The translations under genes were made by a program, and so were the position numbers. From Sphingomonas hankookensis (lineage in GTDB: Bacteria; Pseudomonadota; Alphaproteobacteria; Sphingomonadales; Sphingomonadaceae), in NCBI RefSeq assembly GCF_028551275.1, contig NZ_CP117025.1, positions 186,001-250,000 on the forward strand: a DNA stretch of 64,000 nt, in the 5' to 3' direction. A model generated the notes under the pieces. That model worked only from the letters and a program-made list of their open reading frames with translations, did no database searches and was not told the DNA's origin. Below are positions 1-64,000 of this stretch, piece after piece. Position 1 is the first letter of the stretch. Every line of letters starts with the position of its first letter.

Positions 1-223
1 GCGCGACATCGGCCAGCGTCGACACGCCGAGGTCCGCCATCTTCTGCCCCGTCACTGCCGTCACGGTCACCGGCACGTCCTCGATCCGCTGCTCGACCTT
101 CTGCGCGGTGACGACGATCTCGTCCGCATCATCCCCCTGCGGCTGGACATTGGCCTGGGCGAAGGCGGTGGTCGAACAACCGATCGCGAGCAGGGCGACG
201 GTCGAACGCAGACACGATTTCAT
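1..223 (-). CDS. TonB-dependent receptor, N-terminal part (runs off the window)
   Basis: The complement of the first 223 bases reads from an ATG at 223 into a signal peptide (MKSCLRSTVALLAIG, then an AFA-Q cleavage site). A TonB box-like stretch (DEIVVTAQK) and the start of a plug domain (RIEDVPVTVTAVTG) follow. This is the standard start of an outer-membrane TonB-dependent receptor, which imports siderophores, vitamins or glycans using TonB energy. Only about 74 residues are in the window, so the substrate cannot be guessed. The gene points away from the PhoD gene, and the 123-base gap between them would hold both promoters. Confidence 0.85.
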   Translation of the reverse strand, partial: MKSCLRSTVALLAIGCSTTAFAQANVQPQGDDADEIVVTAQKVEQRIEDVPVTVTAVTGQKMADLGVSTLADVA

Positions 224-346
224 GCAATATCCCCTTATTGACGGCGCGCCTCTAGGGGGGCGGCATGACAGGTCGATGACGTCACGGACCTGTCGCATAG
301 GCTGCATAGGAAGCCGGCCATATCGTTTCGACAAAGGCCCTGCCCC

Positions 347-1993
347 ATGACCCTGAACCGCCGCGACGCCCTCCGCCTGATGGGCAGCAGCGCCGCGCTG
401 ACCCTGCCGAGCATCGCCCATGCCGCCGCGTCCGCGACGTTCGTGCATGGCGTCGCCAGCGGCGATCCGGCGGCGGACGGTGCGATCCTGTGGACCCGCG
501 CGACGCCGGCGGCGGCGGATAGCGGCGACATCGCACTCGACTGGCATGTCGCCGCGAGCAGCGACGGTCCGGCGCTTACCTCCGGCCGCACGACCGCGCG
601 GGCGGCGCGCGACTTCACTGCCAAGGTGCAGGCGACCGGCCTGAAACCCGGCACCGACTATTGGTACTGGTTCACCGCGCCCGACGGCGCCGCCTCGCCC
701 AAGGGCCGCTTCCGCACCCTGCCGCGCGGCGCCACGCCGCAGATCGCGCTCGCGGTGGTGTCGTGCCAGCTCTATCCCGGCGGATATTGGCACGCCTATA
801 CCGCGATCGCCGCCGAACCGCGCGTCGACGCGGTGCTGCATCTGGGCGATTACATCTATGAATATGGCGCGGAGGGCTATGGTGCCGACATCGGCCGCAA
901 GCTCGACCGGCTGCCCGAACCGGCCCATGAGATCGTGACGCTCGCCGACTACCGCACCCGTCACGCGCAGGTGAAGCGCGACCCGGCGATGCAGGCGGCG
1001 CACGCCCGCGCCGCCTTCATCTGCGTGTGGGACGATCACGAAAGCGCCAACGACGCCTGGGTCGGCGGCGCGGAGAACCATACCCCCTCTACCGAAGGCG
1101 ACTGGGCGGCGCGCAAGGCGGCGGCGATGCAGGCCTATTTCGAATGGATGCCGATTCGCGATCCCAAGCCCGGCCAGCCCTGGGCCGCGATCAACCGCAG
1201 CTTCGATTTCGGCGACCTGACGACCCTCGTCATGGTCGAAACCCGCCTGCTCGCCCGCTCGGAACAGGCCGCGCCCAAGGGCGCCGGCATCGAACCCGAA
1301 GATTATGCCGCGATGATGGCGGTCCGCGCCCGCCCGGATCGCGAACTGCTGGGACGCGGCCAACAGGATTGGGTCGAACGCGAACTGGCCCGCTCGGTGC
1401 GGGACAAGCGCCCGTGGCAGCTGCTCGGCAACCAAGTGGTGATGGCCAAGGTGCCCGGTCCCGACCTCATCAAGGAGCTGGGGGCGGAGGGCTATGCCGC
1501 GATGCTCAACCGCCTGCCCGCCGCCTATGCCCCGCGCATCGCCGCCGCGCAGCGCAGCTATCGCGCCGGCCTGCCGTTCAATTTCGACAGCTGGGACGGC
1601 TATCCCCCGGCCCGCGAACGGCTCTACGCCGCGTTCCGCCGCGCGAAGTCGCGGCCGATCGTCCTGTCGGGCGACAGCCATGCCGGCTGGGCCAACGACC
1701 TGCACGACGATAGCGGACGGCTGGTCGCCAACGAATTCGGCGCGACCGCGATTTCCAGCCCGTCCTATGGCTCGCTGCTGCCGGGCCTCGGCAAGGTGAT
1801 CGAAAAGGGGGCGCCGGAGGTCCGCTACTGCGATCAGGACCGCAAGGGCTATCTGCTGCTCACTCTGACGCCGACCCATGCCGACGCGCAGTTCCGTACC
1901 GTGTCGAGCGTCACGACGCCGGAATTCGTGACGGAGACGACGGCAAGGTGGCGGGTGGCAGCGGGGAAGCCCGCGCCGATGGTGGCGGTGTAG
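347..1993 (+). CDS. phoD: Alkaline phosphatase D (PhoD) family phosphodiesterase/phosphatase, Tat-exported
   Basis: The 548-residue protein begins with a twin-arginine leader (NRRDALRLMG, then an AHA-A cleavage region near residue 26), so it should be exported folded by the Tat system. An N-terminal beta domain of about 100 residues is followed by the PhoD metallophosphatase core. Metal-binding motifs are visible: LHLGDYIYEYG near residue 166, CVWDDHESANDAW near residue 226 and LSGDSHAGWAND near residue 445. PhoD enzymes hydrolyse phosphate mono- and diesters (teichoic acids, phospholipids, nucleotides) with Fe/Ca cofactors and supply phosphate. Length fits the family. No Pho box was identified upstream. 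Other PhoD-like phosphodiesterases share these motifs, so the exact substrate is open. Confidence 0.9.
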   Translation: MTLNRRDALRLMGSSAALTLPSIAHAAASATFVHGVASGDPAADGAILWTRATPAAADSGDIALDWHVAASSDGPALTSGRTTARAARDFTAKVQATGLKPGTDYWYWFTAPDGAASPKGRFRTLPRGATPQIALAVVSCQLYPGGYWHAYTAIAAEPRVDAVLHLGDYIYEYGAEGYGADIGRKLDRLPEPAHEIVTLADYRTRHAQVKRDPAMQAAHARAAFICVWDDHESANDAWVGGAENHTPSTEGDWAARKAAAMQAYFEWMPIRDPKPGQPWAAINRSFDFGDLTTLVMVETRLLARSEQAAPKGAGIEPEDYAAMMAVRARPDRELLGRGQQDWVERELARSVRDKRPWQLLGNQVVMAKVPGPDLIKELGAEGYAAMLNRLPAAYAPRIAAAQRSYRAGLPFNFDSWDGYPPARERLYAAFRRAKSRPIVLSGDSHAGWANDLHDDSGRLVANEFGATAISSPSYGSLLPGLGKVIEKGAPEVRYCDQDRKGYLLLTLTPTHADAQFRTVSSVTTPEFVTETTARWRVAAGKPAPMVAV

Positions 1994-2012
1994 CGCCGAC
2001 CCAGCCAAGCCA

Positions 2013-2096
2013 CCGTACCCCCGCGCAGGCGGGGGTTCAGGGCCACAGACGCAAACGTTCGCGGCTCTGGATCCCCGCCTGCGCGGGGATACGGCA
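2013..2096. repeat. Intergenic inverted repeat (CCCCGCGCAGGCGGGG family)
   Basis: Two arms, ACCCCCGCGCAGGCGGGGGT and ATCCCCGCCTGCGCGGGGAT, flank a short spacer and form a long imperfect palindrome. The same unit recurs at 4893-4972, 10857-10938 and 14115-14142. These look like REP/MITE-type chromosomal repeats. This one ends just upstream of the helicase gene, so longer reading frames through it should not be taken as helicase coding sequence. Confidence 0.85.
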
Positions 2097-2142
2097 GGTG
2101 GCCCGCGTTGCACCCGCCCCGCGCCACCCTACATCAGGCGAA

Positions 2143-4551
2143 GTGCGCGACCTCCCCGCCCCCCTTGCCGACTGGTTCGCCGCACGCGGCTGGTCCCCGC
2201 GCCGCCACCAGCGCGACATGCTCGACGTCGCCCGCGCCGGCCGCCACGCGCTGCTCGTCGCCGCGACCGGTGCCGGCAAGACGCTCGCCGGCTTCTTGCC
2301 GACGCTCACCGACCTGATCGAGCGCCCGAGCGAAGGCCTCCACACCCTCTACATCTCGCCGCTGAAGGCGCTGGCGGTCGACGTGCAGCGCAACCTGCTG
2401 ACCCCGATCGCCGAGATGGACCTCCCCATCCGCGTCGAGACGCGCACCGGCGATACCCCGTCCGACCGCAAGGCGCGCCAGCGCAGCAAACCGCCACATA
2501 TCCTGCTGACCACGCCCGAATCGCTCAGCCTGTTGCTGTCCTATCCCGATGCCGACCGATTGTTCGCGTCGCTGCGCACGATCGTCATCGACGAAGTGCA
2601 TGCCTTCGCCACCGACAAGCGCGGCGACCTGCTGGCGCTGTGCCTCACCCGCCTGCAACGCCATGCTCCGACCCTGCGTCGCGTCGCGCTGTCGGCGACG
2701 GTCGCTGACCCGGACGGCTATCGCGCATGGCTTGCCCCCCATGGCGATATCGATGCGGTGACGCTGGTGCAGGGGGAGCCGGGCGCCGACCCTGACATTC
2801 GCATCCTGTTGCCGCAGGACCGCATCCCCTGGTCGGGCCATTCCGGCCGCTATGCTGCGCAACAGGTGATGCGCGAAATCGAGCGCCACCGTACCACCAT
2901 CGTCTTCTGCAACACCCGCAGCCTCGCCGAACTGATCTTCCAGGATTTGTGGCTGGCGAACGACGCGCAGCTGCCGATCGGCGTCCATCACGGCAGCCTC
3001 GACCGCGAGGCGCGACGCAAGGTCGAGGCGGCGATGGCCGACGGCCGCCTGCGCGCGCTGGTCGCCACCGCCAGCCTCGACCTCGGCGTCGACTGGGGCG
3101 ATGTCGATTGCGTGATCCAGATGGGCGCGCCCAAGGGGTCGTCGCGCCTGCTCCAGCGCATCGGCCGCGCCAACCACCGGCTCGACGAGGTGTCGAAGGC
3201 GCTGCTGGTGCCCGGCAACCGCTTCGAATTTCTGGAGGCGCAGGCGGCACTGGATGCAGTCGAGGCCGGCGAACTTGACCACGAAATCTTCCGCCCCGGC
3301 GCGTTGGACGTCCTCGCCCAGCATCTGATGGGCTGCGCCTGCGCCGAACCCTTCGCCGCCGCCGACATGCTGGCGGAGGTGCAGGGCGCGCTCCCCTATT
3401 CGGCGCTCGACGCCGACACGTTCGACCGCGTGCTGCACTATATCGCCGAGGGCGGCTATGCGCTCAAAGCCTATGACCGGTTCAAACGGCTGCGGCTGGG
3501 CAGCGACGGGCTATGGACCGTCACCAAGCCCGCCTTCATCGCGCAGCATCGCCTCAACGCTGGGATCATCGTCGACGCCCCGACGCTCGACGTGCGGTTC
3601 AAGAACGGCCGGCGGCTCGGCACGGTCGAGGAATATTTCGCCTCCACCCTGTCGCCGGGCGACACCTTCTTCTTCGCCGGCATGAGCCTGGAAGTGGAGA
3701 AGATCGAGCTGACCGACCTCGTCGTCCGCGCCAGCAGCAAGCCCGCGCGCATCCCCAAATATGGCGGCACGCGCATGGCGCTGTCGACCAACCTCGCCGA
3801 CCGCGTGCGCGGCTTCCTCGCCGATCCATCGGAATGGTCGCGCTTTCCGGACGATGTGCGCGAATGGCTGGAAATCCAGTCGCGCCGCTCGGTCCTGCCG
3901 CGTCCGGGCGAATTGCTGGTCGAAACCTTCCCGCATGACGGGCGGCACTATATGGTCGCCTACAGCTTCGAAGGATGGAATGCGCACCAGTCGCTCGGCA
4001 TGCTGATCACCCGGCGGATGGAGGCGATGGGGCTGAACCCGATCGGTTTCGTCTCGAACGACTATGCGCTGGCCTGCTATTGCCTCGAACCGATCACCGA
4101 CCCCGCCGCGCTGTTTTCGCCCGACATTCTCGAACATGAATTCGTCGACTGGGTACAGGGGTCGGCGCTGCTCAAACGCGCGTTCCGCGAGGTCGCGGTG
4201 ATCGGTGGCCTCGTCGAGCGCCAGCATCCGGGCAAGCGCAAGACCGGCAAGCAGGTCACCTTCTCGACCGACCTGATCTACGACGTGTTGCGCAAATACG
4301 AACCCGGCCACCTGCTGCTGCAGGCAGCATGGGAGGACGCCCGCGCACGGATGACCGATGTCGGGCGGCTGGCCAAACTGCTGGAGACGGCACAGGCGCG
4401 CATTCGGCATGTGACGCTCGACCGGGTCAGCCCGCTTGCCGTTCCGGTGCTGGTGCTGATCGGGCGCGAGCGCGTGACGCAGGGATCGGCCGACGACGCG
4501 CTGCTCGTCGAGGCGGAGGCGCTGGCGGCGGAGGCGATGGCGCTGGATTAG
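2143..4551 (+). CDS. Ligase-associated DEXH-box DNA helicase (Lhr family)
   Basis: About 800 residues, a superfamily 2 helicase. Motif I is AATGAGKTLAGF, motif II is VIDEVHAF (DEVH), motif III is ALSATVAD, and motif VI is QRIGRANHR. A long Lhr-type C-terminal region follows. The length and motif set match the DNA-ligase-associated DEXH helicase family, thought to act in repair with a nuclease and an ATP-dependent ligase. Those partners are not adjacent here. Start: the open frame extends upstream through an intergenic repeat ending at 2096, so I chose the GTG at 2143. GTG 2098 is an alternative. Confidence 0.88.
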   Translation: MRDLPAPLADWFAARGWSPRRHQRDMLDVARAGRHALLVAATGAGKTLAGFLPTLTDLIERPSEGLHTLYISPLKALAVDVQRNLLTPIAEMDLPIRVETRTGDTPSDRKARQRSKPPHILLTTPESLSLLLSYPDADRLFASLRTIVIDEVHAFATDKRGDLLALCLTRLQRHAPTLRRVALSATVADPDGYRAWLAPHGDIDAVTLVQGEPGADPDIRILLPQDRIPWSGHSGRYAAQQVMREIERHRTTIVFCNTRSLAELIFQDLWLANDAQLPIGVHHGSLDREARRKVEAAMADGRLRALVATASLDLGVDWGDVDCVIQMGAPKGSSRLLQRIGRANHRLDEVSKALLVPGNRFEFLEAQAALDAVEAGELDHEIFRPGALDVLAQHLMGCACAEPFAAADMLAEVQGALPYSALDADTFDRVLHYIAEGGYALKAYDRFKRLRLGSDGLWTVTKPAFIAQHRLNAGIIVDAPTLDVRFKNGRRLGTVEEYFASTLSPGDTFFFAGMSLEVEKIELTDLVVRASSKPARIPKYGGTRMALSTNLADRVRGFLADPSEWSRFPDDVREWLEIQSRRSVLPRPGELLVETFPHDGRHYMVAYSFEGWNAHQSLGMLITRRMEAMGLNPIGFVSNDYALACYCLEPITDPAALFSPDILEHEFVDWVQGSALLKRAFREVAVIGGLVERQHPGKRKTGKQVTFSTDLIYDVLRKYEPGHLLLQAAWEDARARMTDVGRLAKLLETAQARIRHVTLDRVSPLAVPVLVLIGRERVTQGSADDALLVEAEALAAEAMALD

Positions 4552-4611
4552 TGGTTCCTGGTTCGCAGTTACCTCTGCCCCAGCGTCCTGTCCGCCCCTG
4601 ACACTTACCCG

Positions 4612-4975
4612 CCCGTTTGCTTCGAGCGCAGGTTCGAGCCTGTCGAGAACCGAAGTCGAGAAGGGGTTGCCCCGAACACAGGGTTCTCGACGGACGCTTC
4701 TCGACAAGCTCGAAGCTGCTCGAACCGAGCGGATTGGGGGCCAGGATAGCAACCCTCACCCCCGCCGTACGCCGGCGAAGGCCGGGGTCCAGTTGGGATA
4801 CGTCCGCGACTCCATCGCTACCGCACCGAAGCTGGACCCCGGCCTCCGCCGGGGTACGGCTTCCCTGTGGATAACGCCCGTCCACCAAAAGACCGTATCC
4901 CCGCGCAGGCGGGGATCCAGGGTTACGAAGCGCAACGTCCTTGGCTCTGGATCCCCGCCTGCGCGGGGATACGCT
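4612..4975. repeat. Cluster of three intergenic inverted-repeat families
   Basis: Between the helicase and gyrB there is no gene. The gap holds three repeats. At 4616-4732, the arms contain GCAGGTTCGAGCCTGTCGAG and CTTCTCGACAAGCTCGAAGC; this family also occurs at 13650, 13980 and 56480. At 4757-4860, the arms are CCGGCGAAGGCCGGGGTCCA and TGGACCCCGGCCTCCGCCGG. At 4893-4972 there is a CCCCGCGCAGGCGGGG unit like that at 2013. They can form hairpins and may act as terminators for the two convergent genes, but no U-tract is present. Confidence 0.8.
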
Positions 4976-5002
4976 CAAGGAGAACGGGCATAACCCCGCC
5001 TG

Positions 5003-7501
<2,499 letters not shown>

Positions 7502-7544
7502 CTAAAGCAAAACCCGCATAGGATGCGGGTCGTTTCGGCGCCCC

Positions 7545-7650
7545 ACGTTCGTCATTCCCGCGAAGGCGGGAATCCTTAAACGCCGACGGCGCGGCAGGGT
7601 CGCTAACGACAGCGTGTATGGACTCCCGCCTTCGCGGGAGTGACGAAATC
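7545..7650. repeat. Intergenic inverted repeat upstream of gyrB
   Basis: The arms CATTCCCGCGAAGGCGGGAA and CTCCCGCCTTCGCGGGAGTG are separated by about 50 bases. This is a variant of the REP-like units elsewhere in the window. It lies in the divergent gap between gyrB and the glycine-zipper gene. Confidence 0.75.
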
Positions 7651-7796
7651 TCGCCATCCGTTCCGCCTGAATAATGAACGGCAGCTAACAGGCGCATTCA
7701 GTATCGGCTCAAGCGAATCGGCGCATACCCCAAATCACAGACGGACTTCCCGACACGGGATCAACCACCGTCACCGAGTTTTGAGGGAGAAGACCC

Positions 7797-8165
7797 ATGT
7801 TCAAGAAGCTGACGCTTGCCGCTGCCGCGCTTGCCACGGTCGCTACCGCCGCCGCTCCGACCGCCGCTTCGGCGCAGAGCTGGCGCGGGGACCGCTACGA
7901 GCGGGATTATCGCGACGGTCGCGGCTATCGTGAATATCGCGGCGACCGCGGCTATTATCGCGACCGCCAGTACAACCGTCGCGGCGCGCGCTGCGAGAAT
8001 GGCGACGGCGGCACGGTGATCGGCGCGATCGCCGGCGGCCTGCTCGGCAACACCGTTGCCGGTCGTGGCAACCGCCTGCTCGGCACCATCCTGGGTGGTG
8101 GCGTCGGTGCGGTCGCCGGCCGGGCGATCGATCGGGCCGACCCGCCGCGCTACTGCAACCGCTAA
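7797..8165 (+). CDS. Glycine-zipper 2TM domain protein, exported
   Basis: The 122-residue protein has a Sec signal peptide (MFKKLTLAAAALATVATAAA, cleavage after ASA). A Tyr/Arg/Asp-rich segment of roughly 45 residues with repeated GYR, YRD and DRGY units follows. The C-terminal part (GTVIGAIAGGLLGNTVAG and LLGTILGGGVGAVAGRAID) forms a glycine-zipper membrane hairpin. Glycine-zipper 2TM proteins of the Rick_17kDa/SlyB type sit in the outer membrane or periplasm and help envelope integrity. A good Shine-Dalgarno (GAGGGAGAAG) precedes the ATG. No partner gene suggests a more precise role. Confidence 0.8.
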   Translation: MFKKLTLAAAALATVATAAAPTAASAQSWRGDRYERDYRDGRGYREYRGDRGYYRDRQYNRRGARCENGDGGTVIGAIAGGLLGNTVAGRGNRLLGTILGGGVGAVAGRAIDRADPPRYCNR

Positions 8166-8335
8166 CCGGTTTCCGGCACCCCCGGTGGCGTAACGGGGTG
8201 TCGGACTCGGGGCCGGTCCTTCCTTCGGGAGGGGCCGGCCCTTTTTGCGCGTCCGCCGCGCCTTGGCCGCTTTTCGCCACGCTTCGGTCCGAAACCGCCC
8301 CTAGCCCGGTCGCCGCAACGAACGTGGAGCGGCGG

Positions 8336-10843
8336 ATGAGGATGGCAGTCGGGCGAAGTCTGGCCGGTGCCGCCGTGCTGGCGGTGCCGCTGCCCGCCGC
8401 CGCGCAGGAGGAAGACGACTCGCCGCGCGACGAAATCGTCGTCACCGGCAAGCGCCCGCCCGGCTCCGCCATCGGCGACATCGCGCCGGTTGCGGTGCTC
8501 GACGCCGCGGCGCTCCGCGCGCTGGGCGCGACCAGCATGGAACAGCTGGCCCAGCTGCTCAAACCGCTGACCAGCTCGGCCAGCGGCGGCGACCCCGTCT
8601 TCCTGCTCAACGGCCGCCGCATCTCGGGCTATCGCGAAATCTGGACGCTCCCGCCCGAGGCGCTGGAGCGGACCGAAGTGCTGTCGGAACAGGACGCCGC
8701 CCGCTTCGGCTTTGCGCCGACGGTCCGTGTCGTCAATTTCGTGCTGAAACAGAAATTTCGCGCGCTGGTCTTCGATCAGGGGGCGGGGACGACGACCGAT
8801 GGCGGCGGCGGCACCGAACGGCTGGAACTGGGGTCGACCCGCATCGCCGGCGACCGCCGCACCGTCCTCGCCATCACGTACGACCGGCAAAATCCGCTGC
8901 GCGCATCGCAGCGCCCCTATCTGCCCGACAGCGACAGCCCGTTCGACCGCAACGGCAACGTTCGTGCGCCGGACGGCGGCAGCATCGACCCCGCGCTCGA
9001 TTCGCTCGCCGGACGGCCGATAACCGCCGCCGCAGTACCGTTCGACCCGGTACAGCGCGGCACGCTCGCCGCCTACGCGTCCGGCAGCCGCCGCGCGACC
9101 GACCTCGCCCCCTTCCTTTCGCTGCGCAGCCGCGACGCGCTGAAGGTCGACGGCACCCATGTCGTGCCGATCGGCAAGACGATGCTCGCCTCGCTCAACC
9201 TGACGATGGAGGCGGATCGCGGCCGCGCGCTGGCCGGGTTGCAGGGAGCGACGCTCGCCCTGCCCGCCGGATCGCCGCTGCCCTTCGACCGCCCGGTGCT
9301 GCTCGACCGCTATCTGGACGAAGGGCCGGTGCTGACCCAGCGCAACGACAATCTGACGCTGCATGCCGCCTCGACCGTGCAGGGCGGGGTCGGGCGCTGG
9401 CTGTGGACCGTCACCGGCGGATACGACCGGGTCCGCGCCCGTGCCGCCGTCGATCGCGGCATCGCAGCCGATGCGTTGCAGGCGGCGGTCGATGGTGGCG
9501 CCGATCCGTTCGACCTCTCCCCCGCCCTCACCGCCCGGCCGATGATCGTCACGCGCAGCCGCACCGTCACCGGCACGCTTATGGCCAAGGCGACCGCCAA
9601 CGGCCCGGTCCTGCAACTGCCCGCCGGCCCCGCGCAGCTGACGCTCAACGCCGATTACGCCCGCTCGGACAGTAGCGGACGATTGGCCGACGATGCAGGC
9701 GCCGCCAGCACCCTGACCCGTACCGTGCAGGGCGGCAGCGCCAGCCTTGACCTGCCGCTCACTTCGACCGATCGCGGCGTGCTGTCGGCGATCGGCTCGC
9801 TGTCGGCCAATGTCATGCTCGGCCTGACCGGCGTGTCGGACTATGGCAGCCTCGCCAGCAGCAATTTCGCGCTCAACTGGGCGCCGAAGCGTCCGGTGCA
9901 GATCACCGCGTCGATCAACACCGCGCGCACCCCGCCGGCCATCGCGACCCTGACCCAGCCGATCGTCACCGTGCCCAACACGCCGTTCTTCGACTTCGTG
10001 ACCGGGGCCAGCGCGCCGATCGCGGTGACCGGCGGCGGCAATACCGATTTGCGGCCGGAGGAACGGCAGATCCGCACGTTCGGCATCGGCTGGCGTCCGA
10101 TCAAGAACAAACAGCTCAACCTCGGCGTCAGCTATGTCGACACGCGCATCACCGATCAGGTCGCCAATCTGGTCAGCGCGACGGCGGCGTTGCAGGCGGC
10201 GTTCCCCGACCGCTTCGTCCGCGACGATAGCGGCCGGCTGCTGCGCGCCGACATCCGCCCGGTGAACCTGTTCGGCGAGGTCGAGCGCAAGGTTAAGGCC
10301 GAAATCTCGTTCTTCGGCCCCATCGGCCCCACCCCGCCGCCTCCGGCCAAGGACGCGCCGCCGCCGCCCGACCGGCCACAGCTCTGGGCGTTCCTGACGG
10401 CGACCGCCCGCCTGTCCGACCGGCTGACGCTCCGACAGGGACAGGGCGAACTCGACCTGCTCGACGGCGAGACGCTGGACGGCAACAGCGGCCGCCCGCG
10501 CTATGAGCTGATGGGCAATATCGGCGGATCGGTCGGCGCCTTCCGCATGGGCGTCTATGGCAACCAACGCCCCGCGACCCGCATCCGCAGCACGCTGCCG
10601 GCGTCCGACCTGCGCTTTTCGGGGCTGACCTTCCTCGGCCTCTATTCGCAAGTCCAGGCCGACAAGCTCGCCCCCCGCGCGCCATGGGCGAAGCGGATGG
10701 TATTGCAGTTCGAGGTGCAGAACCTGCTCAACGACCGCGTCGATGTCCGCGACCGGAACGACGCGGTGCCCTATCGCTTCCAGCCGTCGTTCCTCGACCC
10801 TTACGGCCGGATCGTCCGCCTGTCGGTGCGGAAATTGTTCTGA
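8336..10843 (+). CDS. TonB-dependent receptor
   Basis: About 835 residues. The signal peptide is cleaved after AAA in PLPAAAQEEDD. A TonB box (DEIVVTGKRP) leads into a plug domain containing FLLNGRRISGY and EVLSEQDAARFGF. The beta-barrel ends in LDPYGRIVRLSVRKLF with a terminal Phe, as required for outer-membrane insertion. I chose ATG 8336 because of the upstream GGAGC and because the signal peptide then starts properly. An odd feature is a proline-rich loop (GPTPPPPAKDAPPPPDRPQ) near residue 670 in the barrel region. The plug is shorter than usual and resembles the sphingomonad outer-membrane receptors of unknown substrate. Confidence 0.85.
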   Translation: MRMAVGRSLAGAAVLAVPLPAAAQEEDDSPRDEIVVTGKRPPGSAIGDIAPVAVLDAAALRALGATSMEQLAQLLKPLTSSASGGDPVFLLNGRRISGYREIWTLPPEALERTEVLSEQDAARFGFAPTVRVVNFVLKQKFRALVFDQGAGTTTDGGGGTERLELGSTRIAGDRRTVLAITYDRQNPLRASQRPYLPDSDSPFDRNGNVRAPDGGSIDPALDSLAGRPITAAAVPFDPVQRGTLAAYASGSRRATDLAPFLSLRSRDALKVDGTHVVPIGKTMLASLNLTMEADRGRALAGLQGATLALPAGSPLPFDRPVLLDRYLDEGPVLTQRNDNLTLHAASTVQGGVGRWLWTVTGGYDRVRARAAVDRGIAADALQAAVDGGADPFDLSPALTARPMIVTRSRTVTGTLMAKATANGPVLQLPAGPAQLTLNADYARSDSSGRLADDAGAASTLTRTVQGGSASLDLPLTSTDRGVLSAIGSLSANVMLGLTGVSDYGSLASSNFALNWAPKRPVQITASINTARTPPAIATLTQPIVTVPNTPFFDFVTGASAPIAVTGGGNTDLRPEERQIRTFGIGWRPIKNKQLNLGVSYVDTRITDQVANLVSATAALQAAFPDRFVRDDSGRLLRADIRPVNLFGEVERKVKAEISFFGPIGPTPPPPAKDAPPPPDRPQLWAFLTATARLSDRLTLRQGQGELDLLDGETLDGNSGRPRYELMGNIGGSVGAFRMGVYGNQRPATRIRSTLPASDLRFSGLTFLGLYSQVQADKLAPRAPWAKRMVLQFEVQNLLNDRVDVRDRNDAVPYRFQPSFLDPYGRIVRLSVRKLF

Positions 10844-10852
10844 GTGCCAAAC

Positions 10853-10938
10853 CGTACCCCCGCGCAGGCGGGGGTCCAGAGCCAAGGGCGAAACGGCAGC
10901 GTTCGCTGCCCTGGACCCCCGCCTGCGCGGGGGTACGC
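10853..10938. repeat. Intergenic inverted repeat between convergent TonB receptor and era
   Basis: The arms TACCCCCGCGCAGGCGGGGG and CCCCCGCCTGCGCGGGGGTA lie 10855-10938 around a short spacer. Same family as 2013 and 4893. It fills the gap between two convergent genes, where it could stop transcription from both sides. Confidence 0.8.
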
Positions 10939-10953
10939 CTGGAGCCTGCGAAA

Positions 10954-11856
10954 CTACTCCACCCAGTCCAGTCCGATATCCCGGTACAGCATCCGGTCCT
11001 CTTCCCAGTTCGGCTTGACCTTCACATGCAGGTACAGGTGCACGCGCACCCCCAGCAATTCCTGCAATTCCTTGCGCGCCGTCGCGCCGATTTCCTTGAT
11101 CCGCTGCCCGCCCTTGCCCAGCACGATCGCGCGCTGCGTATCACGCGCCACGTAAATCTGCTGGTGGATTTCGACCGACCCGTCCTCACGCTCCAGATAG
11201 CGTTCGGTGTCGACCGCGCTCGCATAGGGCAGTTCCTCGTGCAGCTGGTGGTACAGTTGCTCGCGCGTCACTTCCGCCGCCAGCATCCGGTCGGTGGCGT
11301 CGCTCACCTGATCCTCGGGGAAATGCCACGGCCCTTCCGGCATCCGCTTCGCCAGCGCCGCCTTCATTTCCGCCAGCCCGTCGCCGGTCGTGGCGCTGAC
11401 GAAGAACGTTTCCTCGAACGCCGCCATTTCGTGCAGCCGCGCGGCATGGTCCAGCAGGCGCGGCTTGTCGGCAATGTCGACCTTGTTGAGGATCAGCAGC
11501 TTCGGCTCTTTCCGGTCGGCCAGCGGTTCGACGATCGCGCGGACCTTGGGGCCGATCCCGCCCTTGCCGTCGACCACCACCGCGATCGCATCGGCGCCCG
11601 CCGTGCCTTCCCACGCCGCCGACACCATCGCCCGGTCCAGCCGCCGCTTCGGCTCGAAGATACCCGGCGTATCGACCAGCAGCAGCTGGGTATCGCCCTC
11701 GATCGCGATGCCCATCAACCGGGTGCGCGTCGTCTGCGCCTTGGGACTGGTGATCGCGACCTTCTGTCCGACCAGTGCATTGACCAGGGTCGATTTGCCC
11801 GCATTCGGGGCACCGAGGATCGCGACGAGGCCGCACGACTGGGGGGAGGACGTCAA
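10954..11856 (-). CDS. era: GTPase Era
   Basis: The 300-residue protein has the Era layout. G1 is ILGAPNAGKSTLVNAL (residues about 13-28), the effector region is KAQTTRTR, G3 is VDTPGIFEPKRRLDRAM, G4 is LNKVD, and G5 is SATTGDG. A C-terminal KH RNA-binding domain contains YVARDTQRAIVLGKGGQRIKEIGA. Era binds the 3' end of 16S rRNA and helps assemble the 30S subunit. The length is normal for the family. It often lies after rnc in proteobacteria; here the upstream neighbour is a divergent glycosidase gene, so it stands apart from rnc. Confidence 0.97.
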   Translation of the reverse strand: MTSSPQSCGLVAILGAPNAGKSTLVNALVGQKVAITSPKAQTTRTRLMGIAIEGDTQLLLVDTPGIFEPKRRLDRAMVSAAWEGTAGADAIAVVVDGKGGIGPKVRAIVEPLADRKEPKLLILNKVDIADKPRLLDHAARLHEMAAFEETFFVSATTGDGLAEMKAALAKRMPEGPWHFPEDQVSDATDRMLAAEVTREQLYHQLHEELPYASAVDTERYLEREDGSVEIHQQIYVARDTQRAIVLGKGGQRIKEIGATARKELQELLGVRVHLYLHVKVKPNWEEDRMLYRDIGLDWVE

Positions 11857-12004
11857 AAGAGCAAAACCTGTCGATAAGGGAGAGGGATCGCCCCTCTTAC
11901 CCGCCCCGCCCCCGGCTGCAAAGCATCCCGATCCGCTCTTGATCGCGCCGGACGGGTTCGCTACGCATTAGTCAGACAAAAACGACATAGGGGGGATTGA
12001 TCCC

Positions 12005-13606
12005 ATGACCGGCCGGACCACCACGCGCCTCAAACTGCGCCAGCGCGCACGCGCCTTTGCGCTGGGCACCGCATCCTTGCTGATCGCGGCGACCGCCACG
12101 GCCCAGACGGCGCCGACGCCGCAGCCGGGCGAGCCGGCGCGAATCACCATTCGCGGCGATCAGGCCGGTCCCACCTATGACCGGCGTATCTTCACCCAGT
12201 TCGCCGAGCATCTGGGCAACGGCATCTATGGCGGCCTGTGGGTCGGCAACGACCGTCGAATCCCCAATACCCGCGGCTTCCGCAACGACGTCGTCGCGGC
12301 GCTGAAGCGGCTCGGCGTGCCGGTCATCCGCTGGCCCGGCGGCTGCTTCGCCGACGAATATCACTGGCGCGAAGGGATCGGGCCGAAGGCCAAGCGCCCG
12401 GTCAAGATCAACACCAACTGGGGCGGCGTTACCGAGGATAATGCGGTCGGCACCCATGAATTCATGGACCTGACCGAACAGGTCGGTGCCGAAGCCTATA
12501 TCTCGGGCAATGTCGGCAACGGGTCCGCCCGCGAAATGGCCGAATGGGTCGAATATATGACCCAGCGCGCCGGCACGCTGGCCGACGAACGCGCCCGCAA
12601 CGGCCGCAAGGAACCGTGGAAGGTCCCCTATTTCGGCATTGGCAACGAACTATGGGGCTGTGGCGGCAACATGCGCCCCGAATATGGCGCCGACGAAACG
12701 AAGCGCTTCGCGACCTTCATCAAGTCGCCCGAGGGCAGCCGCGTGCTGAAGATCGCGTCGGGTGCCAATTCCGACGACTATAACTGGACCGAGGTGATGA
12801 TGCGCGAAGCGATGCGGCACATCGATGCCGTCTCGCTCCATTACTACACCGTCCCCGGCGGCTGGGCACCCAAGGCGTCGCCGACCCAGTTCACCGAATC
12901 CGAATGGGCCGAAACGCTCGGCCTCACCTGGAAGATGGAGGAACTGATCGCCAAGCACAGCGCGATCATGGACAAATATGATCCGCAGAAGCGCGTGTGG
13001 CTGGCCGTCGACGAATGGGGCACGTGGTACGGGCAGGACCCGGGCACGACGCCGGGCTTCCTGCGCCAGCAGAACACGCTGCGCGACGCGCTGGTCGCCG
13101 CGATCAACCTGAACATCTTCGCCAAGCATGCCGACCGGGTGAAGATGACCGCCATCGCGCAGATGGTGAACGTGCTGCAGGCGATGATCCTGACCGACGG
13201 GCCGAAGATGGTCCTGACGCCGACCTATCACGTGTTCGAAATGTACAAGCCGTTCATGGACGGCACCGTCCTGCCGATCACGATCGACAGCCCATACTAT
13301 TCGCGCGACAAATGGGCGATCCCGGCGGTGTCGGCCTCGGCCGTGCGCGGCAAGGACGGTGCGGTGCACATCGCGCTGTCCAACGCCGACCCGAACCGCC
13401 CGGCCCCGATCAACGTCGCGCTGACCGGCGTGGCGGGCACGACCATCACCGGCCGCGTCCTAACCGCCCCGACGATGACCGCGCACAATAACTTCGACAA
13501 CCCGAACGCGGTCGTACCGGCGACCTTCACCGGCGCGCAGATCGCCAACGGCACGCTGTCGGTGACGCTGCCGGCCAAGTCGGTGGTAATGCTCGACGTC
13601 AAGTAA
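12005..13606 (+). CDS. Secreted alpha-L-arabinofuranosidase, GH51 family
   Basis: The 533-residue protein has a signal peptide (ALGTASLLIAATATAQ). A GH51 (beta/alpha)8 barrel follows, with VIRWPGGCFADEYHWREGIGP, the acid/base motif GIGNELWGCGG (Glu215) and the nucleophile motif VDEWGTWYG (Glu337). A C-terminal beta domain ends the protein. GH51 retaining enzymes remove arabinofuranosyl side chains from arabinan and arabinoxylan, releasing L-arabinose. With the GH5 and GH16 enzymes further right it suggests a plant-associated or biomass-degrading life. The start ATG at 12005 opens a good signal peptide and follows a GGGGGA-rich stretch. It is divergent from era. Confidence 0.92.
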   Translation: MTGRTTTRLKLRQRARAFALGTASLLIAATATAQTAPTPQPGEPARITIRGDQAGPTYDRRIFTQFAEHLGNGIYGGLWVGNDRRIPNTRGFRNDVVAALKRLGVPVIRWPGGCFADEYHWREGIGPKAKRPVKINTNWGGVTEDNAVGTHEFMDLTEQVGAEAYISGNVGNGSAREMAEWVEYMTQRAGTLADERARNGRKEPWKVPYFGIGNELWGCGGNMRPEYGADETKRFATFIKSPEGSRVLKIASGANSDDYNWTEVMMREAMRHIDAVSLHYYTVPGGWAPKASPTQFTESEWAETLGLTWKMEELIAKHSAIMDKYDPQKRVWLAVDEWGTWYGQDPGTTPGFLRQQNTLRDALVAAINLNIFAKHADRVKMTAIAQMVNVLQAMILTDGPKMVLTPTYHVFEMYKPFMDGTVLPITIDSPYYSRDKWAIPAVSASAVRGKDGAVHIALSNADPNRPAPINVALTGVAGTTITGRVLTAPTMTAHNNFDNPNAVVPATFTGAQIANGTLSVTLPAKSVVMLDVK

Positions 13607-13639
13607 TACGGGCGGGGGCGGCCGGAAGGTCGCCCCTTC

Positions 13640-14200
13640 CCCTCCCGTTTGCTTCGAGCGCAGGTTCGAGCCTGTCGAGAACCGAAGTCGAGAAGGCCCC
13701 GCCCCAGGCACCCCGTTCTCGACTACCGCTTCTCGACAAGCTCGAAGCTGCTCGAACCAAACGGACAGGGTGAGCCCCCCTAAACCGTACCGCGGCGAAG
13801 GCCCGTATCGAAGCACCTGTCCCGGTCCTTCGATACGCCGCTTCGACAGGCTCAGCGGCTCGTCACGACGAACGGGTCCAACGAAGGTCATCCCGCTCCA
13901 CCGCAACCTTCGAAACCACACACTCCGCTCCCTTCCCCCCTCCCCCCTCCCCCTCCCCTTCCCCTTCCCCCTTCCCCTTCCGTTCGCTTCGAGCGCAGGT
14001 TCGAGCCTGTCGAGAACCGAAGTCGAGAAGGCCCCGCCCCAGGCATCACGTTCTCGACTACCGCTACTCGACAAGCTCGAAGCTGCTCGAACCAAACGGG
14101 TAAGATAGCGGCCGGCCGTACCCCCGCGCAGGCGGGGGTCCAGAGCCCCAACCACTGCCCTCACCACACCTGATCCTGGACCCCCGCCCGCGCCGGCGCG
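13640..14200. repeat. Gene-free repeat island with homopyrimidine tract
   Basis: No gene is evident. The stretch has two copies of the CGAGCCTGTCGAGAACCGAA repeat (13650-13765 and 13977-14095). Between them is another repeat, GTCCTTCGATACGCCGCTTC (13826-13880), whose core GGTCCTTCGATACGCCGCTT recurs at 56393. A run of only C and T bases with a CCCCTTC-like pattern covers about 13930-13980. A CCCCGCGCAGGCGGGG unit is at 14115-14142. This is the densest repeat cluster in the window and lies directly before the lysis cassette. Confidence 0.8.
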
Positions 14201-14284
14201 GCCATCCCGGCCCCGCGCGCCGCGATGGCCGCTTTCCTACAACAAACCGTTCTGGTTACGTTCCACCTCCAACAGGAGGACGAA

Positions 14285-14836
14285 ATGGACGCAACCACCC
14301 TGATCGAAGACGTGATCGACCGCGAAGGCGGCTATGTCGACCACCCCGCCGACCGTGGCGGCGCGACCCGCTACGGCATCACCCAAGCCGTCGCCCGCGC
14401 GGAAGGTTACACCGGCGCGATGCGCGACCTGCCCCGCGCCCTCGCCGCACGCATCTACCGCCGCCGCTACTGGCAGGCGCCGAACTTCGCGGCGGTAGCG
14501 ACCCGTGCGCCGCTACTCGCCGCCGAACTGTTCGACACCGGCGTCAACATGGGACCGTCGGTCGCCGCGACCTTTCTCCAGCGCATCCTGAACGCGCTCA
14601 ACCGCCAGCAGCGCGACTGGGGCGATATCGCGGTCGATGGCAACATCGGCGCGCAGACGCTCGCCGCGCTCGACACCCTCCTCGCCACCCGCGGCCCGGC
14701 GGCAGAGGCGGTTTTGGTCAAGGCAATCAACGCCTTGCAGGGCGAACGCTATCTCCGCTTGGCCGAAACGCGCCCCGCTAACGAAGCCTTTCTCTACGGC
14801 TGGCTCGCCCTGCGCGTCGATACGCCACGAGTGTGA
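14285..14836 (+). CDS. GH108-family peptidoglycan hydrolase (endolysin)
   Basis: The 183-residue protein opens with the GH108 catalytic motif DREGGYVDHPADRGGATRYG, with the catalytic Glu at residue 14, followed by YGITQAVARAEGY. The central part carries the second family motif (ELFDTGVNMG, then a peptidoglycan-binding region through FLYGWLALRV). GH108 enzymes are lysozyme-like muramidases of phages, prophages and gene transfer agents. A strong Shine-Dalgarno (AGGAGG) sits 6 bases before ATG 14285; the longer frame from 14225 has none. The holin gene follows 31 bases later, so the two form a lysis cassette. It lies outside the prophage boundary, so it is a resident chromosomal cassette. Confidence 0.9.
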   Translation: MDATTLIEDVIDREGGYVDHPADRGGATRYGITQAVARAEGYTGAMRDLPRALAARIYRRRYWQAPNFAAVATRAPLLAAELFDTGVNMGPSVAATFLQRILNALNRQQRDWGDIAVDGNIGAQTLAALDTLLATRGPAAEAVLVKAINALQGERYLRLAETRPANEAFLYGWLALRVDTPRV

Positions 14837-14867
14837 ACTTAGTGAACTTTGACCTTTCGGAGGCCCT

Positions 14868-15091
14868 ATGATCGATTCCCTGATCGCGCCGATCGCGGCG
14901 CTGCTCGACAAGCTGATCCCCGACCCCAGGGCCCGCGACGCGGCCAAGCTGGAACTGCTGAAACTCGAATCCACCGCCGATCTCGACCGGGTCAAGGCGC
15001 AACTCTCCGCGATCGTCGCGGAGGCGCAGTCGACCGACCCGTGGACCTCGCGCGCGCGGCCGGGCTTCCTATACGTCATGTACGCGCTGCT
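14868..15091 (+). pseudogene. GTA-type 3TM holin, 5' part, split by prophage insertion
   Basis: The ATG at 14868 follows a CGGAGG Shine-Dalgarno. The first 74 residues (IDSLIAPIAALLDKLIPDP through RARPGFLYVMYAL) match the N-terminus of the 3TM holin family seen in gene transfer agents. The reading then meets the prophage and stops at TAG 15096. The rest is found at 54099-54279 in the correct frame (WAIPMGLISAVQPDMAA and onward). Joining both at the GCTGCT core gives an uninterrupted protein of about 134 residues. The holin would control release of the neighbouring GH108 endolysin. In the lysogen only a short fragment without the membrane segments can be made. Confidence 0.85.
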
Positions 15092-15114
15092 GCACTAGTG
15101 CAGGGTTGCGCACC
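15086..15114. other. attL: left prophage junction
   Basis: The 6-bp core GCTGCT (15086-15091) is shared with the right junction at 54093. It is followed on the phage side by the arm GCAGGGTTGCGCACC at 15100-15114. That arm is the inverted partner (14 of 15 positions) of GGTGTGCAACCCTGC next to attR. Chromosomal holin sequence lies on the left. The core coordinates are seen directly; assigning them as crossover site is inferred from the rebuilt holin frame. Confidence 0.85.
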
Positions 15115-15130
15115 TATATTAATCAATGAC

Positions 15131-15436
15131 TTAGCCCCTTAAACGTCGATGCAGGCGTTTCCATTCCTGTTCCGTGTCAGGTAAGAACCGGGGCGCGTTG
15201 TGGTGCTTACGGCACGGTCCGATCCGGCTGGGGCGTCGTTGGCAACGGATGCAGTAGAGGTGGGCATAAACGTACTGTAGGCCGGTCTGCCACCGCTTCA
15301 TTCGAAAGTACCGTTCAAGCCTCTTGGCATCAAACGTCGTCCTGCGTTGGCAGTGCTGGCAGGCCGCGTAAAGGTTTGCATCACGTGATGTGAAATGGGT
15401 GAGGTCGTCCCATTTCAGATTTCCCAGATGGCCCAC
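15131..15436 (-). CDS. Small phage protein with two CxxC pairs (zinc-ribbon-like)
   Basis: 101 residues. Two Cys pairs, CQHCQRR (near residue 27) and CIRCQRR (near residue 62), are spaced as in a zinc ribbon, and a further Cys-His pair (CRKHH) follows. The protein is basic with many Arg and Trp/Tyr residues, which suits nucleic-acid binding. It is the gene closest to attL and is transcribed toward it, just after the 61-residue gene at 15438. I do not recognise a named family; a DNA-binding role is inference only. Confidence 0.6.
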   Translation of the reverse strand: MGHLGNLKWDDLTHFTSRDANLYAACQHCQRRTTFDAKRLERYFRMKRWQTGLQYVYAHLYCIRCQRRPSRIGPCRKHHNAPRFLPDTEQEWKRLHRRLRG

Positions 15437-15437
15437 G

Positions 15438-15623
15438 TCACAAAGGCAAGGTCAGTTGGTTCCTATCGGGTGGTACGTCGTTGAGCCGACGCGCGATGTC
15501 CTGAGCGAGCAGTTCCGCTGATCGGGTTTTATGGACCGGATCGGCGGCGAGAAGCCCCGCAAGGCGGCTGGTCGACGTACTGGCGAGAACCGCCGCGAGG
15601 GTCAGAGGGTCAAGGCGTTCCAT
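15438..15623 (-). CDS. Hypothetical small phage protein
   Basis: 61 residues, mostly helical, rich in Ala and Leu (LAAVLASTSTSRLAGLLAAD), with no Cys and no membrane segment. Its stop is 2 bases before the start of the zinc-ribbon-like gene, so the two are probably co-translated. I do not recognise it. Position in a compact leftward run (16468 to 15131) supports it being real. Confidence 0.5.
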   Translation of the reverse strand: MERLDPLTLAAVLASTSTSRLAGLLAADPVHKTRSAELLAQDIARRLNDVPPDRNQLTLPL

Positions 15624-15675
15624 AGGCCTATGTTCCCCTATTGTTCCGATTCGTGCAACCCCTCGCGGTTGTCGT

Positions 15676-15822
15676 TCAGGTGGTTAGGATTTGCTCGTAC
15701 AGGTCCATCAGCCGTTGGCCGAGAAGCTGCGCCAACTGACAATGGGGGTCGCGCCGTAGCAGCGCGACCATATCCTCGCGTATCATCTGGACCGCTTCCC
15801 AAGGATCAATTCCATCAAGCAT
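15676..15822 (-). CDS. Hypothetical 48-residue phage protein
   Basis: This short frame runs from ATG 15822 to TGA 15676 and reads MLDGIDPWEAVQMIRED and onward to YEQILTT. It overlaps the end of the HNH-type gene by 8 bases (start inside the stop region of that gene), the usual sign of translational coupling. Acidic N-terminus, helical middle, no known family. The tight overlap is the main evidence that it is translated. Confidence 0.5.
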   Translation of the reverse strand: MLDGIDPWEAVQMIREDMVALLRRDPHCQLAQLLGQRLMDLYEQILTT

Positions 15823-16468
15823 TGGGAAGTCTGCCGCTCAGGTCCTGCATTGCTTTGTCGAGGATCACGATGGCGCTTTCGACCGGCTTCTTGATAGCCG
15901 CCAACGGAATGATCGCGGGACCGGCGTTGCGGGTCATACCACGGCGGGACGTAGAAGGGTTTAGGGCTTGTTCCGGCGACAAGCCGCGCTGCAATCGCTG
16001 GCGGATAGTCGGCGCACTAATTCCCAGTTCTACTGCCCAATCTCTGAGTGTTTCGGTTCGGCCATTGTACGGGATTAGCGGGCTGTAGCGTCGGCCTTTT
16101 CCACGACCTTCTCCTGTCGCTTTGGTCATGCCAATACCCCAGCCGAAGTCGGTGCAAGCTTTTGTCGGCTTGCGGCGGTTCCGCTGTTGCGTTGCTCTGT
16201 CGGGTGCCCACCAAACGTTGCCGGGTTCATAGTGGCCGTCGTTGTTCCTGCGATCCAAACTATGTTCAGGGCTAGGGCGCGGGCCAATACAATCTAGGAA
16301 CAGCGCGAAGCCTTGTTCCGACCTCCAAGCATCACAAACCGCTATACCCCTAGCACCGTAGTTTTGGAACGAGACGTTGCGGTCGTTGTGGCACCGGTGG
16401 ATTGCATTCTTGAGAGCGTCGTACTCGCTGCGGAACATGTGCCTTAGTTGTGATTTGCGTGCTGCCAT
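15815..16468 (-). CDS. HNH-type phage endonuclease-like protein
   Basis: 217 residues. The N-terminal half carries the signature HSLDRRNNDGHYEPGNVWWA, the core of phage HNH/homing-type nucleases that read HxxDRxxNxxGHYxxxNxRWA. A second part (ETLRDWAVELGISAPTIRQR LQRG, near residues 140-165) is a helix-turn-helix-like segment typical of such proteins. The start was set at ATG 16468, which has a GGAGAAA Shine-Dalgarno; the longer frame upstream has none. The protein may be a free-standing homing endonuclease. Catalytic activity cannot be judged by eye, since the first HNH His pair is only partly clear. Confidence 0.75.
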   Translation of the reverse strand: MAARKSQLRHMFRSEYDALKNAIHRCHNDRNVSFQNYGARGIAVCDAWRSEQGFALFLDCIGPRPSPEHSLDRRNNDGHYEPGNVWWAPDRATQQRNRRKPTKACTDFGWGIGMTKATGEGRGKGRRYSPLIPYNGRTETLRDWAVELGISAPTIRQRLQRGLSPEQALNPSTSRRGMTRNAGPAIIPLAAIKKPVESAIVILDKAMQDLSGRLPNA

Positions 16469-16569
16469 TGGGTTTCTCCTTTTTCTTTTCCCAACATTAT
16501 TTATTCGGAAATACTTGGAGATAACCGCGCACTTAACTCTGACATTCCGCAGCTTTGATAAATTCATGT

Positions 16570-17058
16570 ATGAATACATGGATGAAAGTGGCCCGATCCT
16601 ATATCGGCCTTAAAGAGTATCCCGGCAGCGCCAACAACCCAACTATCATGGGCTGGGCGTCGGGACTTGGTACAAAACTTCTTGGCATGGTGTACGGCGC
16701 AGATAGTGTGCCGTGGTGCGGATTATTCGTCGCGCACTGCATCAAGACTGCTGGGCTACCTACCGCACCGATCGCCGTGAGGGCGTCCGCTTGGGAAAAG
16801 TGGGGACAAGCGTGTTCGCCGACTATCGGTGCGGTCGTCGTCTTCAAGCGCCCCGGTGGCGGCCATGTGGGTTTTCTCGTCGGACAGGATGCAACGCGGT
16901 ATCGAGTGCTGGGCGGCAATCAGTCAGATAGCGTCAACGAAACCTGGATTGAGAAGTCCCGTGCAGTCGCGGTCAGATGGCCAGCCGGTCAGGTGCCGCC
17001 GAAGACCCCGCTTCCCAAACTTGTGGGTGGCGGCAGCACGTCAACCAACGAAGCATGA
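16570..17058 (+). CDS. Phage endolysin, TIGR02594 (CHAP/NlpC-like) family
   Basis: About 162 residues. The pattern fits the TIGR02594 family: ARSYIGLKEYPGSANNP at the N-terminus, the Cys nucleophile motif DSVPWCGLFVAHCIKTAG, GAVVVFKRPGGGHVGFLVG with the active-site His, and VLGGNQSDSVNETWI. These are cysteine peptidases or amidases cutting the peptide part of peptidoglycan. A Pro-rich tail (QVPPKTPLPKLVGGG) ends it. ATG 16570 and ATG 16582 are both possible starts. It overlaps the endonuclease gene by 4 bases (ATGA). It would be the prophage's own endolysin, separate from the resident GH108 enzyme. Confidence 0.85.
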   Translation: MNTWMKVARSYIGLKEYPGSANNPTIMGWASGLGTKLLGMVYGADSVPWCGLFVAHCIKTAGLPTAPIAVRASAWEKWGQACSPTIGAVVVFKRPGGGHVGFLVGQDATRYRVLGGNQSDSVNETWIEKSRAVAVRWPAGQVPPKTPLPKLVGGGSTSTNEA

Positions 17059-17387
17059 GCGGCTATCGGAACGGCTTCGAGGAGCGCTGCGCCCGCGATC
17101 TGGGACCGGAGTTCGCATACGAAGCCGTTAAGCTGCCGTATGTCCTCGAATGCACCTACCTTCCCGATTTTATCGACACGGCGGGCAAGCGCATCGTGGA
17201 GGCGAAAGGCCTGTTCGACGCGGCGGATCGTAGGAAGATGCTGGCGGTAAAGCGCACCTACCCCGATTACAGCATCGAAATCTGGTTCTCAGACCCAGAG
17301 CGCAAGATCAGCCCGAAGTCGAAAACGACCTATCGCGCATGGTCGGAGAAGCATGGCTTCGTCGCGAAGAAAGGGCCGCGTAAATAG
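17055..17387 (+). CDS. Phage endonuclease I (T7 gp3-like Holliday junction resolvase)
   Basis: 110 residues. The N-terminal part has EERCARDLGPEFAYEAVKLPY. The catalytic motif CTYLPDFIDTAGKRIVEAKG gives the PD-(D/E)xK arrangement (Asp, then Glu-Ala-Lys), as in T7 endonuclease I. The family cuts branched DNA and Holliday junctions and degrades host DNA in T7-like phages. The start ATG overlaps the endolysin stop (ATGA), so the two are coupled. A hairpin terminator follows at 17440. Length is slightly short of T7 gp3 (149) but normal for prophage members. Confidence 0.85.
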   Translation: MSGYRNGFEERCARDLGPEFAYEAVKLPYVLECTYLPDFIDTAGKRIVEAKGLFDAADRRKMLAVKRTYPDYSIEIWFSDPERKISPKSKTTYRAWSEKHGFVAKKGPRK

Positions 17388-17439
17388 TGGTGTCCTGCGG
17401 GATATAACCAACGGGCTGCTCAACCTTATCGTAGACCTT

Positions 17440-17470
17440 GGCCCTGTCCGCATAGTTGGACGGGGCCTTT
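17440..17470 (+). terminator. Rho-independent terminator after endonuclease I gene
   Basis: The stem GGCCCTGTCC / GGACGGGGCC is 10 bp with one G-T wobble and an 8-base loop. TTTCC follows. It lies 52 bases after the endonuclease stop and would end the endolysin-endonuclease transcript. Confidence 0.65.
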
Positions 17471-17817
17471 CCGTAGAGATTCCCTCAATCGCTGAAACAT
17501 TGTGCAGCCGCTTTCGGCGGAAAACCGGCGTGAAATGGCGGTTCGCCATTTCCCTATAAAAGAATCCCGCGCGCGAGGAACCGCCTGCGCTCCCGCGGGC
17601 GATCGGTGACGGCGACAGTTCTTCGACTTTTCGAAAAATCGCCGTTGACACCGCCGATCCATTCCTCTAGGTGGTCCTTCGTCTTCGGACAACCTGGTTG
17701 CGGCGGTCTTCGTCGGGGTTCGATTCCCTGAGCAACTTTTAACCGGCTACCGAGAAAATCGGTGACGCCCATGGCTGGTTATCCGCGCAAGCGGAGGGTT
17801 GTTGACGGGGAAATCCA

Positions 17818-17903
17818 TTGAATATCGAAAGCATAAAGTTCGCCGAACTTTGCGAACCCGCGTGCGCCTATCCGCACCTCGTTGATGGGGAGGGCGAGGC
17901 GTG
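17818..17903 (+). CDS. Possible 28-residue leader peptide or small protein
   Basis: A frame from TTG 17818 to TGA 17903 encodes 28 residues containing two Cys (SIKFAELCEPACAYPHL). A GGGGA Shine-Dalgarno sits 7 bases before the TTG, and the stop overlaps the GTG start of the next gene (GTGA). The coupling is the main support. It is too short to recognise. The bases 17471-17810 before it contain no gene that I can support, but do hold a T-arm-like hairpin near 17710. Confidence 0.35.
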
Positions 17904-18251
17904 ACCAGCGCACACATTTTGCCGGATGGCAAAGTACACATGTTCGGCAGCCATAGCGACATCAAGCGGTTAAAACTCAACCCTAAGGCTGTCGTTGTTC
18001 CGGTGGACGTGCCGTTCCTGGTGGTGGTGGAAACCATGGGGATGTTTTTAACCCATGGCCCCGTCGGCGGCAGCAAACTGCCCTATCAGCTTATCGAGTG
18101 GGCGTACAAAAACGCGCCTGCCTTCGGTGTGTCGATCAGCGTGAAGAACGGCATGAACATGCCCGTGATCTGGCTGGCCAACAACGCTGAGGTAACGCGC
18201 GCCGTTGCCGCTCTCAATGTCCCCGCTTGTGAATCGGAGGACAAGGCATGA
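17901..18251 (+). CDS. Hypothetical phage protein
   Basis: 116 residues from a GTG start that overlaps the small upstream frame. Mixed alpha/beta composition: an N-terminal HILPDGKVHMFGSHSDIKR segment, then hydrophobic strands (KAVVVPVDVPFLVVVETMG), then SVKNGMNMPVIWLANN. No membrane segment or known motif. It overlaps the next gene by 4 bases (ATGA). It lies in the early region just before the replication protein. No function is proposed. Confidence 0.6.
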   Translation: MTSAHILPDGKVHMFGSHSDIKRLKLNPKAVVVPVDVPFLVVVETMGMFLTHGPVGGSKLPYQLIEWAYKNAPAFGVSISVKNGMNMPVIWLANNAEVTRAVAALNVPACESEDKA

Positions 18252-18568
18252 GCAATTACGATCAGACCAAGTTCGCTGCGAATGTCAAAGTCACACAGCA
18301 CATACAGGCACGCCTCGAAGAGGTGCGCGCTGAGTGTCCGACTTTCGACGATCGTAAGTTTGCGGAGACGCTATTTCTGCAATCCCTCGGACTGATGGGA
18401 AGGGTAAGGCCGTTTACGCAAGACGCACCTGAGCGGATCAAATATTCGGTCATAGCTTACATGCTTTTTCGACCAGAACTTTGTGCGCCGGAGGTGGATA
18501 TCATCGCATTGGCGACGGAGGTAGCGATGGATGGCATCCGTGACGCCATTGCGGAGGACAAGGCATGA
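18248..18568 (+). CDS. Hypothetical phage protein
   Basis: 106 residues, helical and acidic (RLEEVRAECPTFDDRKFAETL, then EVDIIALATEVAMDGIRDAI). The ATG lies in an ATGA overlap with the gene before, and both proteins end in EDKA, as EDKA/AEDKA. There is no recognisable family. It is the last gene before a 430-base leader containing a large hairpin and a terminator. Confidence 0.6.
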   Translation: MSNYDQTKFAANVKVTQHIQARLEEVRAECPTFDDRKFAETLFLQSLGLMGRVRPFTQDAPERIKYSVIAYMLFRPELCAPEVDIIALATEVAMDGIRDAIAEDKA

Positions 18569-18850
18569 TCGCCGACTAGGGTTCGGAGCCGCTGCGCGTA
18601 TCTGGACGGCTCTGATGTGCCGGGGGAGGAATGGTCGCACTTGGCCTCCCCCGGACATGACATCTCGCAGAAACCAAGGTGTCATGTGTCAGGCGCTAGA
18701 ACCCGCACAAATCAGCGGAAAATCGCCCTTGGTAACAAATCCATATATAAATGAAACCGTTACCTAGCTATGGCGAAGCCCAGTTACAGCAGTCTGCGCT
18801 GATGAATAATGACGCCAGACGAGCAATATCGCTAAATAAAGATGTAGACA

Positions 18851-18896
18851 ATGTTTGGCTGGAACCGCCGTTGTCTATAGCGGCGAAGCCAAACAT
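18851..18896 (+). other. Strong two-part stem-loop in the leader of the helicase-primase gene
   Basis: The outer stem ATGTTTGGCT / AGCCAAACAT is a perfect 10 bp. The inner stem CGCCG / CGGCG encloses a 10-base loop (TTGTCTATAG), with an asymmetric internal loop. It is 100 bases upstream of the helicase-primase start, in a gene-free stretch (18569-18997). It could be a structured leader RNA or an origin element. Function is not known. Confidence 0.6.
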
Positions 18897-18941
18897 CGTA
18901 TCTCAAAGGACTACCTAACCTCCTTCGAAACGAAAGCATTG

Positions 18942-18984
18942 GCCCGTCGTGCGTATTCCAGCCCGCACGGCGGGCTTTCGTTTT
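18942..18984 (+). terminator. Terminator just before the helicase-primase gene
   Basis: GCCCGTCGTGCG pairs with CGCACGGCGGGC (12 bp, one wobble), followed by TTTCGTTTT. A smaller hairpin, AGCCCGC / GCGGGCT (18960-18976), uses the same 3' side, so the two folds exclude each other. It ends only 14 bases before the ATG at 18998, so it could act as an attenuator as well as a terminator of the upstream genes. Confidence 0.6.
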
Positions 18985-18997
18985 CGAGGTAACAAAG

Positions 18998-21409
18998 ATG
19001 GAAATTCAATTAGTAAGCCGCGGATGCGGTCAGGGCAAGACGCAAGCTGCCCTCAACATCATCGCGAACACAGCCGATCGCTTCGTCATGGCACAGCCGA
19101 GCCTACGTCTCGTTAACCAGAGCCATGCCGATCTCATGGGCAAGAACCCGGATGCTCGCTCACAGATCATCACCAGCGACACCAATGGCGGCGTCAGTCA
19201 GAGCATTCGTGCCGCGTTGTCGCGACCCGGCCTGCTCGCGCAGTCGCCCAACCTGCTGTTCGTAACGCATCAAGGCGTCATGGACCTTGACGGCGCGGAT
19301 CGCGGCGGTTGGAACCTGATTGTTGACGAAATCCCCAGCGCGACCGAACACCTGGAATATAAGCTGAAGCTGACCCGCCGATGGGTCGTTCGTCATCTGT
19401 CAATTCGGTCGGGGATCGGCGACAGCTACGAACTCGTCGTCAAGCCCGGTCATGTCGCGGACGTAGAAGCGATGATGCGCGACGCCGGGAAGGACACACT
19501 CGCGGCTGCCCTAGCTGATCTATGGCGCTTGCTGCTGAACCCGCATTACCGCGTGTACGTCACGAAGTCGGAATGGCTGAACGCCGGTCAGACTGCGCGC
19601 GGCGATGTCGAACTCAACGCCCATGCGATCCTACAACCCAGCATCTTCGCCGGTTGGAAGTCGGTCACGCTGATGGGTGCCAACGCCCGCGCAAGCCGCC
19701 TCGTTCAGATTTGGTCGCAGATGGGCGTTACCTTCTCTGCGCATCCCGATATCGAGGATATGGCGCACGACGAGCGCACGGGAATGCGGCTGACGGTTCG
19801 TTACATGACGAATAAGCCATGGACGCGCGACCTTCGCGAACGCAGGCTCGGACGCAACGGCTTCCGCGACATGGTGCAGAAGCTAACCCCCAGCCTGCCC
19901 GACGATTATATCTGGACCGCGAACAACGCCGACAGCGGCAAGGTCGAACAGATCATGGTTGGTCGAAAACTGCCGCCGGTATCCCATGGCCTGAACGCCT
20001 ACCGGAACGTCAACGCAGCGGTCAGCTTCGGCAGCTTCAACGACGACCTCGCTCATGCACGCTTCCTAACCGATGCGTACCAGCTTTCCGACGAGGATCT
20101 ATTTCGCAGCCGTGCCGGAGAAATGATCTACCAGATGGTCATGCGTACTTCGCTGCGCATGGAAGGCCAACATGAACCCGTGAGCGCGTTTGTGCCGGAT
20201 TGGCGTACCGCCGAGTTTCTTGGCGAATTGCTGCCAGGCGCCCGCGTTGAATACCTTGACCTTGGCATCGAGGAATTGCGGGGGGCAAAGCCCCGTTTCC
20301 GTATCGCTACCACATCGGCCGAGCGCAAAGCCAAGACGCTAGCCAAGCAAGCGGCAGCGGTTGAGCGGAGCAATGAATTACTAGATATGCACCGAATGGC
20401 CAGTGGCACGCTCGTCGGGCTGGGTCCGGTCATTGTAACCAGCAAGGCCGTGGTAGCAACGCGGGATATCGAGAGCCACGCGCTGCCAGACTGGAATGCG
20501 CTGCGTGATCTTCTCGAAAGCGATCGGCATCGGAAGCTGCCAAAGGAGCAAGCCGGTTTGATCGTCGGCTCGCTCGTGGACCCAGACGCCGTAGAGGAAA
20601 GCGTCGCGGGACTGGCGAACGTTGTCTATACGCAGATGGCCTGGATGGACATCGACGACGGCGACATTTCGCCGGAACAGGCTTCGCGCTTGCTTGGTGA
20701 CGTCAAGCACCTCGTTTACTCCAGCTACAACAACGGCAAGGTGCAGGGAAGGCATCGTTTCCGCATCGTCGTACCGTTGGATAAGCCGGTCGATGCATCG
20801 ACCTATCGGGCGATTTGGCAGGTACTGGCGGACCGCTTTGCCGGGGTAGGATACTGGGTGCCGGAGAAGGCCGGTGAGGAGGTGCCGAGTAACCGACCAG
20901 TCAGCGGCCTGGACTACAGCAAGTGCAAGGTCAGCGACTTTATGTACCGCCCGGTGCGAACCGCACTGCGGGACCGCAACGTCTGGATTGATCGCTGGGA
21001 GTTGCCGATACTGTCGGTCGACGCATTCGCGGACGCTATCACCGACGACGAAGAGGACATGCTCGACCTCTGGCTCGAAGAACGAAAGGCAAAGGAAGTC
21101 GCAGCGGAAGCCATCTTCCGCGACGTACCCGATCTGCTGCAAATGTATCGCGCTCAGGCAGCCGAAGCTTTGAAGCGTGATGCGCTGGCGCGTGTTGCCG
21201 AAGAGTTTGCTGCCATCCCCGCAGGCGGCATGAACCAGAATCTATATCGACTGGCGAAATGGCTGGTGGCGAGCGGTTACACGCCAGACGAGATGTACGC
21301 CGAGTTGGGCGCGCTGCTGAACGCTCGCCCCGGTGGCAAGGCGCACATGACCGATCTCAAGGCAATCCGAGACGATGCTGCTCGCGGAAAGATGAAGGTG
21401 TCGCGTTGA
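18998..21409 (+). CDS. Phage helicase-primase-like replication protein
   Basis: 803 residues. The N-terminus starts at once with Walker A (GCGQGKT, residues 9-15) and has a Walker B-like IVDEIPSATE (Asp110-Glu111), as in superfamily 2 helicases and origin-binding proteins. The middle is unassigned. Residues about 545-640 look like an archaeo-eukaryotic primase palm: MAWMDIDDGDIS gives the two Asp, and HLVYSSYNNGKVQGRHRFRIVVPLDKPV gives the strand with the conserved Ser and Arg-Phe-Arg. The C-terminus (GGMNQNLYRLAKWLVASGYTPDEMY) resembles the helical end of primase-helicase proteins. Likely role: opening and priming phage DNA. The GAGGT before ATG 18998 sets the start. It overlaps the next gene by 4 bases. 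Confidence 0.7.
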   Translation: MEIQLVSRGCGQGKTQAALNIIANTADRFVMAQPSLRLVNQSHADLMGKNPDARSQIITSDTNGGVSQSIRAALSRPGLLAQSPNLLFVTHQGVMDLDGADRGGWNLIVDEIPSATEHLEYKLKLTRRWVVRHLSIRSGIGDSYELVVKPGHVADVEAMMRDAGKDTLAAALADLWRLLLNPHYRVYVTKSEWLNAGQTARGDVELNAHAILQPSIFAGWKSVTLMGANARASRLVQIWSQMGVTFSAHPDIEDMAHDERTGMRLTVRYMTNKPWTRDLRERRLGRNGFRDMVQKLTPSLPDDYIWTANNADSGKVEQIMVGRKLPPVSHGLNAYRNVNAAVSFGSFNDDLAHARFLTDAYQLSDEDLFRSRAGEMIYQMVMRTSLRMEGQHEPVSAFVPDWRTAEFLGELLPGARVEYLDLGIEELRGAKPRFRIATTSAERKAKTLAKQAAAVERSNELLDMHRMASGTLVGLGPVIVTSKAVVATRDIESHALPDWNALRDLLESDRHRKLPKEQAGLIVGSLVDPDAVEESVAGLANVVYTQMAWMDIDDGDISPEQASRLLGDVKHLVYSSYNNGKVQGRHRFRIVVPLDKPVDASTYRAIWQVLADRFAGVGYWVPEKAGEEVPSNRPVSGLDYSKCKVSDFMYRPVRTALRDRNVWIDRWELPILSVDAFADAITDDEEDMLDLWLEERKAKEVAAEAIFRDVPDLLQMYRAQAAEALKRDALARVAEEFAAIPAGGMNQNLYRLAKWLVASGYTPDEMYAELGALLNARPGGKAHMTDLKAIRDDAARGKMKVSR

Positions 21410-21627
21410 GGGAGTATGTGGATTTTCACGACGACGAGGGCTATCGCGCTTGTCTGACCAGCGACGACGGCGAACTCTTGGTTGAGTTTGCAGCATGGCT
21501 GGATGCCAACGGCATCAAGTACACGCATGATATGGTTGCCGCCGACGGGGAATTTTCCGTTTTTACCGACTGGGTGACGGATCGGCGCAAGGCAACCTTA
21601 CTCAAGCTGACGTGGGGTGGTCGGTGA
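21406..21627 (+). CDS. Small phage protein with C-terminal LLKL motif
   Basis: 73 residues from a TTG start in a TTGA overlap with the replication gene (GTG 21417 is an alternative). Acidic N-terminus (REYVDFHDDEGYRACLTSDDGE). The C-terminus RRKATLLKLTWGGR resembles the end of the next gene (QAVLFKLAWVE) and of the 47745-48017 protein (NTALLLKLALN). I know similar short endings in other phage small proteins but no function for them. Confidence 0.55.
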   Translation: MREYVDFHDDEGYRACLTSDDGELLVEFAAWLDANGIKYTHDMVAADGEFSVFTDWVTDRRKATLLKLTWGGR

Positions 21628-21893
21628 CGACGACCTTCATCATACCCCACGATAGGGTCATAGAAGCCCAGAGAAGCCTCTACAGCACCGGCGAGGGTGT
21701 TTGGGCACGCTGGATTAACCCCTACACGGGACGGCCTCTAAGCCAGGAAAATGCCGCTCTTGCGCAGCGGTTGTTGGGCAAAGAGGATATTGTTTCGCGG
21801 TCGGCGCTAAAGCTGATCCGAAAGGCAGCGCTGATGGTCATGTTCGACGATGCCGATCAGGCCGTACTTTTCAAACTTGCTTGGGTTGAATGA
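21624..21893 (+). CDS. Small phage protein with C-terminal LFKL motif
   Basis: 89 residues. The GTG at 21624 overlaps the upstream stop (GTGA). It has a mixed N-terminus (TTTFIIPHDRVIEAQRSLY) and ends in FDDADQAVLFKLAWVE, related to the neighbouring 73-residue protein. These two genes look like co-translated partners of the helicase-primase. No function assigned. Confidence 0.55.
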   Translation: MTTTFIIPHDRVIEAQRSLYSTGEGVWARWINPYTGRPLSQENAALAQRLLGKEDIVSRSALKLIRKAALMVMFDDADQAVLFKLAWVE

Positions 21894-22137
21894 CGAGCAG
21901 GCGAAGCGGGTTTTAGGGCCGTAGGGCATCGGAAGTCGCAATGGCTTCCCCGGATAGCCCAAAGCCCGCAAAGGCGCTCAGCGGGCGGCTACGGGGTGTT
22001 GGCGGGTCTTTACGTCCCCCACCTCGCGGATGGACTGGCTGAACTGTTCCGCCAACCGTCGATGGAACGGTCTGGTAAGCGGCAGCTATGCGCGCATCCG
22101 TAGGTTTTTACTCCATCATGTAACACGCCTCGGCCCA
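21894..22137. other. Gene-free stretch between convergent genes
   Basis: No supportable gene. One hairpin is visible, GCCCGC / GCGGGC around AAAGGCGCTCA near 21964-21988, and a second, GTTCC / GGAAC, near 22047-22069. The first could terminate the rightward replication operon, although no T-run follows. Confidence 0.4.
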
Positions 22138-22443
22138 TTATAACGGGCGGTTGAGCAACGATTGCCGGGCCTCATCATACTCTTCATCGGTCACCACGCC
22201 CTCGTCGCGAAGCTTTTTCCACTTTGCTAGCTCGTCGGCCACGGAGTAGGTTTTTAAATTATCGCGCTTGAAAATCGGTGTGGAAGACGGTCGAACGTTG
22301 CGACGATCGGATACCTGCTTCGCTTTGTTCCGAAACCAAGGGAATGTTAGGTCCGGCCATTTTTCTGTGGGTATCATCGCGATGATGATCGCGATGCCAG
22401 CACATGCGCCAACGACCGCAAGATACTCACCAGTAGTCGTCAT
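22138..22443 (-). CDS. Membrane-anchored SHOCT-domain protein
   Basis: 101 residues. A membrane segment (LAVVGACAGIAIIIAMIP) occupies residues 8-25, then a basic linker. The C-terminal part is a SHOCT domain: VADELAKWKKLRDEGVVTDEEYDEARQSLL matches the short C-terminal helix-turn-helix hairpin pattern (EL.KLK.L.D.GVIT.EEFE..K..LL). SHOCT proteins often help oligomerise envelope proteins. In the prophage it belongs to a cluster of membrane and exported genes (22138-25242) that look like lysogeny cargo. Confidence 0.75.
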   Translation of the reverse strand: MTTTGEYLAVVGACAGIAIIIAMIPTEKWPDLTFPWFRNKAKQVSDRRNVRPSSTPIFKRDNLKTYSVADELAKWKKLRDEGVVTDEEYDEARQSLLNRPL

Positions 22444-22508
22444 CTATACCAGCCCTCCAATATTGCTTTGTTCGCTGGCCTGGTCATTGGCAGGCACTAC
22501 AGCATTAT

Positions 22509-23075
22509 TCATTTGAATGGGTCTTTTGGGATATGCGAAAAGCGGTCGCGCTCGCGCTGTTTAGCTGCTTCGTCATTTTTAACGTAGGCCCAGCAACGGT
22601 TGAAAGCTTGAACGGCTGCACTCGAACCGTCGAGCGAAAGGCTATCAACAGTCGTATCCCCCTTTTTGATGCGAAAATTGGTACTTTTTGCAAAGTTTGG
22701 CAGAAAATCTTCTGCTGGAAATGCGGCCGAGAAGCCTTTCCTAATGCCGTCTTGATACCCAGACGCGCTTCGATCGTAGTAATAGTCGCCCATGTGGTAT
22801 GATAGCTCGTAATCCTCGCTATCCTTTATCGACCAATTGTAGTTGGTTACTATTACCACTACCAGCACGGGATTCTTCAGGCTTCGAACTACGCTTAGTT
22901 CGGTATCTCCTGCGCCCTCGTACTCTTCTGACATTATACACGCGCCGGTATTTGCAGTTTCTGCGTCACTCTCCCGCGCCACGATATCGAAGCCCCCGAC
23001 CGTTCCGAAATCGCGTGCTGATAGAGCGGCCGATGCAGATGCGATCAGCCCCACTGCGACTATTGCTCGCTTCAT
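22509..23075 (-). CDS. Exported hypothetical protein (prophage cargo)
   Basis: 188 residues with a clear signal peptide (MKRAIVAVGLIASASAALSA). The mature part has two Cys (GACIMSEEYE and FNRCWAY) that could form a disulfide, and an alternating strand pattern (NPVLVVVIVTNYNWSIKD). A longer upstream frame (to 23216) lacks a Shine-Dalgarno and a signal. It is divergent from the 23210 membrane protein, with promoters probably in the 135 bases between. Probably periplasmic; family unknown. Confidence 0.65.
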   Translation of the reverse strand: MKRAIVAVGLIASASAALSARDFGTVGGFDIVARESDAETANTGACIMSEEYEGAGDTELSVVRSLKNPVLVVVIVTNYNWSIKDSEDYELSYHMGDYYYDRSASGYQDGIRKGFSAAFPAEDFLPNFAKSTNFRIKKGDTTVDSLSLDGSSAAVQAFNRCWAYVKNDEAAKQRERDRFSHIPKDPFK

Positions 23076-23209
23076 CGTCCCCCACTCACCTTCCGCTGCG
23101 TTCTCTGCTTCATGGCTTAGTAACTTGCTGAGCTGCAAGGTTGATCGCACCGGGAAAGTACGCAATCCTTCACGGAACGGGTCCGTTTTGATCCGAACTG
23201 GGGGCTTTG

Positions 23210-24211
23210 ATGACAACCACGAGGAATTTTGCGCTGGCAGGGGCAGCGCTACTGATCGTTGGCCTTTTCTGCCCGATCGTAACGGTACCCATTCTTGGCA
23301 ACGTCAACTTGTTCAACGACGGGACGAGCCTGACGGCGCTTGCTCTACTAGCATTGGCCGTCGTTGGCGGAGCGGTTGCGCTGAACGGTCGTGAGCGTGA
23401 CACCTTCTGGCCCGGCGTCGCGGCATCCGTGCTGCTCGTCTATCATTTCGCCGTACTCCAATACCGTTTATCCCAAATGCGGAACAGCATGGATCAACTG
23501 AAGGACAACCCATTCGCTGGCATTGCTAAAGCGGCAGTCGGAACAATTCAGTTACAATGGGGCTGGTTGGTCCTTGCCGCTGGTGCGGGCCTGCTGATTT
23601 ACGCTGCCGTTCAGGCCCGCAAAGAGGCCAGCGAGCCTGCGACCAATGCCCCCGATAGCGCCAGCAGAACGATCTCTTCTGTCTCAGCTTTACTTGCCGT
23701 AGCGGTCATCGGATGGACGCTGTACGTCGATAATTTCAAAGGTGCAGGTAACAGCGCCGTCGCTGGCGATGCCACGTCTGCCAGCGCTGAGACTGGTGCG
23801 AGCGACATGTCTGGCTCAACCGCTAGTGGTCCCAGCCCCGAGGAGGGGGCATACATCCGCGACAACCTGCGAGTGTATGATTTGAAGGCGAAATATTACG
23901 ATAGTATTTTGGATGGTCGGATACCTGGAGTAGACTTCAAGCTTAAGAATTCTGGAGATCGCACGCTCGACCGCGTTACGGTCAAAGTCGTTTTTCAAGA
24001 TGCTCTCGGCAAAGCAATCGCTGAGGAAGAGTACAACCCTGTCTGGGTAATTGAGAATAGCTATTCTAGCGACAACAACACCCCGCTTCGGCCAAACTAT
24101 ATCTGGCAAAATGAGAAAGACAAGTTTTATAGCGCTAAGAGCGTCCCATCAGAGTGGGCCACCGGTAAGGTGACTGCAACGATAACGCATATAGAATTCG
24201 CTTCGAAGTAG
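23210..24211 (+). CDS. Membrane protein with extracytoplasmic C-terminal domain (prophage cargo)
   Basis: 333 residues. Four or five membrane segments are visible: NFALAGAALLIVGLFCPIV, SLTALALLALAVVGGAVAL, WPGVAASVLLVYHFAVLQY, WGWLVLAAGAGLLIYAAV and ISSVSALLAVAVIGWTLYV. A Ser/Ala/Gly-rich linker leads to a domain of about 115 residues (VYDLKAKYYDSILDGRIPG, VDFKLKNSGDRTLDRVTVKVVF). The last part resembles FxLYD-type beta domains, with VDFKLKNSGDRTL as the telling strand. The start is ATG 23210 with a GGGGG upstream. Role unknown; perhaps sensing or altering the host envelope. Confidence 0.65.
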   Translation: MTTTRNFALAGAALLIVGLFCPIVTVPILGNVNLFNDGTSLTALALLALAVVGGAVALNGRERDTFWPGVAASVLLVYHFAVLQYRLSQMRNSMDQLKDNPFAGIAKAAVGTIQLQWGWLVLAAGAGLLIYAAVQARKEASEPATNAPDSASRTISSVSALLAVAVIGWTLYVDNFKGAGNSAVAGDATSASAETGASDMSGSTASGPSPEEGAYIRDNLRVYDLKAKYYDSILDGRIPGVDFKLKNSGDRTLDRVTVKVVFQDALGKAIAEEEYNPVWVIENSYSSDNNTPLRPNYIWQNEKDKFYSAKSVPSEWATGKVTATITHIEFASK

Positions 24212-24220
24212 TAGGGTCGC

Positions 24221-24853
24221 ATGTGTAATCGAGCGCGATACGACGGCGAGCCGGAAACGATCTTCGGATCGGCTAAGAAGCTATTCGGCGAGCGTCCCCT
24301 CGATAATCGGTTCGATCCGAAGGAACTGCGCCCCAAAGGCCGTGCCTACGTGATCCGCGAACAGGACGGTGAGCGCGCTTGGGACGTGATGGCATGGGAC
24401 GTTCTGGGTGGCCAAGCGAAATGGCCGATGACGAACGTCCGGCAGTTACACCTGCCGCAATGGCGCAAGCTGGCTAGCAATCCGGCGAACCGATGCCTGA
24501 TCCCCCTGACCGAGTTTTGCGAATGGACGCCTGAGCCAATAAACTTGAACGACGGACGCAAGCCGCTGAAGGGAGAGATGTGGTTTCAGGTTACGGACCA
24601 ACCGGTGTTCGCTGTCGCCGGGTTCTGGCAGCAAACCGCCGAAGGTAACAGCTTCACGATGGTTACGTGCGACGCGAACGACCTTGTGAAGCCAATCCAC
24701 CCCAAGGCCATGATAACGATCCTAGAACCCAAGGATGCGGAAGTGTGGCTGCGGGGGTCGTATGACGAGGTGGCCGCATTGCAGCGACCATACGATGCGG
24801 CAAAAATGACAGTGCGCGGACCGGTGTTTCCTACCCGAGCAGGAAGTATGTAA
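24221..24853 (+). CDS. SRAP-domain protein (YedK/HMCES family)
   Basis: 210 residues. It begins MCNRARY, so Cys2 becomes the N-terminal residue that links covalently to abasic sites in single-stranded DNA. Other family marks: EFCEWTPEPINLN with the active-site Glu, FAVAGFW, FTMVTCDANDLVKPIHPKAM (His of the HxRMP motif; here HPKAM instead of H.RMP), and a tail DAEVWLRG. SRAP proteins shield abasic lesions during replication and are linked to the SOS response. It lies 10 bases after the membrane protein gene. A phage copy may protect replicating phage DNA. The altered motif leaves peptidase/ligase chemistry uncertain. Confidence 0.9.
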   Translation: MCNRARYDGEPETIFGSAKKLFGERPLDNRFDPKELRPKGRAYVIREQDGERAWDVMAWDVLGGQAKWPMTNVRQLHLPQWRKLASNPANRCLIPLTEFCEWTPEPINLNDGRKPLKGEMWFQVTDQPVFAVAGFWQQTAEGNSFTMVTCDANDLVKPIHPKAMITILEPKDAEVWLRGSYDEVAALQRPYDAAKMTVRGPVFPTRAGSM

Positions 24854-24855
24854 CA

Positions 24856-25242
24856 GTGAACCACCGATGCATGGTAGCCGCGCTCTGCCTGACCCTAATA
24901 GGATGTTCCGCTGCGGACGAAGGACCGCCGCTCCCTAAATTTGAAGCTCCCTATGTCGTAGATCGTTCTGTAAGGCAGCAATTAAGTCGCGAACCCGATC
25001 GTGCTATTGCTTGGAACGCTACGATAAAGACTTGCGTGGCTGGTATGCAGGCCCAACGCGAGATTGGTATGTTCGATGATTACGACGTGACTGATGGAGT
25101 AATTGAGAGTTACTGCGACTGCGTTGCTGATGAGGCCTATAGAAATAAGACGACGAAAGAGGTTGCTCAAATGAACGTGAACCCCGAGAGCGGAATGTGT
25201 CGCCGCTACTACAGGCCAGTAGCGCAAAGCGAAATTAAATAG
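24856..25242 (+). CDS. Small lipoprotein (prophage cargo)
   Basis: 128 residues from GTG 24856, which has AGGAAG upstream (ATG 24871 is possible). The signal ends in a lipobox, LTLIGCSAAD, so the mature Cys would be lipidated. The mature domain has further Cys residues (KTCVAGMQ, SYCDCVADEAY, GMCRRYY) likely to form disulfides. It follows the SRAP gene after 2 bases. Surface lipoproteins in prophages sometimes block superinfection, but nothing here proves that. Confidence 0.7.
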   Translation: MNHRCMVAALCLTLIGCSAADEGPPLPKFEAPYVVDRSVRQQLSREPDRAIAWNATIKTCVAGMQAQREIGMFDDYDVTDGVIESYCDCVADEAYRNKTTKEVAQMNVNPESGMCRRYYRPVAQSEIK

Positions 25243-25244
25243 AT

Positions 25245-25574
25245 TTAGGATCGCGAAGGGGTCTGGATAACGGTCTTTGACACAACCCTATCGGAACGTG
25301 GAGCCAATTCGATCTGATAGCCGAGGTATCCTACAACTGCGACCAATGCCGTAACGGCGATCTTGAGATAGCTGCCGAGGCGTTGCGCGCCAGCCAGCTC
25401 GCCCGCTCGCTTGACCTCAGCGGTTTCCAAAGCGGTCACACGGGCGTCGAGGGTTTCCGCACGACGATCGAACGCATCGAGCCGCTGATTGATCGTTGCG
25501 AAGCCGTCCGTGACGCGCTGATCCAAACGGATCAGAAGGTCACGCATATCCTGAGGGATCGCTGGATCAGCCAT
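25245..25574 (-). CDS. XhlA-like coiled-coil membrane protein (lysis module)
   Basis: 109 residues. A long heptad-type coil (DLLIRLDQRVTDGFATINQR through ALETAEVKRAGEL) is followed by one membrane segment (YLKIAVTALVAVVGYLGYQ) and a short tail. That is the layout of haemolysin XhlA-type prophage proteins that work with holins. Start ATG 25574 overlaps the stop of the holin gene by 8 bases. It closes the leftward tail-lysis operon. Confidence 0.65.
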   Translation of the reverse strand: MADPAIPQDMRDLLIRLDQRVTDGFATINQRLDAFDRRAETLDARVTALETAEVKRAGELAGAQRLGSYLKIAVTALVAVVGYLGYQIELAPRSDRVVSKTVIQTPSRS

Positions 25575-25755
25575 TGGCGTCACCGTCAGGCGCAACGACG
25601 AGCAGCGCCAGCCCCATGAGTGCCGCGATGACCTCCAAGTGTTCGGCTGCGATCGACATGCCGAGCGTACCGGCTAGCGTCACGAGAGCCACGCGGGTTG
25701 AACGTTCCGTTAGGCGACGCTGCGCATAAGCGAGGATGGTACGGAGGTTTGCCAT
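25567..25755 (-). CDS. Small holin-like membrane protein
   Basis: 62 residues with a basic N-terminus (LRTILAYAQRRLTERSTR) and two hydrophobic segments (VALVTLAGTLGMSIAA and LEVIAALMGLALLVVA). Size, charge and position after the tail spike and before the XhlA-like gene fit a class II holin. The ATG shares one base with the stop of the spike gene (TAATG). It would be the phage's own holin, distinct from the resident 3TM holin interrupted at attL. Confidence 0.65.
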   Translation of the reverse strand: MANLRTILAYAQRRLTERSTRVALVTLAGTLGMSIAAEHLEVIAALMGLALLVVAPDGDANG

Positions 25756-27107
25756 TAAAGCCCCCTTCCTGCCGCGAAGCCGCGAACGCGGATCGTTGCC
25801 GATACGGACGCGCCATTGATAGGTTTCGCAGATAGCTGAAGGTAGAAGAGGTTGCTGTCGGCAGTCCAACGGGGCGTTCGCATTACGCCTGCCATGGCCT
25901 GCGAAGGCATCGCATCGGCCAAGTTAGCTGGCGGTGTCCCAAAGGCGCGGATTTGCTGTCCAGACCCGCTGTGGAAGATGTAAATTCCAATGCCGGACAG
26001 CCCGGCGGCACCTGCATCGACTTCAATCTCTGCGCAAGCCCGTAGAACATCGCCAATCGTGCTGTTCACAGCTTGGCGCAAAATCATCACATCGCCGGTT
26101 CCGGAAGCGGTGCCGGAAAGCGTAATTTGCTGCCAATCTTTCGACAGCGGACCATCGTCGTCGCTGTAGCTGCGGCCCGCGAAAGCTGTTGTCGAGACTT
26201 TGGAATAGGCGGCGCTGACGCCGCTACCCAACTGCGTTTGCCAGCCGCTAGCAAGCTGGCCGGTTGCGCCCGCTCCGAGCGTGCCGCCCGTCCCGGGGAA
26301 GTACGGGCTGTTCGAAATCATGGGTGCTGGATTAATACCTGCGACGCCCGCACGTTCAGCCTGACCAAATGGCAGCGCGCCTCCAAGCGGATAAAGTCGC
26401 CGCCATTCGCGCGCTAGAACGCGACCAACGGCGTAAGCCCCTGCCGTGGAAAGGTGCAGCCCGTCGATAGTGACGCCCGCCGCCGCCTGACCTTCGGCAC
26501 TGTTAAAGTCGGCAAGGATTGCAGGCGTATCGACAACGCGGATACCGCGCTGCCCGTGTAGCGTCAGCAGCCAGCGGTTGACCGCGTTCCAGTGATCAAG
26601 TTGCGGGCTGGCTGACGTGTTGGACAGGCGCATGTTCGTGTAAGCGGCTGCGCCATGCGGATAGTCTAGCAGGATGGTCAGCAACATGCCCGCGCCTACG
26701 ATCCGGTCGATGATCGCATTGAGGTTCGCGATCGACTGCGTAGCGGTCCATGCGTTGCGGTCATTGGCGCTTGGCGCGACCATCACGACATGCCCAACAC
26801 CGGTCGCCAGCAGCTTGTCGACGCGCGACATGAGGCCGGGATAGTCAATGCTGTTCCACGTCATCGGCCCAGTCCATTCGCCGTTGCGCGCCACCATGTC
26901 GGCAGGCTCAAGAACAGCGCGACCACCAGACAGGAAGTTGGCCCAGTGGACGGCACCGGTCGTCTGGGAGAATAGCATCGGGACATCGCCAGCGGCATTC
27001 ACGCCGGTAAAGTGCTGTGCCGCATGACTTGGCCCAAACACCGCGATGCGGTTGTTCGCAGGCATCACCGGGACGGTAGGCGCAGAGGGGATACGAACGA
27101 AGCCCAT
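25755..27107 (-). CDS. SGNH/GDSL hydrolase tail spike
   Basis: 450 residues. An SGNH esterase domain fills about residues 15-245: the nucleophile Ser sits in AVFGPSHAAQH, Asn in MVAPSANDRN, and the Asp-His pair in TIDGLHLSTAGAYAVG. The remaining 200 residues are beta-rich and Gly/Ser/Thr-rich (AFAGRSYSDDDGPLSKDWQQ, then a C-terminal beta sandwich). Such proteins deacetylate capsule or exopolysaccharide as receptor-binding spikes. The start shares a base with the preceding stop (27107). Sphingomonads make acylated gellan-type polymers, so a deacylase spike would be sensible, but this is inference. Confidence 0.75.
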   Translation of the reverse strand: MGFVRIPSAPTVPVMPANNRIAVFGPSHAAQHFTGVNAAGDVPMLFSQTTGAVHWANFLSGGRAVLEPADMVARNGEWTGPMTWNSIDYPGLMSRVDKLLATGVGHVVMVAPSANDRNAWTATQSIANLNAIIDRIVGAGMLLTILLDYPHGAAAYTNMRLSNTSASPQLDHWNAVNRWLLTLHGQRGIRVVDTPAILADFNSAEGQAAAGVTIDGLHLSTAGAYAVGRVLAREWRRLYPLGGALPFGQAERAGVAGINPAPMISNSPYFPGTGGTLGAGATGQLASGWQTQLGSGVSAAYSKVSTTAFAGRSYSDDDGPLSKDWQQITLSGTASGTGDVMILRQAVNSTIGDVLRACAEIEVDAGAAGLSGIGIYIFHSGSGQQIRAFGTPPANLADAMPSQAMAGVMRTPRWTADSNLFYLQLSAKPINGASVSATIRVRGFAAGRGL

Positions 27108-27370
27108 CAGTAGCAGCCTCGAATGTCTTGTGCCGTTGTCCCGCTCGCGAGAACCTTCACCACTTCAAAGGTCAGTTCTGCATAGGGTGGCAGGTTTGGA
27201 AAAATCTGAGGGGCTGTGTCTTCGCTACACTGGATCACAACCGTTCCACCGGACACTATAATGAGTGACTTCGTGGGGTCGATTCTTGCTGTATCACTGG
27301 GGGTGACTACTACACTTCGGCGAACAGGTGTCGCAGGAGTGTTCGGGAAGTATGCGGGAGAGTATGCCAT
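27107..27370 (-). CDS. Phage spike base protein (RCAP_Rcc01079-like)
   Basis: 87 residues with the pattern of the spike base family described from the Rhodobacter gene transfer agent: VVVTPSDTARIDPTKSLIIVSGGTVVIQ, then PYAELTFEVVKVLASGTTAQDI. A TAAATA box lies 6 bases before the ATG, with no normal Shine-Dalgarno at the right spacing. It sits between the lyase-fold protein and the SGNH spike, as expected for an adaptor of receptor-binding spikes. Confidence 0.7.
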   Translation of the reverse strand: MAYSPAYFPNTPATPVRRSVVVTPSDTARIDPTKSLIIVSGGTVVIQCSEDTAPQIFPNLPPYAELTFEVVKVLASGTTAQDIRGCY

Positions 27371-27379
27371 CGCATTTAT

Positions 27380-28186
27380 TTATGCGCTCCTACCTAGCAG
27401 CGGGTTTGGCTGGTCAATCAGATGCGCCATATTCTCGCGCCCGACCCGCATGTTCGCGTAGTGCGCGATCATCGTGTTCGCATCTTTCTTCCGGTAAATG
27501 CCGTACTGCCAGTATGCAAAACCGGTTCTGTTGTTGAACCCGAAGCTAATATTTTCCGCGTTGCATACAAGCTCACCATCGAGCCAAAGTCGCAGGAACC
27601 CAGTATCTTTGATGCTCGCCCGAAAGTTCAGGACAATGTTCGTCCATTTCCCCATCACGAGCGAACCGCTCCATCGAGTTCGGTAATTTGGATTCGCGAT
27701 TGGTGAGGCCAAGTTTGGATCAAACATCGTCGCCATTGCGAAGGGGATGACAGTTTGCCCGTTCTGCACCTTCGATGGGTAAGCCACGAATGATAGTGGC
27801 GGTGACATATGCACGTCTTCCGGCTCAGGATAATCGTGCCATTGTCCGACAATCGCGAATTCTGCCGTGATCGGCGTTTCGATCATGAATGAGTAAGCGA
27901 GCCAACCCTCTTCCTCGAATGCGAAGATGCTTTCCGGTCTGCCCGGTGTGAGCGGCGCATCGACAACGACCTCCGAGCGTTCGTTGCCGCTGACCAGATT
28001 CGTCGCGTCGCCTACATCACCGGACCGCACCTCGAACCGCTGTATTTGGCCATCGAGCACCAGCTTGTACTGGTGGGTATTGGCACGTTCGAAGGCGTAG
28101 GAGCGGCGATATTGCGAGCCGCCTACGACATGTCGCATCGGTTCGTTGATAGCGTTTCCCCGGAAGTCGGGACGGGAGTACATCAT
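27380..28186 (-). CDS. Tail-associated polysaccharide-lyase-like protein (concanavalin A fold)
   Basis: 268 residues. The order of strands RSYAFERANTHQYKLVLDGQ, GWLAYSFMIETPI, VGQWHDYPEPEDVHMSPPLS, KWTNIVLNFRASIKDTGFLRLWLDGELV and FAYWQYGIYRKK is that of the heparin-lyase-like family (PF14099). The catalytic residues are not certain from reading. Its start overlaps the end of the gene split by IS21 by 4 bases. Placed among fibre genes, it is probably a capsule-binding or depolymerising tail component. Paired with the SGNH spike it gives two different carbohydrate-active modules. Confidence 0.65.
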   Translation of the reverse strand: MMYSRPDFRGNAINEPMRHVVGGSQYRRSYAFERANTHQYKLVLDGQIQRFEVRSGDVGDATNLVSGNERSEVVVDAPLTPGRPESIFAFEEEGWLAYSFMIETPITAEFAIVGQWHDYPEPEDVHMSPPLSFVAYPSKVQNGQTVIPFAMATMFDPNLASPIANPNYRTRWSGSLVMGKWTNIVLNFRASIKDTGFLRLWLDGELVCNAENISFGFNNRTGFAYWQYGIYRKKDANTMIAHYANMRVGRENMAHLIDQPNPLLGRSA

Positions 28187-28808
28187 CGCGCGTAAGTCAG
28201 ATTCAGCGCGCGGACATCTCCTGCGTTGACCGCCGTGTTGTCGTTATCCGCGATGTTGCGCGTGATGCGTACCCCGATGCCGTTAAGCATCACGAGGCTG
28301 CAAAGGTCGAGCGAGAACGCGCCCGTTACCTCGAACACCATGACGGGCACCGACGATTGCGTGGGAGCGGTCGCGAGGTCGTAGATTTTGACATATGAAA
28401 CAACATCGGTGGCGCATTGCCCCTGCAACCGGGCCAAACGCGACGCTCCGGCAAAGACAAGGGTGGCGTTCGTCGTTGCCGCCGACTGCATCAAGCGCCA
28501 GTTCGAGTTGACGCAGCGGTCAAAGGTGATCTTGTTCGTGCGGCCATCAATGTTGGCGGGCATCGACCCCAAAAGTGCCAACCCGGTGTTTGAGAACACC
28601 TGCTGATTGACCATCGTGGTCATGGTCGCGCAAACCATTTCGCGCCCGTCTTGTGCGAGGCTGACCCGCAATACGCCGTATTTGTCGCTCTGAATTGTTG
28701 CGGTATCACCGATCGCGACCAGCGGGGGAACCTTACCCGCGCCAAGCCGCATATCGTTGTAGAGACCGCCGATCATCGGCTTGGTTGAGAAATCGACCGG
28801 CGTTGCGA
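28183..28808 (-). pseudogene. Tail/fibre protein, 3' part, split by IS21
   Basis: This is the 3' piece of a gene whose 5' piece is at 31334-31445. Removing IS21 and one 8-bp target copy joins DRFAT to PVDFSTKPMIGGLYND in frame, giving about 245 residues. The C-terminal half is beta-rich (VPVMVFEVTGAFSLDLCSLVML). The family resembles phage fibre proteins with the opening pattern VDANGVEFPG...VAVD. The ORF from ATG 28776 could still give a truncated product. Confidence 0.75.
28801..28808. repeat. IS21 target-site duplication, left copy (CGTTGCGA)
   Basis: CGTTGCGA at 28801-28808 is repeated exactly at 31326-31333 immediately outside the other end of the IS21 element. Intact duplication shows that this insertion arrived by simple transposition and has not been rearranged. 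Confidence 0.9.
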
Positions 28809-28924
28809 TGTGGATCGGCGTGGAAAAGGGACCCCGGTAGCGGGGTGATCGGCGTCGAAAAGGGACCCCTCATCCCGTTGGTCTAGGCTGTTCGCTTGGC
28901 GGTGTGTCAGGCGGCGAGATCGGG

Positions 28925-30436
28925 ATGCTGGTATTGGAGACGGTGTTGAGGATCCGGCGCGAGCACGCGTCGGGGAAGGCCATCAAGGCGATAGCGCGGG
29001 ACCTGCACCTGTCGCGCAAGGTGGTGCGCAAGGCGATCCGGGCGCCGGAAGCGGACATGGGGTATCGGCGGGAGGTACAGCCGCTGCCGAAGCTGGGGCC
29101 ATTTCAGGCGCGACTGGATGCGTTGCTGGAGGAAGATGAGGCACGGCCGCGGCGCGAGAAGCTGCGCCTCACGCGCATCCACGACCTGCTGCTGCGCGAG
29201 GGGTTCGACGGCTCGTACGACGCGGTGCGGCGTTATGCGGCCCGCTGGCGCCGGGCGCGACGTCGCGATGTGATGAATGCGCCGGCGTTCATCCCGCTGC
29301 TGTTCCGGCCGGGCGAGGCTTACCAGTTCGACTGGAGCCACGAGGACGTGGAGATTTCGGGCAAGCCGATGCGGGTAAAGGTCGCGCATGTCCGGCTATG
29401 CGCGTCGCGGGCAATGTATGTGCGAGCCTATCCCCGCGAGACACAGGAGATGCTGTTCGACGCGCATGCGCGGGCGTTTGCCTTCTTCGGAGGTGTGCCG
29501 ACGCGCGGCATCTACGACAACATGAAGACGGCGGTCACGAGCGTGTTCACGGGCAAGGAGCGTGTCTTCAACCGGCGCTTCCTGGTCATGGCCAACCATT
29601 ACATGGTCGAGCCGACCGCCTGCTCGCCGGCGTCGGGCTGGGAGAAAGGTCAGGTCGAGAACCAGGTGCAAACCGCACGCGGCCGCTTCTTCCAGCCACG
29701 CCTGCGATTTACCAGCCTCGAGGAGCTGAACGGTTGGCTGGAGGCCGAGTGTCGGCGCTGGACAGAGTTGCACCAGCATCCCGAGCAGAAGGAACTGACG
29801 GTTGCTCAGGCCTGGGCTGCCGAGCGCAGCGTGCTCCAGCCTGTTGTCGCACCCTTCGACGGCTTTCATGAGAGCGAGCATGCGGTAAGCGGCACATGCC
29901 TCATCAGCTTCGACCGCAACCGCTACTCCGTTTCTGCCAGGGTGGTGCGACGTGCCGTTCAGGTCCGCGCCTATGCCGACCGCATCGTCGTGCGCTGCGA
30001 CGGGGAAGTCGTCGCCGACCATCCCCGGTTTTTCGGCCGGGACCGGACCATCTACGACCCGTGGCATTATCTGCCGGTGTTGGCGACCAAGCCGGGCGCC
30101 CTGCGGAACGGCGCGCCGTTCCAGGGCTGGGAGCTGCCGCCTGCGCTGGCACGACTGCGGCGCAAGCTTGGCGTCGGTGACGATGCCGACCGGCGGTTCG
30201 TGCGGGTGCTGGCCGCGGTGCTCGACGACGGACTCGAGGCGGTGGAAGCGGCCGTGCGCGAAGCATTGCTGGCCGGCGTCGCCAGCGACGACGTCATCGT
30301 CAACATCCTGGCCCGCCGGCGCGAACCGCCGCGACCGCTGACTATTGTCACGCCAGAAGATCTGGCGCTGCGCCATCCGCCCCGCGCCGACTGCAACCGC
30401 TATGACAGCCTGCGAGGCCTCCATGCAGCGGCATGA
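28925..30436 (+). CDS. istA: IS21 transposase IstA
   Basis: About 503 residues. The N-terminal helix-turn-helix is in [19 protein letters not shown] and [15 protein letters not shown]. The DDE integrase core has [13 protein letters not shown] (first Asp), [12 protein letters not shown] (second Asp) and [15 protein letters not shown] (Glu). A C-terminal Mu-type beta domain contains [17 protein letters not shown]. IstA catalyses strand transfer and works with IstB. ATG 28925 is preferred over GTG 28904 because it begins the conserved part. It overlaps istB by 14 bases. Confidence 0.93.
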
Positions 30437-31151
30437 GATGATGACGGCCATGACCGAGTTGGGGCTGAAGGGCATGGCTGGCGCTTTCGACGAGGCGGTC
30501 ACTACCGGTCTCCAGCGCAAGCGCACGACCATGGAGGTCCTGACCGACCTGCTGCGTGCCGAGGCGACGCACCGCCATGCAGCCTCGGTCCGTTACCGGA
30601 TGTCGGCCGCCAGGTTGCCCGCGGTGAAGGACCTCGACGCCTTCGTCTTCGGCGACACTCCCATCAACGAGGGACTGGTGCGCTCGCTGTACAGCGGCTC
30701 GTTTCTTCCGGGCCGACGCAACGTCGTGCTGGTCGGTGGAACGGGTACCGGCAAGACGCATCTCGCCACCGCCATCACCGCCAATGTGGTACGAGCCGGC
30801 GCCCGCGGACGCTACTTCAACACAGTGGACCTGGTGAACCGACTCGAGGAGGAAACGCGCCTTGGCAAGGCCGGCACGCTGGCGGCCCAGCTCTCGCGCC
30901 TCGACCTCGTGGTGCTCGACGAGCTTGGCTACCTGCCGTTTGCACGCTCGGGCGGTCAAATGCTCTTCCACCTCGTCAGCAAGCTCTACGAGCAGACCTC
31001 CGTCATCGTCACCACGAACCTCGCCTTTGGCGAGTGGCCGACCGTCTTTGGCGACCCCAAGATGACCACCGCACTGCTCGACCGTATTACCCACCATTGC
31101 GACATCGTCGAAACCGGCAACGACAGCTGGCGCTTCAAACATCGAAGCTGA
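30423..31151 (+). CDS. istB: IS21 helper ATPase IstB
   Basis: 242 residues. Walker A is [11 protein letters not shown], Walker B is [12 protein letters not shown], and sensor I lies in [19 protein letters not shown]. The N-terminal helical region [13 protein letters not shown] is typical. IstB forms an AAA+ assembly on target DNA that bends it and stimulates IstA. It starts inside the end of istA, so it is co-translated. Confidence 0.94.
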
Positions 31152-31333
31152 CGCCCAGGACCACCGGCAGAGAACGCTTCGCGCTGGTTGCGCCTCCGGT
31201 CGGGCTACGCCCGCCCTACGCCGCAACCAGCGCGAACGGTGCACCCGTCATACCCGTAACGCTGCTCGACGAAGGGGGTCCCTTTTGGACGCCGATAGGG
31301 GGTCCTTTTTGGACGCCGATTGACACGTTGCGA

Positions 31334-31445
31334 ACCTATCGACCGCGACCGAAACAGGTATGATGCCAGCACCACCGGCATCAAAAAACAGTCCGGGGAA
31401 CTCTACTCCGTTTGCATCTACGAGTGTCTTACTAACAAATGCCAT
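31334..31445 (-). pseudogene. Tail/fibre protein, 5' part, split by IS21
   Basis: ATG 31445 with an AGGAG Shine-Dalgarno opens the gene: AFVSKTLVDANGVEFPGLFF, then PVSVAVDRFAT, where IS21 begins. The frame continues at 28808 after the element. The target duplication copy 31326-31333 belongs to this side. The start is 8 bases after the stop of the preceding tail gene (31453). Confidence 0.75.
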
Positions 31446-31452
31446 TCGTCTC

Positions 31453-31983
31453 CTAAATGCCGAGCCAGAATGATGAACCGCTCATTCGGTTCGTGGCCCG
31501 CATAGGACTATTTACTCTCCGAACCACTGTTGCGATTATCGGGCAGCCGGTCACATCAACGACAGTGGTCCGCCCTGAAATCTGAACATAAGCTATGATC
31601 TTTCCTGTTGCAAAATGCTGCCCACGATCAATCACCGCAATAAGTTTGAGTGGATACAGCCCCGATGTAAAAGTGGTTTCGCCCTTACTATTCCGCGTCT
31701 CAAAAAGCGGTTGCCCGTCGCTGAGAGTGGCCACTTCTTCGAAAACGAAGTAGTTCGTAGCGTTGCCGTTCTGACCGGACACTGAGAATGTTCGGGAGTT
31801 GTGATTGCCAGCAGACTGGATTGCGATCCTTCCAATGTCGCCTGCGAGGGCAACGACTGATGCGCGATCTGCCGGAATCGTCAGTTGACCGCTCTGGACT
31901 GTGGCGGTCCCACTGCGTGCCAACGCCCAGGTCATATCATCACCATCGAACTGAACACGGTTGTCTGCGAACGTCTGAATCAC
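31453..31983 (-). CDS. Hypothetical phage tail-fibre-associated protein
   Basis: About 176 residues from a GTG at 31983 that lies in a GTGA overlap with the upstream stop; the longer frame to 32040 runs over the previous gene. Beta-rich sequence with repeated strand patterns (MTWALARSGTATVQSGQLTI, SGNERS-type fibre composition, NYFVFEEVATLSDGQPLFET). It belongs to the leftward string after the J-like gene. No family recognised. Confidence 0.6.
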   Translation of the reverse strand: MIQTFADNRVQFDGDDMTWALARSGTATVQSGQLTIPADRASVVALAGDIGRIAIQSAGNHNSRTFSVSGQNGNATNYFVFEEVATLSDGQPLFETRNSKGETTFTSGLYPLKLIAVIDRGQHFATGKIIAYVQISGRTTVVDVTGCPIIATVVRRVNSPMRATNRMSGSSFWLGI

Positions 31984-32288
31984 ATTACACCATAGGCGTA
32001 GCGTGCGTTCGGGCGCGTCACCAATACGCCGTTGCGCCAACGGACCGGTTCAAAAAACTCCCACGTCAGGGTCCGCCCCGCGATCGTCACGACGGCATCG
32101 TAGGCATTTGCGCCACCGTCGAGGCGGAGAAACACAGCGGTCCCGGTATCAAACCGTTCGTCAAAGACGGTCCCAACGCCATCGTTCCCGGTGAAATCTC
32201 GACCGATGCGCAGTGTGCCGAACTGTCGAAACAGTCGGGTTTCCCGATCAATAACTGGCTGGCCGGCGGCGTCCCATGTTTCGAGCAT
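31980..32288 (-). CDS. Hypothetical phage tail protein
   Basis: 102 residues, beta-rich (RLFRQFGTLRIGRDFTGND, TAVFLRLDGGANAYDAVVTI, WEFFEPVRWRNGVLV). Its ATG shares one base with the preceding stop (TAATG at 32290-32286) and its end overlaps the next start. This tight coupling marks one operon from the J-like gene downward. Function unknown, probably fibre assembly or tip decoration. Confidence 0.6.
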   Translation of the reverse strand: MLETWDAAGQPVIDRETRLFRQFGTLRIGRDFTGNDGVGTVFDERFDTGTAVFLRLDGGANAYDAVVTIAGRTLTWEFFEPVRWRNGVLVTRPNARYAYGVM

Positions 32289-32767
32289 TACCGTCGCCCG
32301 ATCCTGACGCGCATGATGCCGTTCGTGTCGCTGACGGAGATGACCCCGGCGTGGATCGCCAAGCCGTTTTCCGTAACATCGAGGCGACCAGTATAGGTCA
32401 TGTCCCCACCAAGCTGGATGGTCGTTGCGCCGTTGCCGGTAAGGGTCATGGTCGCGCTACCGTTGACCAGCGATGTTCGTTCAAGGCGCGCGTTCGCAAG
32501 CGTTTGAACCGCTTCGGAAACCGCAGTCGAAGGCGTTTCGGCCATAGCGCGAATGCGGGCGATGCACGGTCGATAATGGATCGCGCCATTCGCATCTGTC
32601 AGCGGATAATAGCCCAACGGACCAGTCTTGCCGCCCGCTTCGTCATAGCTGTTCGGGTCGTTCGCTGTTCCTGACAGGATCATGGACCAGCCAAGCTGCT
32701 CGCGCTCCATCGCAGCAAACAGGTCGCCATTCTTTGTCAGCAGTTCTTCGATTGTAGGTGTCGGCAT
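32288..32767 (-). CDS. Hypothetical phage tail protein (fibre region)
   Basis: 159 residues. The N-terminal half (TIEELLTKNGDLFAAMEREQ) is helical and the C-terminal half has fibre-like beta repeats (NGSATMTLTGNGATTIQLGG, MTYTGRLDVTENGLAI). The start lies 8 bases after the J-like stop, with a TAAATA box 5 bases before the ATG instead of a usual ribosome site. No named family. Confidence 0.6.
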   Translation of the reverse strand: MPTPTIEELLTKNGDLFAAMEREQLGWSMILSGTANDPNSYDEAGGKTGPLGYYPLTDANGAIHYRPCIARIRAMAETPSTAVSEAVQTLANARLERTSLVNGSATMTLTGNGATTIQLGGDMTYTGRLDVTENGLAIHAGVISVSDTNGIMRVRIGRR

Positions 32768-32775
32768 GACGGTAT

Positions 32776-35520
32776 TTACTCCAGCACCTCGCCACCACCG
32801 CCACCGCCACCGCTGCCGTTAACAACCGTGTTGGTTTGGACGACTGCCGCCGCCGCACGACGTAGTTCCGTGACCTCCAGCGTCGATCCCGCGCGGACGT
32901 ATGTCGGTCCTTCCGTATCGAGACTGCGCAAGCGGAACGTGACGGTATGGCTTCCCGGCGCGATGCCAGACACGAACGCAAATGGGGTGATCGGGACAGA
33001 GCCACGAGAATTACTGTTGTCGAACGGCATTCGAACTCGCGCGGTCTGCGCTACGTTGCCATCCACCACGATTTCGCCCGTAAAGATAAGATCGTCGGCA
33101 TGGTCCGCCTGCGCGAACATCTGGACCTTTAGGACGCTATCGGCGTCAACCTTGTCGAATACGAACGAGATGACATCGGCGGTCGTATTGTAAGGACACG
33201 CCACGTCACTCGATAGTGTCGCGAAGCTGCTGCGTGAGGTAGCGGCGATTGCAAGGCTCGGGCTATCCACCGAACCAGCTTTGATCCGGTCAACCTCAAC
33301 GTCATACATCTTCACCTTGCCGCCATCGTTGGCGTCGGCGACGAAGTAGGATTTTCCGGTGTCCGGGTCTTCGATGCTGAATTTCTTTACATCGAACGCG
33401 ATGCTGCGGGTGCTTCCCTGCAAACGCAGACCCGACACTTTCCCGTTCGCAGTCAGGACAAGTTGGGCGGTAGCTTCGTTGCCGTTCAGTGCGCGAAGGA
33501 TGAACGCAATTTCACTGGATTGGCCACCGACCGTGGATCGCAGAGTGCGAACCGATTCCGCTACCGTCTTGGTAGTCGGGTCAGCCGGATCAACGGTTGT
33601 ACGGTCATAGCTGTTGATTGCAGCCGCGATGGGGCCGCCGGGGGCAATTATTTTTGCCTCTAAACCATCTACCTGACGGGCAATAGCACCGGTACGCGAA
33701 GTCAGAACTTCGTCGTATGACGATATGCGGGCTGAAACAGCGCTACTTACGTCCGCTGTCGTCAGGCTGCTTAATTCCGACAGCCGCGAAACCAGTGACT
33801 TGCCGGGTTCGATCTCGACCGTGGAACCGTTGAGGATGAAGGCTTGCCCGTCTGCCCGCTTCTGCCCGATCAACGAGACGGTATCGGTTATTGCCTTGTC
33901 GCCCTGCACCCGTTCTTGATCGATACGAGCTACGACAGGACCGAGCGGTAGACCGCTGACGTGTGTGATGTCTTCGTATCGTTGGCGGCGCTGTTCCGCC
34001 AAAAGCTGCGCATTGAGGATTGCGCGACCCGCTTCCACCTGCGCTACCTCGATAGGGGCGATCTTTCCCAAATCGGATATGACATCAATAACGGGTTTTC
34101 CGCCGACATCCGTTCCGACTGGTGCACCCTTGGTCGCGCCGTCCTCCAACGTCACGATTGCTGCACCGTTTTGGTCGAGGAGATTCAGGCCAGCCTTCGC
34201 GCCTACCGTCGCGTTGTCCTGCGGCTTTCCCGCTCCTGACGTGCCTGCCCAGGTCGATACCGTGCGGGCGTCCCCGGCCATGGCGTTCCATACGGCCTGG
34301 TGCTTTTCCCGGTACGTTGCCCAGCGGCTTTTGAACGCTGCGCGGTCGATCGGGCTGTTGACAGTGATGTCGGCGAGGAGCGGGGCTAGGTATGCCTTCA
34401 GGGCCTCATGGGCTGCGACATAGGCGTTCCATTCGGTCGCGGCGTTGTAGATACCAATCTTGCTGGCGATGGTGCTACGCTCGGCGGCAGCCTCCTCAAG
34501 CAATCGCTGATTGTCGATTTTCTCGCTGCGATCGAGGATGCCGTCGGCACCCATGTTGTCGATTTCGATTTCCGCGGCTTCCGCTGTGGCCTTAGCCAAA
34601 TCTGCGGTTTCCCTAACCAGCTCTAACGCGGCGTCCTGCTCTGCGATCGACCCGGCGAGTTCCAGCAGCTTGGGACTGATGTCAGAGGCGCTGTGTACGC
34701 CCCAGCAAGGGTTATAGCCGACCTCGACTTGCCATAGGGGATCAGCGACGTTGCGTTCGAGGATTGCCCCTACAGAGGGTTCTGCGGACCCGTCTGCGAG
34801 CAAGGGCTTTGCAGCCTTAGGCGCGAATGCGTTGCCAACCTGCCAGACGCCTTGATTATCTGAAATTAGATAGCCACCGGCATCCAGAACGGCCTTGCGG
34901 CAGACGGTTCCTACATCGACGGGTTCTTTCGAGTAGAATGACCAACCCTTGTTTGCGAGTGCGGCGAACGACCCAATTTCTGAGGCACTGAATTCAGCTT
35001 TGCGTAGGAGGGCTGGAACGATGTCCGCGACCGTATCGGGGTATTGGCCGTAGAAGATGCCGCCCTGCACGTCGGCGGTGATCTTCTTGTCGGATGCACC
35101 TCCAAGCCTGAACATACCAAGCGCATTGCACTTTGCCCATTCACCCGGCTTGAGGGTCAGGGCGGCGAGTTCGTTGTAGGTTCCTACAGTTGCGATAGGT
35201 GCGGCCAGCGCCTGCGCAAAGTCATAGACGGCTGCGATGTCTTGAACCGGTCCGTAGCCATGGACCTGATAAATCCACTTCGCGGCGTCTACTATAACGG
35301 GTTCGATACTGAGGCAGTGGCCGATGGTGATCGGCTTTACCGCGCCCTTCATGCCTACTGGACCTTCTCCACCTCCAGTTCCCGCGTACACTGCATTAAG
35401 GAGCGGTCGGTTCAGTCTTCCGGTTAAGGAGCGGAGAGCGACAGTAGCGGTTACGCCTTCGCGCTGAATACCGCTTGTGGTCGCTTCGAAGAGTTTGCGG
35501 TAAGAGGCAAAGGGTGATCC
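32776..35520 (-). pseudogene. Tail-tip / host-specificity (J-like) protein, N-terminus lost
   Basis: About 914 phage-encoded residues remain. The early part (TVALRSLTGRLNRPLLNAVYAGT through VEVGYNPCWGVHS) matches the beta domains of central tail-hub proteins. A coiled middle (ELAGSIAEQDAALELVRETA) is followed by a DUF1983-type region with DPDTGKSYFVADANDGGKVKMYDVEVDRIKAGSV. The C-terminus is beta-rich and ends in an eight-glycine run. The 5' end is cut by the IS3 element at 35521. The ORF continues 9 codons into the IS and picks up an ATG there (35547), so a fusion product could be made. The lost N-terminal domains carry the hub fold, so tail assembly should fail. Confidence 0.8.
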
Positions 35521-35583
35521 TGAGCTGCCCCCTTCTGAGTGGTCCATCGACTATGACAGTCTGGATCAAGGAAGGGACGACGC

Positions 35584-35862
35584 ATGCCTGCCAAGAAGCA
35601 CAAGCCTGAGGAGATCATCGGGAAGCTGCGTGAGGTCGAGATCATGCTGGGCCAGGGCGGGACGACCGCTGAGGCATGCCGGCGGATCGCGGTCAGCGAG
35701 CAGACTTACTACCGCTGGCGCAAGGAGTACGGCGGCTTGAAGACGGATCAGGCGCGTCGGATGAAAGATCTGGAGAAGGAGAACCTGCGGCTGCGGCGTG
35801 CGATCTCCGACCTGACACTGGACAAGTTGATTCTACAGGAGGCGGCGCGGGGAAACTTCTGA
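35584..35862 (+). CDS. IS3-family OrfA (copy A)
   Basis: 92 residues: a helix-turn-helix (EIIGKLREVEIMLGQGGTTA, SEQTYYRWRKEYGG) followed by a leucine-zipper-like helix (MKDLEKENLRLRRAISDLTL). This is the DNA-binding part of the OrfAB transposase. The heptamer GGGGAAAC region at 35850-35856 (G GGA AAC in codon phase) lies just before its TGA and fits a -1 ribosomal slip into orfB. Confidence 0.92.
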   Translation: MPAKKHKPEEIIGKLREVEIMLGQGGTTAEACRRIAVSEQTYYRWRKEYGGLKTDQARRMKDLEKENLRLRRAISDLTLDKLILQEAARGNF

Positions 35863-36416
35863 GCCCCGCGCGACGCCGACGCTGCATCGACCAGGTGCGA
35901 GAGGTGCTGTACGTATCCGAGCGGCGCGTGTGCCGCGTGCTGGGGCAGCACCGGTCGACACAGCGCAAGGTGCCGTGCGGGGCAGATGACGAAGAGGTGC
36001 TGACCGACGACATCGTCGCGCTGGCCAGGCAGTACGGGCGCTACGGCTACCGCCGGGTAACCGCACTGCTGCATGCGGCGGGCTGGTCGGTGAACCATAA
36101 ACGGGTGGAGCGGATCTGGCGGCGCGAAGGCCTCAAGGTGCCGCAGAAGCAACCTAAACGTGGCCGGCTATGGTTGAACGACGGCTCGTGCATCCGGCTG
36201 CGACCGGAGTATCCGGGGCATGTGTGGGCGTATGACTTCGTCGAAGCGCGGACGCATGACGGGCGCAAGTTCCGGATACTGACCATCATCGATGAGGCCA
36301 GCAGGGAATGCCTGGCACTGGTCGTCGCGCGCCAGCTTCGACACGAAGACGTGCTGGCAGCGCTTGCCGACCTGTTCATCGCGAGGGGTCCGCCCGCGCA
36401 TATCAGATCAGATAAC
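35857..36416 (+). pseudogene. IS3-family OrfB, 5' part (copy A)
   Basis: In the -1 frame relative to orfA. Visible segments are REVLYVSERRVCRVLGQHRS, YGYRRVTALLHAAGW and the first catalytic Asp in VWAYDFVEARTHDG. The part ends at PPAHIRSDN, right after the second catalytic Asp, where IS110 is inserted. The continuation starts at 38076 with GSEFIATA in the same frame. The transposase cannot be made while IS110 is present. Confidence 0.88.
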
Positions 36417-36629
36417 GTCCTAGGTCGGGAAGCAGCGGCGGCAAACGGCCAGCAGGTCTCATTGCGCCAATCACGATCAGCGCTGATGTTATTCTGATCC
36501 AGATGGCTTCCATCGTCAAGGAAAGCGCTCTCGGCCATAGCAAACACAGGATCCAGCGGCCGCTTCGGTCGTGGTCCTCACCGTCCTTAAAATGAGATGC
36601 GGGTGCCGGATGGAAGGCCCGAACATTAT

Positions 36630-37922
36630 CTACAGGGTCGCAGAAGCGCCCTCACGGCTCCACAGAGAGGGGTCCTTCCATCTGGTGTCCGCCCGTTCGA
36701 CGAACGGACGGTACTCGGTTCCCGTCTTGATGACGGCATGCGCGACGCGCGCCATCTTGGCGGTGAGTGCGGTCATCGCCTTGCGGCGGCGATCAGGATC
36801 GTTGCTGTGTCCGGCTACATAGCGCCCCAGCTTGTCACGGAAGCTGTTGTCGCGCTGTCGGATGGCAACCTGGGTGGCCATCCAGAAGGTCCGGCGCAGC
36901 CTGGCGTTGCCGTACTTCGAGAGCTTGGTCCGGCCGCGGAAAGTGCCCGACTGGCAAGTGGCGAGATCAAGCCCGCAGAACTTGAGGAACTGGCGGTGAT
37001 GGCCGAACCGGCGCAGATCGCCGGCTTCGGCGAGGATAGTCAGCGCGTTGATAGGTCCGATCCCTGGGATCATGCGCAGCAGCTGGTAGTCGCGGTTCTC
37101 GGCCAGCATAGCATGCGCGGTCCGTTCAATCTCGTCGCGTTGCCGGATCAAGCTGCGCGCCTGCGCGATGACCATGCGGAACATGGCGATCGATATGGAA
37201 TCCTCCTCGACCGGGAGCGCTATGGAGGCGCTAGCGGCCGCATAGATATCGTTGAGCAGTCGAGCCTTGGACACCTTGCGACCAACCAAGTCCCAAGCCT
37301 CGCGAGTGAATGCCTCCTGGCCAAGCGCGGTCATGCTGGCCGGGGTGGGGAACCGCTCAAGCAAGGCGAGGAACCAGTCGGAGCGGCTATTGCCGGCGAA
37401 GCGTTCGATCTCCGGAAAATAGAGCGGCAGATAGTGCGTCAGGAGGCGATGCCAGGTCTGGGTCTTGGCCTTGGAGATCGCCTCGTGCGTCTTCGACATC
37501 TCCTGCAGATCATTGATGCCGGCGGCAAGCGGATCGACGTAGCGCTGGGTCGCGCCGATCCGGAGCATGTGCAGGATCACCTGCGCATCCTTGCTATCGT
37601 TCTTGTCCCAACCATTGTGCAGCGCCTCTCGGGTCCGGGCCAGTGCGACGGAAGAAATCAGGCGCAACTCGAAGCCCGCAGCGAGCAGACGGTGCGCCAG
37701 GGTGCGGTGGTAGTTGCCGGTAGCCTCGAAGCCGACGATGATCGGGCGCCCGATATCGCCAAGATCGGTTGCGAGGCGATCATAGTCTGCCTTGGTCGCC
37801 ATCACCGTCATCCGCCGTCGGCGCCCGCCTTCGGGGCGCTCGATCAACACCTCCTGGCGATGCTTGGACATATCGATGGCTACCAGCACGGCGTCGGCGG
37901 GAGTAAATGTGCGCTTGGTCAT
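36630..37922 (-). CDS. IS110-family transposase A (DEDD recombinase)
   Basis: 430 residues. The RuvC-like DEDD domain has [12 protein letters not shown] (Asp), [14 protein letters not shown] (Glu) and [14 protein letters not shown] (Asp pair). The C-terminal Transposase_20 domain has [19 protein letters not shown] and the serine motif [20 protein letters not shown]. These enzymes move the element through a circular form using an element-encoded guide RNA. ATG 37922 begins the conserved part (MTKRTFTP). It differs clearly from transposase B at 39675 (my estimate by eye is roughly four residues in five identical). Confidence 0.93.
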
Positions 37923-38073
37923 GGTCGGTCCGTCTCCAAAGTGTTGAGTCGACAACTTCACTCTAGAGACCCGCTGGCCGGTCATGACCGCCTTGATGAA
38001 GCCGGCGGGCGCTACGCGCCCTTGTCTCCATCAAGGCGACGCGGCCCTTCGAGAGGCCGCTTCCCAATGTGCT
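37923..38073 (-). ncRNA. Candidate bridge/guide RNA region, IS110 element A 5' end
   Basis: On the transposase strand, CCTTGATGGA (38036-38027) pairs with TTCATCAAGG (38000-37991), including one G-U pair that exists only on this strand. An inner hairpin GGGCG / CGCCC with a CGTAG loop (38021-38007) sits inside. A separate hairpin, GCGGCC / GGCCGC, is at 38061-38041. Element B has the same fold with compensatory changes. Which end encodes the actual guide is not settled. Confidence 0.5.
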
Positions 38074-38075
38074 AC

Positions 38076-38414
38076 GGCAGCGAGTTCATCGCTACCGCGG
38101 TTCAGAAATGGCTCGGGCAGGTTGGCGTGAAGACGCTGTACATCGTGCCGGGTTCGCCGTGGGAGAATGGCTACAACGAGAGCTTCAACGGCTCGCTGCG
38201 CGATGAGCTGCTCAACGGCGAGATCTTCTACAGCCTCGCTGAAGCAAGGGTACTGATCGAGGCGTGGCGCCGTCACTACAACACCGTCCGGCCGCACAGC
38301 AGCCTGGGCTATCGGCCGCCCGCACCACAAGCGGCGACACCGCCATTGCCGGCCTCCGGTTCCGCTTCGCTCCACCTACGACCGGCAATGGCGGCGGAGA
38401 CGACAATGCACTAA
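38076..38414 (+). pseudogene. IS3-family OrfB, 3' part (copy A)
   Basis: Continues orfB after IS110: [37 protein letters not shown] with the third catalytic residue (Glu), then [19 protein letters not shown] and [13 protein letters not shown]. These are the standard C-terminal marks of IS3 integrase-type transposases. Confidence 0.88.
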
Positions 38415-38447
38415 CTAATAACCCGGACCACCCGATGGGGGCTGCTC

Positions 38448-38539
38448 ACCTTAGACCCCGCATACGGTCGTCATACTCGCCCTGTGCGACCCCACGACGC
38501 TGCGCGACGTTCCCATAGTCCCTGAGAGCGTCACGGGCG
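38448..38539 (-). pseudogene. 92-bp phage gene fragment trapped between two IS3 copies
   Basis: The complement is open and reads ARDALRDYGNVAQRRGVAQG then EYDDRMRGLR. This reads like coding sequence and continues neither IS. It is probably a remnant of a lost phage gene from the deleted morphogenesis block. Too short to assign. Confidence 0.45.
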
Positions 38540-38602
38540 TGAGCTGCCCCCTTCTGAGTGGTCCATCGACTATGACAGTCTGGATCAAGGAAGGGACGAC
38601 GC

Positions 38603-38881
38603 ATGCCTGCCAAGAAGCACAAGCCTGAGGAGATCATCGGGAAGCTGCGTGAGGTCGAGATCATGCTGGGCCAGGGCGGGACGACCGCTGAGGCATGCCG
38701 GCGGATCGCGGTCAGCGAGCAGACTTACTACCGCTGGCGCAAGGAGTACGGCGGCTTGAAGACGGATCAGGCGCGTCGGATGAAAGATCTGGAGAAGGAG
38801 AACCTGCGGCTGCGGCGTGCGATCTCCGACCTGACACTGGACAAGTTGATTCTACAGGAGGCGGCGCGGGGAAACTTCTGA
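38603..38881 (+). CDS. IS3-family OrfA (copy B)
   Basis: 92 residues, identical to the copy A OrfA at 35584. Same helix-turn-helix and coiled segment, and the same slippery heptamer (38869-38875) before its TGA. Confidence 0.92.
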   Translation: MPAKKHKPEEIIGKLREVEIMLGQGGTTAEACRRIAVSEQTYYRWRKEYGGLKTDQARRMKDLEKENLRLRRAISDLTLDKLILQEAARGNF

Positions 38882-39435
38882 GCCCCGCGCGACGCCGACG
38901 CTGCATCGACCAGGTGCGAGAGGTGCTGTACGTATCCGAGCGGCGCGTGTGCCGCGTGCTGGGGCAGCACCGGTCGACACAGCGCAAGGTGCCGTGCGGG
39001 GCAGATGACGAAGAGGTGCTGACCGACGACATCGTCGCGCTGGCCAGGCAGTACGGGCGCTACGGCTACCGCCGGGTAACCGCACTGCTGCATGCGGCGG
39101 GCTGGTCGGTGAACCATAAACGGGTGGAGCGGATCTGGCGGCGCGAAGGCCTCAAGGTGCCGCAGAAGCAACCTAAACGTGGCCGGCTATGGTTGAACGA
39201 CGGCTCGTGCATCCGGCTGCGACCGGAGTATCCGGGGCATGTGTGGGCGTATGACTTCGTCGAAGCGCGGACGCATGACGGGCGCAAGTTCCGGATACTG
39301 ACCATCATCGATGAGGCCAGCAGGGAATGCCTGGCACTGGTCGTCGCGCGCCAGCTTCGACACGAAGACGTGCTGGCAGCGCTTGCCGACCTGTTCATCG
39401 CGAGGGGTCCGCCCGCGCATATCAGATCAGATAAC
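38876..39435 (+). pseudogene. IS3-family OrfB, 5' part (copy B)
   Basis: Identical to the copy A fragment, again ending at HIRSDN where a second IS110 element is inserted at the very same base. Its continuation is at 41101. Confidence 0.88.
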
Positions 39436-39674
39436 GTCCTATGTCGGGAAGCAGCGGCGGGTTTCGGCCAGCAGATATCCATGCGCCGACATCTATCGGC
39501 GCGGCATGCAATCTGAGCCAGATGGCTCCCACCGTCAACGGGATCGCTCCCTGCCATAGCAAACATAGGATCCAGCGGCGCCGGGGCGGCCGTGGTCCTC
39601 ACCATCCTTAAAACGAGATACGCACCCAGGTGGAAGGCCCGAACATTATCTACAGGGTCGCTCGACGAGCGCCC

Positions 39675-40946
39675 TCACGGCACTTGCAGAGAGGGGTCCT
39701 TCCACCTGGCATCCGACCGTTCGAGAAACGGCCGGTACTCTGTCCCCGTCTTGACGACGGCGTGAGCCACGCGCGCCATCTTGGCGGTGAGCGCCGTCAT
39801 CGCCTTGCGGCGACGGTCGGCATCGTCCGCGTGCCCAGCGGTGTACCGTCCGAGCTTGTCGCGGAAGCTGTTGTCGCGCTGACGCGCGGCGACCTGGGCA
39901 GCCATCCAGAAGGTGCGGCGCAGCCGCGCGTTACCATACTTAGACAGCTTGGTGCGGCCACGAAACGTGCCCGACTGACACGTTGCGAGATCGAGACCGC
40001 AGAACTTCAGGAACTGTCGATGATGGTTAAAGCGACGTAGATCACCGGCCTCGGCCAGGATGGTCAGCGCGTTGATCGGACCAATGCCCGGAATGTTGCG
40101 CAGCAGCTGGTAGTCGACGTCATCGGTGAGCCGCGCATGGGCCAGCCGCTCGATCTCGTCGCGCTGGTGGATGAGGCTGCGGCCCTGCGCGATGACCATG
40201 CGGAACATGGTGATGGCGGCTGAGTCCTCCGGCACCGGCAGTGCCGTCGAGGCGGACGCCGTCTCGTAGATGTCGTTGATGAGGCGTGCCTTGGAGACCT
40301 TGCGGCCGATGAGCGGCCACGCCGCGGCCGAGAACGCCTCGCGGTCCAGCGCCGTGATGGTGGCCGGTGTCGGAAACTGCTCGATGAGCGCGAGGAACCA
40401 GTCGGACCGGCTGTTGCCTGCGAAGCGGGCAATCTCGGGGAAGTACAGCGGCAGGTAGTGGGTCAGGATCCGGTGCCAAGTCTGCGTCTTCATCCTGGAG
40501 ATCGTCTCGTGGGTCTTCGAGAGTTCCTGCAGGTCATTGATGCCCGCAGCAAGCGGGTCGACGTAGCGCTGCGTCGCGCCGATCCGCAGCATGTGCAGGA
40601 TGACCTGCGCGTCCTTGGGGTCGTTCTTGTCCCAGCCGTTGTGCAGCGCCTCGCGCGTTCGGGCGAGCGCGACCGACGATATGAGGCGCAGCTCGAACCC
40701 CGCCGTCAGCAGCCGATGTGCCAGCGTGCGATGGTAGTTGCCCGTCGCCTCGAAGCCGACGACGATGGGGCGGCCGATGGCCGCGAGTTGCTCGGCAAAG
40801 CCGTCATAGTCCTTCCTGGTCGCCATGACGGTCAGCCGCCGGCGCCGGCCGCCTTCGGGGCGCTCGATAAGGACCTCCTGCCGGTTCTTGGACATGTCGA
40901 TGGCTACCAGCACGGCGCCGGCAGGCGTAGAAGTGAGCTTGGTCAT
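39675..40946 (-). CDS. IS110-family transposase B (DEDD recombinase)
   Basis: 423 residues with the same catalytic motifs as transposase [60 protein letters not shown] and [17 protein letters not shown]. Differences are spread along the chain, for example AEQLAAIGRPIV against [12 protein letters not shown] and PVPEDSAAITMF against [12 protein letters not shown]. Its C-terminus is shorter (KDPSLQVP). ATG 40946 starts the conserved part. Confidence 0.93.
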   Translation of the reverse strand: MTKLTSTPAGAVLVAIDMSKNRQEVLIERPEGGRRRRLTVMATRKDYDGFAEQLAAIGRPIVVGFEATGNYHRTLAHRLLTAGFELRLISSVALARTREALHNGWDKNDPKDAQVILHMLRIGATQRYVDPLAAGINDLQELSKTHETISRMKTQTWHRILTHYLPLYFPEIARFAGNSRSDWFLALIEQFPTPATITALDREAFSAAAWPLIGRKVSKARLINDIYETASASTALPVPEDSAAITMFRMVIAQGRSLIHQRDEIERLAHARLTDDVDYQLLRNIPGIGPINALTILAEAGDLRRFNHHRQFLKFCGLDLATCQSGTFRGRTKLSKYGNARLRRTFWMAAQVAARQRDNSFRDKLGRYTAGHADDADRRRKAMTALTAKMARVAHAVVKTGTEYRPFLERSDARWKDPSLQVP

Positions 40947-41098
40947 GGTCGGTCGGCCTCCAAAGTGTTGTCTCGACAACCTCACTTTAGATACCTGCTG
41001 GCCGGCCATGGCTTGCCCTGATGAAGCCTGCGGCCGCTACGCGGCCTTGTCTTCATCAGGGCCATAGCGGCTCCCGAACCAGCGCTTCCCGATGTGCT
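40947..41098 (-). ncRNA. Candidate bridge/guide RNA region, IS110 element B 5' end
   Basis: On the transposase strand, CCCTGATGAA (41061-41052) pairs with TTCATCAGGG (41025-41016), 10 bp. The inner hairpin is GGCCG / CGGCC with loop CGTAG. Relative to element A, one outer pair changed T-A to C-G and one inner pair changed G-C to C-G, keeping the fold. This is what a selected RNA looks like, though only two sequences are compared. Confidence 0.5.
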
Positions 41099-41100
41099 AC

Positions 41101-41439
41101 GGCAGCGAGTTCATCGCTACCGCGGTTCAGAAATGGCTCGGGCAGGTTGGCGTGAAGACGCTGTACATCGTGCCGGGTTCGCCGTGGGAGAATGGCTACA
41201 ACGAGAGCTTCAACGGCTCGCTGCGCGATGAGCTGCTCAACGGCGAGATCTTCTACAGCCTCGCTGAAGCAAGGGTACTGATCGAGGCGTGGCGCCGTCA
41301 CTACAACACCGTCCGGCCGCACAGCAGCCTGGGCTATCGGCCGCCCGCACCACAAGCGGCGACACCGCCATTGCCGGCCTCCGGTTCCGCTTCGCTCCAC
41401 CTACGACCGGCAATGGCGGCGGAGACGACAATGCACTAA
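41101..41439 (+). pseudogene. IS3-family OrfB, 3' part (copy B)
   Basis: Identical to 38076-38414: [26 protein letters not shown] with the catalytic Glu, and the [12 protein letters not shown] ending. Joined to 39435 it would restore OrfB. Confidence 0.88.
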
Positions 41440-41652
41440 CTAATAACCCGGACCACCCGATGGGGGCTGCTCAGTTTCTCAATCTAGAAAATAGATAGGC
41501 TGCGCTACCCACCCGACCTACAGAGAGAAGGGGTAATACCCCTCGGCCCTAGACCCGATCGTCCTGCCCCGTAGAGGGGCCGTACAGGGTCACGACGGGC
41601 ATTCAGCATACCTGATAGCCCCTTGGGCCTTAGACCCTCACAGACGCTCGCT

Positions 41653-41772
41653 GTGTCGCACTCGGGTAGTCCTGCGACACGCCCTGCTGCCCACTCCGTA
41701 GGTTGTCGCCTTAGCTCTTGCTCTTTGCCCAATGCGACACAATCGCAGTGATGCTTTAGAGGAGTATGCGAC
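41653..41772 (+). promoter_or_regulatory. Three-subsite res region of the serine resolvase
   Basis: Subsite I: GTGTCGCA and TGCGACAC separated by 12 bases (41653-41680, 28 bp). Subsite II: TGTCGCC and TGCGACAC (41704-41740). Subsite III: TCGCA and TGCGACA (41743-41771), ending at the resolvase start. Inverted 7-8 bp arms with these spacings are the layout of Tn3-type res sites. The resolvase also usually represses itself from here. The preceding stretch, 41474-41652, has no gene that I can support. Confidence 0.65.
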
Positions 41773-42142
41773 ATGATCGTAGGGTACGCGAGGGTCAGTA
41801 CGTCGGAACAGGACCTGACGTTGCAGCTAGAGGCATTGGCCCGTGCAGGATGTGAGAAGGTCTTTAGTGAGAAGGTCAGTGCCTCGTCGGGCGATCGTCA
41901 GGAGTTCAATCGTTGTGTGGAGTTCGTCCGTGAGGGCGACACACTTGTGGTTACACGGCTTGACCGCTTCGCACGTTCGTCACTCGACCTGCACAACACA
42001 ATGGCGCAGTTGAAGGACAAGGGCGTAGGCTTCCGCTCTACCGAACAAGGGGAGTTCGACACCACGAACAGCATGGGAAAGTTCGTCCTGGCCATGATGG
42101 GCGCGGTTGCTGAGTTCGAAACGGACCTTCGCAGAGAGCGTC
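41773..42142 (+). pseudogene. Serine resolvase/invertase, 5' part, split by IS66
   Basis: The catalytic domain is complete: GYARVSTSEQDLTLQ with the nucleophile Ser, VTRLDRFARSSLDLH, and the E-helix start GKFVLAMMGAVAEFETDLRRER. IS66 enters in the E helix. Removing IS66 and one 8-bp target copy joins RRER to QREGIEQAKAKG in frame, giving about 178 residues, the normal size of a Tn3-type resolvase. Without the C-terminal part the fragment cannot bind res. Confidence 0.88.
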
Positions 42143-42201
42143 GTAAGCGTGGCCTGAGGGCCGCCTTGCCCGTTTGGCCGTAGCCGGGATGCTTATCGTC
42201 T

Positions 42202-42639
42202 TTGACGAGGGCGCGGGCGGTGCGGGAAGTTTTCGGTTCTGAGACTGGTCGTACGAGCGCTCGTACAACTGGTCGTGTGGAGGTGGTCGGCCGGGTATCG
42301 GGCCGACGGAGCTGGTCGGACGCGGAGAAGCTGGAGATCCTGGCCGAGGCGTTCCGGCCGGGCGTGCGGGTCCGTGATGTCATCGCCCGGCGCGAGGTGT
42401 CGAGCAGCCTGATCTATACGTGGCGCAAGCAGGCGCGGCTGGGCAAGCTGGGCAGGGTCGCGCCTGCGCTGCCGGCATTCGCCGAGGTGCGCGTGGCCGA
42501 TGTCGCCGCACCTGCGCCGCAGCCGGCGACATCCGCGTCTGGCCTCATCTGCATCGAATTTCCGGGTGGCGTCCGAGTGAGCGTGGACGGGTCGGTGGAC
42601 GCCGGCGCGCTGGCGCGAGTGTTGTCGGTGCTGCGTTGA
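42202..42639 (+). CDS. tnpA: IS66 TnpA
   Basis: Up to 145 residues; the conserved part begins at RRSWSDAEKLEILAEAFRPG. The helix-turn-helix continues VRVRDVIARREVSSSLIYTW RKQ. The C-terminus SGLICIEFPGGVRVSVDGSV is typical of IS66 OrfA proteins. It is an accessory transposition protein. The true start may be downstream of 42202. The stop overlaps the tnpB start. Confidence 0.9.
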   Translation: MTRARAVREVFGSETGRTSARTTGRVEVVGRVSGRRSWSDAEKLEILAEAFRPGVRVRDVIARREVSSSLIYTWRKQARLGKLGRVAPALPAFAEVRVADVAAPAPQPATSASGLICIEFPGGVRVSVDGSVDAGALARVLSVLR

Positions 42640-42983
42640 GCCCCACGCCGTTGCCGACGCGGGTGTTCCTGGCGTGTGGCGTCACCGACATGCGCAAAGG
42701 GTTCGATGGCCTGGCGGTACTGGTGCAGCAGGTGCTGGCCCAGAACCCGCACTCGGGCGCGTTGTTCGCGTTCCGGGGCAAGCGGGGTCATCTGGTCAAG
42801 CTGCTGTGGTTCGATGGGCAAGGCCTGTGCCTGTTCTCCAAGCGGCTCGACCGGGGTCGGTTCGTCTGGCCGGTGACCGCGACGGGCACGGTGACGCTGA
42901 CGCCGGCACAATTGTCGATGCTGCTGGAGGGCATCGACTGGCGTCGCCCAGAGCGGACGTTCACGCCGACGCTGGCGGGGTGA
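42636..42983 (+). CDS. tnpB: IS66 TnpB
   Basis: 115 residues from a TTG that overlaps the tnpA stop (TTGA). The family motifs are VFLACGVTDMRKGFDGLAVL, FAFRGKRGHLVKLLWFDGQG and LCLFSKRLDRGRFVWP. TnpB of IS66 is required for transposition but its action is not known; it is unrelated to the IS200/IS605 TnpB nuclease. Confidence 0.92.
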   Translation: MSPTPLPTRVFLACGVTDMRKGFDGLAVLVQQVLAQNPHSGALFAFRGKRGHLVKLLWFDGQGLCLFSKRLDRGRFVWPVTATGTVTLTPAQLSMLLEGIDWRRPERTFTPTLAG

Positions 42984-43038
42984 AAACGGCGGTTTTGCGA
43001 CGCTTTTTCTCGCCCGTCGATGCGTGATCTGTTATGAA

Positions 43039-44598
43039 ATGCGGGTGCTGGAAGCGCCTGTTTCCCCTGCTGATGCCACCGCGCGGATCGCCGCGCTGGA
43101 GGCATCGCTCGCCCGGGCGAATGCCGCGCTCGCCGCCCGCGATCTGCTCATCGACACGTTGCGCGGGCAGATCGCCCGACTGCGGCGGATGCAGTTCGGT
43201 GCCTCCTCCGAGAAGTTGGGCCGCGAGATCGAACAGCTCGAGCTGGCGCTGGAAGAGCTGGAAACGGAGCGGGATGTTTCCGAAGTCGAGACTGCGGCGC
43301 CTGGAGTAGCGCCGCGCCTGGCACCGGTCCGCAGTCTGCCGGAGCATCTGCCGCGCGAGGAGGTCGTCCACGAGCCGGCGTCCGGTATCTGCACCTGCCC
43401 GGACTGCGGTGGTGCGCTGCGCCGGCTGGGCGTGGACGCGCACGAGATGCTCGACATCGTGCCGGTGCGCTGGCGGGTCGTGCGCAACGTCCGCCCCAAA
43501 TACAGCTGCCGGTCTTGCGAGAAGATCGTCCAGGCACCCGCGCCGGTCAGCGCTGTGGCGCGGGGCAAGGCGACCTTCGCGACGCTGGCGCACGTCGTCG
43601 TCTCCAAGTTCGACCACCATCTGCCGTTGTACCGCCAGGCCGAGATGATGGCCGCGCAGGGGCTCGAGATCGACCGCTCGACGCTCGCGGGCTGGGCCGG
43701 GCAAGCTGCAGCACTGCTCGACCCGGTGGTCAGCCGTATCCGTGACGAGGTGCTCAAGGCCGACAAGATCCACGCCGACGACACGCCGGTGCCGGTGCTC
43801 GAACCCGGCCGTGGCAAGACCGCGACCGGGCGGCTGTGGGTGTACGCCGCCGACGACCAGGCGTCCGGCAGCACGACACCGCCCGCAACATGGTATCGCT
43901 TCACGCCCGACCGCACCGCGGCGCACCCGCAGGCGCATCTCGCCGGCTTTCGCGGCTTTCTCCAGGCCGATGCCTATGCGGGCTATGACGCCCTGTACCG
44001 CGGTGGCGTCACAGAGGTGGCATGCTGGGCACACTTCCGGCGCAAGGTGTTCGACCTGCACGAGCGCCTCTCCACGCCGCTGACCACCGATATCCTAGAG
44101 CGCATCGGCGCGCTCTATGCCGTCGAGGCGGAGGTGCGTGGTCAGCCGCCGGATGTACGCCGTCGAGCGCGACAGGAACGAAGCCAGTCGCTGGTCGACG
44201 CCTTGCGCGAGGTGCTCGACGCTGCCCTTCGCCGCCTGTCGCCCAAGTCCGACATGGCCAAAGCCATCGCCTATGGCACCAAACGCTGGCCGGCGCTGTG
44301 CCGCTTCCTGGGTGACGGGCGTCTGGAGATCGACAACAACATCGCGGAGCGGGCCCTGCGCGGCGTCGCCGTGGGAAGGCGCAACTGGCTGTTCGCGGGT
44401 TCGCGCGCAGGCGGCGAGCGAGCCGCCGCCATCTACACCGTCATCCAGACCTGCAAGGCCAACGGCGTCGACCCGCAGGCCTATATCGCCGATGTCATCG
44501 CCAGGGTCGCCGGCGACTGGCCCGCCACCCGCTGGGACGAGCTGATGCCGTGGAACTGGGTGCCCCAGACAGATCAGCCAACAGCCCAAGCCGCATAA
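43039..44598 (+). CDS. tnpC: IS66 transposase TnpC
   Basis: About 519 residues. An N-terminal coiled region (IAALEASLARANAALAARD) is followed by a zinc ribbon (CTCPDCGGALRRLG and YSCRSCEKIVQAP). The DDE core has IHADDTPVPVLEPG, FLQADAYAGYDAL and LEIDNNIAERALRGVAVGR. A GTG at 43024 is an alternative start. The enzyme carries out the cut-and-paste chemistry. Confidence 0.94.
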   Translation: MRVLEAPVSPADATARIAALEASLARANAALAARDLLIDTLRGQIARLRRMQFGASSEKLGREIEQLELALEELETERDVSEVETAAPGVAPRLAPVRSLPEHLPREEVVHEPASGICTCPDCGGALRRLGVDAHEMLDIVPVRWRVVRNVRPKYSCRSCEKIVQAPAPVSAVARGKATFATLAHVVVSKFDHHLPLYRQAEMMAAQGLEIDRSTLAGWAGQAAALLDPVVSRIRDEVLKADKIHADDTPVPVLEPGRGKTATGRLWVYAADDQASGSTTPPATWYRFTPDRTAAHPQAHLAGFRGFLQADAYAGYDALYRGGVTEVACWAHFRRKVFDLHERLSTPLTTDILERIGALYAVEAEVRGQPPDVRRRARQERSQSLVDALREVLDAALRRLSPKSDMAKAIAYGTKRWPALCRFLGDGRLEIDNNIAERALRGVAVGRRNWLFAGSRAGGERAAAIYTVIQTCKANGVDPQAYIADVIARVAGDWPATRWDELMPWNWVPQTDQPTAQAA

Positions 44599-44631
44599 AC
44601 TGCGGTCCTCACGCCACGCTTACAGAGCGTC

Positions 44632-44795
44632 AACGAGAGGGCATTGAGCAAGCCAAGGCCAAGGGACGCTACAAGGGCAGTCAGGCCCGCATAGACCCTG
44701 CTAGGGTGCGAGCGATGCTGTCTGAGGGCATGAAGCCCAGCGAGGTAGCGAGGACGCTGGGGATTAATCGGGCGACCGTGTACCGCCTGCGTTAA
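44632..44795 (+). pseudogene. Serine resolvase, 3' part, split by IS66
   Basis: Continues the resolvase at GIEQAKAKGRYKGSQARIDP and ends with the helix-turn-helix SEGMKPSEVARTLGINRATV YRLR that binds res. It overlaps the convergent small-terminase gene by 4 bases, so its stop region is shared with a phage gene. Confidence 0.85.
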
Positions 44796-45316
44796 ACCCC
44801 GTCACCGCCTTCACCTTCAATGGTGTTCCAGTCGATAATGACGGACTGGTGCTGAACCACATCCATCTGCACTTTGTCTCCAAACCGCTTTCGGTTCGCA
44901 TACCGCTTGCGCTGCGCCAGAACGCTTACCAACAGATCGTCGTAGCGGAAATCACCCGTTGCGAAGCCGGGAACCTTGCGCGCGATCAATTCCGCGACAT
45001 CATCCAAGGCGTAGGTCCCCTCCTCGCGGGCAGTATTGAAGCGATCCTGTAGCTCTGGGTCACTGCGCTTCCAAGCCATTACAGTTTGGTATCCTGGCAT
45101 CGCGGGATCGTTGCAGATCATCACAAGTGCCTCACCGCCTTCCAATCTGCTGCATATTTCATCGATGATAGCGTCAGTACGCTTTGTCGGTTGCCCAGGG
45201 CGATTGCGGGTTGCTTCTGCCGTAATGCTTGTAACGACAGGCACCAACTCACCCATTATGGTCTGGGTGTGAACCTTAGTCGTCTTGGCTTGTATCTGCT
45301 TGGTATTCTCGTCCAT
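44792..45316 (-). CDS. Terminase small subunit-like protein
   Basis: 174 residues. A helix-turn-helix region has KRTDAIIDEICSRLEGGEAL and MICNDPAMPGYQTVMAWKRS, the pattern of phage small terminases that recognise pac/cos sites. The middle helix ELQDRFNTAREEGTYALDDVAELIARK and the C-terminal VSVLAQRKRYANRKRFGDKV are also family-like. The large subunit, which should follow downstream at lower coordinates, is missing; IS66 and the resolvase lie there instead. The ATG at 45316 has a TAAATA box 4 bases upstream. Confidence 0.75.
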   Translation of the reverse strand: MDENTKQIQAKTTKVHTQTIMGELVPVVTSITAEATRNRPGQPTKRTDAIIDEICSRLEGGEALVMICNDPAMPGYQTVMAWKRSDPELQDRFNTAREEGTYALDDVAELIARKVPGFATGDFRYDDLLVSVLAQRKRYANRKRFGDKVQMDVVQHQSVIIDWNTIEGEGGDGV

Positions 45317-45340
45317 CCTCTATTTACGCCGGAGCAAGGG

Positions 45341-46222
45341 TCATATGATTGGAAATTTCGTAGTTACACCGTCCCCTTCAAACTCTACGCGAGCCTGCCC
45401 AGCCTCGTAGATAAACGCTGCCACTTGCCGCTCAGTTCGAAGCAGCTTCTTTTCCAGTTTGAAGCCGTCTATCGTTCGCGGCTCTTCGGGGAGCGGCCAC
45501 ATCGGTCTCTGAAGTATGCGTTCCAGCTGTCGTCCAACCGACCAATTTAGGCTGTAGTGCGGGAGGCAAGTTGCGTCGTTGTCTTCTTCTATCCCGTCTA
45601 CCAGTGCGGCAGCCAGACTGTCTACCTTGAGCACATCAAAAATCAGTTGCCGTAACTGGAGATTGTAGGAGCGGGATCGCTCACGCTTTTTGTGAAAGGC
45701 CTTATTAACGTTCAGGCCGTCGATGCCTTCAGGCTTGATAAGTGAAAACCCGTGAACAACACGCAGGCTCGGCGTGTATTTCTGCGCAACCGGCGCGAGG
45801 TGGTTGTTTTCATGTTTGAGTTTGTTGGTGAGAAAAGTCCAGTCGTCGCGATGCCGCTTTACGGCGCTTAAGTAGCCTCGGACCCTCGTCTTGTACGTGC
45901 TGGAAGATAACGCGACGATCGTTTTAGTCAGACTCTTTTCATAACTTTCAAAAACCTCTGAAGTCGTGTAGATGACGTCCTCAAAAGAGCGCAGAACTTT
46001 ACCAACGAGAACCTTGTTGGGGTCGAATATGCCGTCGATTGCATCGAGGTCGTCTAGCAGTGCAGTTAGGTGCTTAGCGAGGGAGCGTAAGCCACTATTG
46101 ATAGAGCGGACGGGATCGTTTCCGGCAAAGAGGTCGAGCGCCAACGAGCGGCCAGCAAGCCGTTCCGGTAGCTGCAATTGGACGTTTCCTTCGTCGTTCA
46201 ATGGAACGATGATCTCTACCAT
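45341..46222 (-). CDS. Unknown protein B of a two-gene accessory cassette
   Basis: 293 residues. The start shares one base with the stop of the upstream partner (46222), so the two are co-translated. A long helical middle (SLAKHLTALLDDLDAIDGIF, VFESYEKSLTKTIVALSSST) includes WTFLTNKLKHENNHLAPVAQ, an N-K-L-K-H-x-x-N stretch that loosely recalls HEPN-type motifs. The C-terminus is a beta segment (QVAAFIYEAGQARVEFEGDG). I do not recognise the family. Its place between packaging genes and right-end genes is a common spot for phage-borne defence or exclusion cargo; a role there is only inference. Confidence 0.65.
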   Translation of the reverse strand: MVEIIVPLNDEGNVQLQLPERLAGRSLALDLFAGNDPVRSINSGLRSLAKHLTALLDDLDAIDGIFDPNKVLVGKVLRSFEDVIYTTSEVFESYEKSLTKTIVALSSSTYKTRVRGYLSAVKRHRDDWTFLTNKLKHENNHLAPVAQKYTPSLRVVHGFSLIKPEGIDGLNVNKAFHKKRERSRSYNLQLRQLIFDVLKVDSLAAALVDGIEEDNDATCLPHYSLNWSVGRQLERILQRPMWPLPEEPRTIDGFKLEKKLLRTERQVAAFIYEAGQARVEFEGDGVTTKFPII

Positions 46223-47088
46223 TATGGTGCAACCTTCCGCGATTGCCTCTTAATGATGTGTAAAAAGGCGTAAATCGTGTTAAGGTAATGATAGAACATC
46301 CACGACAGCCAGACCGCCTGATCGTACTGCAACTTTTGGTTCTGGTTCATGTGCCGAATGCCGAAATTATTGGCAATCTTGAACAGCTCTTGCTCGTCCT
46401 CTTTTAGCAGAGCCTCTTTGATGCTCGGACGTAGCCATTCCAGGACATCAGCCAAATCGCGGACCGCGTCGCGACGGTCGGATATGCTGGCCCCGTGACG
46501 TCGATACTTCATCAGTGCGTCAGCGACCTTATCTTGGGTCGTCTTGTCGTTAGTAGGCAGCGGCGCATTGACGAGTGTCTTCATGCCGCTTGGCGGCAAG
46601 CTAACGATTTCGCCAGCTTCAGTGAGTTCCCAGCCTGTACCATAGCGTTCAAGCGGTACCGTCAACTTGGCTCTGAATTCCTCGCGTCCCAACTGCTTGT
46701 TGAAGTTGCTGTAGTGCCAACCACAATGGTCCCAGTCGTGGTAGTGCTTATCTGCAGGCTTGCTCACGTGATCGTACAAGAACTCTAGGATCGTGAAACA
46801 GTCATCCTCGCTGTAGAAAGAGTACGTGTCTTTGATGGGCCAGAGGTCCTTGCGAAACAATGTGAGCCGCACGAACACATCGATGTCCGATCCCACGTAT
46901 CCAGGCTCGTATCCACGATCGACACAGTGGTAGCCAAAGGCGTCTACAAGGTAGCCCCCGCCTTCAAAAAAGGCATAGGCGTTGAATACGATCTCGCGAA
47001 GGTCATCCAGGTCCAATGAGACAGCCTGCGACCCATTCTTTCGAGTGCCATAATATGCGCGAGGGCGGTAAACGTCGGTCATGAACAT
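46222..47088 (-). CDS. Unknown protein A of a two-gene accessory cassette
   Basis: 288 residues. The N-terminal half is mixed (DLDDLREIVFNAYAFFEGGG YLVDAFG, then WDHCGWHYSNFN). The C-terminal 100 residues form a helical domain: DALMKYRRHGASISDRRDAV, RDLADVLEWLRPSIKEALL, LFKIANNFGIRHMNQNQKLQ and AVWLSWMFYHYLNTIYAFLH. I have seen this C-terminal pattern in bacterial proteins of unknown function and it resembles abortive-infection or HEPN-like helical domains, but I cannot name the family. The gene is the first of the pair; protein B starts at its stop codon. Confidence 0.65.
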   Translation of the reverse strand: MFMTDVYRPRAYYGTRKNGSQAVSLDLDDLREIVFNAYAFFEGGGYLVDAFGYHCVDRGYEPGYVGSDIDVFVRLTLFRKDLWPIKDTYSFYSEDDCFTILEFLYDHVSKPADKHYHDWDHCGWHYSNFNKQLGREEFRAKLTVPLERYGTGWELTEAGEIVSLPPSGMKTLVNAPLPTNDKTTQDKVADALMKYRRHGASISDRRDAVRDLADVLEWLRPSIKEALLKEDEQELFKIANNFGIRHMNQNQKLQYDQAVWLSWMFYHYLNTIYAFLHIIKRQSRKVAP

Positions 47089-47124
47089 AAAATAGCTGAC
47101 CGCCCATATGCTGTGAAGGGCAGG

Positions 47125-47391
47125 TCAGGTGGCGTTCATCTTTTTGATTATGCGGGCGATTTGCCTCAGGGGAGTGCTACCGGGCTTCCAGGCCAATTGC
47201 TCCGCGATGTGGTCGTCCCCGCATCCCATTCGTTTCATTTCCATCGCGGCACTCATGCGCAAAGGGTCTGCGATAATGTCGGGTTTTTCCGGCACATCGA
47301 TGTCGAGGAGGAATGCCCACTGGGCTGGCCATGGCCGAGGATCGCGTTGGAGGGTTCGGGCCTGATCGAGCGTAAGGATTATTCTCTGCAT
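47125..47391 (-). CDS. Hypothetical phage protein
   Basis: 88 residues starting QRIILTLDQARTLQRDPRPW, then MKRMGCGDDHIAEQLAWKPG and a basic end (LRQIARIIKKMNAT). The last part looks like a helix-turn-helix (DDHIAEQLAWKPGSTPLRQI). ATG 47391 has a TAAATA box 4 bases upstream and no normal ribosome site; longer frames upstream overlap the divergent gene. Possibly a small regulator. Confidence 0.5.
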   Translation of the reverse strand: MQRIILTLDQARTLQRDPRPWPAQWAFLLDIDVPEKPDIIADPLRMSAAMEMKRMGCGDDHIAEQLAWKPGSTPLRQIARIIKKMNAT

Positions 47392-47434
47392 AGGGTATTT
47401 AAGGATCGCGGGGGTCGCGCTAGGGACGTGGCCT

Positions 47435-47752
47435 ATGGCTAAAATGCGCTTCAGCTTCGACATCGATCTCCAGCAGATTTTCCCCGATAAGCCGGTCGAG
47501 GAGGCATCTGCCGCTGTCGTCCATAATCTGATTAATGCCGCGCGTGTCACTCACATGCAGCGCTTTAAGGCGGGGCAAGTGAACGCCACTGAGCATGGCG
47601 GCGATCTTCAGCAAGCTGTCCAGCCTCACCTTCGCGGTATCATGCTAACGATGATGGCAGAATCCAATTGGCACACCGAAGCCTTGCCAGACGATGCAGA
47701 GATACTGGAAGAGCTGCCTATTGAACGGGGAGAAGGCCAACTCGTTAGTTGA
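47435..47752 (+). CDS. Hypothetical phage protein
   Basis: 105 residues. RFSFDIDLQQIFPDKPVEEA at the start, a helical middle and an acidic end (EALPDDAEILEELPIERGEG). It overlaps the convergent leftward gene by 8 bases and is divergent from 47391. No family recognised. Confidence 0.5.
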   Translation: MAKMRFSFDIDLQQIFPDKPVEEASAAVVHNLINAARVTHMQRFKAGQVNATEHGGDLQQAVQPHLRGIMLTMMAESNWHTEALPDDAEILEELPIERGEGQLVS

Positions 47753-48017
47753 GGGCCAGCTTCAACAGTAGCGCGGTATTTTTGTCGTTCAGTACGACTG
47801 TGATCTGGCCGCGTGTGTTGTCGTATACGTTCAACACTTTGCTGCGTGCGTTGTGTTCGTAGCACCATGCGGCGATCTTCAGTTTAGTAGCAAACTTACG
47901 CCATTCATTGTTACGCGCGATCATACCACGGGTGAGTATAGCTGTTGAAGGGTCATTTAGCGCTGGTACTGGTTGCCAGTGATAGTGGATAATCGCTTTG
48001 TAGATTTCCTCTTTCAT
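47745..48017 (-). CDS. Small phage protein with C-terminal LLKL motif
   Basis: 90 residues: KEEIYKAIIHYHWQPVPALN, then WRKFATKLKIAAWCYEHNAR and a beta end, KVLNVYDNTRGQITVVLNDK NTALLLKLALN. The end resembles those of the 21406 and 21624 proteins. The start overlaps the upstream stop (ATGA). Function unknown. Confidence 0.5.
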   Translation of the reverse strand: MKEEIYKAIIHYHWQPVPALNDPSTAILTRGMIARNNEWRKFATKLKIAAWCYEHNARSKVLNVYDNTRGQITVVLNDKNTALLLKLALN

Positions 48018-48265
48018 CGTTCCCTCAGATAGTCAGGGCGAGTGAGGCATTGGTACTTTAGATTGTCGTAGGCTTCCTTGAACTGCGATGGACTATCGAC
48101 CTCTCTAGCGAGTACGTTGAGTTCGTCCTCGTCTAGTGTCAGGAGGAACTTGAACGCTATTGTGTACTGGGCTTCGTGCTCTGTTCGGTCGCGGACGCTC
48201 ACACGACAGCGGGTCATTCTCGCAAGTGCCATCTGGACATCGAGAGCGTCGGCTGGGCGGATCAT
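48014..48265 (-). CDS. Hypothetical phage protein
   Basis: 83 residues from ATG 48265, which has a good GGAG ribosome site; a longer frame to 48367 lacks one. Acidic-helical: VQMALARMTRCRVSVRDRTE, FKFLLTLDEDELNVLAREVD. A GCCGGCGTAAATA element is 24 bases upstream. It is divergent from the HTH regulator gene, so the palindrome at 48392 could control both. Confidence 0.5.
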   Translation of the reverse strand: MIRPADALDVQMALARMTRCRVSVRDRTEHEAQYTIAFKFLLTLDEDELNVLAREVDSPSQFKEAYDNLKYQCLTRPDYLRER

Positions 48266-48391
48266 ACGGGACTCCTTTTTCGTCCCAGTATTTACGCCGG
48301 CATACCTACGCCTGCCCTTGCAAAAGCGCTTGCGCCGTTCATCGCGAGGCGGCTCGTCCGATTCCATGTTGCCTATGTTACGGATTCGTTA

Positions 48392-48405
48392 GATAAGCGC
48401 TTATC
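48392..48405. promoter_or_regulatory. Perfect 14-bp palindrome, probable operator
   Basis: GATAAGCGCTTATC lies between the divergent genes 48265 and 48426, 7 bases before the GGAGG ribosome site of the HTH gene. A perfect palindrome next to a regulator gene is the usual sign of an autoregulated operator; binding is not shown. Confidence 0.55.
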
Positions 48406-48425
48406 GAATCGATGGAGGTGCCGAA

Positions 48426-48983
48426 ATGACGACGTTCAGTGATGCTCGATCATACATTCTTGCGGCATTTGCCGATAGCGGATTGGCAATCGTACCGTTC
48501 CAGCTCGTGGCGGATGCTCTCGACGTTTCCAGGGCGGCGGTTGAGGGGCAGGTTAGGGCAAACAAGCTTGAGGCTATTAAGATCGGTAGGACGCGCTACG
48601 TGACGTTGCGGTCGATCAGGCGGCAGTTAGAGGATTGGGAGAACGAAGTGGCGACCGTTCGCGCGTTCCTAGAGCGTGCCGCTAAAGATGGGACACTTAC
48701 GCTAGCCTACGATCCCGTGATGGGCGTCATCGGCCGCAAAACAAGCACGCCGAATGATCGAACGGTCATCGGTAAGATTCTCGGCCAAATTTCGCGCGAG
48801 AGTTACAAACAGCACGGCTTTTTGCTTAGTTCCATGGTCGTCCAGAAGCAAACAGGTGAACCTTCGGATGCCTTCTATGGGTTGGCGGGTGATATTGATC
48901 CTTCTGCCGATGACTATGATACGTGGAAAGAGTATCACAACGCGCAACTCGCCTTGATCGCTGCGCACTACAAGCCAGAGTGA
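48426..48983 (+). CDS. HTH-type DNA-binding protein (candidate regulator or excision factor)
   Basis: 185 residues. The N-terminal helix-turn-helix is in VPFQLVADALDVSRAAVEGQ, followed by VRANKLEAIKIGRTRYVTLR, the wing pattern of excisionase/MerR-like domains. A helical middle (RRQLEDWENEVATVRAFLER) and a mixed C-terminal domain follow. It is the best candidate in the prophage for a lysogeny or excision regulator; no CI-like repressor is seen. A palindrome lies before it and another over its stop codon. Confidence 0.6.
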   Translation: MTTFSDARSYILAAFADSGLAIVPFQLVADALDVSRAAVEGQVRANKLEAIKIGRTRYVTLRSIRRQLEDWENEVATVRAFLERAAKDGTLTLAYDPVMGVIGRKTSTPNDRTVIGKILGQISRESYKQHGFLLSSMVVQKQTGEPSDAFYGLAGDIDPSADDYDTWKEYHNAQLALIAAHYKPE

Positions 48984-49032
48984 TTAGCAGCTAATCAATC
49001 TGCGGCATCTAACCAATCTGCGGCATCTAACC
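48981..49032. repeat. Palindrome plus two 18-bp tandem repeats after the HTH gene
   Basis: TGATTAGC-A-GCTAATCA (48981-48997) overlaps the stop codon. Two exact copies of AATCTGCGGCATCTAACC follow head to tail (48997-49014 and 49015-49032). They lie in the leader of the next gene and could be protein-binding sites. Confidence 0.6.
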
Positions 49033-49150
49033 ACACATCAACAAAGAGTGAAATCAAGCCCCAAAGAGTGGAAGACTTATCGGCATGGCGACAACATACG
49101 AGTTCTACAGGGCGCAACGGAGCGCACTGCTAGATCGGAAAGTAACTGCT

Positions 49151-49579
49151 ATGTCGAAGTTTAATCCCTCCATGCTTGTTCCGGCAGTCGTTGCAGGTAC
49201 GCAGAGCGCAGCACGTTCAGCCAAGGACGTAGCGCTCGCAAACATCAACAAGATGCGTGAGCAGTTTGCAGCCGGTGAAGCCGCAGAGGGCAAGGTCAAC
49301 TTCCGCGCAATCGAGGGCGGGCGCACGGCGTTCACGATCCGGGTCAGCAACACGGCGCTCGTTCTGGAACGCACGAAGGTGCAGGATACCGATGTGGACG
49401 TAAAGGAGATGACCGTTCCGACTGCCAACTTCACGGATGCGCTTTCCTACTATGCGGACCGCATTCAGGCTGGTGAATACGACGCCCAGCTGACCGCTCT
49501 GACCGAGAGGAAGGAAGCGCGTACCGACAAGCTGCGTAAGACGCGCGCGGACAAGAAGGCCACTGAACCAAAGAAGTAA
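49151..49579 (+). CDS. Hypothetical phage protein
   Basis: 142 residues from ATG 49151 (GGAAAG 8 bases before); ATG 49085 in the same frame would add 22 residues. It has an Ala-rich helical start (LVPAVVAGTQSAARSAKDVA LANINKMREQ), a beta middle (AIEGGRTAFTIRVSNTALVL) and a very basic tail (RTDKLRKTRADKKATEPKK) suited to nucleic-acid contact. A strong terminator follows. Function unknown. Confidence 0.55.
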   Translation: MSKFNPSMLVPAVVAGTQSAARSAKDVALANINKMREQFAAGEAAEGKVNFRAIEGGRTAFTIRVSNTALVLERTKVQDTDVDVKEMTVPTANFTDALSYYADRIQAGEYDAQLTALTERKEARTDKLRKTRADKKATEPKK

Positions 49580-49598
49580 GCCTATAACCCACTACACC

Positions 49599-49622
49599 GG
49601 CCCCCGTTCGCGGGGGCCTTTT
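49599..49622 (+). terminator. Rho-independent terminator
   Basis: GGCCCCC / GGGGGCC stem with a GTTCGC loop, followed by TTTTGCG, 20 bases after the stop at 49579. A TTGACA box at 49633-49638 follows and could be the -35 of the next operon (49694-50497). Confidence 0.8.
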
Positions 49623-49693
49623 GCGTCTGCTGTTGACAGACTGGTAACGCCTAGTGCCTAACCCCCTCGCATCATTCTCTCGCGGAGGACACT

Positions 49694-50263
49694 ATGGCCG
49701 GCTTTCTGGAACTGATCGACAACACGCTCGGCACGAACTTCAATACCCCGGTCTACGATCCCAAGGTAGGGCGTAAGAAGCTCGTCAAGGCGATCGACAC
49801 GGCAGCGAAGCAACATAGCGACAACGTGACTCGCGCGCCGAACCGTGCTTGGAAAACCGGTGGCAACAACGCGATCAGCTTTACCCCTAAGATTGACGGC
49901 AAGCCGGTCAAGATCGCAGGGCAGACCACGAACTATGTCCCGGCTGAGCGTTTTCAGGACTTCCTGAGTGGGCTGAAGGCGGCAGTCGAGGCCGGTGATC
50001 TGGATAAGGAAATCAAAGCTGCGTTGGATAGTGATGGTACTCCGAAGGCCAGCGCCCCGCGCAGCGCCGCAGCCGGGGCTGGCTCGACCCGTGAAGTCGG
50101 CGAGCAGAGCAAGCTGAACATCGGCGTAGCGGCAAAGCGTCGCGCCGCTAACCCGCCTTCGTTCGATGACATCCGCGCCTACTATATCGAAACCGGTGCC
50201 GACAGCGCGAAGGTCGATGCTGCGATTGCCAAGCGCAAGGCGGCAGAAGCAGCGGCCAAGTAA
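49694..50263 (+). CDS. Hypothetical phage protein, basic C-terminus
   Basis: 189 residues. The start is FLELIDNTLGTNFNTPVYDP; the middle has VRAPN-type loops and QTTNYVPAERFQDFLSGLKA; an Ala/Ser-rich linker leads to SFDDIRAYYIETGADSAKVD and a Lys/Ala tail (AKRKAAEAAAK). A GCGGAGGA ribosome site precedes the ATG. The strong site and terminator-bounded position suggest good expression. Family not recognised. Confidence 0.55.
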   Translation: MAGFLELIDNTLGTNFNTPVYDPKVGRKKLVKAIDTAAKQHSDNVTRAPNRAWKTGGNNAISFTPKIDGKPVKIAGQTTNYVPAERFQDFLSGLKAAVEAGDLDKEIKAALDSDGTPKASAPRSAAAGAGSTREVGEQSKLNIGVAAKRRAANPPSFDDIRAYYIETGADSAKVDAAIAKRKAAEAAAK

Positions 50264-50272
50264 GGGTAGGCT

Positions 50273-50497
50273 ATGCCCAACTGGCTTTGGCCTCAGACTA
50301 AGCAGGACGGGTCGAAATGGCAGGTTCGCTTAGGACGCCTCCTCCACTACGCAACGACAGCGTGGGCGTTAATCGCTTTCGGCGGCCCGCTTGTAATCTG
50401 GATCACTGATCGCGAGTGGCTCCAAGAACCGATGCTGCTAGCGTTCCCGGTCTACATGGTCGGGCGTGGCGTAAGATACCTGCTAGCAAACGAATGA
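50273..50497 (+). CDS. Small two-segment membrane protein
   Basis: 74 residues with two hydrophobic stretches (YATTAWALIAFGGPLVIWIT and PMLLAFPVYMVGRGVRYLLA) and an Arg-rich link. It follows the 49694 gene after 9 bases with its own GGGTAGG site. Could be a superinfection or exclusion factor or an accessory holin; nothing decides this. Confidence 0.55.
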   Translation: MPNWLWPQTKQDGSKWQVRLGRLLHYATTAWALIAFGGPLVIWITDREWLQEPMLLAFPVYMVGRGVRYLLANE

Positions 50498-50550
50498 CGT
50501 TGCAGAACCGCTGACATGGCGAAGCCCCGGTGTAATGCCGGGGCTTCCCT

Positions 50551-50910
50551 CTATGCTGCGATGTAGCCGCGCTGTCGGCTTTCCATCGCATACTCCGATA
50601 GCGGCTTGGTCGCCTTCCAGTGAATATCACGCTCGACGCGGAGGCCACCTGGGCCACTGACCTCCCAAATCTCGTCCAAGCTGATGTAGCCGAGTTCCGG
50701 CGTACCAAAGCCCAAGTCGGCCAGCCCGAACGCCAGCCCGTCGCTGTCAATTTCCGTCAGCAACCAAGTGCCGGAAGTCCAAGGCAAAAATAGCTTTAGG
50801 ACAGGGTGGAAGTCGCGTTCAGCCCGCGAACCTTTCAGCGGTTCCTGCTCCTTTCCGTTGGCGAGCAGTTGGTCGAGGGCTTCGCGTCCTAGCAGCGCTA
50901 CGAGGTCCAT
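50551..50910 (-). CDS. DUF2958 domain protein
   Basis: 119 residues. The family pattern is clear: FHPVLKLFLPWTSGTWLLTE, LAFGLADLGFGTPELGYISL, DEIWEVSGPGGLRVERDIHW and KPLSEYA. DUF2958 proteins are common on plasmids, integrative elements and phages; their function is unknown. The ATG overlaps the stop of the 49-residue gene upstream (TAATG). Confidence 0.8.
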   Translation of the reverse strand: MDLVALLGREALDQLLANGKEQEPLKGSRAERDFHPVLKLFLPWTSGTWLLTEIDSDGLAFGLADLGFGTPELGYISLDEIWEVSGPGGLRVERDIHWKATKPLSEYAMESRQRGYIAA

Positions 50911-51059
50911 TACCGGTCTCCCGGCACGATGCGAGGGGAGCGCAGTTCAGGCCCGTTGCCTAACCAATCGACGTTGTTGGCGATCCATTCGGGTATCCAT
51001 TCCCAATCGAAAGGCTTGTCCCAGCACTCCTCCTTTACCGTTGCCCAATCGGCATCCAC
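50910..51059 (-). CDS. Hypothetical 49-residue protein upstream of DUF2958
   Basis: GTG 51059 to TAA 50910. Acidic and Trp-rich (VDADWATVKEECWDKPFDWE, WIPEWIANNVDWLGNGPEL). The stop shares its last A with the start of the DUF2958 gene, so they are probably co-translated. Five Trp pairs in 49 residues is unusual; perhaps an antitoxin- or inhibitor-sized partner, but this is a guess. Confidence 0.45.
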   Translation of the reverse strand: MDADWATVKEECWDKPFDWEWIPEWIANNVDWLGNGPELRSPRIVPGDR

Positions 51060-51068
51060 GGCATCTAC

Positions 51069-51239
51069 TCAAGCGAGTACCGTGAGACGCAGATGGGACG
51101 TGCCGAGGTTCTCACGACATCGATTGGCTTGTGCGCGCAAACCCTTCTGTCCCGCGCCCCCGGTCAGGATTTCTAGTACCGCTTCCCAGAGACATGCGGC
51201 TGTCTCAAGGCTGGTTGCAGAGTATTGCTTGTCTTCCAT
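51069..51239 (-). CDS. Hypothetical 56-residue phage protein
   Basis: ATG 51239 has a GGAG site. Sequence EDKQYSATSLETAACLWEAV LEILTGGAGQKG then a basic end (LRAQANRCRENLG). Helical. Heads the short leftward run 51239-50551. No family recognised. Confidence 0.45.
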   Translation of the reverse strand: MEDKQYSATSLETAACLWEAVLEILTGGAGQKGLRAQANRCRENLGTSHLRLTVLA

Positions 51240-51407
51240 GTGGCTTCTCCGTTGATGTGCCACCAGAACATCAAGCGCCAACTGGTTAGAAGGTCAACCA
51301 GATTTATCGCAAAGAAAAGAGTTTAGCCTGGTGTATTTTGCGGTCGCGATTGCAAAAGATTGAATGCATACGAGTGGAACGACAGAAAGTCGCAGGAGTA
51401 AGGCAAA

Positions 51408-51794
51408 GTGTGCAACGGCAAGTACAGCGAGTGGCAGGGAATTTACATTTGGGGTGAAGCTGGAAGTGGAGCGCAAACTTTCAGTGGACCGTTTGCCGCT
51501 GACGGAGCAGCAGAAGCACAGTGCAAGAGCGGCGACTTTGTTATCCTGCCTGCTAGCAAGTTGACGCCCAGCGAGTACATTATCCTACGCGCTTACAAGA
51601 ATGCGGGCTTGGACATTAACGGCGTTGTTGAGGTTGACCTTGCTTCCTCTGAGGAATTGACGCTGATTGCGCAGACGCTGGAGCATCGTGGGCTGCTGGA
51701 ACGCAAGGATGAAGACATTGAAGTCCTCATGGACCAATTGACTGCGCTACTGCCCCATATGACGCTGTGCGCTTTGTCGAACGGAGGAGAGTGA
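51408..51794 (+). CDS. Hypothetical phage protein
   Basis: 128 residues from GTG 51408, with AGGAGT 8 bases upstream. The first part (KYSEWQGIYIWGEAGSGAQT) is beta-like with aromatic residues, followed by PASKLTPSEYIILRAYKNAG and a winged-helix-like region LTLIAQTLEHRGLLERKDED. Function unknown. The gap after it (51795-52038) has no gene that I support but contains a stable hairpin at 51906. Confidence 0.55.
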   Translation: MCNGKYSEWQGIYIWGEAGSGAQTFSGPFAADGAAEAQCKSGDFVILPASKLTPSEYIILRAYKNAGLDINGVVEVDLASSEELTLIAQTLEHRGLLERKDEDIEVLMDQLTALLPHMTLCALSNGGE

Positions 51795-51905
51795 GGGAGA
51801 AAATTTCCCTACGAGGTTTCATTTTGGTTGTTCGGATAGCGAAAAAGCTATTCATGGAGTGGGTAACGCGAAGATGTAGGACTTTTCCGGCGTAATGCTA
51901 TTTCT

Positions 51906-51937
51906 TGGAAGCGGTTGTCAGTGGGTAGCCGCTTCCA
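51906..51937 (+). other. Stable stem-loop in gene-free stretch
   Basis: TGGAAGCGG / CCGCTTCCA, a perfect 9-bp stem with a 14-base loop. No T-run follows, so it is not a normal terminator. It may be a leader structure for the 57-residue gene at 52039. Confidence 0.45.
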
Positions 51938-52038
51938 CCATGCAGCATAGAATATAGGAGCGACGAGTTGCCACAATCAGGAGTAGGAATATGGTTTAGG
52001 CGATGTCGTAAGTGTGGTCATCGGAAACGGAGGCTAAC

Positions 52039-52212
52039 ATGCAGATCGACTTTAACGCACTCGCAAACTTTGTCGAAGTTCTGGACTGCAACGCAGAATA
52101 CGAGGACGACACCTTTGCTTTCGATTTTGCCGGTGAGCGTATCTACTGCGAGCGTAAAAGCCGCCACTTCAATCTGCACATCGGCAGCGAAGTGCTCCAG
52201 ATGCCCCGCTAA
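52039..52212 (+). CDS. Hypothetical 57-residue acidic phage protein
   Basis: ATG 52039 with a strong GGAGG site 6 bases before. Acidic, with QIDFNALANFVEVLDCNAEY, DDTFAFDFAGERIYCERKS and a short basic end. Two Cys. The position beside integrase and a bidirectional terminator suggests a possible recombination directionality factor or control gene, but there is no sequence proof. Confidence 0.5.
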   Translation: MQIDFNALANFVEVLDCNAEYEDDTFAFDFAGERIYCERKSRHFNLHIGSEVLQMPR

Positions 52213-52230
52213 GCGTCACACAGGCCCAAA

Positions 52231-52265
52231 CAGGTAAAGGGTGCAGTCCGGGCACCCTTTACCTG
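52231..52265. terminator. Perfect 14-bp inverted repeat, likely bidirectional terminator
   Basis: CAGGTAAAGGGTGC and GCACCCTTTACCTG around a 7-base loop (AGTCCGG) lie between the convergent 52039 gene and integrase stop (52298). Symmetry makes it able to work on both strands. Confidence 0.75.
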
Positions 52266-52297
52266 TCTCGGCGTTCTCAGGGGGGCCACGGGCGGGC

Positions 52298-54025
52298 TTA
52301 GGTCTTGCCTTGCCCGCTATTACGCTGCGCCACTTTCAAGCCCGTACCTGTATGGCGACCCATCGCGGCAAACTCCTCGCTGAACGCGCGGTCCACTGGG
52401 TTGTCGGACATGCTTTCGGGTATAAGATTCCAGCTACGGATGATCGCGCCTTCGTTGTTAAAGTCGTAGCGGATGTGATTGTCTGCCGCCCAAAGGCTGA
52501 GGGTTCGTTCCTCCTGACCCGTATCCTTGTCGGTTGGCGAGCAGTATACAACGTCAACAACCCCTGACAGAGCCTCACGGACCGTCATGCGCGCTTCGCT
52601 ACGGACAGCCTCGTCATCACTGTTAATTGCGTTGGTCATCGAGATAACACGCTGAGCCTGTTCCTCAGGGCTAAGCTTGCCTCTCGCGCGTTCTAGTGCG
52701 CGGGTAAGTTCATCCACCCGTGCAGCGTTCTCCGCTACCTCTGGCCTAAGTAGGTCCAATTCAACTTTCGCTTCCGGCGCATCGTCCGTACTCATAATGT
52801 AATTGAGCAAACGGCGCTGCTGCTGGCGCTTGGTTTCAAGCTTCTTGGTCGCCTGTGCTAACTGACCGGATAGCTTGGCCGCTTCGTCGGTACGTTTGAA
52901 AAATTGGTTCTGCAAAGCCAGCGACAGGATCACGTCCAGAGCCGCTTTCTCGAAATGCTCGTATCGGTAAAATGCGCGATTGGTGCAGGTGCCGCCGCGT
53001 TTTGCATCATAGCATTGAAGGTAGCTTGCCTGCCTACCGGCGCGTTCATGGGTCAACGAACGGCTTGGCCTTCGGATCATGTTGGTGCCGCACACCTCGC
53101 ACTTCAGTAGCCCAGCGAACAAATTGGCAGGGTTCTTGTAGTTTGCGCCACCGGTCCTGCTGCGGTTCGCTCCTGCGGACCTAGCCCTCTGAACCAGTTC
53201 CTCGCTTACAACCCTTGGATAGTAGTCGTGGATAATCTGGCCAGTCAGTCGACCGATTTTGCGGCCACAGTGGTATTCTCCTTCGACCGCCGGATGACGC
53301 AGGACATTGCGGATATAGGACCATTCCCACAAGTTTGATTTGTTAGCCGTTCCCCACGGCTCCAAGCCTTCTTCGTTGAGAGTGCGGGCAATGCTCATGT
53401 AGCCCATACCGCTGGCACTCATTTCGTAGATGCGACGGATGATGTTACCGCGCTCAGGTTTCTCAACGCGATTACCATCATCGTCGACCGTCAACCACGC
53501 CGGTACGGTTCGAGTAATCAACTTGCCGGTTGCTTCTGCGTCCCTTTCCGCCTTACGCCATGCACCCGTATTTCGCTCGCTTTTCGTCTTGCTTTCTTCG
53601 GTGCTGCGCTTGGCTTCAAGAAGGTATTCCAGCAGGTCGATGATGTTTTCGCCGCTGAGGCTTGCTTCATCAAAAACCTTGTTCTTGTTCGCAACTGCGA
53701 CCTTGATACCGGCTTCAGTTACCTCTTCAACCCAGCGTCTCGCCTTCTTAATATTTTGGCGGCTAAGCCTATCGAGGTTTTCAACCACCAGGACGGTTCC
53801 CGGATCGATCTCCCCGGCGTCAACCCGTTCCTTGAATTTGCCTAGCTGCCCTGACTTCAGGTGATCGCCGGACCATGCGCTACGACCGAGGTCTTCTAAC
53901 TCCTCAACGACTTTCCATTCACGCTCTTTGACCATCGCATTGATCGCAATAGTCTGACGATCCAGAGAGCTATTTCCCTCTTGGGCCTTCGTAGAAAACC
54001 GCTTGTACGTAATTGCTGCGGTCAT
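52298..54025 (-). CDS. int: Large serine recombinase, prophage integrase
   Basis: 575 residues. The catalytic resolvase domain begins ITYKRFSTKAQEGNSSLDRQ (nucleophile Ser11) and has VENLDRLSRQNIKKARRWVE. The recombinase domain contains NIIRRIYEMSASGMGYMSIA and SYIRNVLRHPAVEGEYHCGR. A zinc ribbon (LLKCEVCGTNMIRRP, LQCYDAKRGGTC) and a coiled coil (LSGQLAQATKKLETKRQQQR) follow. This is the large serine integrase layout, which recombines simple attP and attB sites. ATG 54025 has GGAGG 9 bases before; the longer open frame runs over attR and host DNA. The start is 46 bases from the attP arm. Confidence 0.95.
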   Translation of the reverse strand: MTAAITYKRFSTKAQEGNSSLDRQTIAINAMVKEREWKVVEELEDLGRSAWSGDHLKSGQLGKFKERVDAGEIDPGTVLVVENLDRLSRQNIKKARRWVEEVTEAGIKVAVANKNKVFDEASLSGENIIDLLEYLLEAKRSTEESKTKSERNTGAWRKAERDAEATGKLITRTVPAWLTVDDDGNRVEKPERGNIIRRIYEMSASGMGYMSIARTLNEEGLEPWGTANKSNLWEWSYIRNVLRHPAVEGEYHCGRKIGRLTGQIIHDYYPRVVSEELVQRARSAGANRSRTGGANYKNPANLFAGLLKCEVCGTNMIRRPSRSLTHERAGRQASYLQCYDAKRGGTCTNRAFYRYEHFEKAALDVILSLALQNQFFKRTDEAAKLSGQLAQATKKLETKRQQQRRLLNYIMSTDDAPEAKVELDLLRPEVAENAARVDELTRALERARGKLSPEEQAQRVISMTNAINSDDEAVRSEARMTVREALSGVVDVVYCSPTDKDTGQEERTLSLWAADNHIRYDFNNEGAIIRSWNLIPESMSDNPVDRAFSEEFAAMGRHTGTGLKVAQRNSGQGKT

Positions 54026-54070
54026 GCGCGTGCCTCCGATGTGGTTCGCACGTTTGTACTCTTGTGACGT

Positions 54071-54098
54071 GGTGTGCAACCCTGCGCTACAGGCTGCT
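54071..54098. other. attR: right prophage junction
   Basis: The phage arm GGTGTGCAACCCTGC is at 54071-54085, then 7 bases, then the core GCTGCT at 54093-54098. The holin frame resumes at once. Joining this end to attL rebuilds attP with arms 21 bases apart. Confidence 0.85.
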
Positions 54099-54279
54099 CT
54101 GGGCGATCCCGATGGGGCTGATCTCGGCGGTCCAGCCCGACATGGCCGCCGGCATCGCGCGCGGCATGACCGCCTATCTGCGCGGCATCCCGGAGGAATT
54201 GTACGCCCTCTTCGGCACCGGCTATCTCGGCTACACAGCGGCCAGGGCCTGGGGGAAGGCGAAAGGCGCCGAACGCTAA
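54099..54279 (+). pseudogene. GTA-type 3TM holin, 3' part
   Basis: Continues the resident holin after the prophage: WAIPMGLISAVQPDMAAGIA, then a membrane-associated helical stretch (RGIPEELYALFGTGYLGYTA) and a basic end (ARAWGKAKGAER). The third-codon phase agrees with the 5' part when joined at GCTGCT. It has no start of its own in the lysogen. Confidence 0.85.
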
Positions 54280-54287
54280 AGATCCTC

Positions 54288-54427
54288 GCCATTCCATGGG
54301 GAGGGGGACCGTCGCCGAAGGCGATGGTGGAGGGGCAGCGCCCCACACGCAACGACTGCGTTCGCGGCGCACCGCTCCACCATCCTTCGGATGGTCCCCC
54401 TCCCCGCAGAGCGGGGAGGATTTGAAG
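54288..54427. repeat. Intergenic inverted repeat
   Basis: The arms GGGGAGGGGGACCGTCGCCG and GGATGGTCCCCCTCCCCGCA enclose GGTGGAGGGGCAGCGCCCCA and its partner side. This long imperfect hairpin lies between the broken holin gene and hslV. Another member of the chromosomal repeat set. Confidence 0.75.
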
Positions 54428-54467
54428 CCCACCTTGTCCAACCCAACCTCCTCCCCATATCGCGCCC

Positions 54468-55019
54468 ATGAGCAAAGAGACGGTGTGGCACGGCACCACG
54501 ATTGTATCCGTGCGTCGCGGCGGTCGCGTGGTGATCGCGGGGGATGGGCAGGTTTCGGCCGGACAGACGGTCATGAAACCCAATGCGCGGAAAGTCCGCC
54601 CGCTGGGCGACGGCAAGGTGATCGCCGGGTTCGCCGGCGCCACCGCCGACGCCTTCACCCTGTTCGAACGGCTGGAAGCGAAGCTGGAGCGCCATCAGGG
54701 CCAACTGCTGCGCGCCGCCGTCGAACTGGCCAAGGACTGGCGCACCGACAAGTTCCTGCGCAACCTGGAGGCGATGCTGATCGTCGCCGACAAGGACGTG
54801 ACGCTGGTCGTCACCGGCAATGGCGACGTGCTGGAACCCGAAGCCGGCATCGCCGCGATCGGATCGGGCGGCAATTTCGCCCTCGCCGCCGCCCGCGCGC
54901 TGTCGGACTATGAAGGCGACGCCGAAAAGGTCGCGCGCAAGGCATTGGCCATCGCCGCCGAACTCTGCGTCTACACCAACGATCGCGTCACCCTCGAAGC
55001 GCTCGACAGCGCGAACTGA
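54468..55019 (+). CDS. hslV: ATP-dependent protease subunit HslV
   Basis: 183 residues. The threonine-protease start [11 protein letters not shown] has the catalytic Thr at residue 10 after a short propeptide, as is usual in alphaproteobacteria. [32 protein letters not shown] and [20 protein letters not shown], and the ending [11 protein letters not shown], are family marks. HslV forms a double hexamer that degrades proteins fed by HslU. hslU follows after 10 bases. Confidence 0.97.
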
Positions 55020-55029
55020 CGGACATTCC

Positions 55030-56325
55030 ATGCAAGACAATCTGACTCCGAAGGCGATCGTCGCTGCCCTCGACGCGCATATCATCGGCCAGCAGGACGC
55101 CAAGCGCGCCGTCGCGGTGGCGCTGCGTAACCGCTGGCGTCGGCAGCAGCTCTCGCCCGACCTGCGCGACGAGGTATCGCCCAAGAACATCCTGATGATC
55201 GGCCCCACCGGCTGCGGCAAGACCGAGATCAGCCGGCGTCTGGCCAAGCTCGCCGACGCGCCGTTCGTGAAGGTCGAGGCGACCAAGTTCACCGAGGTCG
55301 GCTATGTCGGCCGCGACGTCGAACAGATCGCCCGCGACCTCGTCGAGGAAGCGATCCGGCTGGAACGCGAACGCCGCCGCGTCGCGGTCAAGGACAAGGC
55401 GGAGGAAGCGGCGATGGCCCGCCTGCTCGACGCGCTGACCGGCAAGGGCGCCAGCGAAGCGACCCGCGAGGCGTTCCGTCAGCGCTTCAACGACGGCCAT
55501 CTCGACGACAAGGAAGTCGAGATCGAGCTCGACGCGGCCCCGCAGATGCCGTTCGAAATCCCCGGTGCCGCGCCGCAGATGATCAACCTGTCGGAAATGA
55601 TGGGCAAGGCGTTCGGCGGAGGCCAGCAGAAGCGCCGCAAGCTGACCGTCCGCGCCGCCTGGGACAAGCTGGTCGAGGAAGAGGCCGACAAGCGCCTCGA
55701 CCAGGACGAGGTCAGCCGCGCTGCGCTGGCCGATGCCGAGGCGAACGGCATCGTCTTCCTCGACGAGATCGACAAGATCGCGGTCAGCGACGTGCGCGGC
55801 GGTTCGGTCAGCCGCGAAGGCGTGCAGCGCGACCTGTTGCCGCTGATCGAGGGGACGACCGTCGCCACCAAATACGGCCCGATGAAGACCGACCATGTCC
55901 TCTTCATCGCGTCGGGCGCGTTCCATGTGGCGAAGCCCAGCGACCTGCTGCCCGAACTACAGGGTCGCCTGCCGATCCGGGTCGAGCTGAAGGGCCTGAC
56001 CGAGGCCGATTTCATCGCGATCCTGTCGGATACCAAGGCATCGCTGCCCGCACAGTATCGCGCGCTGCTCGGCACCGAATCCGTCGAGGTGACCTTCACC
56101 GACGACGGCATCGCCGCCATCGCCCGCATCGCGGCGGAGGTGAATGCGGAGGTCGAGAATATCGGCGCCCGCCGTCTGCAGACGGTGATGGAGAAGCTGC
56201 TGGAAGAGGTCAGCTTCGACGCCGAGGATCGCGCGGGCCAAGCGGTGACGATCGACGCGCCCTATGTAGAAAAGCAGCTGGCCAGCATCGCACGGAACAC
56301 CGACCTCAGCCGCTACGTGCTGTGA
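55030..56325 (+). CDS. hslU: ATP-dependent protease ATPase subunit HslU
   Basis: 431 residues. It has [20 protein letters not shown], Walker [11 protein letters not shown], the pore loop region [20 protein letters not shown], a middle I domain ([20 protein letters not shown]), Walker [14 protein letters not shown], and the C-terminal ending DLSRYVL that docks into HslV. HslU unfolds substrates. Forms an operon with hslV. Confidence 0.97.
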
Positions 56326-56339
56326 TCCCGTACCGCCGT

Positions 56340-56580
56340 TCGTGCTGAGTAGGGATTGAGCAAAGTCGAAAGCCCGTATCGAAGCACCCTGGAGGTCCTT
56401 CGATACGCCGCTTCGACAGGCTCAGCGGCTACTCAGGACGAACGGGCGGGAGAGAGTTCCATCCCCCCAAACCCGTTCGGTTCGAGCAGCTTCGAGCTTG
56501 TCGAGAAGCGTCAGTCGAGAACGCGGAGTTTGAGGCACCCCGTTCTCGACAAGCTCGAACCAAACGGGAGAGCGGGGAGG
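56340..56580. repeat. Intergenic repeats after hslU
   Basis: Two families. At 56365-56440, GGTCCTTCGATACGCCGCTT with an inverted partner, as at 13826. At 56478-56575, CGAGCAGCTTCGAGCTTGTC and its inverted partner, related to the 4616, 13650 and 13980 units. No gene is present. Confidence 0.75.
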
Positions 56581-56593
56581 TGGCAGTGAAGGC

Positions 56594-56989
56594 TCACCCC
56601 ACCTTGTCATACGGCACGAACTCCCCGAACGTGCAATCCGCCGACGCGATCGGCGCACCGCGATCGACCAGCCGGAACCGGTCGTTGCGGCACACCTGCG
56701 CCCCGTACAGGATCGACACGACGATCTGATCGTCGCGCAGGAACGGGCAGCGGTCGCGTACCTGGGTCCGCCACAGCCGCTTGCCGGTCTGGCGATAGAT
56801 CAGCGAATCGCCCACCACCTGCGGCCCGTCAATGAAGCCGGTCGGGATGCAGTTCTCGGGCTTGCCCGCCACCCGCCCCGCCAGCATCTTCGCAAGCTCC
56901 CGGTCGCCCCGGGCCTGCGTCTCCGCCAGTTGCTGCGGAGTCGCGCAGGCGCCCAGTAACAGCGCCGCCGTCCATGCCATTCGCTTCAT
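56594..56989 (-). CDS. Putative lipoprotein
   Basis: 131 residues. A lipobox in AWTAALLLGACATPQQ gives a lipidated Cys15. The mature part has KPENCIPTGFIDGPQVVGDS, QVRDRCPFLRDDQIVVSILY and ADCTFGEFVPYDKVG, with four more Cys likely to pair. The ATG at 56989 gives a proper signal; the longer frame upstream overlaps gloB. Sphingomonad-type lipoprotein of unknown role. Confidence 0.75.
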   Translation of the reverse strand: MKRMAWTAALLLGACATPQQLAETQARGDRELAKMLAGRVAGKPENCIPTGFIDGPQVVGDSLIYRQTGKRLWRTQVRDRCPFLRDDQIVVSILYGAQVCRNDRFRLVDRGAPIASADCTFGEFVPYDKVG

Positions 56990-57008
56990 CGCGCCTCTCC
57001 TTACCCGA

Positions 57009-57728
57009 TCAGAACGCATCCTTCGCCGCGCGGTGCCGTGCCAGTTCCTCCGCCGACCGGCTGCGCAGGAACGGATTGGTCGCCAGCTCCGCGCCGATCG
57101 TCGTCGGCACGGTCGGCTCGCCCTTGGCCCTGAGCGCTTCGACCGCCGCCATCCGCTCGACGATGGCGGCATTGTCCGGCTCGGCCGACAGCGCATAGCG
57201 GCCGTTGGATAGGGTATATTCGTGCCCGCAATAGACCCGCGTATCGGCCGGCAACTCGGCATAGCGCCGCATATTGCCGAACATCTCCGCCGCCGTCCCT
57301 TCGAACAACCGGCCGCAGCCCATGGCGAACAGGGTGTCGCCGCTGAACAGCACGGCGTCGTCGGCAAAGTGGAACGCGACATGGCCCGCGGTATGCCCCG
57401 GCACCGCCCAGACGGTGGCGGCATGCTCCCCGACCGACAGCATCGCGCCCTCGCCCACGCCATTGTCCATGTCGGCGATCTTCGCCCGCTCCGCCTCCGG
57501 CCCGGTCACCGTGGCCCCCGTCGCCGCCTTGATCGCCGCATTGCCGCCGACATGATCGGGATGCCAGTGGGTGTTCCAGATGGCGGTGATCGTCCAGCCC
57601 CGCGCTGCGGCGGCATCCAGCACCGGCTGCGCCGCGCCCGGATCGATCGCCACCGTCTCGCCGCTCGCCGCGTCGTGCAGCAGCCACGCATAATTGTCGG
57701 ACAGCACCGGAATCTGGACGATCTCCAT
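57009..57728 (-). CDS. gloB: Hydroxyacylglutathione hydrolase (glyoxalase II)
   Basis: 239 residues. The metallo-beta-lactamase fold metal motif is NTHWHPDHVGG, with AVPGHTAGH, LFSGDTLFAMGCGRLFEG and VYCGHEYTLSN. The C-terminus NPFLRSRSAEELARHRAAKD is the glyoxalase II-specific glutathione-binding region. It hydrolyses S-lactoylglutathione to lactate and glutathione, after GloA. It starts inside the gloA stop (TGATG). Confidence 0.95.
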   Translation of the reverse strand: MEIVQIPVLSDNYAWLLHDAASGETVAIDPGAAQPVLDAAAARGWTITAIWNTHWHPDHVGGNAAIKAATGATVTGPEAERAKIADMDNGVGEGAMLSVGEHAATVWAVPGHTAGHVAFHFADDAVLFSGDTLFAMGCGRLFEGTAAEMFGNMRRYAELPADTRVYCGHEYTLSNGRYALSAEPDNAAIVERMAAVEALRAKGEPTVPTTIGAELATNPFLRSRSAEELARHRAAKDAF

Positions 57729-58147
57729 CACCACGTCCCGGTGTTCGGCATCGATGCCCAGGGTTCGGCGGCGGGAAGCGACCCGTCCTGCAACAGCTCG
57801 ATCGAAATGCCGTCGGGCGTCTTTACGAACGCCATGTGTCCGTCGCGCGGCGGACGGTTGATCGTGACGCCGGCGTCCATCAGCGTCTGGCAGGTCGCGT
57901 AGATATCGTCGACCCGGAAGGCGAGATGCCCGAAATTGCGCCCGCCGGCATAGGGTTCGGGGTCCCAATTATGGGTCAGCTCGACCTCGGCCACGCCCTC
58001 CTGCCCCGGCGCGGCGAGGAAGATCAGCGTGAATCGGCCCTTTTCGTTGTCCATGCGGCGAACCTCTTTCAGGCCCAGCATGTCGAAAAAGGCGATGGTC
58101 GCATCCGGGTCGGTCACCCGGATCATGGTGTGGAGATAGCGGGTCAT
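57728..58147 (-). CDS. gloA: Lactoylglutathione lyase (glyoxalase I)
   Basis: 139 residues, one VOC fold pair. YLHTMIRVTDPDATIAFFDM gives the first metal His. EVELTHNWDPEPYAGGRNFG HLAF gives Glu and the second His, and DGISIELLQDG the last Glu. It converts the methylglyoxal-glutathione adduct to S-lactoylglutathione. ATG 58147 was chosen since family proteins begin at this point; the frame opens to 58177. First gene of the gloA-gloB operon. Confidence 0.93.
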   Translation of the reverse strand: MTRYLHTMIRVTDPDATIAFFDMLGLKEVRRMDNEKGRFTLIFLAAPGQEGVAEVELTHNWDPEPYAGGRNFGHLAFRVDDIYATCQTLMDAGVTINRPPRDGHMAFVKTPDGISIELLQDGSLPAAEPWASMPNTGTW

Positions 58148-58209
58148 GTACGGCTCCCATGTGCGTTGACCCGGCATATCGGGTCAGCACCGGGACACCG
58201 CAACCGCCA

Positions 58210-58962
58210 TCAGGCAGGCGGCAGCGTGTCGAGCGCGGCGTCCGCCGCCTTGGCCTGCGCACTGTCCGGGGCTAGCCGCTGCACCGCCTCGAACGCCGCC
58301 CGGGCGCCCTTGGTATCGCCCGACAGGCCGGCGATATTGCCCGCCTCCAGCTGGACCGACGGATCGTCCGCCGACCGCCGCAGCGCCTCGGCAATGTCCG
58401 CCTTCGCCCGCGTCAGGTCGCCCATCCGCCGCGCCAGCGTCGCCGACAACAGCCAGGCGAGCGGATCGGCCGGCGCATCCTTCAGCGCCCGGTCGAGATC
58501 GCCGCGCGCACCGGGCAGGTCGCCCCCCGCCACACGCACCCGCGCCCGATCAAGCTGTGCCTCACCCCGTGCAAGGCCGGTCAGCGCCCCGCTGGCCAAC
58601 GCAGCATCCAGCGCGGTTCCGGCTCCGGCGGTATCGCCATCGGCCAGCCGGGCATTGCCCGCCTGCGCCCAATAGTTCGCGGCGCGGGCGTCCTTCGCCA
58701 CCTCCGCCTCGCGCGCCGCCTGCTCGAACGCTTCCGCCGCCGCGGTCCATTTCTGCCGCGTGGCATAGCTCATCCCAAGGCACTGGCGCGCCAGGAACCC
58801 ACCCCCGACCAGCCGCCATTGCCCGGCGATCTTCTCCGCCTGCTCGGGCGCGGTCGTCGCGGCATCGACGCACTGATCATAGCGCGCTTCGGGCGTGGCA
58901 CCCACAGGCAATTGCGGCCCGGCGGCGGCCTGGAGCGCGAGGAACAGCAGCGGGGAGAACAT
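58210..58962 (-). CDS. TPR-repeat protein, exported
   Basis: 250 residues. A short signal (FSPLLFLALQAAA) precedes helical repeats with the TPR A/B helix pattern, e.g. WTAAAEAFEQAAREAEVAKD, ARGDLDRALKDAPADPLAWL and LTRAKADIAEALRRSADDPS. Probably a periplasmic scaffold. The start shares a base with the stop of the downstream-named hydrolase gene at 58962, so both are one transcript. Confidence 0.8.
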   Translation of the reverse strand: MFSPLLFLALQAAAGPQLPVGATPEARYDQCVDAATTAPEQAEKIAGQWRLVGGGFLARQCLGMSYATRQKWTAAAEAFEQAAREAEVAKDARAANYWAQAGNARLADGDTAGAGTALDAALASGALTGLARGEAQLDRARVRVAGGDLPGARGDLDRALKDAPADPLAWLLSATLARRMGDLTRAKADIAEALRRSADDPSVQLEAGNIAGLSGDTKGARAAFEAVQRLAPDSAQAKAADAALDTLPPA

Positions 58963-59672
58963 CAGGCCAGTACATCCTCGATGGCGCGCAGGATCAGCGC
59001 GATATCGCCATCACGCGACAGGCGATGGTCGCCATCCTTGACGAGAACAGTCTGCACATCGGCTGAACGGAGGCGCGAGGCGAGGTGGACGGTGCGCTCC
59101 CACGGCACATCGGCATCGCGCTGCCCCTGCACCAGCCGCACCGGCGCATCGATCGGCAGCTCGCTGTGCATCACCCGGTTGGCCTCGCCCGACGACCAGA
59201 AGGCGCGGGTGAACACGGTCGGCGTATCGGCATAGGGCGACGGCCGCTCGATCCGTCCTTCCGTCAGCAGCGCCATCTTCTCCGCCTGCGAAAAGCCCCA
59301 GTCGGTGAAGTCGGGGGCCGGCGCGATCCCCACCAGCCCGGCGATCCGCTCCGGCCGGGCACGGGCGGCGAGCAGCGCGATCCAGCCGCCCATCGACGAT
59401 CCGACCGGCACTACCGGGCCTTCGATGGCGTGATCGATCATCGCCAGCGCATCGTCGACCCAGCCGGCCAGCGTCTGCGCCTCGAACGCACCGGGGCTTT
59501 CGCCGCACCCGGCATAATCGAACCGCAGGAACGCCCGCCCCCTCTCTCGCGCCCATGCCTCGATCGCCAGCGCCTTGGTCCCGCTCATGTCGGACGCATA
59601 GCCCGGCAGGAACAGGATGGTCGGGCCGGTGCCGGGCGTGTGGCGATAGGCGAGCGGGCGGGAGTCGGTCAT
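58962..59672 (-). CDS. Alpha/beta hydrolase
   Basis: 236 residues. Oxyanion region TILFLPGYASDMSGTKA, FDYAGCGESPG, nucleophile elbow VGSSMGGWIAL (Ser), Asp in QGQRDADVPWE, and His in VKDGDHRLSRDGD. It resembles the ABHD10/short-chain serine esterase group. ATG 59672 gives the normal start. Substrate not known. Co-transcribed with the TPR gene. Confidence 0.85.
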   Translation of the reverse strand: MTDSRPLAYRHTPGTGPTILFLPGYASDMSGTKALAIEAWARERGRAFLRFDYAGCGESPGAFEAQTLAGWVDDALAMIDHAIEGPVVPVGSSMGGWIALLAARARPERIAGLVGIAPAPDFTDWGFSQAEKMALLTEGRIERPSPYADTPTVFTRAFWSSGEANRVMHSELPIDAPVRLVQGQRDADVPWERTVHLASRLRSADVQTVLVKDGDHRLSRDGDIALILRAIEDVLA

Positions 59673-59712
59673 GGGGCCTACATGCCACGCCCCTCCCGCG
59701 AGCGACAAGGCG

Positions 59713-60684
59713 TCAGCGCAGCGCGCGCAGATGCGTCCGTACCAGCCGGCCCGATTCGGTCAGCTCGGCCTCGCTCCATCCCGACAGGCCCTGCGTCGCC
59801 GGTTTGAGGATTGCGGACGCCTCGTCCTTGTTCGCGACCGACCAGTTCAGATAGCTGATGCCGTGCTTCGCGCACCACTCCCACCAGGTCCGCGTCTCGG
59901 TCGCGTCGATCGGTGCGTCGCCATTGGCGGCGGTCGTGCCATATTCGGTGACGAACAGCGCGATGCCGCGCTGCATCGCCGTCTCCGCCTTGGACCGCAA
60001 CTCGCCCTTATGCGTCGCGGCGTAGAAGTGCAGTGTATAGGCGACATTGGCGAAGGGCAGCGGATCGGCGGCGGCTTCGTCCACGTCCTGCGACCAGCTG
60101 CGCGTGCCCGCCACCACGAACGCCCCCGGATCGATCGCCCGGATCGCGCCGATCACTTTGGCGTGATAGGGCTTCAGCACGGTCGCCCAGCCATGTTCGG
60201 GCAGCGGCTCGTTATAGGTTTCGTAGATCAGGTTCGGCACGCCGCGATATTTGGTCGCGATATGGCTGAAGAAGCGCACCGCATCGTCGGGCCGCGGCTG
60301 ATGCGCGTGCCAGTCGACCACGACATAGATACCGTGCGCGATCGCCGCGTCGATCACCGCCTCGGCCCGCTTCGTCTCCGCCTCGGGCTGCGTATCATAG
60401 CCGCCCTGCTGCCCGCCGATCGCGGCGCGCACCGCCGTTACGCGCCAATCGCGCACCAGCCACGCGATCGTCGCCGGATCATAATAGCGCGGCTGCCACT
60501 GGCTCCAGAACAGCGACATGCCATGGACCGCATAGGGCTTGCCCTGCGCATCGACCACGCGATTGCCCTTCACCGCCAGCCGGCCATGCGCCGCCACCGG
60601 CGATCCGGCAGGCGCCGCCGCCGGCAGGCCCCAGGCCACCGGTGCCAGCAACAACGCGATCAGCAGCAACCACCAGCGACGCAT
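59713..60684 (-). CDS. Secreted GH5-family glycosidase (cellulase-like)
   Basis: 323 residues. A signal peptide (WWLLLIALLLAPVAWGLPAA) is followed by the GH5 barrel: QGKPYAVHGMSLFWSQW, VTAVRAAIG, YVVVDWHAHQP, the acid/base motif NLIYETYNEPLPEHG, and the nucleophile Glu in IALFVTEYGTT. The end, YLNWSVANKDEASAILKP, is typical. It cuts beta-1,4-glucans or mannans. ATG 60684 has GGGGAGAGG upstream, favoured over 60699. Together with GH51 and GH16 it supports plant glycan use. Confidence 0.9.
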   Translation of the reverse strand: MRRWWLLLIALLLAPVAWGLPAAAPAGSPVAAHGRLAVKGNRVVDAQGKPYAVHGMSLFWSQWQPRYYDPATIAWLVRDWRVTAVRAAIGGQQGGYDTQPEAETKRAEAVIDAAIAHGIYVVVDWHAHQPRPDDAVRFFSHIATKYRGVPNLIYETYNEPLPEHGWATVLKPYHAKVIGAIRAIDPGAFVVAGTRSWSQDVDEAAADPLPFANVAYTLHFYAATHKGELRSKAETAMQRGIALFVTEYGTTAANGDAPIDATETRTWWEWCAKHGISYLNWSVANKDEASAILKPATQGLSGWSEAELTESGRLVRTHLRALR

Positions 60685-60755
60685 CCGACCTCTCCCCATC
60701 GATTCTTCGGGGAAAGTGTCGCCCGCCGTCAACGCTGTCAACAATCGAGCAGGGT

Positions 60756-60893
60756 TCAGTCGGCCGCCGGTTGCCCCGTGGCGGCCTGCGCCGGTTGCTC
60801 GAGCGCAACCTCCGCCCGCGCCTGTTCCTTGCGCCGGCGCAGATTCTGCCGCAGCGCCTGTGCCAGCCGTGCCTTGCGTTCCGCTTCGCTCAT
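60756..60893 (-). CDS. Small conserved 45-residue protein
   Basis: The frame from ATG 60893 to TGA 60756 encodes SEAERKARLAQALRQNLRRR KEQARAEVA followed by an Ala/Gln/Pro tail. I have seen this highly basic, helical start in short sphingomonad proteins of unknown function. It lies between the GH5 gene and the tRNA, with no other reading frame competing on the same strand. Confidence 0.6.
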   Translation of the reverse strand: MSEAERKARLAQALRQNLRRRKEQARAEVALEQPAQAATGQPAAD

Positions 60894-61005
60894 CGCGACT
60901 TTCTACGCAATTCGCCCGCAATATGGCAACGGCCGCTTGACATCACCGCGAATGCCTGCACATAGGCCCCTCCCGCCGCCGAGGGGTTTCCCCCCGGCTC
61001 GGAGT

Positions 61006-61080
<75 letters not shown>

Positions 61081-61150
61081 GTTTCTAGCAGAAATCGATA
61101 CCCGATCCCCCTGGGGGACCGCCACGCCGTTTGGAGCGTGGCGCCTGCGC

Positions 61151-61594
61151 CTATCCCTCGACCTGGTCGAGATAGGCGCCATAGCCTTCGGCCTCCATCG
61201 CTTCGCGGGGCACGAAGCGCAGCGCCGCCGAATTGATGCAGTAGCGCAGGCCACCGCGGTCGCGCGGACCGTCGGGAAAGACATGCCCCAGATGGCTGTC
61301 CCCGCCGGCCGAGCGGACCTCGGTGCGGACCATGCCGTGCGTCGTGTCGCGCAGCTCGGCGACATTGGCCGGTTCGATCGGCTTGGTGAAGCTCGGCCAG
61401 CCGCAATGCGAATCGAACTTGTCGGCCGATGCGAACAGCGGTTCGCCCGACACGATGTCGACATAGATGCCGGGCCGCTTTTCGTGGAGATATTCGCCGG
61501 TGCCCGGCCGCTCGGTGCCGCTTTGCTGCGTCACATAGAATTGCTCGGGCGTCAGGCGGGCGAGCGCCTCTTCGGTCTTGCGATACTCGGTCAT
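61151..61594 (-). CDS. msrB: Peptide-methionine (R)-S-oxide reductase MsrB
   Basis: 147 residues. Motifs: [56 protein letters not shown] and the catalytic Cys in [15 protein letters not shown]. The zinc-binding CxxC pairs of many MsrB are missing, so this is a zinc-free type. It repairs methionine-R-sulfoxide in proteins using thioredoxin. Confidence 0.96.
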
Positions 61595-61651
61595 GGTTTG
61601 CGTTCCTTCGTTACCGTAAAGATGGGGTGCGGGCCGACCGACGCAACCGGA

Positions 61652-62362
61652 TCAGAAAAGCTCGGCCAGGAACCCCTGCACCGATTCCCACGACCGGCGA
61701 TCGGCATCGGCGTCATAGGCCATGCCCTTTTCCGGCGCGGCGGCCTGCGTCCTCGTAAAGGCATGCATGGCGCGGCCATGGGCATGGAGCTGCCAGTCGG
61801 CGTCACGCGCACCCATTTCCTCGGCAAAGGCCAGCACCTTGTCCGGCGCCGCCATCGGATCGCGCCAGCCATGTTCGACCAGCACCTTGGCCGCGATCGG
61901 TCCGTCGCCGCCCAGATCGTTGCCATCGAGCATCCCGTGCAGGCTCACCACGCCGAGCACCCCGTCAGCGCCGCCGCGCGCGAGGTCGAGGACACACAGC
62001 CCGCCGAAGCAATAGCCGATTGCCGCGATCCGCGACGCATCGACCCGGTCCAGCGTCGCGGCAAAGGCCACCCCCGCGCGCATCCGCTGCAACAACGCGG
62101 CGCGGTCCGACAGGAGCGGGTTGATGAGGTGGCTGTTGTCGCCGCCCGGATTGCCCTTTACGTCCTTGCCGAACATGTCGATGGCGATCCCGACATAGCC
62201 GAGGTCGGCCAGCCGCTCGGCAACCTTGTGCTCGCCGTCGCCGCGTCCCGCCCATTGATGGACGACCAGCACGGCCGGTGCCTTGTCCTGACCGGCGGGA
62301 AAGGCGATGCCGGCCTGCAATACCGTGTCGCCATCGTGATAATCGAACTGCTCTATCGTCAT
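61652..62362 (-). CDS. Dienelactone hydrolase family protein
   Basis: 236 residues. VLVVHQWAGRGDGEHKVAER LADLGY is the family opening. The nucleophile is Cys in AIGYCFGGLCVLDLARG, the Asp lies in HGWRDPMAAPDK and the His in LHAHGRAMHAFT. Members open lactone rings (chlorocatechol pathway), but many have unknown substrates. It follows msrB's upstream gap of 57 bases, same strand. Confidence 0.88.
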   Translation of the reverse strand: MTIEQFDYHDGDTVLQAGIAFPAGQDKAPAVLVVHQWAGRGDGEHKVAERLADLGYVGIAIDMFGKDVKGNPGGDNSHLINPLLSDRAALLQRMRAGVAFAATLDRVDASRIAAIGYCFGGLCVLDLARGGADGVLGVVSLHGMLDGNDLGGDGPIAAKVLVEHGWRDPMAAPDKVLAFAEEMGARDADWQLHAHGRAMHAFTRTQAAAPEKGMAYDADADRRSWESVQGFLAELF

Positions 62363-62491
62363 TCGCCTGCTCCGGTTCCGGGGGTTGTCGCCTGAACGGT
62401 CGGTACCGACAGGGGTTGCGCTCGCCCCTGCACGCTTCCTACCCTAGCACGGCACGGGCAGGCGTCCGGTGGCGATGGCAGGAGCGTATCG

Positions 62492-63343
62492 ATGGGCAGG
62501 ATGATGGGGATGCTGGCGACGATCGCCTTTGCCGCGACGGCACAGGCGCAGGAGACGCCCGCGACGCTCGGCGCGTCGAACCATGCGGTCGACGTCGCCA
62601 TCGCCCCGCCTGGCGGGTCGCCGACCTTCGCCGACGAGTTTTCGGGCAAGCGGATCGATCCGGCAAACTGGCGCTTCGACACCAGCCGCAACCGTGCCGG
62701 ATGGTATAACAACGAACGTCAATATTATGCGCCGGCCAACACCCCGGCCAACGCCCGTGTCGAAAAGGGCGCGCTGGTGATCGAGGCGCGCCGCGAAACG
62801 CCCAAGGGGCCCGATGCCGGCGGGCAGGCCTATACCTCCGCCCGGATCGTTTCGACGCGGCCGATGGGCTATGGCTTCTACGATATCCGCGCCAAGCTGC
62901 CGTGCGGGCGCGGCATCTGGCCGGCGCTATGGATGCTGCCGCCCAACGGCACTTGGCCGGCGGGGGGCGAAATCGACATTCTCGAACTGGTGGGATACGA
63001 ACCCGGCCTCGTCCATGCGACGCTGCACAGCGCCGCCTTCAACCATGCGCGGGGAACGCAGCGCGGCGGATCGTTGAAGATGCGGACCGCCTGCGGCGAA
63101 TGGCATCGCTATCAGCTCGACTGGAAACCGGATTCGATCACCATCGGGGTGGACGGTCGCGGCTATATGCGGGTCGACAACGACCAGCCCGGTGGGCAGG
63201 CGGCATGGCCGTTCGACCGGCCGTTCAACCTGATCATGAACGTCGCGGTCGGGGGCGACTGGGGCGGGAAGATGGGGATCGACGACACCCGTTTCCCCCA
63301 GTCGATGAAGGTCGATTACGTCCGCTACTGGCAATATCGCTGA
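62492..63343 (+). CDS. Secreted GH16 family glucanase
   Basis: 283 residues with a signal peptide (MLATIAFAATAQAQ). It then has FADEFSGKRIDPANWRF, NNERQYYAPANTPANARVEK, the catalytic motif GEIDILELVG (Glu160, Asp162, Glu165), and the C-terminal MNVAVGGDWGGKMGID and VDYVRYWQY. GH16 members with this pattern are beta-1,3(4)-glucanases (laminarinases/lichenases). It is convergent with and overlaps the cobC gene by 19 bases. Confidence 0.92.
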   Translation: MGRMMGMLATIAFAATAQAQETPATLGASNHAVDVAIAPPGGSPTFADEFSGKRIDPANWRFDTSRNRAGWYNNERQYYAPANTPANARVEKGALVIEARRETPKGPDAGGQAYTSARIVSTRPMGYGFYDIRAKLPCGRGIWPALWMLPPNGTWPAGGEIDILELVGYEPGLVHATLHSAAFNHARGTQRGGSLKMRTACGEWHRYQLDWKPDSITIGVDGRGYMRVDNDQPGGQAAWPFDRPFNLIMNVAVGGDWGGKMGIDDTRFPQSMKVDYVRYWQYR

Positions 63344-63870
63344 AGCGGCACGACCTCGCCGCACGCCGGAATGAAGTCCACCGCGCGCGTCAGCGGCACC
63401 CCGGCCCGCAGCGCGCGCAGCGTGGCGATCGGTCCGCCATGCGCGACGACCAGTACCGACGCGACCCGGGGCAGCGCGTCCCACGCCGCCGCTACCCGGT
63501 CGGCGATGTCGCGCCCGGTTTCGCCACCGCCGGGGCGATAGGCTTCCGGATCGGTCATCATGCGGTCAATCTCGGCGCCGCTTTCCCGCCAGATCGCGTC
63601 CCAGCGCCGCCCCTCCCAATAGCCGAAATCGCGTTCCAGCCAGCGGGGATCGGCGGTCGCCGGCACGCACCGCGCCTGCTCGACCATCGCCGCCAGCCGG
63701 GCGGTGCGCTGCGCACCCGAATGGACGACCGCATCGACCGGCGGCAGATCCGCGACGATCCGCCGCGCCATCGCCCAGCCGTCGCGGCTCCACCCCATGT
63801 TCGACCGGCCATAGCAGCGCCCGCGCCATGCCGTTGCGACCGGCGGGTGGCGCAGCAGCAGCACCTTCAC
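63325..63870 (-). CDS. cobC: Histidine phosphatase, probable alpha-ribazole phosphatase CobC
   Basis: 181 residues from GTG 63870 that overlaps the cobS stop (GTGA). The phosphoglycerate-mutase fold motif is LLLRHPPVATAWRGRCYGRS (His nucleophile in RH). ERDFGYWEGRRWDAIWRESG and VLVVAHGGPIATLRAL hold the other residues. Overlap with cobS makes the cobalamin role (removing phosphate from alpha-ribazole phosphate) likely. The 3' end overlaps the GH16 gene. Confidence 0.85.
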   Translation of the reverse strand: MKVLLLRHPPVATAWRGRCYGRSNMGWSRDGWAMARRIVADLPPVDAVVHSGAQRTARLAAMVEQARCVPATADPRWLERDFGYWEGRRWDAIWRESGAEIDRMMTDPEAYRPGGGETGRDIADRVAAAWDALPRVASVLVVAHGGPIATLRALRAGVPLTRAVDFIPACGEVVPLQRYCQ

Positions 63871-64000
63871 CGCGCCGCCACCGTCAGCAGCAGTGCCAAT
63901 TGTCCCATCGCCGCCGCAAAGCCCAGGCAGTCGCCGGTGCTCCCGCCGATCCGCCGCATCAGGAAGCGCGCCAGCCACCCCAGCATCGCCGCCATCGCCA
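63867..64000 (-). CDS. cobS: Adenosylcobinamide-GDP ribazoletransferase CobS, C-terminal part
   Basis: The complement reads LGWLARFLMRRIGGSTGDCL GFAAAMGQLALLLTVAAR to the stop. GGSTGDCLG is the conserved CobS motif in the last membrane region. The enzyme joins adenosylcobinamide-GDP with alpha-ribazole at the end of cobalamin synthesis. The start lies beyond the window. Confidence 0.85.
   Translation of the reverse strand, partial: AMAAMLGWLARFLMRRIGGSTGDCLGFAAAMGQLALLLTVAAR

Follow-up and report, generated by a model that had tools for sequence, protein, structure and literature searches.

The window, as we call the whole 64,000-nt stretch of Sphingomonas hankookensis DNA that was analysed, contains two copies of one IS3-family element on the plus strand (copy 1, 35521..38448; copy 2, 38540..41473), separated by a gap of 91 bp and each interrupted by an IS110 element on the minus strand. 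Copy 1 carries element A (36417..38075; 1659 bp, its ends set by comparison with empty IS3 copies) and copy 2 carries element B (39436..41100; 1665 bp). The left arms of the two IS3 copies (35521-36416 and 38540-39435; 896 bp) and their right arms (38076-38448 and 41101-41473; 373 bp) show 0 differences, and both junctions read GATAAC^GGCAGC (^ marks the insertion point here and below). The target half GATAAC (36411..36416 and 39430..39435, plus strand) comprises the codons for D and N, the former being the second catalytic Asp of the IS3 transposase, and the half GGCAGC (38076..38081 and 41101..41106, plus strand) comprises those for G and S; against the NCBIfam model transpos_IS3 the left arm ends at profile position 283 and the right arm resumes at 284. 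Thus the initial annotation, which had described two different IS110 elements at the identical base of two identical IS3 copies, was correct in its coordinates.

The recombinase genes of A (36630..37985, 451 aa) and B (39675..41009, 444 aa), both on the minus strand, have the domains of the IS110 family (PF01548, N-terminal DEDD; PF02371, C-terminal, with the SG motif, seen as QSG in A) and score 212.7 (A) and 216.6 (B) bits against NCBIfam NF033542 (cut-off, 140). We take D38, E87, D130 and D133 of the A recombinase to be the DEDD residues. The two proteins are 84% identical and the DNA of the elements 79.0% identical (1666 aligned columns). No 100-column block is free of differences, a full block having between 69 and 89 matches, and the scattered changes noticed at the outset extend throughout; conversion tracts were sought between A and B, and none was seen. 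The non-coding parts had been said to differ strongly. They do differ, though not in the part from which the target is predicted, which is the same in both elements. Only one run without a mismatch reaches 30 bp, GCGACCCTGTAGATAATGTTCGGGCCTTCCA (31 bp), and it lies within the target loop of the predicted RNA described below.

Six identical copies of the window IS3 are present in the genome, of which three are filled (by A, B and a third type, B') and three (L006, L007 and L009) are empty, the site being uninterrupted as GATAACGGCAGC and the arms unchanged. B' occupies the same base of the same identical IS3, and has 75 differences from B in 1658 bp. A has a twin on contig C3 (0 differences over 1652 bp) in an IS3 host whose arms are only 48-51% alike to the window IS3, and B has one on contig C2 (0 differences over 1658 bp) in a host with arms 86-88% alike. 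All five copies of types A, B and B' in the genome are at the DN codon pair of IS3-type genes; two further IS110 families of this genome (L020-L025) were checked for the site, and none was at DN^G. These comparisons indicate that A and B were inserted by separate events at one base of identical IS3 copies.

In both elements a bridge RNA is predicted 3' of tnp on the minus strand (core at 36526..36685 in A, where the target loop is followed by the donor loop and the core overlaps the tnp stop; 39545..39709 in B). Across 32 elements, whose proteins fall to 44% identity, 94.8% of cells in the fold are paired, and 22 of 35 stem pairs are altered on both sides. Double changes in the stems number 106, against 28.8 in shuffled alignments (0/500 shuffles as high); a weaker measure, further pair types, gave 48 against 44.3 (29/500 as high), and one outer donor-loop pair is formed in just 65.6% of cells. 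The conserved fold, with internal target and donor loops, is that expected of a bridge RNA or seekRNA; an Rfam search of the whole window at gathering scores found tRNA as the sole match.

The predicted target-loop guides are GNGCCGU on the left (36654..36660 in A; 39677..39683 in B) and GAUAAUG on the right (36624..36630 in A, inside the 31-bp run; 39644..39650 in B), all on the minus strand, and in them GCCGU and GAUAAUG match the invariant target. The RNA base opposite the third position of a codon can wobble (U facing A/G, G facing C/T). Over 76 unique combinations the guides are spelt GCCGT in 76/76, and GATAATG in 71 and GACAATG in 5; the GAC guides are all at G targets (5/5), but as GAU guides are at 53 G and 18 A targets, this means little for the wobble prediction. 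Further out, the left guide matches its target at position -3 in 48 of 71 elements and shows a weak association at -5 (shuffle p 0.008), with no association at -4 or from -6 to -10 in the same 71; this count by position covers loci that have at least 12 bases of flank. The left base of the core at the junction is G in 46 and A in 25, and the right base is always G, which fits the prediction of the IS621 exchange scheme. The guide-matched core is about 9-11 nt, in place of the 10-15 bp target first supposed. Our first guess at a second target match, TTCGGGCC, was abandoned, as this segment co-varies (by eye) with its stem partner in L155, GGGCC being structural.

As the clade shows no variation in its target, covariation is informative for the donor loop only. 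In A, the predicted left donor guide AGGACG (36582..36587, minus strand) matches the RE, ..AGGAC^G, and the right guide UGCUAUG (36536..36542, minus strand) pairs with the LE, C(R)TAGCA. Two relatives show compensation: L155 combines the end TAGTCC with AGUCCCG and the end GTAGTA with ACUAUG (6/7 positions of the right guide fit), and L165 combines GTAACA with UGUUAUG. Guides predicted to be complementary both to the target and to the joined ends are as expected of a bridge RNA or seekRNA, but exceptions remain in the donor loop: the guide of L168 does not match its own end, two of 71 elements (RE TAGGCC and TAAGAC) retain AGGACGG, no left donor guide was found in another count of 2/71, and TAGTAC with GCUAUG (2/71) or TAGCAC with GUUAUG (1/71) would pair by wobble at best.

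The elements had been called IS110/IS1111. Their insertion, precise in comparison with the empty site and without target duplication, is that of the IS110 family, and the NCR lies downstream of tnp as in the IS1111 group, although this is also described for some IS110-type elements (PMC11187229). In the IS1111 group the sTIR generally measures 11-13 bp and has 7/3-bp extensions (PMC11187229), whereas A and B have only GGGAAGC and GCTTCCC, 7 bp with extensions of about 10 bp, and several relatives lack even these; moreover, the bottom-strand match GCCGU is 5' of the top-strand match GAUAAUG, which is not the IS1111 order. From their sTIR and predicted guide order, A and B are IS110-type elements with a 3' RNA, and not IS1111.

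Recurrence at the DN^G codons of IS3 elements in other genomes, as envisaged in the initial annotation, was borne out among relatives with 94 unique flank pairs. Host codons DN stand before G at 82 of the 83 readable N-side junctions (the lone exception being a tandem of two IS110 elements, L084), and G comes first in 85/85 C-side arms. The hosts of the 82 are 78 DDE transposases (68 IS3-like, 8 IS481, 1 IS30 and 1 IS481-like), three other genes (mtgA antisense, hchA and an unknown ORF) and one too short to place. Unrelated targets were looked for as evidence against a fixed site, and are rare (3/83, plus mutL on the C side); all are broken at GAYAAC. The host profile used for junction typing was trained on arms from the same set, and NCBIfam models served as an independent check: the interruption in the host matches falls at a single homologous column (IS3 283/284, IS481 196/197, IS30 197/198), the IS3 model at E 0.001 matching 52/64 N-arms and 58/65 C-arms. 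Some hosts (L065, L075, L087, L102 and L160) have arms of two different transposase groups.

The logo and core count carry a demand on the end pattern (GT(T/A), or GTT(A/G)TC in rows L136-L168), so the invariance of the target rests on 80 loci with fuzzy ends and no demand on the flank, and on 20 further or re-fetched loci. Among the 80, left flanks end in CC in 71/71 readable cases and right flanks start with GTT(A/G)TC in 71/74, the three deviants being L084, which is a tandem, and both L094 and L095, in which the end had been placed wrongly. Both ends were found in 15 of the 20, all with CC and GTT(A/G)TC; three have a right end only (GTTGTC in L151 and L153; L148 is likely a false placement) and two have no end pair. 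The search for right ends found none for L031, L032, L077, L078, L098 and L103, and no true one for L094 and L095; L103 was left out of all counts, L084 out of the logo and guide counts, and the right ends of L094, L095 and L098 were likewise left out.

We are highly confident that A and B belong to one IS110 lineage in which a 3' bridge RNA would guide the recombinase to DNA for Asp-Asn^Gly in DDE transposases, and that they inserted separately, presumably as circles. The DNA itself shows independent insertion, a fixed site, a conserved RNA fold, a match of guide to target, and donor-loop compensation in two relatives. The shared landing base is very probably due to an encoded small RNA matching the DNA for the catalytic centre of the transposase, and independent hits through matching guides, one of the two explanations offered at first, are favoured by the twins, by B' at the same base, by the recurrence in relatives and by the common target loop. 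In outline, the non-coding stretch 3' of tnp would be made into a bridge RNA that is bound and used by the recombinase; its target loop (GNGCCGU left, GAUAAUG right) would pair with the DNA around the second catalytic aspartate, wobble bases at codon third positions allowing several codon spellings to be accepted, and its donor loop (AGGACG; UGCUAUG) would pair with the joined ends of the element, which would insert as a circle, each time in a separate event at the same base. The circle and the details of strand exchange are taken over from IS110 relatives. An interrupted IS3 copy presumably loses its function.

Why transposase genes should dominate is a further question, since a match of 8-10 nt does not by itself account for it: the octamer GAYAAYGG occurs 349 times in this genome when both strands are counted (311 times for a control, the pattern reversed). 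That all five copies of A, B and B' nevertheless lie at the one codon pair of IS3-type genes goes beyond chance. Conceivably the guide is short and loose, and the bias is mostly one of survivorship, insertions into IS genes being harmless and those into host genes being lost. The many octamers, the few junctions in mtgA, hchA, the unknown ORF and mutL, and the variation at positions outside the guide are in keeping with this, but non-essential and intergenic octamers should then be occupied too, and 78/83 in DDE transposases is extreme; we think it somewhat doubtful, though it is compatible with RNA-guided separate insertion and concerns only the predominance of IS genes. In-place replacement of a resident IS110, by homologous or RNA-guided exchange, might be suspected from the junction tandem in L084 and from the mixed-arm hosts, which would suggest recombination at such sites; the latter may be assembly errors at repeats, and are given no weight here. 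With three identical IS3 copies standing empty, and with A also in an IS3 only 48-51% alike (plain homologous recombination would have brought foreign flank), this seems improbable. That the recombinase itself reads the site is more improbable still: a target fixed across the clade makes guide and protein inseparable by covariation, but the conserved fold, the loops that do not vary and that match the two target strands in the order published for IS110, the donor-loop compensation and the RNA guidance demonstrated in IS110 relatives (PMC11208160, PMC11187229) all speak against it. Duplication of one IS3::IS110 composite, with later divergence or conversion of the inserts, would explain identical arms 91 bp apart, but is effectively excluded, as the initial annotation had suspected, by the twins in different IS3 hosts and B' in the same IS3, and inserts differing by 21% over their whole length sit between arms with no differences.

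The predicted RNA-guided lineage invites comparison with several known systems. The IS1111 group (IS4321/IS5075 in Tn21-family ends, ISKpn4 in attC) resembles it in the downstream NCR and in parasitism of mobile elements, but has proteins of 330-350 aa against 451 aa for A, and the guide order of A and B is IS110-like. The terminal repeats of the Tn21 family are reportedly the target in the study of IS4321. IS621 targets REP sequences. Like A and B, IS621 is described as having target and donor loops, each arranged as stem-left guide-hairpin-right guide, with the left guide pairing to the bottom strand and the right guide to the top, and as tolerating a GT core; it differs in having its RNA in the left end, a CT core and a 328-residue chain (PMC11208160, PMC11208158). 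ISEc21 is likewise an IS110 element with an RNA guide (here predicted) that inserts among the codons surrounding the second D of the DDE motif in certain IS3 elements, has the bottom-strand match 5' of the top-strand match and makes no target duplication (PMC11187229). The niche at IS3 catalytic codons, seen here at SDN and DN^G, had thus already been published. However, in ISEc21 the NCR lies upstream of tnp and the transposase has 358 aa, whereas A and B have a downstream NCR and recombinases of 444-451 aa; and the hosts of ISEc21 are certain IS3 elements (PMC11187229), whereas the A/B lineage is also found in IS481, IS30 and another rve host. The two are compared here by published description. 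What is new here relative to ISEc21 appears to be the predicted 3' RNA, the longer recombinase and the wider range of host families; among literature titles and abstract openings we found no report of IS481 or IS30 targets or of a 3'-RNA IS110 lineage.

The locus amounts to a natural replicate experiment, with three diverged elements at one target base, identical hosts and empty controls in one genome, and the guide is retained while the proteins drop to 44-47% identity. By wobble, a DNA guide could keep to a coding motif in different gene families. Should the target loop act as predicted, these elements would provide 3'-RNA bridge recombinases to set beside IS621 and ISEc21, and would exemplify the disabling of some mobile elements by others. 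Tentatively, one might go further and imagine a lineage separate from ISEc21 whose guide reads a protein motif (the Asp-Asn^Gly core, through wobble, in IS3, IS481 and IS30). It would then be inherited and would inactivate competing transposases under RNA guidance, and, by the exchange of arms at a single homologous codon, it might also offer a route for shuffling transposase halves. Two members of the clade, ISMex12 and ISRel25, are named IS110 elements in plasmid annotation (no paper was found on searching the literature by name): the host of ISMex12 (L164) begins GPEF on the one side read, and that of ISRel25 (L165) is split as IVSDN^GTEL.

The two IS3-family elements of the window (35521-38448 and 38540-41473) have identical arms and are both interrupted directly after the orfB codons S-D-N, the first by IS110-type element A (36417-38075) and the second by IS110-type element B (39436-41100), each on the strand opposite to its IS3 host. 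The recombinases of A (451 aa) and B (444 aa) are 84% identical to each other, match both PF01548 and PF02371, and score above the NCBI cut-off for IS110 family RNA-guided transposase. As DNA, A and B are 79.0% identical (1666 aligned columns), and they share a single stretch of 30 or more identical bp, the 31 bp around GAUAAUG; the longer noncoding part of both lies 3' of the recombinase gene (tnp).

The source genome (order Sphingomonadales; 3.95 Mb, four contigs) contains five copies of types A, B and B', the last being a third type, outside the window, that differs from B at 75 positions in 1658 bp. The window's IS3 is present in six identical copies, together with one 86% copy and two partial left-arm matches. 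Three of the six identical copies are occupied, by A, B and B' respectively, and three are empty, with the joined site GATAACGGCAGC and unchanged arms. A is letter-identical to a copy on contig C3, in an IS3 whose arms are 48-51% like those of the window, and B to a copy on C2, with host arms 86-88% like them. Because the inserts diverge within identical arms, and identical inserts sit in diverged arms, these sequences point to separate insertions of IS110 elements into the same site. The IS3 copies themselves lack an obvious 3-4 bp target duplication in five of the six cases (window 35521, 38448, 38540 and 41473; L006, L007, L009); the sixth (G000:C1:820136, carrying B') has CCCG on both sides.

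How general is this choice of site? Scanning a single genome per species yielded 141 relatives, and the analysis used the best 80 of these; further copies were added from family searches and plasmids. For the 80 loci, element ends were set by fuzzy matches, with no demand on flank sequence. Among them, the left flank ends in CC at all 71 readable loci (nine unreadable) and the right flank starts with GTT(A/G)TC at 71 of 74 (six unreadable); the three that differ are L084, a tandem, and L094 and L095, whose ends were misplaced. Both motifs also recur at 15 further or re-fetched loci that have both ends. Removal of repeats left 94 unique flank pairs, and the combination of CC with GTT(A/G)TC is invariant over 68 unique sites. 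Expressed as protein, the host arm before the insertion (N-side) ends in D-N in 82 of 83 readable cases, the remaining one (L084) adjoining a second IS110, and the arm after it (C-side) starts with G in 85/85 and is rve-like by profile in 75/85. Elements of 45-50% identity are inserted at the same codons (L155, and L162 on its one readable side), and the named elements ISMex12 and ISRel25 are members of this clade. Its distribution is patchy: at E 1e-30 or better, a sample of 398 genomes from the phylum gave matches in three other genomes, and a sample of 385 from the class gave them in two others. At L084, two IS110 elements meet in a tandem junction, the right end of the first running straight into the left end of the second (GTAGCACCTACGG).

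Most N-side hosts are IS3-like (68; 67 by profile, and L140 by its 15-residue end). Eight are IS481 (L037, L059, L062, L074, L075, L093, L100, L166), one is IS30 (L076), one is an IS481-like rve protein (L136) and three are not transposases (L064, mtgA antisense; L082, hchA; L146, an ORF of no known kind); L049 is too short to classify, and L084 is the tandem. L101 has IS3 on the N side and mutL on the C side. Against the NCBIfam profiles, the break maps to a single homologous column (IS3 283/284, IS481 196/197, IS30 197/198). At the rare nontransposase sites L064, L082 and L146 it is still at GAYAAC, with GG after it in L064 and L146, where both sides are readable. Arms of two different hosts surround single IS110 copies at L065, L075, L087, L102, L160 and L101 (for example, an IS481 N-arm with an IS3 C-arm, or an IS3 N-arm with a mutL C-arm), reflecting either recombination at the shared codon or misassembly.

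The 3' stretch, read in the tnp sense, is predicted to form two modules of similar build, an outer stem, a left guide, an inner hairpin and a right guide in each, with a bulged A per stem as drawn. Across 32 elements, extending down to 44% protein identity, 94.8% of 1110 cells are paired in the predicted fold, and both sides have changed in 22 of 35 pairs. Double changes number 106, versus 28.8 in shuffles (0/500 shuffles), and sliding the partners by one column reduces pairing to 46.5-53.1%; for additional pair types the contrast is less sharp (48 vs 44.3; 29/500 shuffles as high). By eye, the target-loop outer stems of L155 and L168 are quite different, with the same bulged A.

In the first module, GCCGU is found on the 5' side in 76/76 unique combinations, and the 3' side has GAUAAUG in 71 and GACAAUG in five. 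The predicted guide GAUAAUG would pair with the top strand, C(R)TT(R)TC, with its two U residues opposite the variable A/G positions where the Asn and Asp codons have their third base; for GCCGU the predicted partner is the bottom strand, with C/T opposite its core G. In the second module, 66 of 71 elements carry AGGAC/AGGAU, which matches the right end TAGGAC, and 66 of 71 carry GCUAU opposite the left end TAGCA. Deviating ends have corresponding guides in L155 (AGUCCCG for TAGTCC, ACUAUG for GTAGTA) and L165 (UGUUAUG for GTAACA). Among the 71, two elements whose right ends are altered (TAGGCC, TAAGAC) lack donor compensation, two with the end TAGTAC still carry GCUAUG, and in two the left donor guide was not found. 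The core base at the left junction is that of the target (G 46, A 25) and at the right junction is always G, as expected if cores are exchanged. L168, on a Rahnella plasmid, has conserved target-loop segments, but its left end (GTTATACC) is not matched by its donor loop; its right end apparently adjoins another IS110.

The source genome has 349 GAYAAYGG octamers (reversed control, 311), and conservation beyond this octamer tracks the IS3 E-F codons and falls at the IS481, mutL and mtgA sites. From this and the invariant CC/GTT(A/G)TC, the guide would fix the base of insertion, and the 78 of 83 hits in transposases are probably explained by the abundance of IS copies and the harmlessness of hitting them.

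The niche provided by IS3 catalytic codons is already known, since ISEc21 is reported to target certain IS3 members at the codons surrounding the second D (Siddiquee et al., 2024; PMC11187229); convergence between ISEc21 and the A/B lineage is a proposal. Guide order and strands in the A/B clade are those of the solved IS621 scheme, with the left guide pairing at bottom-left and the right guide at top-right (PMC11208158), where the second core base, T, is described as nearly invariant and a GT core as allowed. Two tested features of IS1111, a long sTIR and its guide order, were not found in the A/B lineage, which is filed as IS110 family. The literature searched yielded no previous report of a recombinase of 444-451 aa combined with a 3' RNA; as far as it shows, this lineage is new, as are the hosts beyond IS3, the clade-wide count, the wobble-based account of codon tolerance, and the one-genome replicate with empty controls.

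Another IS110 type, of 389 aa, has three copies in the source genome (L023, G000:C1:3996-7232; L025, G000:C2:12854-16090; L024, G000:C1:3428335-3431571), two of them within an IS5-family transposase gene (break after ASSLRV, before GRLIGRTKGGMNTKLHA) and the third elsewhere. The right flank of L023 matches NF033580, and this type is possibly a second transposase-targeting IS110. The IS3 pair seemingly interrupts a long ORF (window 32776-35547 and 38449-38539) that has PHROG matches, including one to a tail protein, and the ORF at 44792-45316 resembles a terminase small subunit; the window therefore includes prophage-like DNA. A serine-resolvase gene (PF00239; 41773-42183) appears to be split by an IS66-like ORF set, and the ORF at 44550-44795 looks, by eye, like its C-terminal part.
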